From Allacma fusca (Eukaryota; Arthropoda; Collembola; Symphypleona; Sminthuridae), in contig OX359250.1 of assembly GCA_947179485.1 (NCBI GenBank), forward strand, positions 3,059,661 through 3,123,660: a stretch of 64,000 nucleotides of DNA, read 5' to 3'. The translations under genes and the position numbers were made by a program. A model generated the notes under the pieces. That model did no database searches and was not told the DNA's origin. It saw nothing but the letters and a program-made list of their open reading frames with translations. This document shows positions 1-64,000 of this stretch, in pieces; within the stretch, counting starts at the first letter, position 1; every line of letters begins with the position of its first letter.

Positions 1-183
1 GTTTTTAAATTTAGTATCATTTCCACGCATAGAATTCCAGACCACCTAAGGATACGGCTTCATGATTAGCTCCCTTATAAATATTTGAGTAGATACGCAA
101 AACATGACTTTTTTCAATATACACATATTTGACTGTTGTAAATAGAATTTCCCATAGTTTTTGGGGCCATGTGAGGCACTCAC
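1..183 (-). other. sal: Start of intron 5 of the Spalt/SALL gene
   Basis: Begins with the donor GTGAGT at 183-178 and runs out of the window. Nothing else is seen in it. Confidence 0.85.
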
Positions 184-765
184 CTCTTGAGTTCTTTTCT
201 GTAACACTTCAAGGGTATTAGGTTCTCGAATGATATTTAGATCTCCGTTAGGAGAGAGTATACTAGTCGACGAGGCGCCTGGTGGGAGCCCGGGTGACAA
301 TGGCTGGTTAGGGTCTTGATTTGCACAATTAAGTAGGGAAGCAAAATGTGGATTGAGACCTTCGGAGCCATTGGTGGCATTGACTGTTCCCATGGAGGAA
401 CTCGTCGTACTGTTATTACTATTCGTGTTTGGTTTTGTCGTCTGCTTGAGAGGTGAGAGGCTGTTGGGTTTACTACTACTGCTACTGATATCAGGAGGTT
501 GAGGTGTCGTACTCGTTGAAGGAACTGGACTTGGTGAGTTGGGCGGAGACGAGTCATCATGCTGAACAGAGTTCTGATCACTCTTCGAGACCAACTGCTG
601 CTGAAGATGTTGGAGCAACTGAAGCTGGAGAAGCTGTTGTTGCTGCAGTGTGAACAGGGTTGTTTGAAGTGCGGCTAGTTCTTGAAATGATCCGTTGTTG
701 TTATTTTTTGTGTTCTTCGTCGCATGGTTATTCAGAGCATTCGCAGCAAACTGAGCCATAGCCAC
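184..765 (-). CDS. sal: Spalt/SALL exon 5: glutamine-rich helix and Ser/Pro-rich region
   Basis: A 582-base exon, 194 codons, phase 0 at both ends. The acceptor is GTGTGTTAG before GTG GCT ATG, and the donor is GTGAGT after CAA GAG. It opens VAMAQFAANALNN, continuing the motif from exon 4. At about residues 176-208 of the spliced protein lies a Leu/Gln-rich helix (core TLQQQQLLQLQLLQHLQQQL); in SALL proteins this region mediates homo- and hetero-dimerisation. A long Ser/Pro/Thr-rich stretch follows, then SPGLPPGAS and a final NTLEVLQKRTQE block that I associate with arthropod Spalt proteins just before the first finger pair. The open frame runs past the donor to position 46, but that tail is intron. 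Confidence 0.94.
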
Positions 766-1122
766 CTAACACACGGACACAAGTCAAGCATCATTATTAG
801 TCACTGTAAACAACACTCTTGTCTCTTTCAAAACTTGTCTTCCAAACAAGAGCAATGCTCAATAACAACAATAAGCTCCAAATTATGTTCCTCAACATTA
901 TCCGAAATATTATCCGAAATGCTACACTATAACTAATATTATTTAAAAATTCTTGCCCCACTAAAACAGGACAACTACAGTACAAACCAAACACCAATTG
1001 TTTACCTACAACTGGATTATGTGAATTTGAATCCGCATAAAATCAGCGTTGACTTTTCATACAATCATTAGCTTTAATTTATAGGAACACCTGGGAATGT
1101 TCAAATCGACATGTAAACCTAC
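766..1122 (-). other. sal: Intron 4 of the Spalt/SALL gene (357 bp)
   Basis: GTAGGT donor, TTAG acceptor. AT-rich, with a tandem pair of the 12-mer ATTATCCGAAAT at 897-920. No other structure seen. Confidence 0.88.
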
Positions 1123-1254
1123 TTTGGTATTCTGGATTGCCTCGAGAGTAACGTTGGGGCCCACGAGTCCTGCCGGCCATGGAAAATTACCACCTATTAG
1201 ATTATGTAGAGCGGTCGCAATGGAGTCTTTCTGTAACTCCTTGGTTTCCACATC
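1123..1254 (-). CDS. sal: Spalt/SALL exon 4: NVTLEAIQNTK region
   Basis: A 132-base exon, exactly 44 codons, phase 0 at both ends. It begins DVETKELQKDS after a TTCTGCACAG acceptor and ends GPNVTLEAIQNTK before the donor GTAGGT. The terminal block matches the conserved SALL segment that in human SALL1 reads, from memory, close to NVTLQALRGTKVAVNQ; this is strong family evidence. The fixed intron position inside the motif (after the Lys codon) is useful for paralogue comparison. The middle, ALHNLIGGNFPWPAGLVG, is hydrophobic and I do not recognise it. Confidence 0.92.
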
Positions 1255-1889
1255 CTGTGCAGAATAACCGACAAAAATTTAATATTTACTCCTTGTCATT
1301 TCCTCACACTCGATCCCCTTCATCTCATTTGTTGTCAATTTCTACGCCCTGGCAAATGACTACTACATTCCTATATCTATATATGTGTGTCGATGATGAG
1401 AACCACCAACTTACTCCCTTTCATCAATTTTTTTTTATTTCAACACATACATACATACATACATACATATGTACATACATCACCAGGTTTGTTCACTGGG
1501 GTATTTGCAAAAGGCTAGCTAATCACCGTCTACCAACACTCCCTACCCCTGCCAATCACCAAAACTTTCCATCTCCTTACCTTTTCCCGAGATTTCACTG
1601 ACTTTTCGAGATTGCATAACTCTTGCGTACAGACAGAAGCCTTCTGAGGAACAAACGGCTTGCCCATCCAACGTAGTAATTATTACAGCTTATACTCAGT
1701 ATTTTGAAGCTAAGTTTGGAAGTTTGCACTATCTCTTTTTCTATCTCTGTTTTTTTTTCGCCGCCATAAATGTCTCATACATTTGGTTCAAGTTGTGAGA
1801 GTTTTTTGAGAAAAGTAATGATCTAAGGAATCATTTATCCTTGTAATTTTCATTCGGCTGAGACTGTATAATTTTAAGGAAAGATTTAC
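1255..1889 (-). other. sal: Intron 3 of the Spalt/SALL gene (635 bp)
   Basis: GTAAAT donor, TTCTGCACAG acceptor. It holds a (CATA)n tract at about 1444-1480. A 140-residue open frame on the opposite strand overlaps it but has no protein-like features. Confidence 0.85.
1444..1480. repeat. (CATA)n microsatellite
   Basis: CATA repeats ending in a TACATATGTA palindrome, inside intron 3. Confidence 0.9.
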
Positions 1890-1960
1890 CTTTTCGTCGG
1901 AAACATCTCTGGTCTTGGATTCATTATTGTTTGCATCCTCAGTGTGCATGTCATCGTCCT
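1890..1960 (-). CDS. sal: Spalt/SALL exon 3: short acidic segment
   Basis: A 71-base exon between a pyrimidine-rich CTACTTTAG acceptor and the donor GTAAAT. The phases fit: two bases at the start complete a Glu codon with exon 2, and the end lies on a codon boundary. It encodes 23 codons, DDDMHTEDANNNESKTRDVS and three more, an acidic, probably unstructured stretch. It is too short to be found as an open frame by length. Support comes from both splice sites, exact phase continuity and the run of acidic residues continuing from exon 2. Confidence 0.8.
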
Positions 1961-2216
1961 CTAAAGTAGAAACAAAGAAGAGAAGTGATAATGAATGAGG
2001 CGAGGAGGAGCATATAGTTGTAGAAACCCTAGACCATAGACAGAGTCACATACTGGAGGAGTTTGGGAGAGCAGAGCAAAGGAAGAGAGAGAGAGAGAGA
2101 GAGGGTGGGTGGGAGGGTTTGGGGAAAGTGAGGATAAAAACTCCAATAATTATTTTCTGTCACACTTGTCGTCATAATAAGAGAAAGGAGGCGGAGATCT
2201 CCGTGACAAGACATAC
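1961..2216 (-). other. sal: Intron 2 of the Spalt/SALL gene (256 bp)
   Basis: GTATGT donor, CTACTTTAG acceptor. It contains a (GA)n tract at 2083-2103, which reads as a (CT)n pyrimidine run on the gene strand. Confidence 0.85.
2083..2103. repeat. (GA)n microsatellite
   Basis: GA run in intron 2. Confidence 0.9.
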
Positions 2217-2369
2217 CTTCATCCGTCAAACAATTAGAGTGTGGAATCGACTCCCGATGCCTGGCCGGCGTTCCATCATCCATCTCTTCATCGTCATTCG
2301 GTGACGACAGGGGTCGATGAAAAGGCGCGGAGCCTTCAGTTCTTGTACGCCAACGCTCAGACTTGTCCT
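2217..2369 (-). CDS. sal: Spalt/SALL exon 2: acidic/serine-rich linker
   Basis: Internal exon of 153 bases. It is preceded by an AATATTACAG acceptor and followed by the donor GTATGT, with phase 1 on both sides. It encodes 50 full codons beginning DKSERWRTRTEG and running through SSPNDDEEMDDG to NCLTDE. No known fold is visible; the segment is charged and looks disordered, as this part of SALL proteins often is. The assignment rests on phase fit with exons 1 and 3 and on position, since the sequence itself is not a recognised motif. The C2HC finger found near this place in vertebrate SALL proteins is not present. Confidence 0.82.
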
Positions 2370-2663
2370 CTGTAATATTAATAATAATACAAATGATTAA
2401 CTAAGTCCAACTCTCCTCCTGCCATTCTGCGTAATTGTCTTCATCGAGAAAAAACCTTTTGGCAACCGGCCAGACGACAATAAGAATCGTCCCTTTTTCT
2501 CCTCTCTCTTCTTCACTCCCTTCCCTTTCTCTATACGCACCACATATCTTACACAACATTATTTCTACTATTCCTATACGTTACAAATAATTCATTGCCA
2601 TTCACTCCCAACGTACTCCCAGCGTCTGCCCTTATAACTAGATATATAATTATATATTAGGTA

Positions 2664-2682
2664 TAGAGAGAGAGAGAGAGAG
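2664..2682. repeat. (GA)n microsatellite
   Basis: GA run near the 3' end of intron 1, next to an AT-rich TATATAAT stretch. Confidence 0.9.
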
Positions 2683-3305
2683 GATAAGCTTGTACATTAC
2701 GCTTGTAATTACACAAAAGTATCTACTCCTGCACAGAATGAGCAGTTAGACTCATGTGGACTGGGCCGAAAACTTTCCTCACAACGAAATTTAATCTAAA
2801 TTCAACTTTATTTACTGACATTCGGCTAGGTTTTCATATAATTCCTTCGCCACTTACAAAACCTACGGAACCATCCAATCACCCATGTCTTACTTCTGCA
2901 CTTTTTGAGAGTTTCAATGTTAAGTGCATAACATAGAAACTGCTCCAGACACCACAAATTCTCATTCCAAATTATATTTTTCAACTAACGGCCTTTGTAT
3001 GAGAAGCGCATTGGAGACCGTATGACGAACGTAACAGCAACAACATTTTATTTTGTGGCAGGAAGATTAGAACATTACTGTAAACCCTTCAAGACAAATG
3101 ACTTTCCTCTCTGCAACTCATTTTACTCTAATGGTGAATTATGCGAAGGGTTGTAAATATAAAATGTCTTGTGTTTTTTCCCTGCTCCGTTGAAAATGAC
3201 CTGAAAAAGCTCAAAATGCCGAATGGATCCCTTGTTTATTTTGGAAATCCCTAGAATTTCGGCATTCTGGGGATCATCAATTCGTAAACATCAATCCGTC
3301 ATCAC

Positions 3306-3929
3306 AAAAATATCATATGGCATTTTTATTTCAGGAGCAAGGTAGACAATTTTAGGATTCCCTTTTCAAGATAATTTTCCCGGCGGAATTTTTCAAAAGT
3401 ACAAAATTGACCTGTTAGGTCACGACAGTCAAAAGAACGAAATAAAGTCAGTTTTTTTTTTACTTTTGGATTTTCGAGATAAAATTTAAAAAAATAAGTA
3501 TTGACTCTAGTTTCTGACAAATATTTAAAATTTAATAATAAAGAGATTCCTACACTACGCTGTATAAGTCCTCATGGGGTGAATCGAGCTAGTAGGAATG
3601 AATGCATTTTCTAGATCCGGAATAAAATTTTCCTCACATCATTTTGTGTCCAAACTGTACTATGTTTGATATTAAATTTAGACTACTACAAAACTTCGCT
3701 CAAAATAATGCTAATGTTAACTATTTGAAACTTTATTTCGGAAATAAAAAATTAGAATCCATATTTTCCAGAAAAAATTACTTCGTGCACTCAACTTCGC
3801 CGACCTTATTTGATGACATGAATCAATTTTATTCTTCAAGAAAAAAATTCAGCAAGAAAATTCTCTTCAAATGAGGATCGGAAAATTTTCAAGGTTACTC
3901 CTGAAATAAAAATTGTACCTGATATTTTT
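3306..3929. repeat. Degraded fold-back (inverted-repeat) element
   Basis: The left arm starts AAAAATATCA at 3306 and includes ATTTTTATTTCAGGAG (3322-3337). The right arm carries the exact complement of both at 3920-3929 and 3898-3913 with equal spacing. Similarity continues inward with many mismatches to about 3411 and 3822. The middle, about 400 bases, is AT-rich and not assigned. This fits an old MITE or fold-back transposon; no clean target duplication is seen. Confidence 0.65.
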
Positions 3930-5070
3930 CTTATGGCCGAACTTTTTTTTATTAGCGAGTTATTACACTCGTGTTGAAACGACTTGAGGTTGTATGTCAA
4001 GTTTTCAAAAACTCGTATTTTGTAAGGTCGCTCTAGTTACACTCCCTTGAACAAGTATCGCTTCTAAAATGCAAGTGGTACTGTTTGGAATTTTGTCTTG
4101 GAATACATATAAATAGTACTAAATACCTTTGCCATCCCTCGTTGCCTCTCCAATTATTGCTTTTGATACAATCTTGTGAACCAGATGTAATGGTTTTTTT
4201 CCCTGTTCTTAAACTCTATCCTTTAGCCATTTGTCGTAAATAGAGACTCTGGCCGAGCTTCTTGTATTGGAGTAGATGTAGATACTCATGTACATACGTG
4301 GTTACCAATTTGAGAAAGATAGCCTAGCCGCACCGACAAACTTTTACTGGCGAGCGTAAGGCTGTCGTGTGGAACTGGGGACACATGGATCTTGGAATAA
4401 TAATCCCGTGCATTGGAAATACAGATACTAGGCACACTATATGCACTCTTTGATTCCCAATTGTTCTTGATGCCAAGGTAATGCTAAACTCCCCGGCTGT
4501 AACCGCTCCATCGTTAATTACTATCAGATATATGTATCTATGTATGTACTGTAATTGGAGAGCTGTATCCACAGCTCTGGCATATGACTTAATTATTAAG
4601 CGGGTGATTACCCGGAACGTACCTTCCGTTGGAAAAACAATTGCGGAGTTGTTACTGTCCTGAAAATATCCAATGAATGATTTAGTGAAAATTCAAATGG
4701 TATTCAGTAGGACGTGGAAGTCAAGGAATCGTAACAACTTCTGAAGCTATAGCTGACTCCTCATTGTTCTTTTTGAGACAAGAGGAGAAAAGATGTGGGA
4801 AACAGTTAAAAATGATGATATTGAGTTTCCGGAAAAAGCCGTAAGTTGTAACAACAACCTCTTTAAAGAGAGACTTTCTCACAATATCCCACCAGATAAT
4901 GCTCCACACATAAGTATTCAGACGCGAGTCCAAAAATGAGACACGCACAAAACCTAAAAGAAAGACAAAAATACCACAATTGAGAAGACGCAAGGTAAAA
5001 TTTTTTAACTTCTTCCTTTTACCGTCTTCTTCATCATCCTCAATTCTGTGGACCTTGAGAGAGCTATATA

Positions 5071-5111
5071 GAGAGAGAAAGAGAGCGAGAGAGAGAGAGA
5101 GAGAGAGAGAG
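5071..5111. repeat. (GA)n microsatellite, interrupted
   Basis: GA repeats with AAAG and CGAG interruptions. Confidence 0.9.
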
Positions 5112-6397
5112 TGAGGAGACTTGGGATATTAAAAAAAGAGATTGTACACTACACAAGTTTCATCTCTGAGAACAATCGCATGTGTGTGGCTTGAAATTAT
5201 GCTTTACATTACTGACTCCTCTCCTATCTTTTCCCAATGACTTTAGTTTCTTGTGTGAACACTGCATCTATTTTTGGGCTCAATCTATCTCTCCGTAGCC
5301 TTTTCCTACATCCCAAGCACACATGCTTTTACACAGTTCAAGTAGACAAGTCTTTCGGAATTATTACACATTAAGCATACACAACACCATAAGCTCTTGT
5401 TTCTCTCTAGTGAGAACAACAGGGTTGGTAAGATTATTTTTTTTTCAACTGCACTTGTTCATTCTTCTCCTGGTTGTAGGTATATAATGTCCCATGTGTA
5501 CTTCCTCATATATAGAGCTTGGTTCTGTGCACGTCTGTAGGAGACCAGGTTGTGGGGCTTTGTGTGGATTATGTGGTCATATGACAAACTATTTCCTCTT
5601 TTCATACTGGTATGTATGCACATCTATCTATCATAATTCAGAGTCAGCATGTGTCATGCGAAAAATGTCTAGCTTTAAATCTGTTGGGATTTTTCGTTGG
5701 CTCAAAGCGCGAATCTTATTTGCAGATAAAATTAATGGGAGTTTTTTCAATCAATTTTACAGACTTGAGTTTTGTATAGAGTATATATATTCGTAGGGAA
5801 TCCCAAAATTTTATTATATCTTGTTGGGTTGATGTCGAGGGACGTGAGACTCACCAGGGCTGTAATTTTCCTCTGGATTTTACTTTTATAAATAAGTAGA
5901 GGTTATAAATACACAGTTTGAGTGTAATATGGCAGATACAAGATACTTCCCGAGAATCGGCATCATAATGGAGTGCTGTACGTGTGAACTTTATGATTAC
6001 ATGGGAATTTGAGTTTTGCAGGGAGGATGTGATTAGATGCAGGGCATGGATCAACTATTTAATCTCCGCTCCGCACATTTGCTTAGCTTCCAACTCTTTG
6101 CAATTTACTTCAACTTTTTCCCTCGCTAAAAATCACTTACATATGTAACTATCTCACTGAGGCTTTCCTGTGCTACTATTATTTACTACCCGACACAACA
6201 TAGTCAGATGCAGGTTTTTGACTTGTACCTACCGTTTGTATCACTCAGAGACGTTATGTGAAAGCGACAACTTGCTCACATTTTATTGTATACATAGAAA
6301 AACAAGAGGCAGGTTCTTGTGTGCTTAAATTATAGCTTTATACTTATTTCTATTTCTAAACCTTTGAGATGATGATAACATCGACGAATATTTCTTT

Positions 6398-6400
<3 letters not shown>

Positions 6401-6437
<37 letters not shown>
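6401..6437. repeat. (CT)n microsatellite
   Basis: Nearly pure CT run. Confidence 0.9.
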
Positions 6438-7948
6438 AGTACAATGAATACACTTGATGATAACGAGTACAGCAGTCTTTAACACCGTTATCATGCCTTG
6501 TGTCTTTATGCTATTCACGAAATTGTTGTTAACCCAGGGCTCTCTTTGGATAGTGTACATGGAAGGCAGACATATCTACACATGCATATCTACTTATACC
6601 TGCAGTGTCATTTCCCATAACGAAAGTTCCATAGCTAGTTTAGTGGCAGTGCGCATATGTACATGGTCGGAGTTGTCTCTGATTACGTATAATTAGATAC
6701 ATACATGCATACAGAGCTCAAATGCGGATACTTATTTACTGAGCATAATTTCAATGCGCTAGAGGAGTGTATATGATGCAATTTAGGAGTCCACAAGCTT
6801 CATGTTTTTGGTACTACATTGTAGGAATTATGTATCCTAGAATTCCTTCTGCACTTCTCCTTCCTCTCTCGATTCTTATTCCCTGCCAGATTTGGATAGA
6901 TAGAGTATGATGTGTCTCCTATCACAGTTATGATATGAGGCTCTCCCCCGAATCTGTTGTTCACCTCTTCACAAAATATCTATACCTATAGTAATGAGTC
7001 TCAATGACCCGGTGAGCACGAGTAAACAAATCGTGGAGCCAAAAATACTTTGACAATTACATCATAAGCATGGACTGATGTACATATGTATATATACATC
7101 TATGTATGTATGTATGGATAATCTAATCTTGCTGTGCATGGGAGCACATGGAACCGGGTGCTACTCAAACGCTCATCACTCGTCCCTTAAAACCTCATCA
7201 TCTCTTTCATATCCCTACACTTTCACATGTAAACAAGTAAGACAGGATTTTTTGACATCTTGCCGCAGATCTAGGTATGAGAGTACATACGGTGGAATAA
7301 ATACTACGTAGCAGTACAAAAATAATGCAACTGCTGCCTCAAGGAGAAGAGCAAGGAAACATTGACAGTTGTCTTTTATGACACTATGTCAACTTTTAGT
7401 TTTTAAAATACAAATATTTACAAAATAGAAAGGCTCTACTCAAAGTGGATTTGAAACTAATTTCTTCCTGAATCATATCACTTCGGTATCAGAGAGTCCC
7501 TCCCCTCAAATCCATGAGGGTTTCATGAGATGCAACAATAACCATGAGTAGAATATTGATATTCTTAGGAGAAACGGCCGAGGCAGAAGGGAAGACAGTG
7601 ACAGAGAGAAAGAGAATTGTGTTTATACCAAACCTCTGCCCTTCCTTTTTGTAAGTACTGAAGTTTTTCCGGAGGTATGCTAGCTCTCAAAGAGTAACGC
7701 ATGTTACTAAAGAGCCTCCCGAGCCTAAGAGTCTGCAAGATGAATAAGAGAATTGAGCAAAGAAAACTAAAAATGCTCTCATATTTATTTGCTATTTTAC
7801 TTTTACGACATCCTGACAATGAACATATTGACAATATTTATCCCTCGGTGAAAACTGCCGACAGACGAGGCTTTTCAAAAGCCAGATTAGAATCTTCAAT
7901 CTCTCCAAAGAGTACAGAATACACAACCAGGCACATTTCAACAGAACC

Positions 7949-7993
7949 TGTGCGTGTGTGTGTGTGTGTGTATGTGTGTGTTTGTGTGTGTGA
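7949..7993. repeat. (TG)n microsatellite
   Basis: TG repeats with a few interruptions. Confidence 0.9.
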
Positions 7994-9695
7994 GGATGCA
8001 TGGTTCAACTCCGGGTGCTTCAAGTTCCTATAAGTTCCTAAATACATATTTCTATACGTTATGTTTCTGTGAGCACAAGCCTGTTTACCTAAATTCCATA
8101 CTGAAACACCTACAGCCTTCCGTGTTCCAACATGCATATAGTACTGAGGTCTCCCTCCCGTATGTTTAGCCAGGTTTGTCACTTCCCTCACGCCACTTGA
8201 TAATATGATCAGCGGTGAGCGCCAGTGAGTAAACCAATCCACATTTACACTCAGACCGTTTGTATATTGTACCACGACGACAGATTAGTCTCATTCCTCC
8301 GACTTTAACTTTGTTCATACTTACCGTTCCATTGTAACACATACATACATACACACACCGTGTAGGATATCCCTACCCACCCAAACCTGGACAAAATCCT
8401 GGCTTACCCAATCCCACAAACTGAATGCACCAACATACTCACCTTTGATTTTTTTAAATACCAATTTTGAGGGAGATAGCCCGAAACCTTACTCAATAAT
8501 AGTAATTATTATTACTGTTACATAAAAACGCTCATATGCAAGTCTCAAGCTTTGAAAAATAAATCTTTTCATTGTAACTCTCAAAGTTTTAAGTACATAT
8601 GTATCTACATATAATTATAGATACATGTATCTATTGCCAAACCAGCCTAACACTGGAGAGGATACACACTGTCAATGAAATGACAAATGCTAAAGAAGCC
8701 GCATAGAAATGTAAATTCGGGATTTATCTTTGTCTGCATTCCCCAATTTCTTGACTAATCTCTTTTTAATCTCGATATTTATGTCCTATATGTTGGATTT
8801 GTGAGAGCGGGGAAGAGGGAAACTGGATTTTTGGAAAAAATCAGGGATGCGTCTCAAATTTGCTGACAATAGATGAGACCCGTCCTTCTCATAATAGCAT
8901 AACTCTTAATCTCTCGTCGTGTTGTCCTATCCGGAGGAGCATAAACTTGCGGGAAATGTTCACCCTTGTGTCCGCCTTTGTCACTCATTATTTGTCATTC
9001 CCAAAATTCTTAAACCACGCATTGAGGCTTCTCTCCCATTCCCTCCTCGGAAATCCAGTAAGGAGTCTATCCATTTAAATTAATAATAAATTGTCTGGCA
9101 AAAAACAAGAAATAATTACAAAACCGAAAAGAGTGATAATATTTGGAAATGAATAGGCGGGAGGAAGAAATACATGAAAGAGTACAGGGGTTATATCCCT
9201 ACTCTGTAGGACATGTAGGAGGAGAGGAAATGCAGAGACTTGTCTGAATTTATCCAAACGCATAGACTCCACCTGTAAATGTAAATTCTTGGGAAGTGTA
9301 AATACTAAAGGAAGAGAGAGAAAAAATGGTTTTATAGATATTGCATTTCCAAAATGTCTCTTCAATTTATACAGGGAGACGGAGCAGTTGGACAAAAACT
9401 GGAGGAAAGGGAGAGAATTTAAAGAATGCAAATGCATTCAGCTCCCTCCATAGAGTATACATACAGGTCCTTGTACTAAACATGGGAAAGGCAGACAATA
9501 TAGAAGATAGCTTTTGTAAATCTCAGCCGCACTGAACCATCATTTTTGGGCAAATAGAAATATCCTTAATGACAGAGAGAAATCGTAAGATAAGAAGAAC
9601 GGCTTCCATGGCATAGCATGAGGTTGAAATAAATGGTCCAGGATTTTCATTTTGGGTCTCGGAAATACATTTAGAAATTTACGATTTCTGCTCCT

Positions 9696-9731
9696 TCTCT
9701 CTCTCTCTCGCTCTCTCTCTCTCTTTCTCTC
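9696..9731. repeat. (CT)n microsatellite
   Basis: CT run with one CG interruption. Confidence 0.9.
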
Positions 9732-12700
9732 AACCATCTTTTCAAATGTTGTTCCTAGCCGGCACAAAAGTCGCAAAGCATAACATTCTCTCTCTCTAAG
9801 CTGAAACCAGCGCCTAGTGCAGGCACACTCCACATAACATAACATAATGATAATGTGTATTTTGGGGAGCATTGTTTCTCTTTCATTCATATAATGACTC
9901 TCCGAGACCCTATACCCAAACGAGGCACTCAGACATCCGTAGAGTGGACGTAGATATACGCGGTGAGGGTATAGTAGGAAGTAATAGACGCACGAACTAA
10001 TCTCAAATGGTAATAATGAGTCGCGGCACGTGAAGGGGGAAAAAGAAAAGAGATGAGAATGAAAATGCGGAAGTTGCCGTTCTTCTTAGTTTTCCCTATT
10101 TTGGAAGAATATGGACTGGGCTATTTCCTGTACAATCCCTTTGACATAATTATTATACATGGTTTCCTCTTTCTGGAACCGTTGTCCTCTCTATTTATCT
10201 CTCCAAGCTCCCGTCCCAGTAATACTTTCATCTTCAGCCATCCATTACGTGCTAATTAACATATTCTTTCAAAACTTACAGTTATCCATCTTTACTATCA
10301 CACTTGGCAGATTATACAGGACGGAACTTTCGGGTGAATTCATTTCTTTTCATTACCTTCAAATGAATAGCATTTCCCCAGTACTTTTGCGGTAGGGCTA
10401 GTCCCTAAAAGAGGACTAATTAAAACCAAAGTTGGCCCTTCGAAATGATAATGTGAGGGCTCCGGAGCTCTTCCTCCTTTCGTACCGTTTTCCCCATATC
10501 CATCAAAGTTTATCAGTCACATTTTTTTTTTCAAGTTAATTTGAATCATGTATTACTGTGAATGATAATAAGCCAGACGGGAATGAGTGGAAAGGAGAGG
10601 AGGAGAAGAAAAAAAGGAATGGGGAAGATTCTGGGCTAAATCGGTGCACAAACAAAGTGGGAAATGATGTGCTTAAACGGTGCCTCCAGCTAGGAACTTT
10701 AAGTTAAGTATAACAATAATAAGTAATAAAAGAAGGAGTGAAGGCTCACGCCAGTTTATTTGTCTGATACAGTCGGCTACATACAGGAGCAGATGCCTTG
10801 TGCGGGGGTTACAAGTTTTTGGGAAAAGTGGGATGCGGGTAGGATTTTTATCTGCTTCGCACATTCGTAACATTCTTGCGCCTTCATGTGTCCTCTGGAA
10901 CCCACTATGTCTTACGCCCTCATGCTCAGCCGGTGACCCTTATTAAGACGACAGTGACACACACACACACACATGAAATATGGTCATGTGTCATAACGCA
11001 TATTCCAAATTCCACCCCAAAATGAAGCCTGGTACTCCCACAGTCTGTTATAAATCCCTGATGATCTTCCACACAAGTCATGGGTCACTTCCCTTTCTCC
11101 CTAATGCACAGTATCCTCCAGAACGGAGCATGTACACAAGTAAACATCCCACAGAACAAGTATAGGAGCACTTTGTCAACTCATGTTTTACGTCCGCCAA
11201 GTACCCACTTCATTGCAGACTGACTCCAGTCAGGATTTACGAGAGACCATTATGAAGATATGACAACAGTTTTATTTTCACTAGAATGCTCTCTTTAGAT
11301 TCAATTTTATCTCAAAACATGTATGCATAATTACTTTGTGCTCCAAACATGTTTAATTTGTCTAAAATGCTATAAGAGATTTTTTGCTGTTGTTCCTGGA
11401 GAATTTTATGTTTACGTATAATTTTGTTGTCATGAAGATATATACATACGTCCTTCATATATAAATTTTCGTTGGAATGACTTGTTCGTACAAAACTTCG
11501 TTACCATAAACCTTTTGTCCTCACATAGGATTCCCTTGATTTAAACAAATCTTTTTATTCTGTTCATTAAGAGTTTCATTTTTTCAAAACGTTTTTTTTT
11601 TCCTGGTATGGGATTCTGAGCTGGTTTATATAGTTTGGGGGTTGAAGTAAATAACTACATATAATAATTGTAACTTTTGACTTTAAAGTAATGCTACAAG
11701 TCTGGCGAGGTGGCTGTCCTGATTAATTCAGCTTACGAAGACTGCCAATAAGATTAATTAATACAAGCCTCCTCTTATATTTGGGTTCCTTAAGACTCAC
11801 TTGAGGACACCTAGGAGGAAGTCTGTGAGAGGAAGTGAATGTAAATCTATCAACGTCATTCAAATCTTATCTAGATTTGATTCCTTACCTCACCGCATGT
11901 CTCATGTATCTACAGATATTTAATTATTTATTACTTATATTATTACGGAGTTTGAGCTTACATCTGTTGATCCCATCTGTAGTGCTTAATTTCTACAGGG
12001 AAGTTAAGTAGAAGCATTTCTTCCTTTACACATTTAATGAATACTTGGAATTAATGGATTTCCTAACTCCATGTGGTATTCTTAAGCTAGGCACAAAGGA
12101 AAGACAATTCCAGCTTTTTGTACTCCCATTGATTTTCGAAGGTGGAACTCTGAGAGGATATGGATACTGATAAATGGCAATGACTTCCCCAGTAACAGTA
12201 GTAACAAGAATTAAACAAGTGATTAAGGATAGTGAAGAATTTCCGTGTACAGTCGAATTTCGCCCGCAAAAAAAAAAAATACGGGGGAACTAAAAAAAAC
12301 TTCGAGTCTTCCCTAAACCTAAACCATACATTTGAGGAATTTTTAAGGAATCTTGAGAGAAAATTTGAAATAAAAAGGACAAAGCTGGAAGTGAACATTT
12401 GTTTAGGAAGTGGAAACATTCCCCCTTCTCTTCCCACTAAATCTGTAGATACCTATCAGAGGAAAATATGGCAGTGGATTTGGGTGCATAAGACAAAAAT
12501 ACTGGACGGGATTGTGGGGGAAAATATAGATATTCCAAGTCTGCACGTACTTCTTCTTTTTCTTTTTTTTTTTTTACAAAAACTATCCCAGAAAATTCTG
12601 CCTTCTGCTCCTTGTAAGTTGAAGAGGTTGATGAGAGACGAGGAGGAACATTGAGGACGACGGACTGCCTGGCTGAACAAAAGGCACGCGACGCGGGACT

Positions 12701-15700
12701 ATTTCCAGCAAAACAGATGCAAGCCCTTTGATTTCCCAGCAAAAATATACGATGATACTCATTACTCATCCCCACCCGAGAGTTATTCATGTTTGTTATT
12801 CTAAGACGTTCAAGACGACGACGTTAAGGAGGAAATTTTTTTTTCTGCTAGACTTCATATTCCCCGTTTTTTTTTGTTAATGCACATTTGCTTCTGCTTG
12901 GTGGTTCGTATTGGTTCTCCTGCTGTTCCTTCTGACCGGGAGTTGACAGACAATCAGAGATTCACCCGGCAGCTGCTCAGTGCTAATAAACACTGCTTTT
13001 TTCCTAGATACATTATCCTTCCCCTGACAGAAAAATTATCCTGTATATCATCATTTTGAATTCCTCTCGCCTTATTAACATTAAGCATCTTGTTTTCCTC
13101 TCAACAAGTCAACTTTATTTGAACTGGTTCCTCAGTTTGAAAAACCAAATTGCTTATAGTTACTACGGTAAGGAGAAGCCATGAGGATATTTATAATAAT
13201 TAAATGTAATGAGTATGACAAGAATCAAGTTCTACTTGAGGTGCTCCCACAAACATCTTCACGTATGTAGAAATGAAGATTTATTAACGCTTATGACTCC
13301 CGTAGTATATTATGACAAGGGCTGGAGTTTACTATAATTACCTTGAGTCATATATTTGAAAGTCATTTATAAACAAGGTCAAATTGTTGGTGTAGGAGAG
13401 TCAAAGTAGGAATAATACTTTTCATAGAGAGCATGGCTGTAATTTATGAGGAGAAAAAAAAGGAGCCCTTCAATTGAAAAGCATGGAGAAGTTGGACTGA
13501 GCACACAAGCAATATACGCTCAATCGTAAAAGTCGTTTCAATTCTATACGACCATCCCTTTACTTTAACCACATAGCAATTAAGTGTAAGTACTGTAATG
13601 ACAAAAGTTGAGGCACTCTCCACACTCTATGAATTCAAAATGATGACAATTTTAGCTCAATTCTTCTCAATGGGAATTCTATCAAAGGGAATGTTGACTC
13701 TTGTAGAGAGTAGGAAGGATCATATGGTCCTAGACGGAATTGTAAGTTACATACATTCCCTTATCTATCTTGAGTATACACAGAGACAACAGTATATTTG
13801 TTACAGCTGGCTTGGGTCTTCAAGGGTTGGATTGAAAATTCCCAATTTGACTTTTTAGCACATCATAGGAGACTAATAGGAGAAAAATAGTGAAATGTTG
13901 GTGGGAATCTAGAGTGAGCTGTGAGCCATAATCATAAATAGTGTTTTGAGGGAAGAGCGTTGGAAGGAGAGTTGGATGTAATCATACTGCTCGGAGTGTC
14001 ACCATGAGCTGGTTCCTTCCATTTGTTGTGAGCTGGGCTGTCAAGGAACAGTATATCCTTAATTTGAAGGGAAAGAGTTGTTTCCTATAGACTCTACCAT
14101 TGTGTTTTGGTTTCCCTTGTAATAATATGATTCTTGAGCCCGTCATAAAGAATTAAGTGTATTATGGCATTTAACGAAGCAGCTGCGTTACAACTGAGGA
14201 ATTCTCCCAAAAATTTACCCAGACGACCACCATAAATAACTTTTCTTGAGGATTTTTATAGTGCGATGACAATTCTCCTCTTTTTCTCTCTTTCCACCGA
14301 GATTCCTACTCCTCTCTTATATATTTCCAAGACTACCCCGGGCTCCCACCGTCTCCTCATATACCTACAGGGTTGAGATACACAAGGAAGAGTTATAGGC
14401 ACAAGACGCCCAGCCCTTTTCAACTCATTCTCACTTTACCGGATCTCAGCCCTTGATAAAGACAATTGGGAGATAATGCTCTCCTTCCATCCTTCTCATT
14501 ACCTAAATAGCCACGTAGTCCTTGTCTTCAACCTGACACACAAACAGTATCCGTCTAATGCTCATGGATACTTGAGAACCCACAGTAAGAACTATATATT
14601 CTTTTCAGCCTCGTCCCCCAATCCACATCGATCATAATAATAGAAACTTCTTCGGGACTTATTCCCTACTCTATTCCATACGCCTTCAGTTTATCAACAT
14701 TTTGCTCGAAATCTCATATTTGTCAATGATCCGCCAAAATTATGAGTATGATTTTGAAATTCTGATCGAGATAAGAGAGATCTTTTGTGTGTGGATTGTT
14801 TAACTACTGTAGCTCTTAAATCTTTTCAAGGAGAGCTTCACCGCCGAGACGACACATCCAGCACCTAAAGTATTGCATATTTTTGAATTTACAACAATTC
14901 AAAAGGGCCCCGCAAAAATCAGTTTAAAACAATTTAAAGATGAACATGAATTTTTAAAAAATTACTAAATTTAAAATTAAAAAAAAAACAATTTATTAGT
15001 CCTGTTGTCATCACAGTCAAAATTGAATGTGTGTTTAAAAAACATAGACGATACCAAAATTCAAATATTTTTTAATTTTGAATCCCAGCCAAAATGAATT
15101 TGAAAATTTTCCTGGAATTTAAAAACTTTAACATCAAATGACAATATTTAGTTTTAATGTAAGGTCTCAGTAGAGTCCTTTGAGAAATATATTGAAATTT
15201 TGTTGGAGAAACAGGTAAATTTGATTTTTTGACTGCAATATGATGGTGAAATTTGGGTGGTGATAACTTTGATTGTCACGGAATTCAATTGCCTTCGAAT
15301 GAGCTCATCGTTTTCAAGTTCCACAACGCAGGGAATCGGATGTTTTGAGTATCACATAACCCCATATAATATGGTTTTTCGAAATCTTAAACCCGACTGG
15401 GTTTTGAATCTCAATCAAAAGGGATCTGGTCTTTTGAGAGTCTCAATCAGCCATGGTTTCCCCCCTTTTGAACGCTCTTGGGTTTTTTGAAAAACTGAAG
15501 CTATTTTGCTGGTTTTTATTATTAGTTGTATTTATATTTCCAAAAAAAGCCAAAAACGACATTTCGAATGAAGCATGACACTTGGTTGGATGTCCAATAT
15601 CAAATTTGAAGCATGTGTTTTCTAAACCTGAGGGCAAAACTAGTAAAGCTTTTTTTCCTGTGCTTTTGATACAACTCCTCGTAACCATACAAATAGTACC

Positions 15701-17657
15701 TAAATCTGAATTAAACGTATCGTACTACAATGAGCATGTGATACTTTTCATAAACTCCACAGCATCTTGAATTTCCGCGAATACGTTTCCTCCAAAATGA
15801 GAGACCAATCTGCAGTCACAGATAAGTTTCAGTCGGAGAAGGGAATTGACCGACAAAGGAACGCATGCTCGAGTAAGGGAAAGAAAAAGTATGATAAAAA
15901 AAATATGTAAATACATGGAAACAACATCAGCTTTGGCACGGCGGCATTTTATCATTATTATCTCTTCCAAGAGCCCCATATTTTCAGACTTTGAATATCC
16001 CCACAGCTTAATTATTATCCCGCTATTTTTTTAATATGTACCTGCTTCCAACCTCATAAAAAATTTCCTGAAACTCACCTTGCCGTAATCACTGGTTTTA
16101 ATGTAAAACTTTTAAGTTAGCTCACATCAAAACTCGCCTTTCAACGTATTTGGAATCTGTTCTTACACGCCGAGCATTTAAGACCAGATTCTTTTTAATT
16201 GGTTAAAGAATGAACCTGAGATGGAATCAGCCCATAATACACACGCCTTATTTTTATAACCAAGGCCCTAATCACAATTATCAATTACACCTATTACCAT
16301 CAAGGCTGTTCTCAAAGCTTATCATTACAATTTAAAAATATATATAATTAATTACGTATGTACATGACTTGGGTGAAAGACATACGAAACCCCCTGAAAT
16401 TTAATGCTGTCGTGCGTTTATGTATCTACATACAGTAGTATATGTAACTATGTATGTGTCTATAAATAAGGACAGATACCTGTCATATATGTTCCATGTG
16501 TACGTACTATTGTGGAATACCTACCGTTTATTCCAAACACCTTCCATTCAAGTGTCTCAGAAAAGGGCCATAGTTATCCGTAGGATTTATACAGAATTAA
16601 ATACTACATAAAAGCCCTACTGTACTTGACGCAAATTTCCCAGCTAGAATAATTCACACTTTCCTCAATTAAAATAATGTATTCCCTGCTTCTGAAACGC
16701 AGGTGAGGAAGTATTGGATGAGCCAAAAGTGGATAGTGATGGGCTTAAATAATATTAAACTGGATACACCACAGAGAGCGGCCGGGGTGGGAAAGGGAAA
16801 GAATAGCAAAACGGTTGGGAGAGTTTAATTATTTTCTTCAGTATTAGTTTTGGTTGCAGTAGTCCTTCCTCTCCGGGAAATCATACATAGGCCAAGATAT
16901 GACTTGCACCCACGAGACCCATGGAAGCACACATATGTAACTAAGCCCTGTCTTATCTGTACATACATGGACAAATAAGTGGAAGTATGTACATATTGGG
17001 ATAGGAACACAAGAGAGGGTACACAAGTGCCGTGGAGGTCTGTATTTATGGAATTAAACATATGACATGACATGAGGTGCATACTGAGAGACTTGGCCAT
17101 AAGAGATGTTGTGTATACTAATTATGTACATGGAGGTAGAGGGTAGGGAAAAGTAGGTAGTATGAAAGTATGTAATTACATATGAGGAGTATAAGGGAAA
17201 GGGTGCACTCCTCACTTTGTAATTACTTTGGCCGCGTGTGTGGACACCCTTCTAACCTTGGGTGTTGTTTTACATGAACCAAGGGTCTTTGATGAGCCTC
17301 ATCATCTCTTGTCGTCGGAGAGAGTAGTCGTGATGATATGTAATGTCAGAGCCGGGACGATTGGACTCTTTTGACAATAGTGACATAGTGGAGACAACGA
17401 CCAATAACAAAACAAGAGATGAGTAGTTACTTACTCGGGTGGAGAAGAAACGTTTTTATGCCTCAGTAAGTTGGGTCTAGTGGGAAGCCATGGTAAGAAG
17501 TATAAGCAGGGATGATTATTCCCTCCAGTTGTAATTTTGTTACCCGATATTATTCACGGGTACAGTGACAACGACTTCAAGCTCTACTCCCACCACTCAC
17601 ACATACATCTCAAAAAATCTACTCATTCTGACTAACACGCTGTCTTCATACGGCTAC

Positions 17658-17660
<3 letters not shown>

Positions 17661-17696
<36 letters not shown>
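17661..17696. repeat. (AG)n microsatellite
   Basis: Pure AG run. Confidence 0.9.
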
Positions 17697-17700
<4 letters not shown>

Positions 17701-19120
17701 CTCCTAATACATTCCCTCAACTTATACATCCCGAACCAAACTTTAAATCTCAATATATAAATCTGTCAGTCATAATAAGAAGGATGATATGCACACAAGA
17801 GGGGTTACTGGAGGATTTTTCAAAGAACAGTTTCCAGTCCTAGGATTGGAGACAGCGCAGACTATAGACGCGGGAGGCTTATCTCCAACATTGCTCATCC
17901 TCGTGGGGATGATGATGATCATGATACACAGATATTGTTTCACATTTTCATCCTGTCAACCTTACGAGCGTGTCCATGCGCACTTGTCCTCACACTCTAC
18001 ACCCATATGGAATAGTATATAATAGCAATTCTTACTTGTGAGATAGGAACCAATGAACACCTCATCGGGTTCGGTGCTTCCTCCAAAAACAATCCAAAAT
18101 TAATACTGCCGTTCAAATATAATTATTTAATTCATCTATTTTACCTCCTCACTTAATTAATTATTTCTTAATCCCATCAATCTGTAACACACCAGTAAGG
18201 GTCATCTCACAAGAGCCTTCATACAAGTCTATAGCATCCATGCCTTCTCTTACATTTATTTCCAAAATTCCAAGTCTTCAAAGCAATTGCGCCATAAATT
18301 ATTCCTCCATGAGTACCAATTAATTAGGAAGCCCTCCACATCATTCATGGAGATTTAATCACATATCATAAAATCTGAGAAATATAGAGCTTATAAATGA
18401 CGCACCTTTATCACAACTATTTCCAAACAAATAATTACATACTTCCAAAATTACAGGATCTAGCAATCTATTCTGTGTAGATTTTGATGACAGAAGGAAC
18501 GAGTTTTGCGGAACAAGACAATCAGCAGAAGAAACATTTATGATCCATGGATTCCATATTTAAAATCAAATGTTCATGAAATTGACACTAAGGGGCTCTC
18601 TTATAATTAAACTTACTTGGGTGCTACTTATACAGGTAATTAGAATTCCAAAGTATTTTGTAACTTTCTTACATAAGTACAAAATTCCATGATCTATAGT
18701 TGCTGATAATTATCTTGTTGTAAACATTAAAATATTATATAGTAATGACTACATAATGTGATATGGTATCCTGAGTCAGTACTGACTTCTTTCTATGGAA
18801 AGCAGTGACAATAAAGTTCTTATAGATAGATACGTTTACTCATGTGAGAGTGCGAACAAGTCCATGTCTTCCAGGTTGATAACTTGAGGAGGAAAGGACT
18901 ATCTGTGTATGATGTAATAGCACACATGGCAGATAGTCGGCTTCCCACCTCTACCGTTGTAGTGGAGTAGTTAGCTTCCATAATGTGCTCGAATTAGATC
19001 CGAAGGATCAATACCGTCTGACTCTCTGTTTGGAAAAGTATTCAACTGAGAAGCTTGATAGTAGGAGTAATTATAGCTTCCGAGACTTCTCTCAGATATT
19101 TAAAGTGACACGAAACTGCG

Positions 19121-19164
19121 GCTCTCTCTCTCTCTCTCTTCCCTCTCTCTCTCTCTGTCTCTGT
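19121..19164. repeat. (CT)n microsatellite
   Basis: CT run broken by TCCC and GTCT. Confidence 0.88.
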
Positions 19165-22100
19165 CGTGTATTTGTCCCAAATGAAGGTCGCAATGACAGA
19201 AATATACTCTCCCGCCCTTTACCCCTTCTTTGTGGATCTCTTCCGCGTCCATTTCATAACCTTTCCTCCTGTCTATCCAGTAGTATTTATGTATATATGT
19301 ATTTATGTGTAATTAGATTTTTATTAGGCTCACGCCAATGATATCCTGTCATTTTTCCAGGAGTAGATATATTCCCAGTAGCTCTTCTCACTCTCCCGTC
19401 AAACATCTACTGACAGGTTATATTAAGTGACAGTAAATACTAGAGCCAGTAACTTCTAATCCTTTCGATGGGACTATGTCTACATTCCTGTAGCGTGAAA
19501 TTCAAATATGATTGGTGGTGTTGGGAGGGAAGGCTCATAACGAGGTTCTGGGAGAATGAGACCAGTAGCAAAGGACTGTCTCGAAAATTGGTGTCAAACG
19601 GAGTGCATTAAGTATGACTTTATGTTACTAATAGGAAAAAGTCAGGCTGAAATGTTTGGCTTGTATTGTAATGGAAAGGTATGTGTCAGCATGTAAAATA
19701 TAATTTGAAAAAAAAAACATATTTTCCTGTTCGTTTGATGGTAAGACATAATGTTGTGTAGTGCAGTATGCGAAGAGGAAAAATGATTCTTTATGAGACA
19801 TTGCGTAATAGCGTTGATGTGTTTCCTATAAGCGAGACAGCCGGCTTGGATGCATTTAAGAAGGATTTTCATGTCTGCACTCCTTAACGTATTTCTCACT
19901 TTGAATGTCTCACATTTGAAGAGAAACAAAGTTGTTAGTTTTTTTCTCTCTCATATAATATGTGACCCTATCTTGAAAAATCACATAAATTATTCAGAGC
20001 TTCTAAATGGTTATGGATGAAGATACTCCGTGTATATACCTTACTTTATAAGATGTATGGGTTGGAAGCCCGCATGCACATGTGTATGTAGTTTTAGGCA
20101 GGCTCAATGTTGTTGAGCTCTGAGCCGTTTAGGTTCTTCCTTGGCTTCTTAAAACCTATGTATCTGTCCTGTTACTGGGCCGAAGGAAAAAGGAAGTAAG
20201 TCTTCTGTTCCCACTTTTTCTCAAATGCACTCATTCATGAGAATAACTAACAATCTATCATTGGGTGGAGTTTTGAGTTAGAAAACCCTTTTAGGGATCC
20301 TTACTTCATCAAACCTCTCATGACGTTTTTATGTTTCAGCAGAAATGCACTCATGACATTATTTGTACATAGTCTTAGATTAGTGAGCTCATCATAACAA
20401 ATTTACATCCTAATTTGTTACTCCACTCGTTTTTTTTTCCTTTCCTCCCCCAAAACTCCAACAAAAAAATATCTCTCACAATCAGACGGTGTGTGATTGG
20501 GTTTCCAAAGATTTAAACTAGTAAACAGTGGGGGGGGGGGTGTTGGAGATATAAAATTATCTATAGTTCAAAAATGTGGAGAGACGATTCATATAATATT
20601 TCCTTGCTCTAGTTAATTCAATCCTCAAAAAGTGAGTGTGATTGACTTTCAGCTATTCAAGCCTACCCTTCAAAAATTGATCTTTCACATTTAACTTGGA
20701 GCACTCTTAAAATACTTTGGGAGGATTTTTCGTCTCTCCACGAGAATATCTGTAGAACTATCTGCTGGGCTCGACAAAGGACCAACAACATTTCCCTCTC
20801 AAAACTCAAATATCATTCCCAACTGGATTTTGTAATGGGTGATAAAATATGTTGGTTTTAGTAGAAAATAATTCGCCACTTGGCAAGCAATGGCATTTGG
20901 TTGGGTTGACAGGTATGTATGCATAGATAAAGGGGAAGTTTGAGAGAAGTGGCGTCCATTAGATGTGGAGTGACGGTTAATTAATGGATCATGTTGGGAA
21001 AATTTTTCATTAAATCTGACATCCTGGCCATATAAACTTGATGGAAAGTGGGGAGATTTTTCATGAGAGGAGCTTGGGAGACAAATTAATCAGGTTCTTA
21101 CAATATCCCTTGAGGGAACTCAAGAGGAAAAAAAGAATCATCTACAGTCGAGCTTTGACAACTCAAATGCCTTCGATGATGTCTATTAATTCAAATGGGA
21201 TACCTCTCACTCCATCACCCATTTTATTTTCAACTATTATCCCTATCCTCCCCAATGCTTAAATACCTCTCTCCATTACTGTAGCCTCCATCTTTGGGGG
21301 TGGGAATGAGCACTGTGGATACAAATACAAGTCTAGGGCTCTAATGACAGTCCGACTGCCAGTAAAAAAAAATTCCTGACAACCCAATTAAAAATAATTA
21401 TGTAAAATCCTATATAATTTTCTGTAATAATTATAAAAGGAAAACGTTGGGATACTTGCTCAGGCCCAGTCCTCCAGAGACACTACTTACACAAATATTA
21501 TTCCATTATGCTTATATGTACATGCAATTAGCTACACTCCAATCAAGTCTACATTCACAAAGCCAACAGAGTCAATGTAGATATACTTTTCCAACGTAGA
21601 ATACAGAGACGCGTACTCGAGATAGTCTTTTATTACGAGTCCTCTCAACACTCAATGTCCTTGGAGTACATTTGCTCACAACTAAAACAGTTTCATTCAC
21701 ACCTGTGCAGTGTGTTTTGAACTCACGGGACTGCATCAATTTTTATAAATCGTTTTTAAAAGGATTGAGGATAGTACATACAAATAATTCAAGAGATTTT
21801 ATCTTCAGCTGTAAAAAAATGTTATCTAATTTCTATAGAAATTATCATTAGAAATTTTAGAAATTTTAATTAATGGACTCACACTTTGGAAATAGAATAC
21901 TGAGTCCGTAGGGCTACTTCTGTTGTGAAGCAGTGTCAATAGAGGATTTCTCTCTCTCGAGGAGTCAAATGTACAAATGGGCCTGATGCATAACCGTAGG
22001 GGAAGATCCACCATTCTGCTACTTTTTATGCAGATACTGGTGTTTGGAAGCTGGTATAAAAACTGTAACGTGTTCATTTCCAGATTGTAATCATGTGGGC

Positions 22101-24301
22101 ATACATATAAGTACATGGGTGTCTACTCCGTAGGATCCATCTATACAGTTGTGTGAGTGCATGTGGAAAGGAGTTGTTGCCATTTCTATGTTGCGAATCG
22201 ATAGTCATAAAAGTATTCCGTCTGGGAACACGTACACACGCATGAGATTTTCCCTCAGTCTCTGTATCACCACTGGATATTTCATGTTTATTTTTTAGTT
22301 TTTATAAAAACACGCTTCCATATACATAGCTTGTGTACTCAGAGGCTCCTGCTAAATTAAAAATTCTAAACAGCTAGGCATCACAGTTATAGTCCCTCTT
22401 CTTTAAAAAAAATGTTGATAATTTAACTATTTATTTTGAAATATTCTTGCCTCTTGTAAAGACCATTGTGAATTTAGTCTGAGTGATTTGAACTTTGTTA
22501 CTGGGAAAGAGCTAGGGCTGGGATTGTTGGAATTTGATGGATATTTAATAATAAAAGTTATTGTTGTTCCTCAAATGAATTAATGAGTCATTGGTGGACT
22601 GGGGTCAATTCCAGGCTGGGTGTAAAGTACCATGGTGTTATTACACTCAACAATGACTCCGTCCAGACGTTGGTCTCTCAGGGCAGTTGGATGTTTAAAA
22701 TCATGGATTGGAAGCAGAAAGTGACAACAAGGACGGGAGGGTCAGGGTGTGTGAAAAATGAGGTAAAATCAGTCGGAAGATTGGATTTGGAAATTGAATC
22801 GTTTCAATTTCTATGAATTCCACAGTTGGGGAACAATAGAAACAATCAAGATTTTCAAGGAGAAACACCCACGCGCGACCAAACTGTGTATTCATTCTGT
22901 ACCACTCTCCGATGTATAATGCTGTACATTACATTGGTGGAGGGAACAGATGCAGAATCCTCAATTCCTACTTCCAGATGGTCATTTCGGGGTCTCCTAA
23001 TCAAGTCACAGTGGATTCACGCACCTGCACTTCAAATGTACAAATCTGGAGTGGACATGACCGATGGGATGGAAGTGTGCCAGAGACCAGTGTGTGGACA
23101 ATCAGTTGTTAACTAAACAGCAGTCAGATGACCATTATTAGCTTCGGCCGAGAGCATGCCAGGAGGACTGGAGACAAACAGTGGTGGACATACATATGTA
23201 TATATATCATTATGCGTGCATACATACATACATAGATCCCTCCCTGGGTATACATATGTAGGGCTGTGGTATGATATTGTAGGTACTTACAGACGCTCTC
23301 TGTAAACCGAGTGGACAGAGAGCATCCCGAATGAACGTGAGTATCCCTAGCAGGAGTATTACTTTGACGGACACACGATGGACTATATGCATGGTCAAAT
23401 GGTCACTTCCCATGTACATATACTCTGTATATGAATCCCTGGGATGATGCTCAAATAACGTACGTGTCCTACAATTGTTACAATATTCAGAGCATGGATG
23501 GTCCTTCCCGAGCAGTGCATATGTAATGACAGGAATGCAAAGTGTACGTTAGGTTGCATGTGTGAACTGTGACTCCTGTGTGTAGGGAGAACTTGAACAT
23601 ACATATGTACGTACATAAGCAGACACATGCTCGGGCTTACTTACGAGCAGGGTATCCTATTTGTGATGATGTTATGTGTGGATCATGGAATTGTTCCTAC
23701 TGCTCTATGCGTCCATGTAAAAATGTAATTTGAAGCTGGCTATTTTTCAGCTTAGTGGAATTAGACAGATAATGACTTATGAAAATGCGTAGGAAATGTG
23801 ATGGGAATGGACAGTGGGAGAGGATATATAGGAAGGTCATGTCGGAAATGGCATGAGGCTATATTTGATGGAGCAGTAAATAAATAAAGTATAAGTTTTT
23901 CACTATGACTCTGAATGGATGGCTGGAATTGGGGTATAAAATAGATATGGATGACCAATGGTCATCCCCTCGAAAATAACATGAAAATGGACATTAATGA
24001 ATATTGTAGCCCATGGTCCAACTCTTGAAATGTCCAAGTGGAGAGACTCGAGTGTGGGATATTGTGGAAGGAAAAGAGACAAACGAAACTCTGGAGTGCT
24101 GTAGAGATTGCCATAAATTTTTATTAGCCAGTGGTGGATCGATGGGTCGCGCGCGTCAATAAATCAATGGCCCGTCTCAACTCCCACTATTATAGCTATT
24201 ATTGGGGGGTGCAATCATAAAGTATAAAGCGACCATTGTTGGACACTCTTGCCCATTGTCCACTACTCTCCTCTCATCGTCATACGCGGACAGGCAGGGA
24301 A

Positions 24302-24332
<31 letters not shown>

Positions 24333-24336
24333 GAGG
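24302..24336. repeat. (GA)n microsatellite
   Basis: GA run with one CGAG break. Confidence 0.9.
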
Positions 24337-27300
24337 ACAGATGACAAACTGAGAGCTTCCTTTAACTTGGTCCTGGTCGATCCTGAGCTCAAGCAGGAGC
24401 GTAATGTTCTATTCGAGGGCAGAGGGAACTTGAAAGCTCCAACAATAATTTGCATTGATGTCATCCTGTTTTTGAAATCCAGTAGATACTCCTGGCCGCT
24501 TATCACCATCAGCCCCTACTCTTACGTTACCTACACACTCCTCTGCTCCTTCTCCATTTTTTAGCTCTTCGCCGTCCACGTAGTTCAAGGAGTCATTCAC
24601 TTTGAATGCCAATTGGGACCGACGCTCAGGTATGGGCCTGATTCTCAGTAGACTTTTAAGTATCTCCACACATGCGAGTGTGCGTTAAAAAAATATAAAG
24701 CTACACAGGAGATTTCTAGGCCAGAACTGGGGTTTCTTCTCAATCAGTCTCATCATCTATTTTGATATGCTTGGGTTGACTGTGTGGATGTCCCGACGTA
24801 TAAAATATATACATGTGCATGGAAAAATTCGATATGACTAAACTGACACAAGTGACTCAAGTGACACATTGGGCAGTAATAAAAGACCATTGGCGTTCCA
24901 TGAGGACGGACAAGGATTTAAGTATTTACATTGCATAAGCATTTCTAATTCTGGGGCTTAGGACCCTTTTGTCAGTTGACGTACCCACGCGCATTTATTC
25001 TTCCCTATTGAGAGTATATCCATAATGGTTGGCTCCACTTGACCCCTGAAATTGTTACAATTGTGTGAGTTGTCCCCGTGCTCTCTGAACGACACATTAC
25101 ACACACGTCGACAACGAGTCCGTTCTACTCTTCTCTCATCGCATCTCTCACACGCTCCAAGTATAGGCTTTGTGATTGGAACGTGTGTGTGCGAGAGCGT
25201 GTGAGTCTTCGAATCCTCATTGACTCGGGGTATGTATTCGGATGGAGATGGACGGGAGGGAACTCACAGACGGAAACTCTAACTCTAAAGATAGATATGA
25301 GTGGAGGGAATAAAGATGTCAGAAAAGCGTGCGGTTAGCCATTCATTATGCTTGCTTGCTTGAGCGTCTTGGCTTCGTACTTTACACTCTCCCAGTACGA
25401 TCTACAGATACATATATACGATCCTCCCAATCTTTACATCCAATGCATAGCACTCTCCAGCCACGGTATAAGTACATCAGACTCTCAAGTTTAAGTACGC
25501 ATAGGACCCTAAACATGCATTTCTACAGCCATTTCAGGACTCTCAACATCACATGGGACATGCTCCCCCGTATGTACATATCACTCTCTACAAACTACGG
25601 AAATTATGGCATACGGGAATTGTGAGGTTGTGCAAAGGACTATGGAATAACTACACACATATGTACATCCACATACACACACACACACTAAATAGTGAAC
25701 AAGTGACTGTAGAGAATGCAGTTTTGTGGAGAGTTGCTCAAATAGTTTTGTTGCTGTAATAGTGGAAACAGAAGACGACCCTTTTATTTCCAAATCTGTC
25801 CCAAAAATAAACTTGAACTCCCAAGAAAATGCAGTTGGAGAAAATTCTCTTGTTCACATCCTTTGTTCCGCCGGTATAGTTGCGCATCATCTTTTACAAC
25901 CGAGTCAATGTAGCAATAAAAACTTTGCAATCATCCCTACTCATTTTTCTCTGTTGTTTCATCGTCGTCGTCGTGGTTCCTCCACACTTCTTTTTCCTTA
26001 TTTTACAATTTTTTTCCCTCCTCTACATATGTATATGTCTATATAATTATATATACAATTATATCTATATATTTCCCATCCTGACTCTTCTCACGGACAT
26101 ATTTACTTACGGATATGTACAGGCGGAGTATATTACTACAAGCTAACTAACTTTTGGGAGTCCACACCTAAGGGATGGAGACAAATGGAGGAGGGAGGGA
26201 TTTTATGTGCGGGAAATAAGAATTACTTCCACCTTGGTTATATTTATTTATGCGGGTTTCCCGAGTCCCCGAGTTTTTAAAGTTGTCGTATATTTTTCTG
26301 TCTGCTCCTTAGAAATTTAAGACATTTGCGACGTTTATACGAAACGGAGCGCTCCGTCAGGAAGGTACAGAAGGGGCGGAGAATGCCGGGAATTTAAGAG
26401 AGGAGACTCAATTCATAGATATATTCCTAGGAAGGTAATTTTACTACTACTTTAATGGTTTTAACCTGCTCGGCTCCGAGGTAATTTAAATGTTTGCATG
26501 TGTAATGCTCAAAATTGCATAGTTTGACGTAAATAGAATTTTTACGGTGTTTTTCGTCCACCAGATTTATTTAGACTGGGAGTTATTTTCCCGTGAGAGG
26601 TCAAGGGGAAATGTGAGCATATGTCCAAGTTGGCAGTTGTCAATTGTCAACTTGTCAAATTACATGGTTTTTTTCCCCCCTGCGTATGGATGATTATACG
26701 GCCTTATAATCTCATCAAGAGCTTGCTCCTTTCTACGCGCCGAATATCAGCACAGGAACAAGCAGATCCCATGCATGTCACATTGGGATGTTGAGGACTG
26801 CTCAACAACATCGAGCTACTTACTTAAACACTACAAGTACTCACACACTACTCGGCTACTACTTACTACCCTCCCTCATTCTAATTATGCATGCTATCAT
26901 GCTTGAGCTGAGCAATTCAAGATAGCACAAGTACACTATGCATGTCTTCTATATGGGACCACTCCATGCATTCACATGCTTTTATTTTTTTAATTTTTTT
27001 TAGAGATTTTACGGCCGTCAACTTTGCCCAACAAAACTAAAACTACATTAAAACTACAACCACTACTAGATACTACTTCCACTGAGAAAATTGTTATGGT
27101 GGAAATGTTGTACTTCCACGCTCGCCTTTATCCTCTGATTATGGTCGGTGAAGGAAAGCGATAACTAGGAAATCACCAAATAGTAAATAAGTAGATAGGT
27201 AAATGTAAGTAGTACACGCATTTATGAAAGAATGGATAGAAATTCATTGAGGCTCTCTGATTAAAATTTTCTTGTTTTTAGCCCCGGTTCGTCATCCGCT

Positions 27301-27480
27301 TTGAAAGGAGTGTTTTTTCTCCCTTTCTTCTGACGATGTAGGTCTTGTTTCCAGATAAAAACCATAGAATGTTATATACGGAGAGAGATATGAGTATGAG
27401 GAAGAAAAATAAGAGGAGCAAAAACATTAGGAACTATTTTCCCATTTCTATGGGCAACTTACTGGGAGGGAAGACAAGGC

Positions 27481-27489
27481 AGAGAGACG

Positions 27490-27539
<50 letters not shown>

Positions 27540-27540
27540 C
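27481..27540. repeat. (GA)n microsatellite
   Basis: GA run, pure in the middle, with ACGG and ACAG breaks at the left end. Confidence 0.9.
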
Positions 27541-28257
27541 AAGTAGTCTCTCGAGCTAAATCACGTCTCGTATAATTTCATGAGAATTTCCTTCAAGTTG
27601 TTTTAATATGGAGAAATAAGAAATGGAGGAACGACTTCATTAATTTGCACAGGGACAGACTCATTTTTCCTCGGACCCTCCCCCATCTCTCTAATTTCAT
27701 GTAATTTCACATTAGTCTTATTTTATGACTCTCTTGAGAATTACAGGAGAGGTCCCGTTTAAACCAGCCATGGTTAATTTCAGACGGAGAGATTCCATAT
27801 TTTATGTGAGAGCATCTTTACTCATCCATACGCGAAAAGCCGCAGTCTCCGTATGTAAATACTTGGAGAGATATATGTACTTTGAATGCTCACTCCTGTA
27901 GAGTGAGTTCCTGTTCCTGGAATAAAATATGTAGTCACTTCAAAGGACCAACTATAGAGGATGATATAGACCCAGAGATATTACCTCGGTTCTCTCTCTC
28001 CTTCCCATAGCTTTAGCTTTACAACCGCCCTAACTTTCTGAAATAGATGAGATGACTAGTCGTTATATTATCTATAAAGTGAGTTGGTGCATTGCTTCCA
28101 CCATACAACTTGACTATCAACGTCTATTCCGATTTGAATTCATGTTTTCTACATCTGCCTTTGGCCTTTTACTATTCTACTCTCTTCCTGCCTCTTCCTC
28201 ACTCCCATTTATATGTTAGCCAAAATGAAACTATCCGTAGCCTCATGTCTGATATAC

Positions 28258-28350
28258 ACACACAGTCACACACACACACACATACACACAGTCACACACT
28301 AAAAACTAGGAACATAAAAGTGTGCATACACATGTGTGTGTGTGTGTGTG
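28258..28350. repeat. (CA)n followed by inverted (TG)n
   Basis: CA repeats at 28258-28296 and TG repeats at 28334-28350, able to pair as a hairpin with a loop of about 40 bases. Confidence 0.85.
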
Positions 28351-29427
28351 CAAGGATATCCTTCCACGAGCGGAATCTCAATGCACCAGAATAGTTTCCA
28401 TGTTTTGGAGGACTACTCAACGTTCAGTATGCACATTTATAGGAATTTTTTGCATTGCATTGTAAGAAGAACTTGAGAAGAACCATTCTCTCAACCACGG
28501 GAATACTATAAAGGGAAGACGACGGAAAGAGTGTTCTGGAAAAGTTGTTCCTCATAGATTATATTTGTTTCCCAAATTGGTTAATGGCTCCCTAAACCTT
28601 CCTCCTTCACTTGATGACTGCCTATGACTCAAAATTACTATGCATAAAATGAGCTTTATGACATGACCACGCTCATAAATGTATACCATCGTTTAGCTTT
28701 ACCCGTCTCTTCAAATTTGGTTAAGCAGTCCGTCAAAAATTTTTTACTGCTTCGAACCGTCATATTAAAACAAAAATACCGTTCCTCTTTCCTACACCCG
28801 ACTTCATCATGTACAGGGGCTGGCTCTACCTCCCTATTTCCCAACCTATGAACATCAAGTCATTCTACTCTCCTCAACTTTAATGTCCAAAAACAATCCC
28901 CCAAATTTCCTAGTAGCGCCGAGTTACTATTTTCGGACCTTACCTGGAAATCATTCCGTTCAATTTACAACTCTAGTGCAGTAGTAACTTTCCCATTGCG
29001 GGGCATTTGGGAAATGCTAAGAAATATTCGACAAATGTGCCGTGCCCATGTATTGTATGTATGTACCTATAATTATCTATGTGTAATTATGTATCTACGT
29101 AATGTATCCCATGTCTAGATTCAAACTATTTCCTACTACATGGGATAGGAACGGTGACATTTTTGACAATAGTAAATTGTAGGGAGATATAAGAAGTAAT
29201 CAGGTATATCCATATCCATTGTCTGTAATCAGTGGAAAATAATCACAGTTAGTGTTCAGACGGGGCTCAGAACTAGATCAGAAGTGGTAGTGCAAAACAA
29301 AACAAAAAAAGCTCCCATGTATTTAGTTTTGAAAGACCCATGCCCTATATATTGTTCTGGCCACATCATCATAAAGAGCTTCTACTACAAGGATCAAATA
29401 GTATGATATGAACTGGAGAAGCGGAAT

Positions 29428-29451
29428 AGAGAGAGAGAGAGAGAGAGAGAA
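29428..29451. repeat. (GA)n microsatellite
   Basis: Pure GA run. Confidence 0.9.
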
Positions 29452-31081
29452 AGATTCGACAGTGGCAAAAAAAGCTAGAGATTAAAAATGTATTCGGTAT
29501 GTTGACATTTATGCTTGTATAGATGTTCGGTCATGTGGAAGTTGTTCAGCTCCGTAGGTTCGTCATTCATTGAATTCATTCAATGATGACAATCACCGCC
29601 ACGTTAATTTAATGCTGTGATGATTCTCTTTTGAACTGATTCAGTCTTGGTAACTGTATACATTTATTTTGGTGATCGATGCTCTCTGGTCGTGGAGTGT
29701 AAGGACGAGTTGGAATATTTGTCCTCCCCATTATTAAAACTGCAGCCTCAAGCCTCACTATCTTATCCTCCAATTTATTCGAGTAAGTACCTCTGAGTAA
29801 ACAGACCGATTGCCGGCATACAAGTTCACATGTAATATTTTTCTACGAATTATTTCACTGTCCGTTCAGGTCTACTGACAAAAATCCTCCTTGTGTACTG
29901 TATGTAATTATACCGTATTTGCTCCTAGACCAGTGAACCAGACTGGTCTTTGGGTGTCAGTCAGGGTCGCTCTTCCTACCCTCTAGAGACATGTCCGCTC
30001 AGCTTTTTGAGGATTAGCCCTACATCATTCTCTCTGTCTCCGAATGAGATGAGAGAAAGGCATGGCGAAAGAGACAGATGTTTTCAGGCCTCTTTAGGGA
30101 AATATTATTTCTCAGTTTTTAATTCCCTCAGCTGGATTATAAACTGTGACAACCTCCGATGGTTCAGTTCCGCTTTTGACACACTACAATAGTAGCTCCG
30201 GCCTTTATTAGTGTCCTTGTATAAATTACCTTTTTAAAATTACGTATTAAAACATTCTGTCACAGTGTCTAGTGTGAAGAAAAAAATTCTTACTGTGACA
30301 CTCCTATTTGTTCCTCACATCCTCCTCACACTATTTTCACAACTGCGGACTGGAGCATAATTAAATAAAACATGAAAGGGAATTGTTCAATAAAGATTGG
30401 CCTAAGTGTCAAAAACAAGGCAGATTCCCCCAAGAGGCTGACAATTCTGACTTTATTTTAAGTTAGCCACGTAGATAAATTTTGGTGGGAAGTACAGGTG
30501 CCTTCGGAGCTTCTGAGGGAAGAAGTAAAAAGAAATAGAGGCAAAACAAAAGGGAAGACTTGGAGCCATTAGTAGAACAGATACTCTCAACAAATAATAT
30601 TACTTTTAAAAAGGAAGGAAATAAGAGGGAACCATAATATTCAACTTTCTTACTCGTTATTTACGACGGGGCATTTCTGAGAAAAAGGGAATATAACTTT
30701 GCCTTTGACACGTTTTTGCGCAACAATAAATCTTGCTTGTTTGCTTGGCCTCCAGGATTGTCCCACAGAGGACACCAAAATAATGTACATACATGAGAAG
30801 CCTCTAACGTTACTGACTCAGAGTACCAAAGAACCGAACAGGTCTTTCAATAATAACAATGCATAAATAATAATAGTTTGGCTCACACACCGAGTCTCCA
30901 TTCGTTCATCCATAAACGGACAAGCCCAGTACCGGCAGTTCACTTTTCACTTCTTACACCATTCCTACAATAGTCAAGTGTTTGTCGTAGGAACAATCAA
31001 CACTATTGCCCAACTACTTGAACATCCGTGGATGTAGTCATTGAATAAGTATGGGAGTCCTACTGTGAAGTTTTCCCGAAG

Positions 31082-31085
<4 letters not shown>

Positions 31086-31132
<47 letters not shown>
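31086..31132. repeat. (CT)n microsatellite
   Basis: Long pure CT run. Confidence 0.92.
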
Positions 31133-31133
<1 letters not shown>

Positions 31134-33017
31134 ACTGGCACTTGGGTTAGCTTCTCCGACTCTCAATTGAAGAAAAACAAGTATGAAGGAAGGAATTAAC
31201 CTTGTCATAGGTTTTTGGTGTAAAACGTAGGATTCAGGAAAGCGATGATTACGTTTTGGAACTTACGGCAGCCTTTATTAATAATGGGGATTGAACATGA
31301 CTGGCGTGGGTAATTATGAGTTCCAAAGTTACTTTTTTTTTGTCTCCTTCATAGAAGCAGGTAGAGTCTTTAGCTTTCAAGGAGCTACAGAAAATAGTTT
31401 TTCCTCATAGTATATCATCGTCGGAGAGGTAAAACAAGTTAGATGCATTTTCAACTAAAAATCAAAATTAACTCTACGTTACTTTTTCCTGAGGCCAAAA
31501 GGAGTCATACAGAATTATGTAATTATATGTAAGTCTCCCTCACAATTACTGCAATATGGACTATATTCCCCGTTTTCACTCATCCAAACACCAACTAATT
31601 ATTATTGTAAGTTGTAAATATCATACACAAAATCATATAATAAAATATCTGTGACTGTATCTGCCTTGGCAGTATACATATCTAGATATGTAGATACATA
31701 CATTTTTGTATTTCGTCAGCATTTTTACTACTTGAGTGATTCTCAGTTGGATGTTCATCTTCTGTACAAAATACCGATGGGCATTAATTTGTTTTGACAT
31801 ATGAGTTAATACTAAGAGGTAGGGATATGACCTGTAAGACTGTCCAGACGGGAAACATTGCAAGTGATGTAATATAATTATATTTTGAATGAAAATAAAA
31901 ATTCCTGGAAAATTTTGTACTTAAAAATAAATCCCTGGTAATATTTTTGTGGTGATTCAGAGCCGTTGATCGTAGTCCTTCCATCGACATCATTCAGTCA
32001 TCATTCCAGTCGACATGTCCACTGAAAAGGGATGACAGGTAGGGATGGAGGAAATGATAGGAAGGATGTGAATTAAAATAGGAAGATAGGAAGAGAGATT
32101 TGGATTGAGAGGTATACTGGTATACACTATAAGATTAAGACAGGGTAGGAAATATAGGTTGGATGGGTGTGAGGAGTTGAGGAGGGACGCATTTAGCAAA
32201 GACATAGGGAAGAAACGTACTATAATGATGATAGTAACCTCATTGGCAGTGGCAGTTCCATTTTTCATTGAATGCCGTGTATACTTATGTATAGGTGAGC
32301 CCGTGAAGATACATAGGAGGACTAAGCTCAAGACTGCTCCGCGGGCTGTTCCATATGGAAACGATGGTCTGTATGCAAGCGTCATAAATAATGTTTCAAG
32401 AAGGGTTTCCCAATTTCCATCATCGACGTATGAAAAACGAGAGGGCTGAGTTACTGTCGGGAAGGGAAGCCAATGGGATGGAGTGAAGATATGAAAATTC
32501 ATAAAGAGGACCACCCGATTGGCTCGAGTTTGTAGCCCCTCATCATCTCCATGAACATCTGCATCCACCCATTATCCATTATAGTAGACAGGCCTCATAA
32601 GACCACAACATTAAGTTATAGGAGAGAGATGAGGAGAATAAATGTCTAGGAAATATGTGGACGTCAAGTGGATGGAGTATTAGCATCTGCACGGAGCAGA
32701 GAAGATGACAACGACGACGAGAATGAAGAAGGAGATGCTGCAATGGAAGGAGAGGGAAGAAGAAAAGACAAGAAAAAACCAAGATGGTTTTCAAACTTTA
32801 TATTATGATGTGCCAAGTGGAAAAAGCAAGACCATTAGAATCAATTTTATAAAACCTAGCTCCATCCCCTGTTAAATTTCTCAGTGACAAAACAACCAAG
32901 TAATCTCTGCTACATTTTACTGGAGGAACACGTACGTGCTAACATATTATACTTCATCGTCAACTTGTTCTTTCCTTGAGTCAATGTATAAATAATGTAA
33001 ATAAATGTTGTTGTTTC

Positions 33018-33023
33018 ACTCTC

Positions 33024-33057
<34 letters not shown>

Positions 33058-33058
33058 A
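33018..33058. repeat. (CT)n microsatellite
   Basis: CT run with one CCC break. Confidence 0.9.
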
Positions 33059-36048
33059 CTCATGTGTGTTGTTTCCTTAAGGGAATATTCTCTCCCTATA
33101 CACTTTCATACTTTGGGAGAGCATAGGTACTTGTTCTATAATCACTTGTTCTTATGTGCGGACTGCGGAGCATTGAGGAAAACGAAACACCTTACAGTGA
33201 TACACATCTTACTGACTCTATGTTGGCTAATGCATACTTGGGACTGTGAGAGTGCATGGGTGATTCCCTCATATGTAGGCATAGGATTTGAGATGTGGTC
33301 GAGAAGGTTTCTTCTTGGGCTGGATACATGTAAGATGTAGATGCATATAATTACATATCCCACTAACATGATAAGATTATGCAAGGATCAACTGTATGAC
33401 AAGATGAGTATCATCATCAAGAATTATAACATTAATGCGTTAAAAATAATTGAAATTACTGATAGCCTATGCATATAAACTAGTTCTTATCTCACGGAGA
33501 CAAGTCAAAGTGACGCGGACGGAGAGGAGACGACAAAAGTTGTCGTCATAAATTTACCCGACCTTCAAAAAAGCTTGGTGAGACAATCTCAAATGAAGAA
33601 CTATTTGAATCCTTTCATTCCTTCCAAAAACTTCTTTTTTCTCCTCCTTCGGAATACATATCCTTGTATGTACGGGGTGCACATAAGGCCGAGCCGAGGG
33701 GACTCTGCATATTTCTATTAAAAGTGCGGTTCAGATCACCTCTTTTTTCTTCGTCCTCGGATAGATACTCAGAGCTACATACATGTGTGACTCTCCATAC
33801 ATACATAATTATATGTATACATATCCCTCTTACTTTGTTTTTTTTTTCTTCCACATTGAAGCGTGGAATCACCGTGCGCTGTCACTACAATTGGGAGAGA
33901 TACCTACGACAATTCAAACTATGTGGATTGTCCAGTCCTTATAGTAACTTTGGTCATAGGTAACCATCTGTAGTTTTTAGCTGTATTATCATCACAGAAC
34001 CAAACTTGGCTTTCATTCATGTGTTGATACATTTCCCATGTTATAAAAACTTTACTTGCTTTGCTTATAGCTCAAGTTTTGGGAGCTTCAATTCCTTCTA
34101 GCCCCAATTCCCTCGGACTTTAGTTTCTTATAAGTGATGTCCCTTCCTTAACTCCAGTTCCTTATATTTAATATAACCTTTATATTTACGACATGGAACT
34201 CATGCTCTCTACACAACAAACCTTCCGCTATATAACTGTAGAGGAGTTCCTGAGGAAGCTTACGGCTTAAACACGTCTGGCTATGCCTACACACTCACTC
34301 TTCTTGTAGTTCCTACTATAAGGGAGGCCGCTCCAAAAGTGCAACCACTATATCTCTGAATTTAAGCCTAGATTTTGGGCTCTATTAATCCAACACTTCT
34401 CCGTAGGGATATATGCACTTATGTACATATGTAGATATATATATGTAATTCTGCGTGTGAGCATTGGGGATTTCTCCGGGGCAGTGCTTCATGTGTCCAA
34501 GCCATCCATCGGTATCTTGATGTGGAGTAGGTATTTGTAATGCTATAGAGATGGAATATCTGTAGCTTCAGAGATTGTATATGCCCACAGCACAGGGAAG
34601 GAGCTGTAGGGCTCAGATCTCTTGAGTGTCTCGAGTTATTATACAAAAGTTGTGTTCCTCCTCATCCTCATTATCATCATCATGCCTTGTTACTTGTTCA
34701 CTTTTCCTCTTCCGAGACTTGCTTATGACTTGGCTCATATATGATTGTCATGATTTGACTCTTTCAATACTAGCAGAGTTTTAGGATTGCAATAGTCCTT
34801 CGGCTTCCAATTCCCTCAGATTTCCCATGTACATTGACTTATTTGGCCATGTTCTATTTACTCTCGCTCTATTTTCTCATCAAGATCGGCATGGAGAGGT
34901 AGGGACGGATGAGTAATTACATGAAGTTGACTTTGGATATTGTTATATTTTAATAAATTTTGAGTAATTATGTATGTATCTACCTGGATGAGTCCCGCAC
35001 TTCTGCCACATGCTTACAGTTGTATTTGTAGGAATGGGAAAAAGTAAAGCTAAATATCGGTAGATACTTGGCATAGGGCAATAGTTTTATGTAATCTGTT
35101 GTGAGCGTCGGGAGTGCATAAAAGTTTGCATGTCATTTAGTGAGGCTGAGATGGGGGAATTGCGCAGGCTTGGCTCCAAGTATAACAATTATATAAACGG
35201 GAATACAATTTATGTTCTCACAGATATCACAATTGCATGAGTCCATGGTGGTAATAGGACGCTGTTGTGGGGCAGCCATATATTATGAGTTTGACTCCAC
35301 GACTCATGCATACTCTTAGATATATGTAGGTACTGTGTGGAGTGTGTGTTCAGAGAAGACTGAGAGGCAGGATTGAGGGAGACAATTGAATGGAGTGAAC
35401 CACAAGGCAAGGAAGGAGTAAAAACGAGCTGGACGAGACAGGCTTTTGATAATTACTTTTATATGAAAATTATAAGTCATCATAATAAGGTAAAGACGAG
35501 AGAGTCATGAGAGCATGAACTGACCGAGCGGATAAACTGGATATTCCTGTACGTGTCATCGCTTATCATAATGCTGCTTTTTCCTCAAGTGATTATCTCG
35601 GTAATTAATTGCTGCCGCCATCACAGCCCCTCGCTTCTCCATTCTATCTTCAGAGTAAACAACCACCAAACCCTGTCATCTTCTTAATACACTCGAATAT
35701 CTCTACTTATATATATATATATACGCAGTCACAAGAAAGGAAAACGAGAGATAGAATGTAACGAGGGGGTAAAAAAAAATCTCTTGTGTTTTTTAACTAT
35801 TCTAACCGCTCTCTTATCTCCTCTATGAATTATGACGGAAATATTAGCTGTATCCGTGCTGAGGTGATTTGATCTCCAGTTTCACAATAAAAATCATATT
35901 TAACATGAGAAACTAGTCAGAGACCTGAGTAGTCACACTATTCAAGCCTTATATATGTGCATCAGTAGGGCCATTTGGTTTGTTGTGAGTGTGGGGGAAT
36001 ACATATGCACGTAGGCATAGTTGGGACTTGTTCATTACCTAATGGTTA

Positions 36049-36115
36049 TCTCTCCCTCTCTCTCTCCCTCTCTCTCCCTCTCTCTCTCTCTCTCTCCATC
36101 TCTCTCCATCTCTCC
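36049..36115. repeat. (CT)n microsatellite, interrupted
   Basis: CT repeats with CCCT and CCAT interruptions. Confidence 0.9.
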
Positions 36116-36420
36116 AACTCCTTACTACTTACCTGCTTGACTACCTAAATCTCCTTGGCTAAGAATTTATGAAACATGGAATCCATATCATGTTTCTTTT
36201 GGTCTCATTTTTATATTATGTTAATAATCCTAAGCTATTGCTAATGTTGAGAGGCTGACGACGATGAGGAAAGTCGGGTTTCCGTATAAACAAGAAATCT
36301 TGTTTATAGTATTATTATCTACATGATGCTCTGGCTACTCCTCGTGCCCTTTTTCCCTTCCCGGTCGTCCTACACTACAACACGTCTGGGTATTTTATCT
36401 CCATGGACATATTCATAAGT

Positions 36421-36447
36421 GTCTCTCTCTCTCTCTCTCTCTCTCTA
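36421..36447. repeat. (CT)n microsatellite
   Basis: Pure CT run. Confidence 0.9.
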
Positions 36448-36971
36448 TCCTAGGATTCTTATAAATGAATAAAATCCCTCTCTACCTTCCCAAAGGCTAC
36501 AAAGAGTTCTCTCAAATGAATAATCCCTGCGATATTTGTTTAATAATTTGCGGTGGAGCCACAATTTTTAACCTCGTATATAATCAAGGATGCCCATCGT
36601 TCTCTACACTATATACATACAGAGACACACATACTCGGCGACCAGCTAGACGCTCTATTATTCATAAATTCCCTCTCAACCATAATAAGTCACAGTCACC
36701 AGCTGAGTCAGAAAGTAAATGTGCAAATAAAAAAAAAATTCTCGCCTTTATAACTATATTTTCATGCCATTTATTACTATGAGGAGGAAATTCCTCTCGT
36801 ATATCTTGCAATTTTTCTCAGTAAATCATTTTGTGTACCTTCTCAGGGTGGATGTATACCTGCGTGTGCTTCTCCATAACTTTGGTAGTTACTCTATCTT
36901 CATCTCAACTTATAGAATGGACTCGGCTCATCTCGCTCAACTGGTTAGTTGTACATACTTATTGGATTTTT

Positions 36972-36994
36972 AGAGAGAGAGAGAGAGAGAGAGA
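36972..36994. repeat. (GA)n microsatellite
   Basis: Pure GA run. Confidence 0.9.
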
Positions 36995-39029
36995 CGGACG
37001 TGTATTATAGGTTGTGAAATTCTCCTCTTCCTCTTCCCCCCTTTCCCTTTATTAAATCATACGTTATGGTTGAGGTTATGTTTGGTTGCGGAGAGCATCC
37101 TATCCAGTCGGTAAACCAGCATGGGTCCATGCATGACATGATACTCTCTATATTCCGCCTCAGTTTCAATAACTATTATATTTGATGTGGAGAGTGTGAA
37201 TGAATTGTGAATGAAACTCACGTCCGCATAATAATAAATAATATTTTCTGGCTGAGTAAACAACAGGAATACACTTTGGACTCGTGGTTTCTTTTTGAAT
37301 ACCTCTCGTACACACGGCATATGTATATGTAGGGAGTGGGATCCTTCTCGAAAGGAGAGGGAACCCCTACATAACATTACTTTTACATGTGGCCTTATAC
37401 TTTTCATATATGAGCACACGCAGTCAGCATTACATTTTTTCCTTCTCTTGTCATAAAGTAGCATCACTTATGAGCTTTTAGCTATAAGAATGGGCGGTAA
37501 AAAATGACATATAGATGCAGCAAGCTGGGTGAGCAAAATAAAAATGCCATAGATGCTCTTACTACAGTGGACTCCTTCCGTCCCGACACCCCATTGGTCG
37601 GGATTTCCCTCCCGTTATAATAATTAAAGTCTCATTCCAGGGGCGTCATTAATTTATAATAATTATTTTACATTCTCTGGCTAATCTGTAATAATTGTCT
37701 TTGCAGGGGAAGTGTGTCCCAATACTAGATAGAGTCATTTTAGAGGGAGTCCCGTGTACAGCTCTCTTTACTCTCTTCCTCTCACGCCTCTCTTTCCATT
37801 CGCCCAATTTCTCCTGTTTTTCATATGAGCAGTTCACTTCTCCAATATTTTGTTTCATATCATTCCACAAGACGGACGTATCATGAGGTTTGGGCTTAAT
37901 ATGGTTCTGTACGCATGACAGAAGGAACGCACGTATCTATTGAATCTAAGGCTTTATTTTCCTATTTTCTTCTTTAGCATAGGACTGACTCCCCATTCGC
38001 ATAATTACTTTTTATTTCCTGCTAAATTTATCCTATGATCCTGTATGTACACAGATATGTAATTACTATTTTAGTAGCTGACCCTTTCTTCATGTGATAA
38101 TTCTTTGGGGAGAACCCTCTGTATCATTTTGTCTTGTGACACAAGTTTTCGTTTGTGTCTTTCCGGGGAATTTGTCTTAGGAGATATAATGTGTCTGTGA
38201 AGTTGGTTTACGGAGAGTATGGGTTGTGTGAGTAGGGATGTAGTTACGTGTATAGATAAATGAGGTTGGTTCTAAATGAATCTGACATATGACTGGGTGA
38301 GTATGTTGTTGTGGGTCTACTCCCATGAAATAATGCAGGCGTGTCAATATCGGGGAGAAATATTGACCCCTGGTGCCCATATCCGAGCCATTATATTATA
38401 TTTACTCTGGTGTTGTCTGATGTTTAATAGATACTCCACATGACACGCGGAGCAAATCAAAGCCGACGTTGTTGAAAACACCCCGGAAATATAAATATCA
38501 TATTGTTATTATTATTATTATTATGAGGACGGAGTCGGGGCTCCCCTCAATGCTCCTCAGCCCGAGTGACTCCACTCCCGGACTCCTCTGCTATTTCCCA
38601 CTCCAACGTCCGTCATACATTAGCGTGTAAAAGGAGATAAGGAACATGCACAGTCCAAACACCCTTACTCTCCGAGAGGATGAGTGACTTTCCGAGCAAG
38701 GACCTAATGGAATCACATGCGGGATGGGAAATCTGAGCGGGAATAATGTACTCGATGATCAAACTTGGGTCATCCAATTTGGTCGAGTAGTTGTTCCGTT
38801 CAACTTTCAAATCCACCCGAAGGATGAAAAATGGAAATATGGCACGTAAGTCTGACTTTATTCCTCTGCACATTATTAGATTATATGCGGAAAGTAAGTG
38901 GATTATATGTGAGAGGGCATGGGTCAGTAGTAATAATAACGGGGTTTCCCTCTCTTCACAAAGTCTTTATATGATCTTTGAATAGTTATCTGGCTTCTGA
39001 TACAACACCGACTGACCGCCGACCGGCAG

Positions 39030-39077
<48 letters not shown>
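39030..39077. repeat. (GA)n microsatellite
   Basis: GA run with AAAG breaks. Confidence 0.9.
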
Positions 39078-39432
39078 CCCCAACAGGGATTTGTTCCTAG
39101 TGAGGTTTTGTTTCCTTGAAAGTCGTTGACTGAATCCCTCAATTTCTTAAAATACACTTGAGCTTCTCATTTCCACCATCCCATTGATGGGTGCGAGAAA
39201 GTGAATTAGAAAAGTGAGGAGAGTCATTACGACTGCGGGGCAAGTGGAAGGCTATACATGAGACTGTATCATCATCATCATCATATTCACCAGAAATGAA
39301 ACTCATCCTTTGAAAAATATACAAACTTTTTATGGAGGTAAACACATTTTCTGTCTACACAATCCCCTCTCTTACACTGGCCTAGCACCATCAGTACAGA
39401 TGCTCTATCATTTCCACAACAGCACTCCCGAG

Positions 39433-39450
39433 CACACACACACACACACA

Positions 39451-39489
<39 letters not shown>
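39433..39489. repeat. (CA)n microsatellite
   Basis: CA run with one TCAC break and an ATAC tail. Confidence 0.9.
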
Positions 39490-39493
<4 letters not shown>

Positions 39494-40603
39494 CCACAGT
39501 TAGTACAGTAGCTCTGGATGCCTTTACTTCAACTTGACTCCTAGACCTTGTCAGGATAGAAGTTCGGAAAGTACAAGTACAAGTAGCTTATATGCACTCC
39601 ACGTGATAGATTTCCTCCAGATTTTGCATTGCACTTCAGGCCCTCTCCCTCTGATGAAATACCTTTTTCCATGAGATGTGCACACACACTGTGTGAAACT
39701 ACTCAATGCTCCTACATCATTTTTATATAAAGATACTCTGCCTCTCATAGGTGTGGTGGACGGTGAGTCCTCACTCACTGGATTCCCACAGATATGTGAC
39801 GATACAGTAATATGCCTCCTTCTCCCAAAGAGGTAGGGTGGATTAAAGGAAAGAAATACTAGATGTTCCGGGGAGAGCAGAAGAGAAATCTAATTTGAGA
39901 GATGGAATCATTTTTATAAATTCTTTATGCGACGAGTGAGATAAAGGATCAGCACACGGCATTGTATCATCATCATCAATAGGTGAACAGAGTGAGTCCA
40001 GGAGTTCCTATCCATACATACAGCTCCTATGAGTAAGTATACTTTATGGGAAACTGGTAACTCATCATCTTACTCGCTCTGGATTTCCGCTGGAACTCTC
40101 ATCCCATGCAATGCATTCATATGGCTGATTACTAACCTTGGGAAGTCGGCTCAAAATACTGTACATCCAACGTGTCCAGTATGTCTGGAGTTTAAATTAT
40201 CATTCCCCACACTTCCCCATCAAATTCCAGGGATCCAAATTAATATAATTATTTATATAGATATACAAATGAATTCAAATCATTGTCCTACATTAAATTT
40301 TTAAAATCTTCCGGAAATAGAAAGACACATGGGACTCATTTCACTCCAATCCAAAGAAGCTACTGTTCTTCCATCCCATGAATCACAATCGGGAATCCTT
40401 CTTTAAAGAAATCCTGCTGATTATTCCATTGGTTCTTCTACTCTATTTGTACATCTCTCTATCTAACACTGTCCATCGGGCGAGAGTTTCTATCAATAGA
40501 CACTAAGCTTGTTTGTCAGAATCCAGATAGTTTTAAATAATTGGACAAACAAGGAGGCGTTCACAATGCAATACGCTCTCAAGAGCATATAGGAATAGTA
40601 CAA

Positions 40604-40622
40604 TGAGAGAGAGAGAGAGAGA
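40604..40622. repeat. (GA)n microsatellite next to the exon 1 donor
   Basis: GA run starting 16 bases inside intron 1. On the gene strand it is (CT)n just after the 5' splice site. Confidence 0.9.
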
Positions 40623-40637
40623 ATAAAAAAAGCTCAC

Positions 40638-40728
40638 CTTTCTTGGCTGTAGCTACAGAAGGGATGCCATTGCCGTCCTCATCACACTCTAGGTGTCTGC
40701 TTGGCCGAGCTTGCTTTCGGCGTGACAT
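40638..40728 (-). CDS. sal: Spalt/SALL exon 1: start codon and MSRRKQ motif
   Basis: First coding exon, 30 codons plus one base. It starts MSRRKQARPSRHLECDED and ends at AAG AAA G followed by the donor GTGAGC (phase 1). In vertebrate SALL proteins the first dozen residues, beginning MSRRKQ, recruit the NuRD histone-deacetylase complex; near identity here suggests the same repressor role. ATG 40728 is chosen because the family motif begins exactly there and A lies at -3. An in-frame ATG 36 bases upstream (40764) would add 12 residues unknown in the family. The single base left at the end pairs with the two-base start of exon 2 to make a Glu codon. A (GA)n tract lies just inside the intron. Confidence 0.93.
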
Positions 40729-41810
40729 GATGATTATCTGAGGCAATCGTAGTTCACTTGACACAAGAGCACATGGAGTTCATTGCAAGTCACTCACTCC
40801 GGGATTCTCAACTTGAACTTTTTTTTTTTACACACAGAACAGTTCTGGAAATTGAGGGAATCGTTTATTTTCTTAGATTTCTTAAAATTGAGTCAAGTTT
40901 TGTTCCGGAGCTTAGTTATTATTAGTTTTTTTTTTCTCAATGTAATTTTTTATTGTTGCTCCCACCGGATTTCCACATAATATTCAGTCACTTCTGTAGC
41001 TGATGCTCCAATTCCAGAACTGGTTTTTAGTTTGTAAGCATCACTGAGGAATCCAATTTAATTTTGAAGATTTTGAAATCCAATATTGTTTTGTTTTTTT
41101 TGGGGGGGGGGGTTCGGAGTGGATGACTATTGTTGAACTTGTGATAATTGTTCTCCTTAGAGCTTACTCATTCTTGAGATTCACGTCCGTTGATTTTGAG
41201 TAGAAAACAAATTTGTATTTGTTGATAACGAGGGGGAAATATCACCTTGAAGAGAAGGGACAGCACACTGTTGAGGTATTGCTGGCTTGGCCGGTTGAAA
41301 TGACTGGAAATTGAAGTTGTGAACTTGGGCTGAATGGATTCTCCATCTGTATTTGTGGAAAGAAAAGAGATGTATTAGTTGATCCGGGAAGAAAAAATGA
41401 CTAAACGATTGAATAGTGGGAGATTTTAGGCACGCTCAGGGTCTGCAATGTGAGAGACAAGTGTGGAAGAGGGTTGGGAGTTATGACACCGTGCGTTTTG
41501 AGACCATGATGGTTCGACAGTCAATGGAAAACTGAGCGACACTCTGAAGAACGGTATACTTTCTCTCCCGGACAGAGTGATCTGGGACATGCTTCCCTGC
41601 CATGCTCAAATAATATCGCAGCCGAGTTATTAAATTGGCGTCTAAAATTCCAACGATTGCCATTGGTTCATCTAGCAACATTAATATGAAATATCCACCC
41701 ACTGGGTGCTGGAGGTGGCTGCTGGTGGACGGGTGGACTCCGGATCCCAACATTCCCCGATTTTTCCCACCAACATTTTTGACAGTGTGTTTTCTCTGGA
41801 GGAGCAGGTC

Positions 41811-41820
41811 TTATATATAC
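41811..41820 (-). promoter_or_regulatory. Candidate TATA element upstream of the Spalt/SALL start
   Basis: On the minus strand the sequence reads GTATATATAAG, a good TATA match about 1.1 kb before the start codon. No clear arthropod initiator follows at the right distance. A second site, TATAAAAG, lies at 42106-42099. Either could serve or both may be chance in AT-rich DNA. Confidence 0.22.
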
Positions 41821-42098
41821 CTGTATCCCACCCCGATCATACACTGTACACATGGAACATAACAGCACGGACAAGATAGGAGACTTTTACTTTCGGATAT
41901 CGGGAACCGTACTACGAGTGTGTACTCTCACAAATGTACCAACAAGTCAGGACAAGTGCGTGCGTTTCTGTGTGAGAGCATCCCGTATGTATGACTTGAC
42001 CTTAGCAACTCTCTAATACCCAGTGCCTCTTCAAATACACCAGGAAAAAAAAATCCTCTTTCAATCTTCCAGTACACTTTTGTTTTTTTTTTCTTCAA

Positions 42099-42106
42099 CT
42101 TTTATA
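42099..42106 (-). promoter_or_regulatory. Second candidate TATA element (TATAAAAG)
   Basis: A perfect TATAAAAG on the minus strand about 1.4 kb before the start codon. It is followed by an A-rich run with no recognisable initiator. Confidence 0.18.
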
Positions 42107-43934
42107 GTATCTCCTTCCCTGTCTTTTTTTCCCAGTTGCTCACAATAATAATTAATAATATAGGCTTAGATATTATCAGACTCACTTTGAGGAACTTCAA
42201 ATTTCAGGAGGAGAAACGTATCCTCATCCTTATGAAAGTAGATACCCGTCGGACACTCACACTCCTTCCTGAAGTTTTACTCTAAGCCCTTAAAATAATG
42301 GAAATGACAAACTCCCATCCATTTCCTTGGAGTGTCAGGAGCTCTTTTAAATCCCGTTCCATTGTAGCCTTCCCATTGAAATAATTACAATTTATGGTCA
42401 ATTATTATTTAACTCAATTTGTAGAGATAGGATTATTTGTTATTATAGTTATTTGCCTATGGATAAATGAACTGGGATTTTAACCTTAATTATAAATTCA
42501 AATCGTTTATCAACGTTTTTTTCTTAGGGTCTCTTTTGACAGAAGAATCAAGAAGAACTGCTTTCAAAAATTCATGACTACTGTGGCTCTGGTCCTATTG
42601 GGTAATAATTATTACTCCCATCAAAATTGAATAAATTTAAATAAATAAAATTTGAAATAATTACAAATTGGAAGGATGAGTGTAATTTCCCTCCCATGCA
42701 AAGACAAATTGGTTGTTGATTTCCTGAGACTTGATAGGATTAGGACAGGTGGGAGGTTGTGGTGGGAAGGTCCACGAGGGAACGAGACATTGTTAAATTT
42801 TGAAAATAAAATTGGCAAAGTAATAATAATAAATAAAGTGAGGTTATTATTGAAAAAGGAGGGAAGGTATTATTATTGGGATAATTATTGTAAATGGTTA
42901 CAATATAAATAATGGGGACAGGAATGATTTTGTGCACTCATATAATTATTATTAGTTGTTCCCTTCCCCTGGTTTTTATGTACTTTGAGTGTGGAAGGAC
43001 CGTCGGGGATTTTATAACCTTTTTTTTTATTTGCCGTTCATTTGGCACTGCTCCGCGGCGGAATCGGAGATAAACTGGTAAACACTATTGTTTATTGTTG
43101 CTGTTGTGGGGTAATCAAAAAGTATTGGAGGGAGCTTGGGATAAGATAACCGTGTACAAGCTGTGAGATGTTATTAAGAATTTAATGAGAGCGTGTGTAA
43201 TGACAGGTTGTTGATCTCGTGATGATAATATTAGTCAAATAATATTACTATGGGACGAGTCAATTTGTGACTTCCGGTGACTACCTACCTGCTCATCAAT
43301 TATTCTCTTTAATATTATCTCGTAGGTTGGGAACACAAACAAGAGCAGGGAGAAGGACGATGAGGCTCATGTTATAAAAGCGCCTGTCCCCTGTAATTTC
43401 CTTGGTTTATTACGTCGCATAAAATCTTTGCTTGATTTATGGAAAATTCGTCTGTCAGCAATGTCGGCAGACCCAACTACACTCTCCTACCTATGCATTT
43501 CTCTATGGGAACTCATGAGAACCGTAACGTCTACTCTCGGTTTCTCATTCCTCCGGTCGGATCTGCTACTTCATCCATGCAGGTTTATTTTGTTTCTATC
43601 CAAAATGTAGTAACAACCTTGTTGGATTTTATTCTTGACATACGCGCATTGAATCCCATCAGATACTCGGCATAGCAGGCTGTGTTAATTTTAGACACAG
43701 GCTGCGTTCTTTGAATAAGTAAAGTAAATTAGTGTATACAAGATACATAATGGGCGATTAGGCAAGGAACACAATTTAGATTTTTCGGGGAAATTCTTTT
43801 ACAGAATTTGAAGAACCTCTACGAGCTCTCCCATTTCCCAGTATAAAAATCAAGAGGGAAAACGCGCTCCCGCTTATAAAATATAGTTACACTTGTATTC
43901 AATTCAAAGGCAGCCTTACACCCTTTCGACTAGT

Positions 43935-43943
43935 ACACACACA

Positions 43944-44001
<58 letters not shown>
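43935..44001. repeat. (CA)n-(GA)n compound microsatellite
   Basis: A short CA run is followed by a long pure GA run. Confidence 0.92.
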
Positions 44002-44003
<2 letters not shown>

Positions 44004-45411
44004 CACACATCACACTAAGACTATCAGAGCTAATGTTCGCAATAGAAGAATACGCTACGGAGCTCATGCATGCAAGGAAAAACTTTAGTTATTTTTAACT
44101 ATTTGGCACTTCCCACATCCATCGCCTCGACTGGGAAGGGAATGATTTACCAGATGGATGGATGCACACTACACGAACTCTCTTTTGTTTCCCATAACAA
44201 TCCCAAGATATGTCACTCTCATTTCATTTATTCTAAAAATCTGCCCTTATAAAAGTTCCAATCCGGAGTCTATAGTCCGCACGTCGGGAATCTCAGGAGT
44301 CAAAGTGCCTATTAATTACCCTTAATAAAATATTATTGTTTACTCCCCATTTTATCCCTTCACAAAATCTTCCAACTCTCGTTAGTTTATTTTTCAAATT
44401 ACTTTGTTTGAAATGTGGTAAGAAATATGTTCCACAACATTTCAAATCCTCTTATTTTCTCTTATTTCTAGCTTTTACTCATAATCAAAGATGTGGGGAA
44501 GTTAATTCCGGGAGATCTTCCGTTCTTATTGAGTGACCTGTATCAAGATTCCCCCTCCCGTCCTCTCCCCACAAAAAGCCCTCCCATAGTAGTGTCCAAT
44601 TCCCGTCCAAAAGTTACACTGGCGGGAAAGGTGAGAATTGAGAAGAAACAATACGGCGAAGGTGAGGATTATTAAAATAATAAAATGCTAAAGGGTTAGG
44701 ATAAAATAGGAAACACGTCTGGTACTAATAGAGGAAAGTTGTACGAAATGTGATGGAATGTATGGAAGTGTTGTCCCTAGCGCGGAGTGAGATTGCGACG
44801 AATCTATAAGTATATATTTGGGTGTGCTGGACGGACTGTTACCAGTGTGTCTAACGTAAGGACAACTTACGCACAATCACGCACAAACACATAAACATTG
44901 CGCACACACATATATACCTATGATGATGTGTGGACTTACATAGGAAGAGTATATGGGGAGCTGGAGGGGTACACAATACACAAGAAGCAACCCAAAAAAA
45001 ACGTATAATCTGTCTTATTTTGCTAATAGAGAAGTATATGACGGGTACCGGGATCCAGCCCAAGTAATAGCGCTCTCATCCTCTCCGATACATATCAAGA
45101 TGTATGGGATTGGAAAACGTATAAGAAGACACTATTTTGAACAACACTCGATTTTTCCCTGGAATAGCGGGCGATATTAACAAACGAGAGTCTACTTACT
45201 TAGTCTGGTTTAATAGTTGTGCAAGTCAAAGGAGAATGTTGACAAGGTATTCCAGGATGAAGTGATCGTGAGCGTGGCCAAGAGCCAACTGTTCTCTTAC
45301 CCGAATTCTCTCCTACGAGCTTCATGTTCCTAGCACTCTCAGCCTCTATCCTCACTTATGTGTTTGTTCCCTAACCTAAGCAATGTTGCTCAAGTTTACT
45401 ACATACACCAC

Positions 45412-45483
45412 CCTCTCTCTCTCACTCTGTCTCTCTCTCACACACTCTCTCACTCTCTCTCTCTCTCTCTCTCTCACACACAC
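45412..45483. repeat. (CT)n/(CA)n compound microsatellite
   Basis: CT repeats interrupted by CACA and GTCT, ending in a CA run. Confidence 0.88.
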
Positions 45484-46024
45484 TTCGCGGCCTTACTCTA
45501 CTGTACACAATCACACTGAGCATGGGGATAAAAAAACAAGCTGATTTCCACCCCCTTATGCATTTATGATCATATCATAACCATCACCTTATTATCCTTG
45601 TCTGTTTTTTCAAGCCTTGTTTGTACTCATATTTGTCTATTCCGAGTGCAGGGGGTTTTCATTGTGTCTCACACTATTGTGCTGTTGGAGTGGACATGTA
45701 CCTTCACATTAATGTATATTATATTTATTTGAGCAGTCCCATTGATTTAGTGTGTTGTTGACGCTCAATTTTGGGAGCCCAGCCCAGAGGAAGCCTTTGA
45801 GCTCCATTGCGATACAGCCTGATCATGTCATGCATTATATGCACATAATTTATGCATCTTCTCCCAGTCCCAATATTTATAGGGGGTTTAGGGCCCATAT
45901 CCATAGTACGATGTCACATGTATCTACCTGGGGTTATTTTATATGCCTCGTATAGGATCTATGGATTATGGGTTGTACGGACAGGTAAGAGCAGTTTATG
46001 ACAATTTTATCATGTTGTTCGTGC

Positions 46025-46028
<4 letters not shown>

Positions 46029-46061
<33 letters not shown>
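46029..46061. repeat. (CT)n microsatellite
   Basis: Pure CT run. Confidence 0.9.
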
Positions 46062-46063
<2 letters not shown>

Positions 46064-46135
46064 CTGTATTATAACCTCGTGTCCACTATCGGTTCTCACA
46101 CTTTGTCTTAAAGGAATCTTACCTTATGCTTCCTG

Positions 46136-46162
<27 letters not shown>
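46136..46162. repeat. (GT)n microsatellite
   Basis: Pure GT run. Confidence 0.9.
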
Positions 46163-46167
<5 letters not shown>

Positions 46168-47476
46168 CTCGGTCCATATCTACATATGTGTATTTACAAG
46201 CACGCCCCACCACACACACTCGCTCCTTTACTTTTCCTCCCCTTTTATCTGCGTAACAATAGAGGACTTTTCTACTCATCAACACCTTCACGGCGCTCAA
46301 AGGGAACATTTTTCAACTTATTTTCATTCTCAATCTCTCATTTCTTTTTTACGACTGTTTTCTTTCACCACTCATTTCAGAAAATAAACATTTTAGACAT
46401 AGTTTTACGGTCGAGTCTCAACAAATTAAACTATCAACCTGATGCATAAACGATCGTGTAGTCTGAGGCGTAATCTCAGAATTACAAATTGCTCACTGAC
46501 ACGACACCATCAACTGACATAAGAGAACCCCCCGTCCTACACACTCACCTCCATGTATTTCTAAAATTCCTCGTAGGCTCAAAAGCAGCGGACAAGTTCA
46601 CACTGCTCCATGGGATTAATTTTTAATTAATTAGTCCTAATTATTATTATTTTTCCCAAAACATCCAAATCCCCTACTCCCAGTGACTACTCAGGATTCC
46701 ATTAAAAGGGAGATATAGATTTGAGGTGGAATTTCAAGATCAATTAGAGATAGTCATCATAGGAAAGTCAGGTTTGGGAAGTTTTAGAGGAGGAAGGGGT
46801 AAGTTTGAGGGAAACGTGGCACAAGTTCTTTGACTCAATGAATTTTAACAGGGATGAAAGACTTGAGACAATGCAATAATGTTCACCAAATAATTACATC
46901 CAACTCATATGTATGGTATCAAATAGTCAAAGCTGAATTCAATTCAAAGTTGAGGGTCCAATTCAACTCAATCATGAGACAGAGTCAAACATAACTTCGG
47001 GAAAGAATTTACGATCATAATGACAACGATGGTGTCCACCGATATTTACATGAATATTATAGTATATACACATCAAGGGCATCGTCGATCGGGAAGGGAA
47101 TACTATAGTGACTTAAGTTGAAGTATAGTCTGTGGATGGCTCAATGTAATTATACTTATAACTAAAAAGTTTACTGGCGCTAACACTTTGGTAAAGATTG
47201 CCAATTCTGTCAAGATTGTGATATGGGCGAGATAATTATTACAATTTAGTAGACGCAAGACTTGCTCCTCAACAGAAGATGTCTTGTAAGGAATAGTTGT
47301 TCTTCTGGGACTCTAGCTGTTGACGTGGACGACGCACGTAAATAGTAGTAGCTCAAATATAGTTATTGTAATTCCATTGCTTGGACTAGAACCTTTGGAA
47401 AGAAAAAAATTGTTCGACTTAAATTACAAAAGGACTTATTGTGTGAATCTATCATTGTTGCTGAGTGACACACACA

Positions 47477-47481
<5 letters not shown>

Positions 47482-47520
<39 letters not shown>

Positions 47521-47530
47521 CCCTCTCCCT
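47482..47530. repeat. (CT)n microsatellite
   Basis: CT run preceded by a short CA run, with C-rich breaks at its right end. Confidence 0.9.
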
Positions 47531-48156
47531 CTCACCCATAGCAGTGTCTCTCCTGTTTTAATTCCCTTGCTGAATGGAGTTCAATTCCAGGTAAATTAGT
47601 GCCCATCATTGTATGTGACTGGAAAATGTCAAGAATGTGTATTTTGTCAATGCATTTTAATTTTATGCTCTTGATTACAGGTGGAAAAGGACATAAATTT
47701 CCTGACGTAATCGTCTCCAATAATGCAGTGCTCGCCATCAACCCTGCATACTCAATGAGGGAATGTATCTATGTACATTTTTGGTTTATGAACCCCTGCC
47801 ATTTTCCCCTGCCCTCCGTCCGTTCTACATACATTTGTTCTCTCTCCCTGCCCCTACCATTATACATGCTTACCACTATCGTTATTTATATTGTTACCAT
47901 AATATTAATAGGACTTGTCTATACTTGGCTTTTTTTATAATTATGATTATTATTAGGGCATGAGCAAGAGTGAAGTCGAAAGTTTTCAAGAGAATAACCT
48001 GTAACTTGGGATAATTTTCCTATATCTCTGTGTGCTACCAGAATGGGGAAATATACATGTGTAGTACAATTGCAAAAACGACCATGAGCAATCACAAGTC
48101 ATTCATATATAATCTGGTCGCTGTCATCATTTTGGCCTAACTGGCCCAGAAATAAT

Positions 48157-48159
<3 letters not shown>

Positions 48160-48195
<36 letters not shown>
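48160..48195. repeat. (GA)n microsatellite
   Basis: Pure GA run. Confidence 0.9.
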
Positions 48196-48198
<3 letters not shown>

Positions 48199-48467
48199 GG
48201 GAAAAAAACTTGTGGAATATTCAGGACTGAGCGGAACCATGATCCAATGAACACCGCACAATAAACCTCTGTCGACTGCTCAACTCTCCTCCATAAAACT
48301 CATAAATATATAATTTCATCAGTATTCAGCAATAGCTGGTAAGTAATGGATAGCTCTCGAAAATCTGTCATATTATCAAGTCTCGAGCAGGAGCAATTTG
48401 TACATCCGGCCAAATGGGCAAATCATATATGTGTCTGCATAGTTTTTAAACTCACCAAACAGAGAGT

Positions 48468-48480
48468 CACACACACACAC

Positions 48481-48520
<40 letters not shown>

Positions 48521-48524
48521 TCTG
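48468..48524. repeat. (CA)n-(CT)n compound microsatellite
   Basis: A CA run followed by a CT run. Confidence 0.9.
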
Positions 48525-49653
48525 CATGGAGACATACACAAAATTCTAATAACAACTATTACTTGCTAGTCCTTTCAGGATGTTTTTTTTATTTTTGATT
48601 CTGACGTTCAATCCCTAATTGTCTAATATTACTCGTCGTATTGTTCTCTGTGGGTTTTCAATAAAAATAACTATCTTCAATATTATTGCTTATTTGTCTG
48701 TCGGAAAATCCGCTGAGGATAATTGTCCCAGGTCTATTGTGTGGCAGGACGGGCTACGGGTTGACAACTCCGCAGCTCTTTTCATATGAACGATGGTCCA
48801 TGCAACTGGTCAAATTTTCCTTGACAGTTCCCTACGATAATTATTATTATAGTGTGGGCCTCACTCCCCCCAGCTGGACTGTCACAAATTATAATTTTTG
48901 ACGAGTCTCAAAAACCTACAAGGATCTCATTACTGTGAGAAGTGGATGGTGAGGGATTTGAAGAGCGGAGATGCGAACCTGAGGATTAGCATTTCCCGCA
49001 GCGGACATGAAAGTATGAGAATTCATGTCGGGATTGTGAGGTAGTGCATGTTATTATGGGATAAAGAGTAATTATGATTGTACTACGCCAGTGAATTTGT
49101 CATCTATTTCGAGGTGATTTTCGACTAAGGTATAGGCCTCTAAAACTGTTGGTTATTATTATGTGATGTGTTGTTGTGCTGAGAGTTGGTGTGGTGTGGA
49201 CGTCCTATACGTCCTGGGTTTGACTTTATTTCCAAAAAGCCTGAGAGGCTTGAGAGTCTGAGAGTAGTGTAATGATAGTGAGTGAACTCGTAAACGTCCC
49301 ATGCGCATTTCATCTTTGTTCCGCTTACAAGCATACGCTACAATTTACAAGTTTTACGAGACAATAGTAATTCGAGACGTTATTATAGGTATATTAACAT
49401 GACAGTAGCTTAATGTCCATGATTTGAAATGTTATCATCATCCCAGTGTATCACAGAGGAGGACAGGTATATTATAAGCAGACAGCTCAGTTTTATAAAA
49501 CCGAGCATTATTCCAAAAGCTCACTCTCCAACGAGGGAACAATGTTAGTCCGGTAATAATGTTTGGTCGCCAATGAAAATGATTGTTTCACCTTATAATT
49601 TGATGTCATGCTTCCATTTCCATTATTGTATTCCCCTCGTATGTAGACAACTC

Positions 49654-49654
<1 letters not shown>

Positions 49655-49683
<29 letters not shown>
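49655..49683. repeat. (GT)n microsatellite
   Basis: Pure GT run. Confidence 0.9.
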
Positions 49684-49686
<3 letters not shown>

Positions 49687-49978
49687 ACTCCGTACGTGAT
49701 CGCGCTTCAAGTACCTACAATATATCCACGTATTTATCAATGTATTCACGACATCAGTCAGGGCTATAAAATTTCTCCATAGGAATATCATTCGTGTAGT
49801 TTACTCTCCAGTTCTTACACGTCCGTGTCTCTTTTGCTCTATTCTCAGAGCAACTCAAAATCCATGGATATGTTTAGCCATCCTCAACCTGCTCTGTATA
49901 GCCTCATCCTTCCCCATCTCATCCCATTATATGTATCTATAGGGAGGCTTTCAACGAGCGGATAAGCTCTGGATATAT

Positions 49979-50001
49979 TCTCTCTCTCTCTCTCTCTCTC
50001 T
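49979..50001. repeat. (CT)n microsatellite
   Basis: Pure CT run. Confidence 0.9.
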
Positions 50002-50724
50002 TCATTATTATGATTATTACCACAATTTGCTTTATTCATGGAGTTGAGACAAATAATATGTTATGAAATAACCACAAACCCTACGATTGGTATTGTCCAC
50101 TCTATTTATCTCACTGTACTTAAAAAAATACATATAGTCCTATATGAGGCACAATTTCCTTCCCGTTCACCTTCCCATCTGTGATCTGTGAGTAGTGAGT
50201 ACAGATATGTACATAATTATCTATGAATGTGTAGTCCCGTACTCTGTCCCAAAATCCAGCCATAATTCCCTTATTGTTAGAAACCCTGTAGACCCACTCC
50301 ATTGTGGGAGGGTATGTGCTACTCAGACTCAGTCTACATCGCATATTTGTAGTTATCTCTGCAAACATGATAATTCCCACTCTCCTCAGATTTTATTCAT
50401 CCAACGATATCCCACCACGCTCCGTCGGAATTCCTAAAAAGTATTATTATTATTTTATGTCTCCTCTCTCCAAAAAACTATTCCCTTCCTACATATACTC
50501 ACATCCAATAATAATAATTATTATTACAGTCATTGAGCAGCCGAACAATTTCAGTTGTAATATGAAAGCTATTTTTGTTTAAACCCATTATTCTTATTTT
50601 AAGGTCTATTCCAAAAAAAAAATACTATTGGTCTTATAAAACTTGGATTTTTTATAGATAGATATAATTATATATATGTAATGTATGTAGGTCTACAGTT
50701 CGTTCATTTTAATATTCACCAGGT

Positions 50725-51270
50725 TTGCATTCTATCAAGTGTATTGGACTACGTTATTATATTCCTGAGCCAGGGGATCCCTTCTCAGACCATTTATTTC
50801 GACAAATTTTACTTCAACCTCAAGACAATTTATTTCATTATTGCTCATTCCAGGAGATCCAAGGCTCATATCGACAGTTTACAAAGATAGAAGAATACAT
50901 TCCTGAAGGTAGTTCACGAGATGAGATGACTTCTTATCAATTATTATAGGAATCAGTCCCGAAACTTGAACAATAGACGCAAGCCGCTGTTTTGTCTGCT
51001 GGACTCATCGAGACAATACAATTCAAATTGGCTGAAGAAGCGCAACCGCAATAACAAAATAATTGGAACAATTTTAACGAAAAATCAATGAGTGTGTTTT
51101 AATAATTACAACAACAAAACGGAAATGCAATGGACATTAACCAAAGTCTTGCAGACAAATTTAATCAGCGTATTAGAAATGTGTAGCACTTAATAATACT
51201 TAAATTTTACGAAGATCCTTCCCTGTTTCAAAATGTTTTGCTAAGAATTTGTAATTAGGATTTGTAACAT
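50725..51270 (+). pseudogene. Broken coding fossil, family not recognised
   Basis: One plus-strand frame has a protein-like make-up over about 540 bases, rich in balanced charged and hydrophobic residues unlike the neighbouring DNA. Segments such as FRQILLQPQDNLFHYCSFQE and AGLIETIQFKLAEEAQ illustrate this. The frame is interrupted in several places, so it is not functional as it stands. I do not recognise the family. It could be an old retrocopy, a transposon or a virus-like element, or a chance run. A CACCAG-type acceptor-like site lies just before it. No repeats at its ends were seen. Confidence 0.35.
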
Positions 51271-52470
51271 TTTTAAACATTAGAGAAAATATGTGTCATG
51301 GGTTAAAAGTCCAGCTGACTAGCTCTAAATTCATGTATTTTGATGAAGATGTGTACAGCGACAGGGGCTTGTTGAGAAGTGAGTCAATAGTCTGAATGAA
51401 ATTGTTGTCGGATATTCTGGGAGTAAAGGGAGGTCAAGGGTCGTGTCGCGGGTAAAATTGAATTGTGCTTACATACAGATAGTTGAGTTGCGTGTCCACT
51501 CGGACTGACACACTTACTCCGGCTCATTGTGAACCAGTCGCGAGTCTCCCTTGTTCATATGTACGAGGACGGGTACTCACACCAACCTTCACAGTGGGGG
51601 TCGTATTTCCTTATCCTTATCGCAAGCTCTGATTTCCTTATTTCTGGTTAGGTTAGGTCCGACAATGGGAAATACTCATTATGTACACACACCCATTATT
51701 TTCAATTCTTTTTTTCATGAATCAGATCACTTCCAAATTTTCATACTTTTACTTTTCGATAATAATCCTCAAACTCAAGTCTGTCGTCGGTGAAGAGACA
51801 AAAATGACAAAAGAGTCTCCATGAATGTTCAAAAATAAAAAACACAATGGTCTAGTTGCAGGTAAAAAAATAATTTGAAAGCCAAATTTTTGACTCTTCA
51901 TCAACGCTATGTACCATTTGAATGAGATTACTGGTGACACAACCTTTGACCTCCCATACCTATACTACACTGGAAGGGTCTATCCGATAATGCTTGACAG
52001 ATTCTCTGAGTCAAGGGAGTATTCGGGATGGGAGGAAAACGTTTCGAAGAAAATCCCCCAAAATTACATTAAAAATACATTGGATTGATTTTATACGTGG
52101 AGTAACTTTGAGGTATGATTTTGGTATGACAAAGTGAAGATGGACCTTGAGAATCAATCATAAATACTTATTGAATAATTTTCCTCCAGATTGAATAACG
52201 AAGTGATTGGATTGAGTTTGTGTGAGATGGTCTGAGGATTTGACTGGTCGGGATCCAGCATGAGCACATTTAGTATTGCCATGTTGCTTCCAGTGTATCA
52301 AATTTGAGAACCACTCGGTTCGGCTGCCTTATAAATGCACAATTTGACAGGAGCAATGTGAAATCGGGGGGAATAATTACTGGTCATGGTTGTAGGAACG
52401 TGTGGATGTGGTTCATAATGTTGGTATTCCTCAAGCTTGTAGCTATCGGGTGGGTTGTCCCAGCATGTGC

Positions 52471-52471
<1 letters not shown>

Positions 52472-52532
<61 letters not shown>
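52472..52532. repeat. (GA)n microsatellite
   Basis: Pure GA run of about 60 bases, among the longest in the window. Confidence 0.93.
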
Positions 52533-52533
<1 letters not shown>

Positions 52534-53817
52534 CACTGGAAGCCCTCGAACAACTTACCAGTTCTCTCGTATTTTTTTTCTATCACGAAATTAGGCTCAA
52601 GTCAAGAGAGAAAAAGAGAGAAGCCGTCACTTGAAGGGACGTTATTGAACATATGTACATATGTATCCATATATCAGCTACCACTCAACACCAAATGCCT
52701 GCTTCCGAAGAATCATTATAAAAGTCAGATCTTAATGGGGATGAACTTAATTTAGAGTAGAATTCGTACTCATATTTAATTCTTATGTAATTATATGGAC
52801 CACTGAATCAGTTATTTAATAGTCAAGACTGAGTCAACATACAATATAATATAGGTACTAGTGGGACCGCCCTGTCTTTTATTCCAATAATTATTATTAT
52901 TCCACGTGAACTTTCTATTTCTCAGAATACTTCAAAGTTACGTTACCCCGATTACCAATGGATCCACACGAAACTCTCGATGAAAACAACAAAAAATTGA
53001 AGTCATAAATTGAAGTAAATTATTCTAGGTCAACGAGGACGTTATGATTTCATCCAGGATTTAAACATGTGCGTTTTACAAATTGATAAGACGTCGCTTT
53101 TTTTCTCTGCAGATACAAAGAACCAATTTCCGTCTGTTTTCCTCCATCATTTTAAAATATGTACATTGTCAATGAATGGTCGAGGAGAATCTGCTGTGAC
53201 AGGGGAAGGATATGCTTCCTTCCTTGCATGACTTGGTCAAAGATGAGAATCTCTACCTTTACCTCAAGCATATGCATACAGATGTTACCTATGTCATTTG
53301 CTAACTTAAAGCCCTATGGTTCTCCTTCCACTTGAACTTGTAAATATATACATAGGAGTCAACATATTTATGCATAGATATAAGTAGCATCTTCGTCCGA
53401 CACTATATACTACAAACTGCATTCCCTCCAATCCAAACTACTTGAGATATACATACGTACATGCCAGGAAATATGCATACATTGTACATATGTATGTCAG
53501 CCTTGGTGGTTAGTTGGGGAGGTTCGGAGTATCTACTACTCACACATATCCACATATCCTATGTCTACTCTTCCAATCCTCATCCCACTACCTATAGGGA
53601 TAGGGATGCTGAGACAGTTGTATACTAATGAGAATTACTCTCTCCGTTCCGTATGATGTTTATCAGGAAACGCGCAGAAAGTGTAATCGGTCGGAACACT
53701 CGCGAATCGTGCATAGACGAGCATCTTCTCCATCGTATGACCCAGGAAAAGAAAACATCCACAACGACCGATGATACTCTGACTATATCTTAAGCTCCAC
53801 TCTCCTCACAAAAACGG

Positions 53818-53859
53818 CACACACACACACACTCACACACACACACACACACACTCACA
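53818..53859. repeat. (CA)n microsatellite
   Basis: CA run with two TCAC breaks. Confidence 0.9.
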
Positions 53860-54278
53860 GGACACAGAAACCTAGGATTTGGTTCTAGGAGCCTTATACT
53901 GTAGCCTCCGTCAAGCCTTTATATTCGACATATATGCTCACGCATTCGTACACACAGTTTTTGGAAGGTGATCATCGGACGAATTCTTAGCGACCAAAAT
54001 AAGTTACCTATATGGCGTAGATATGTATGTAGTTAGGAGCAACTTCCATATACAGTCCTGCTTCGTACACTGTACTCTTAGTAATTGCTGTCGATCTCCA
54101 GGCAACATTACCGAAAACGTTAGAAATTCCAGAGGAATCCAAACTGACAACAATGTTATTGAGAGGATACATTTTTGACCAAGACTCGAATCCAGACAGT
54201 CTCCTCACAAAAGGCTACTGAATTTTGCAAACTCTCTGATATTTGTAAGTATCTTAGTGTCTTTAATACACTTCGTCG

Positions 54279-54280
<2 letters not shown>

Positions 54281-54322
<42 letters not shown>

Positions 54323-54327
54323 TCTCC
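54281..54327. repeat. (CT)n microsatellite
   Basis: CT run, able to pair with the (GA)n at 54550-54581. Confidence 0.9.
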
Positions 54328-54458
54328 GAATGTTATACGTAAGCTTTGCACAAGAGGACAGTTTCAATGGGAAAAACCTCTGTCAATAGTAAATACAAGT
54401 AGATATAGAAAACACAATGTGCGCAACAGAACTGCCTTCTTACCGTAATATTAGTTCT

Positions 54459-54480
54459 GTGTGTGTGTGTGTGTGTGTGC
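54459..54480. repeat. (TG)n microsatellite
   Basis: Pure TG run lying between the inverted CT and GA tracts. Confidence 0.9.
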
Positions 54481-54546
54481 GAGAAAAAAACGTAGCTTCC
54501 TGAGGAATACATAAGGGGAGGAATAAGGGAGGACGCAAAAGGAGAT

Positions 54547-54549
<3 letters not shown>

Positions 54550-54581
<32 letters not shown>
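54550..54581. repeat. (GA)n microsatellite
   Basis: Pure GA run, inverted relative to the CT tract at 54281. Confidence 0.9.
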
Positions 54582-54583
<2 letters not shown>

Positions 54584-56598
54584 ATAATCCTTGAGAGAGA
54601 ATCACAAAATCCTCTTTGATTGAATTTTTCAGTTTCGGAATTAGAGATTTGTTCTATTATATTGTTTGACGTTGCCTTCACCATTGCGACGACTGTTATT
54701 GAGAAAATAATTGGATTCTTCCTAATACTTCTCATTCATTGTTTGTTATCGGCGCCCACTGGATTCACGTCTTGAAGCTTTCCTTCCTGTCGGTTCTTTA
54801 GCTTTGTCTTCCCAATAGGCGTACTCTGTCTGTTTCTCTCTCTCTCGCTCACTCTTCTTTTCTCTTACAGTCGCTACTAAACACCCGGGTTTTTTTTCCC
54901 TCCTATCTCTTAAGCTGAGACTCCCGTTGCTGCCTGTTCCACGTCAATAATAATAATTCCTCACGCGCTGTCCTCACAAGAAAAACGTCTTAACTCCCGC
55001 AGTCCATTCCAATGAGAGTGATTTGAAAGAAGTTTCCTAAATAAATATCAGTTAGTATTTTTTTTTCTTCCTTCAATTTCCTTATCCCCTCCCTGGAAAT
55101 CCTTGATTTTATAGGGAGTCTCAAACGTAGTAAAATAACATAAGATTCTTTCCCCTCCCAGGTCTTACAGGAGCATTTTGAATTCACAAGTGCTCAAAAT
55201 GACATTAATGACTCCCGTCATCTGGATCGGGGATTCATCTCAGGAGTAATTTCACCACACAATAATATTTGAATAAATGATTAGCCCTGAGACTTTGAAA
55301 GGAATGAGGAATGGAAGGAATGGTAAATAATGAGAAGACTATATTTACATGTAAAAAATAATGGCTGGGTGATAAAAAAAATTCTTACAGTTTCCTTTCC
55401 GAAGAAAATGTGTGGCGTAAGCATGGGTGAAGGGGTAGGGAATAAATTGAAAGTTATTCGAAAATTAAATCCTCACAATTTGAAAATCATATGAGCTGTA
55501 AGTATGGGAGGAATTTTTGGGGAGAATAACTCCCAAGTGTTGTACAACCTTTTCATTTTGCATGTCGTTCATGTGCGTCGGCAATTGGAAGAGTCTGTTT
55601 ATCCAGTTACAGTCCTAATGGTAAGGATTTACCAGCGTCATATCGCCTTCATAATATCTGGCCTTAGACCAGCACACTCGATCATGACACTTATGAAACG
55701 TGCAATATTACAAAAAGTTTTTTTTTCTCTCCATCGGCACTACTGTACTTCTCTCTCCACTCAGGACGGCTGAGAGTGTCAGATGCTCGGACCATTCATG
55801 CATGTGTATGAGTTAGTATGGAGAAATATGATAAGCACTGACTGCGTTTTCTTGAAGGTGAGACGATTCTATCTCAAATTTTTTTGTTCCATACAATCCA
55901 GTAAGTAAGTATATGGAGACCGGTGAATTTTCTTAGATAACATCCATTAGCATAGGAGCATTAGGTAGCATTCATATTTTAGGTACTACTGAGCTTCACC
56001 GTCTACAGTCCTCTCTAATAATTATTAGCCCCCACTGATTTAGTGCTAAGGTAGGTACAGAGGTAAGGGAAGGGAAATATCATATAACTTCGGATTTTGA
56101 AACCACTCAAATTCAGGTAGTTTGGATTTTTTATGTGACGTGCCAAATGTGCCTGAGTAAACTTTAGCGGGAGGGGGGAAATAGATTTTAAATACTGCCT
56201 TATATGTAAAAGTCCATCTAAAATACAGGAGCGATGAAAACGGGTAAAATAATACGAGTAAAGAGACACGGAGTGAGAAACGGACTGGCTCTACAAGAAT
56301 CCAATCAAATGAGAACTGAATTGCAGGAGGTGGCACTTGTCGTTTTAAATGGATTGGATATCAGAATCAGTGCAGACTGTAACGAGTGGAAGAGCTGATG
56401 AAAACGGAGGAACATAATGAAAAAACGTGTTGGGAATGGAGACAGGAAAAGAGGACATTATACACAGTGCAGAGCATCACGTCATCGTCATCATCATCAT
56501 GAACCTCATCATCACCACAGTCAATTTTAAGGAGGAAATACCTTCACTGGGATATGTTCCTTCTATCTTCTTTTTCTCTCTTCTTTTGGCTCTCTATT

Positions 56599-56615
56599 TC
56601 TCTCTCTCTCTCTTT

Positions 56616-56655
<40 letters not shown>
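56599..56655. repeat. (CT)n microsatellite
   Basis: CT run with one TTCC break. Confidence 0.9.
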
Positions 56656-56660
<5 letters not shown>

Positions 56661-56871
56661 GACATTCTTCGTATGTATATTGTTATTGTTAGATCTGGCT
56701 GGGGGAAACCAACAAAGTTTAAAAATTCTAATAGCCTTTGTTGTACTGAATTTATTCTCGCGTAAAATTCGCAAGACATGCATCAAAATTAAAAAATCTT
56801 TTCTCTCATCAGGCGTGTAGCTCACTTGTTTTTCTATAATCTCTCAACTTCGACGATAATCCACCATACAT

Positions 56872-56872
56872 C

Positions 56873-56904
<32 letters not shown>

Positions 56905-56919
56905 GTCTCTCTCTCTCTC
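56872..56919. repeat. (CT)n microsatellite
   Basis: CT run with GTCT breaks. Confidence 0.9.
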
Positions 56920-59900
56920 GTCCCCGTGTACACGGAGCATTAGAGGTAGACAGTTCTTGCGATTGATACACTCAATTTTTTTTATGTTCAAAAACGATGG
57001 ATGATGATGAGCCATCCCTATGTTTTATAAGCATACTTCCAAGGTAAATATGCAGAGTCAATTACAAGTGCTATTATCGGTGATGATAGCTATAGCTATC
57101 AGATCGAATTCATTTTATGGCTATGAGACCATTTCATTCATCTACTCCTCCTTGGATATTTTTTGTTGTCATATTGCATTCAGAGAGGAACAACTGGCCA
57201 CTTTTATATGCTGCCCTCTCTAAAACTCAACCTCCAATATAATAATATATCAGAGTTGAGTGTATAGTAGTGGCAAATTATGCAAATAATAAGCCCTTCC
57301 TTTGCTCAATGCTCCTTCAGGGATTGAAATATCTAATCACTTCAAATATTCTAGTCGTCTCTTGATGAATGTGCCTTGTCCTGAGCTTATTCCTAATAGT
57401 CACTGATATATTTAGGCACTTACTGGGACTCATACCTGTGTGAGAGCATTATTGTTGGAGTAAGTGGACATTGACATTTAGATTTACATGCTGGCACATT
57501 GCTCCGTGTCATGTGAATGGGACGAGAACAGAACGGACAGAAATAGGTAATTATATAGACTGATATCCGTTGGTATGAGTTTCGATTGGGGGTATTGTTG
57601 TTGACCCAGGAAAGGGTATGTGATTACGTGTAGGATGGAATATTGAACTACTCATAGTTATTTACTGTATCTGTCCGGACACACCGCCATAACTCATGTT
57701 TTTTGAGGAGCATTTATTTCGATCTTTGGTATTTATGTACATATAAGAGACATAGTGTAATGTGGGAAGCTTGTCTTCAAGGCATGTGATAGAGTATTCA
57801 TGCATGGATATACTTAATGGGTTTTAACCACGCTGGAGGACGGAGGTAAAAAAAAATATTGTCTATTAACTATTTCTTGCTCGTCTCGTAGTAGTCGTAT
57901 AGTGTGTCCTTAAACTTTGGGAGATAAGTAGCTGCAAATGATATTGTTGTGGCTGTAATACCTATAAGAGGATCTGATGAGTGGAGATCCGAGCTTCACG
58001 TTTCCCTCACCTCACCTCACCTCCCAAAGTGCGAGACAATTCAACCTCACAACAGTCCCTGGTATGGGGCATTAGTTCCTACTCTATATGCTTCACTACA
58101 TCCGAACAAACGGAGTCAGCAGGAATTTATTAAGAAGTTACATTACACACACAAATTCTATATTGTTCCTCCTTATTTACTTTTTTACTTTTCAACTGTT
58201 GTTCATTAAAATGGACAGCCTGGAGTTGAGAGTGCTCCTGGGCCTTTCCGCGTATTTTACTACTATCAATTCCCTCACATTCCATTCTCTCTAATACAAA
58301 TGACGATAGGGGTATGCTGACAGGGCTGAGTTTCCTAAAATTAAAAAAATTCCCTACAAATCCCAAATGACTATTCATTTTTTGTTATTGTAGGCATTGT
58401 CAATTATCAATGTATTTTTGTCTGTTAGTGTGCTAGGGGATTTGAATGGATCTATATGACATGTGTTTTAATGTAGGATTAAGAGCTGTTGAGAGGAAAA
58501 TAGGGCTTGGTGGGAATTATCCGGAGGAGCGTGTGATGTATGATTTGTGTGAGAAGGTAGGAGGAGCGGTGTGTGTGTGTGTGTTTACATGCAAATGGGG
58601 ATCAAATGGGAAGTACTTTAGTGATTTTGAGATGAGGCAGATTCTATGATAACAACTACTGGGGAAGTTCATTCGGATATTGTGAACTGATAAAACAAAT
58701 TGTAACTATTATGTTTACATATACCTTGGAAAGTTGGAAAAGAGAAACAGCTGAAATAAAGAATGTTCATCCTGCACATCTAGATTCGACAACGGAGTAG
58801 TTTCTTATTCTGTGATTCCACACATGCTGAGACATTGGAATGATTCTGTAAAAAAAATAAACCGTGACGTAGGATTTTAACATAAGTTTAATTGCAGTGA
58901 GAGGTATAGCCGAGATACATATAATTATGTACATATGATACAAGAAACTCCTGTTGCGGAATCTCTCTCCGCCTAATGTGTTTTACCTTGCCGTGTGTGG
59001 CAGTAAAATAAAATGGGTTTATTCGCAAATTGTTTGTTTGTGTATAAGCGGAAAAGGTATCTGCGAAGTGAGCATGGGGGAATGTAAAATCAGATAAAAA
59101 TATCTAGCTATATCAGTAAGTCTGAGATACAGTATGGAGGAGACCGTACTGTTTACAATATGAGATGAGCACTGAATGCATGGGACTATATATAGGGAGA
59201 CCCATGGATCCTCCCTTGTTTATATATCGTCTTATAGTGAAGTAGTCGGAGTTCAAGGAGTAGTCAAGACCAACTCTCTCGCATTACATATACTTTTAGC
59301 TGCTGAGTGATTAGTCCCCAAGTCTAAGCTGACGTATTATAGTGCGGAGCAACGGGTCGGAATCCTAAGTACAGTGAAAATTCAATCTGAATTTGATTTC
59401 CATGGACAGTAGGAAAAAGCATAGGATGGAACGATACATCTTTGTGTCTAATTTATAGGTAGAATTGAATAGCAAAATATTTATAGACATGTAGGTTGTA
59501 TGAAAAGTAGTCATGTATGTATACATACAGGGCTATTGACAGTATAGATAGATACTTGTAGGTATAATTATACATACCTATGGACCTCCGTACTTTACAA
59601 ATCTCTTATGTATTCAGAGGTTAGGGCATAAAGGAATTACATGCATAGATACATACTTATTGGGAGTGAGCTCATTTCATTTGCATAGGGGCTAAGCATC
59701 TCTGAACTTGATGTTTGAAGACAAGAGAAGCCCACATGTAGAACACAATAGACACATCCACAAACTCTGCATCATATAGGTAGATATATCACACCATGAA
59801 ATGATTCCTACTCAAAGGCACAGTGACAATCAGACCGGTCAGAAACTGAGACCTTTATACAAGAGGATTTTGATTATTTTCACAGGTACCTGTCATTTGA

Positions 59901-61335
59901 ACGTATCTACCATTCTATTGTGAGGGAAGGAAAACTCAAGACAAACTATCAATTAGGACTCACGTGTGCGAACGCCCATGGAGTAACTGTATCATTATAG
60001 GCATCTGTGTCTGATGAGAAATTGTAGAAGATCCAACATAAAACCACAGAAAAAGATAAAAGGTGTACACAAAAGAAAAATCCCGTTGGAGAGAGACGTA
60101 CCAATAAAAAAGGACATATAATTAACCCGAAGAGACATTTTGGCGGGTGTTGTGAAAAGGATAAATTCTCCTTGGATGTAATTATCCCTGAGCATTATGA
60201 TCTCCAGGTATGAGTCCCCCCGTCACTCTCTCCCTAGTATCTCTGTCTTCCGTATATTTTTAACTTAGCTAATTAAAACTATGTTTTGACAAGTCATTAG
60301 CAGCAGGAGTAGGAACGACAGCAAACCAGCCATGGGTTGTTGCAAGTTACGTTGTAAGTTTAGCTCGAGCTTTTTTCCTCAAAATGTCTGCTTCGTAACC
60401 TGAAACCCATTTAGTCCTGTGCATACAGATCCTCACGTATATCTACATATGTACACTCACAATCACACACACACACACAATACTCTCCTCGGAGTCACTC
60501 TCCACGCTCTTCACTCAATGCACAATCTGGTTGGAAAAACCTTACCTAACTCAATCCCATGTGCAAGAAATCAAGGGAAACGGCAGTTTTCTAAACAAAT
60601 TATGCTGCAGCTCTAACTAATTCCCCGTTTCCAAAACTCCTCCACATTGTCAACATAACAGTAGAGACACAGGATCATATAGTAAGTGGAGTGATATATA
60701 TATAATTATCTATATATAGCAATCATTAAATGCTCAAGCCCAGGACTCTGCCTCCTTCTAGATACTAAATACAGTAAGTTCTGTACACACGGAGCATTTG
60801 GTCTCCTCAAAACTTCCTCCAGGCCGGGAGTCCCACTCAAATGAGATCCATAGTCATGTGTGAGGAAATGTATTGATGGGGAGAATGCGAGCGATGATAT
60901 CACTTTTGATAACTGGAGCCATTGGAGGAAAGCAAGGTAAATCCCATTGCATTTATGGAAATCGTTCGTTCCTCCTTCCTTCCTTCCTTCCTCCCAGACT
61001 CGGCTCAAACATGCTCATAGAGCCCAAGAGGACTCAAATGGGTGAGGAAGGCTACAGAGGATGGTTGTTAGCCACTAAAGTCCGAACTGTGTACTGTTTT
61101 ATTTAGAATTTGAAGATAAACAGAGAAGAGGAGGATTGTAGTTGGAGGAAGAGGTCTAGTAAAAGTATATTGTGTATGATAACAGTTGGTTGCGGGGTTG
61201 TAAAATTGATGCTACTGCTACATTCTGGAGGATTCCGATCTTATTTGTAATGTTGTACCGGAGCATAATAATACAGCGGGAATGGACGCGGAAAGCCCTG
61301 TGTATGTGTGTAACTTTTGTGAGTGTGTGTGTGTG

Positions 61336-61371
61336 TAGTGCTGTAATATTGTTCGCATTTTGTTTGTTCTT
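61336..61371 (+). repeat. Left terminal inverted repeat of the hAT-like element
   Basis: Starts TAGTGCTGTAAT and runs into a TTTGTTTGTTC stretch. It pairs with 63326-63359 with a few gaps and mismatches. Confidence 0.65.
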
Positions 61372-61548
61372 TTGTTCAGTTCTTGTTTTTTGAACAAAAC
61401 AAAACAAACAAAATCAGTTTTCGAAAAAACAAAACTAGAACAAAACAAAACCGCGATAAGATAAAACAAAACTATAACAAACAAACCACCACAACAGCGG
61501 GTAATAACCTTTTCAAACTTTGAGTTTGGAAAAGTGCCCAAAAGTAAC

Positions 61549-62405
61549 ATGACCTCAAATCGACGTGAGTGAGTGACAAATAGATACATGACCTCAAATT
61601 GACCTGAAAAGTGACAAATAGATACATGACCTCAAATTGACCTGAAAAGTGACAAATAAATACATGACCTCAAATCGACGTGAGTGAGTCACAAATAGCA
61701 ACATGACCTCAAATTGACGAATTGACCTGAGTGAGTCACAAATAGATACATGACCTCAAATTGACCTGAGAGAGTCACAGATAGTAACATGACCTCAAAT
61801 CGACGTGAGTGAGTCACAAATAGCAACATGACCTCAAATTCACCTGAGTGAGTCACCAATAAATACGTGACCTCAAATTGACCTGAGTGAGTCACAAATA
61901 GATACATGACCTCAAATTGACCTGATTCGCAAAAAATATCAACATGATTTCAAATTCATCTTACAGTATTGAGTCACAGATAGTAACATGACCTCAAATT
62001 GACCTCAGTGAGTTACAACAAGTTCCTTGACCTCAAATTGACCTCAGTGGGTCACAAGAAATTCCATGACCTTAATTTGGCCTCAATGGGTCACAAGAAA
62101 TTCCATGACCTTAATTTGGCCTCAATGGGTCACAAGAAATTCCATGACCTTAATTTGACCTCAGTGGGTTACAAGAAATTCCATGAACTTAATTTGACCT
62201 CAGTGGGTTACAAGAAATTCCATGACCTTTGACCTCAGTGGGTTACAAGAAATTCCATGACCTTTGACCTCAGTGGGTTACAAGAAATTCCATGACCTTT
62301 ATTTGACCTCAGTGGGCTACAAGGAGTTCCTCATTTTTCGATGGGTCATAAGAACTCCCATGACCTTAATTTGACCTTTGTGGGTTATTAGTAGACCCAT
62401 GACCT
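61549..62405. repeat. ~39-bp minisatellite with paired TGACCT half-sites (about 21 units)
   Basis: Units start at 61549, 61588, 61626, 61664, 61703, 61750, 61789, 61828, 61867, 61906, 61944, 61988, 62027, 62066, 62105, 62144, 62183, 62222, 62257, 62292 and 62360; most steps are 38-39 bases. Each begins ATGACC or a close variant. Ten units hold a perfect TGACCT-n5-TGACCT, i.e. a DR5 of AGGTCA on the minus strand. Units 62222 and 62257 are 35 bases long and have TGACCT-T-TGACCT (DR1). Units up to about 62026 have a TGAGTCAC-type tail; later ones have CAGTGGGTTACAAGAAATTC. The array lies inside the TIR element. Any receptor binding is inference; the spacing is read directly. Confidence 0.9.
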
Positions 62406-63325
62406 TACATACACTTTATAATAAATCTCAAATAACATCATAATGACCATTAGGAGCTATTGAAGTGCACGGTTTTATTTACATTTATACTTTGAACCGC
62501 TGGGCTTAAGTAAGGTCAACAAAATCTTTGCACTATTTACAGTTGTTTAAGGCCAATCTAAAGTTATTGAACAACGCGTAACTTAGAATGCCTACTTGAG
62601 GTCAATAGAGTAATTAATTGTTACCTGCTATGACCATAACCTGTACTGATATTAGATGTTTGGGTACATCGGATATTGTAAATGAGAACAATTTCTGTTG
62701 GACACCAGTAATTACTTAGTGCAATGACGTGGATGCTAAATTTTTAACTTGATTTGATCCCAAAATGTTGAAACTAGTCAGACTGTGAGTAGACAGGATG
62801 GCAGAAATAAAAGAGGCCTAAGCAATCCAAAAAAAAACAATAAAGGTAATTAATTCAATCAAGTCTTCGGGCGAACCCAAAACGATGCGTATCGGTAGCA
62901 CTAGGTAAACCCCACCACAATCGTTTGTTCATATATTATGTCTATATATGCGGTCATTTCAGGTCTTGTGGAAGTATGGAATTACATTACACCTTACACT
63001 CCTAGAAACTATCAACAGAAGTTTTAATGATTGTATTAAATAAGAGTTGTAAAGCATATCCGTCAAAAATTAGTTAAAGCCCGTTTTTTTTGGTTTTAAC
63101 GTCCTTTGTGAAGGGACCAAATTTACACGAATCAACTTCGATATGCTCTATTACTAATTTACGACAATCAATTTCACAAATTTCTAACATCTTCTACATC
63201 GGTAGAACAAAACAATATGGATTGTTTTTTGAACAATACGGATTGTTCAAAAAACAAAACAAAACAAAACTCGGTGAACAAAACAAAAGTCAAATTGTTC
63301 TAGTTTTGTTCATTTCCGAAGAGAA

Positions 63326-63359
63326 CAAAACAAAACAAAACGAACAAATTACAGCACTA
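63326..63359 (-). repeat. Right terminal inverted repeat of the hAT-like element
   Basis: Ends ATTACAGCACTA on the plus strand, the complement of the left tip. AACAAAAC-type subterminal copies continue inward to about 63205. Confidence 0.65.
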
Positions 63360-63413
63360 TGTGTGTGTGTGTGTGTGTGTGTGTGAGTGTGTGTGTGTGT
63401 GGGTGGGTGTGTG
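63360..63413. repeat. (TG)n microsatellite at the transposon edge
   Basis: TG run continuing the target of the hAT-like element; its partner is the (GT)n at 61323-61335. Confidence 0.9.
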
Positions 63414-63614
63414 TTGAAAAAACGTACTGTGAAAGTCAGCAGTGGATATCCAAGGGACGAAAGTTGGACCAAATGTATTGAATCATGTTAACTTGGGTGT
63501 TTACATGTGAGCTGTAAGCTAACTTGTTCAACCAAGCCCATCTATAAGAGCAGGAGAGAATACAAAGCGGCTAGGATCTTTCTCTGGCGACTCCCGCGAT
63601 TTCCCAGTATTTTC

Positions 63615-63616
<2 letters not shown>

Positions 63617-63650
<34 letters not shown>
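63617..63650. repeat. (GA)n microsatellite
   Basis: Pure GA run. Confidence 0.9.
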
Positions 63651-63653
<3 letters not shown>

Positions 63654-64000
63654 TAAGGAGAAGAGTCAGTTGGAAATTGGTAGTTGTGTGCTGTATTGGT
63701 CCAGGAACAGGGGTATAGGGCTCCTGCTGAATTTTCAACTCTCATTTAAAATACATGTTGAATGGAGGGATGGACAAGTGCAGGACAACATATATTATGG
63801 GGTCTTTTGATCAAATATTTATCCCGAGATTCGCCTACAAATGAATTTCGTACCCTTTTCCAATTGATATTGAAACGTCAGCGGGATGACTGCACAAAAA
63901 CGGAGAGCATAAGGCGATAAGTACCAACCAACCTATATGTATATACTTATACATGTCCCTCTGACGACAAACACTCACTCTCGGAAAATACTCCCGGGCA

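Follow-up and report, generated by a model that had tools for sequence, protein, structure and literature searches.

A hAT-type transposable element family of Allacma fusca disperses a minisatellite containing DR5 nuclear-receptor-like motifs

Close to the end of a 64,000-nucleotide stretch of the genome of the collembolan Allacma fusca (assembly GCA_947179485.1, contig OX359250.1, positions 3,059,661 to 3,123,660 of the forward strand; this whole stretch is the window of the text below), an element with matched inverted tips carries a minisatellite in which the pair AGGTCA-n5-AGGTCA (DR5), a direct repeat of nuclear-receptor type, recurs many times. Has selection kept these half-sites, as a first-pass annotation of the sequence considered possible, or have they been copied along with a mobile element?

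The window has a 239-aa open frame near its start (46-765, minus strand) for which Pfam gave no match above the cut-off, and C2H2 zinc-finger frames recognized by Pfam are found just before the window, also on the minus strand (stretch L063, 8089-9559). We take these frames to be spalt (SALL). The window appears to be the 5′ region or a long intron of a spalt-like gene, with the element ~60 kb upstream of the 239-aa frame.

The element in the window and its array

A complete non-autonomous hAT-type element of 2,024 bp (61336..63359) occupies part of the final 3 kb of the window, its limits being given by its tips and by full-length copies elsewhere that are 100% identical. The left terminal inverted repeat (TAGTGCTGTAAT; 61336..61347, plus strand) pairs with the right one (ATTACAGCACTA; 63348..63359, minus strand) at 12 of 12 positions, and the similarity further inward is imperfect. 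Tips of hAT elements are short inverted repeats that start with YARNG; those of this element start with TAGTG, in agreement with that motif. Subterminal repeats resembling GAACAAAAC and GTTTTGTTC follow in both orientations on the left (approximately 61354..61480), and repeats of the same kind are found on the right (approximately 63222..63345), where they include a perfect 16-bp hairpin (63222-63257). The interior outside the array (62408..63221) revealed no coding potential. No stop-to-stop frame within the element exceeds 98 aa (the next longest has 94 aa), a Pfam scan of six frames of the element gave no match that reached the cut-off (the best, to DUF1265, had an E value of 0.0061 and scored 17 bits where 25 were required), and Rfam gave 0 matches at gathering scores. 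These data bear out the initial description of matched tips without coding capacity. A search for a second copy within the window found none that was convincing (best E value outside the element, 0.047).

The first-pass annotation also reported identical 8-base flanks. Both flanks do read TGTGTGTG (61328..61335 and 63360..63367), formally an 8-bp target duplication, but each lies within (TG)n microsatellite sequence, so that the length of the duplication is unreadable in this copy. We therefore rejected the TG flanks as proof of an 8-bp duplication. The proof comes from other copies, whose duplications settle the length as 8 bp and exclude a family with TA duplications, which the window copy alone would permit.

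The minisatellite spans 861 bp (61547..62407) and comprises 24 whole or partial units of ~39 bp. Type A units (ACATGACCTCAAATTGACCTGAGTGAGTCACAAATAGAT) fill 61547..61985, type B units (CCATGACCTTAATTTGACCTCAGTGGGTTACAAGAAATT) fill 61986..62357 and include one short unit that lacks half-sites (62329-62357), and a type D unit with a partial unit (CCATGACCTTAATTTGACCTTTGTGGGTTATTAGTAGAC) closes the array at 62358..62407. The number and strand of the DR5 pairs were as first described: the window contains exactly 10 perfect pairs, all on the minus strand and all within the array (61589..61605, 61627..61643, 61751..61767, 61868..61884, 61907..61923, 61989..62005, 62028..62044, 62145..62161, 62293..62309, and 62361..62377). 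Four more pairs have one mismatch, which brings the total to 14, compared with a mean of 0.30 and a largest value of 3 in 100 shuffles of the window. The plus-strand spacers of the perfect pairs differ, as had been noted, with CAAAT in seven, TAATT in two, and TTATT in one. Two units carry an identical 4-base spacer deletion that turns the pair into a DR1 (TGACCT-T-TGACCT; 62223..62235 and 62258..62270, both minus strand). Ten of the 20 near-full units are without a perfect DR5, and the altered half-sites include CGACGT, TCACCT, TGGCCT, TGAACT, and TGATTT, among others. The heptamer TGAGTCA, which we take to be the AP-1 consensus, is present in several type A units; sites for other factors can thus be read into the unit equally easily.

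Dispersed copies and the excess of DR5 pairs

In the genome as a whole (392.7 Mb, 91 contigs), the tip pattern occurred 741 times, compared with 1 occurrence of its reversed control, which corresponds to ~370 elements. The first 100 tip places, all on contig C1, formed 40 pairs with a median length of 1,970 bp. A similarity search with the whole element returned 932 first candidates, and among the 40 that were scored, three copies were 100% identical over 2,024 bp (the window copy, C9:27156689-27158712, and C8:2828433-2830456) and four further copies were 95 to 97% identical over the full length. As the first-pass annotation had considered possible, copies are dispersed, and the family spreads DR5 pairs. 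The tip pattern had 0 matches in viral contigs and in bacterial and archaeal contigs, and the unit-core pattern had 0 matches in viral contigs.

Our sample of the family consisted of 48 genomic stretches and the window, 49 in all, with L062 being a larger version of L027. Left out of it were L018 (the window itself) and L021 (the same as L001); L003, L004, L006, L008, and L052, each replaced by a larger stretch; and L009-L014 and L016, which are not members of the family. A correctly ordered tip pair was present in 39 of the 49 stretches, and in the remaining 10, one or both tips were missing or stood in the wrong order. Every one of the 39 pairs was flanked by an 8-bp duplication (38 identical, 1 with one mismatch), where the pairing of tips itself required no more than one mismatch in the duplication. 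Without the window, this leaves 38 copies, 37 with identical duplications and 1 with one mismatch. Duplications at other sites differ in sequence, for example, AGTGTGAC and AGTGCAGC.

With the orientation of the elements taken from their arrays and the window left out, the 38 duplications yield the consensus nnTRYAnn (T3 in 33, R4 in 36, Y5 in 35, and A6 in 32; all four in 24). The Ac group prefers targets of the form nTnnnnAn, and the Buster group prefers nnnTAnnn. Each of these patterns was fitted by 0 of the 38 duplications (window left out). Target preferences are investigated in the accessible part of PMC3942097 without the Tip group.

In the 39 elements that have a tip pair, the size of the array varies from 9 to 45 near-full units per copy, and the perfect DR5s per copy range from a few up to 29. 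A second subfamily (L005 and L057) has the identical 12-bp tip, other subterminal repeats, and a unit type C such as ACATGACCTCAGATTGACCTTACTGTGTCACTAATAGTC.

Which enzyme could have moved these elements? A 6.2-kb element bounded by the same tips (C1:42522765-42528936) contains a hAT dimerization domain, PF05699 (C1:42525155-42525370, minus strand; E value, 6.4e-10; 47.1 bits), within a 433-aa open frame without stops whose strand is that of the element. When 150 of 860 candidates were scored, 37 PF05699 hits lay on C1, of which this one alone falls within a tip pair (40 pairs; chance expectation, 0.046). The left 150 bp of the window element are 82% identical to the left end of the 6.2-kb relative, and the two have this end, which bears GAACAAAAC-like repeats, in common. 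The first 950 bp of the relative, the part that was read, contain no array; at the place expected from the non-autonomous copies, that relative thus has none. The 8-bp duplications of the other copies, together with a same-tipped long relative that has a hAT dimerization domain, support the original assignment to the hAT superfamily. The shared tips, the strand, and the position of the domain suggest that this putative transposase-bearing relative may mobilize the non-autonomous elements in trans.

At two other places on C1, tips are paired at distances of 12.8 kb (C1:24460714-24473500) and 9.7 kb (C1:13351670-13361401). None of the 150 scored hits puts a hAT domain in either, and these pairs may represent nested insertions or very long arrays, or their tips may be unrelated.

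Perfect DR5 pairs number 5,321 in the genome, compared with 124 for the reversed control (~43-fold). The corresponding counts are 300 versus 107 for DR4 and 428 versus 201 for DR6. Of the first 100 places with a perfect DR5, all within the first 9 Mb of C1, 86 were assigned to the 39-bp arrays of the family and 14 lay elsewhere; 11 of these 14 show the spacer of one or the other of two further dispersed repeats, and of these 11, 8 were read. All eight tip loci in the first 9 Mb of C1 adjoin 39-bp arrays. Since a single transposon family holds most of the perfect DR5s at these places, looking for hormone response elements in this genome by motif would mainly recover this repeat.

The two other dispersed repeats contain TGACCT-n5-TGACCT without the tips described here (L009, L011, and L012; L010, L013, and L016), and their spacers are CAGCT/CATCT and AGCTG. 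Tandem arrays with a 12-bp period on AGGTCAAGTGGA/G yield DR6 spacing (C1:5626020-5626097, C1:16942310-16942363, C1:27299418-27299507, and others).

Half-site variation and the competing readings

We consider it likely that the elements form a recently active, non-autonomous hAT-type family, moved in trans, in which a ~39-bp minisatellite with candidate receptor sites has hitchhiked. The transposase of same-tipped relatives would move the elements. An internal ~39-bp unit that holds two TGACCT hexamers five bases apart would have given rise to an array that grew and shrank through unequal exchange or slippage, and transposition would have copied whole arrays across the genome, mainly for which reason the DR5 count would exceed its control so strongly. 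The sites would then have no receptor-related function.

The first-pass annotation took the survival of the pair in units with different spacers as what selection on the half-sites would give, with recent array expansion as another possible cause. We compared variable columns in near-identical copies, 25 of the 39 elements hand-picked for likeness, with columns skipped where fewer than 70% of the copies had letters. In 18 copies with 98.3 to 100% pairwise identity, 9 of 193 half-site columns were variable, as were 14 of 353 in the rest of the unit, 0 of 85 in the spacer, and 40 of 1,230 outside the array. For 7 window-like copies (98.5 to 100%), the respective figures were 8 of 263, 18 of 483, 1 of 109, and 17 of 1,164. 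Five insertion columns per group, none variable, stand outside the pooled figures, which are 17 of 456 for half-sites compared with 33 of 1,030 for the rest of the unit including the spacer (Fisher P = 0.64) and 57 of 2,394 for the element outside the array (P = 0.11). The spacer was less variable than the half-sites (1 of 194 versus 17 of 456; P = 0.019). In near-identical copies, half-sites are not preferentially kept and vary like the rest of the unit, the outcome that the first-pass annotation had named as refuting its idea.

Expansion is also seen in arrays that lack intact half-sites. In an intact, duplication-flanked element (stretch L002), ~9 copies of a 35-bp derivative unit without half-sites (1870-2189) stand beside DR5 units. 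In L008/L060, where no right tip was found, ~17 units have both half-sites altered and 3 of 23 units are perfect. Together with the equal variation of near-identical copies, these arrays leave the claim that selection keeps the half-sites unsupported.

Comparison between unit types gave a different result. Units were segmented by four type consensi (A to D) chosen from tandem-repeat output, in copies found by searching for DR5 and for similarity to the window element, both of which favor window-like units. Of the 805 near-full units obtained (190 of them distinct), 475 keep a perfect DR5. Across the four consensi, the half-sites show no variation (12 of 12 positions invariant), compared with 11 invariant positions among the 27 others (23 of 39 in total; hypergeometric P = 3.5e-4, with a post hoc mask). 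In each of the six pairwise type comparisons, the half-sites differ at 0 of 12 positions and the rest differs at 7 to 13 of 27 (one-sided P, 0.0025 to 0.058). The proportion of distinct units intact at all 12 half-site positions is 0.558, the highest of 39 mask rotations (next, 0.532; random masks, P = 0.0005), and half-sites required 5.75 parsimony changes per position compared with 8.74 elsewhere (random masks, P = 0.005). Aligning copies had been proposed as the way to see whether half-sites change less than the rest of the unit; recent copies say that they do not, and the unit types, compared post hoc, say that they do. The recent and the older time scales thus disagree.

This conservation could reflect selection on the mobile lineage to retain DR5 receptor sites, for instance if a nuclear receptor gives the element open chromatin or activity in the germline, with individual copies decaying neutrally after insertion. 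The invariant half-sites, the first rank of the DR5 mask, and the many units with a perfect pair all speak for it, and pure drift under-predicts the conservation between types. Moreover, Drosophila EcR-USP activates a yeast reporter through DR5, as well as through ER6, IR0, IR4, DR1, and DR4, according to an available portion of PMC5494300. We nevertheless regard such selection as unlikely. Near-identical copies vary at the half-sites as elsewhere in the unit and less in the spacer, and the transposase-bearing relative is without an array in its first 950 bp. A DR5 mask slid by one base scores 5.58 parsimony changes per position, slightly lower still, and the lowest counts span approximately positions 2 to 20, spacer included; conservation therefore covers a block, of which the two hexamers are only a part. 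In type D, divergence is 0.038 at half-sites versus 0.045 elsewhere. Broken half-sites are also common (CGACGT in 50 + 30 + 20 units and TGGCCT in 52), and both variants occur in the recently moved window element. Because the mask was derived from the very sequences under test, because types A, B, and D occur together in elements and may exchange, and because the copies were partly found through DR5, we treat the signal between types as a lead: it is post hoc and not sharply confined to the half-sites, and other causes are possible.

The extent of this block, beyond the two hexamers and across the spacer, would also suit binding of the unit by the transposase or by some other factor in transposition, in which case the resemblance to nuclear-receptor sites would be coincidental. 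hAT transposases bind subterminal repeats, which counts for such a site. The array, however, is placed asymmetrically, ~210 bp from the left tip and 950 bp from the right tip, and what the window element shares with the transposase-bearing relative is the left end and not the array, which is absent from the first 950 bp of that relative. We give this explanation little credence. That there is no transposon at all, with tips and flanks arranged by chance around a local minisatellite in (TG)n, has practically nothing in its favor beyond the uninformative flanks of the window copy and is refuted by identical copies of full length elsewhere in the genome and by the differing sequences of the 8-bp duplications around other copies.

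Known systems and what the family means

The hitchhiking array in a recently active hAT-type family, the reading that we prefer, has counterparts in several known systems. Like non-autonomous hAT elements and hAT MITEs of insects, of which the BuT2 MITEs (PMC3942097, in part) and mar of Drosophila (PMC3517528, in part) are examples, the family has short inverted tips, 8-bp duplications, non-coding sequence, and recent amplification. Unlike mar and BuT2, its members are ~2 kb long, with an internal minisatellite of ~0.4 to 1.7 kb and the target preference nnTRYAnn. Mobile elements with an internal tandem array include Xmix/Xstir and miDNA4 of Xenopus, the lepidopteran (GTCY)n MITEs, and DINE with its central tandem repeats, and the sections of PMC9659126 available to us make tandem-repeat-bearing non-autonomous elements an already known kind; those elements belong to another superfamily, whereas the unit here contains a perfect AGGTCA DR5. 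Dispersal of direct repeats of nuclear-receptor half-sites by a mobile family is likewise known from Alu with its DR2 retinoic acid response elements (PMC1785376, as far as accessible). In Alu, the repeats are DR2s in a retroelement; here, they are candidate sites in a DNA transposon, with up to 29 perfect DR5s per copy. A search of openly licensed literature for the tip string and one DR5 string had a herpesvirus circRNA paper as its sole match, and a search of the same literature for transposons with receptor sites or minisatellites returned Alu papers, general reviews, and unrelated work, among which the family was not met.

A more far-reaching possibility, which we think quite unlikely, is that the hAT lineage kept its DR5 array as host nuclear receptors help the element, through germline activity or open chromatin, and that its bursts seeded thousands of clustered candidate receptor sites. 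If this is true, the seeded sites, one set of which lies ~60 kb 5′ of spalt-like exons, could rewire hormone responses. The family constitutes a natural series of arrays at numerous loci, both intact and broken, with perfect DR5s numbering from a few to 29, and so opens to direct testing the long-standing question of whether receptor-like sites scattered through a genome have any effect.
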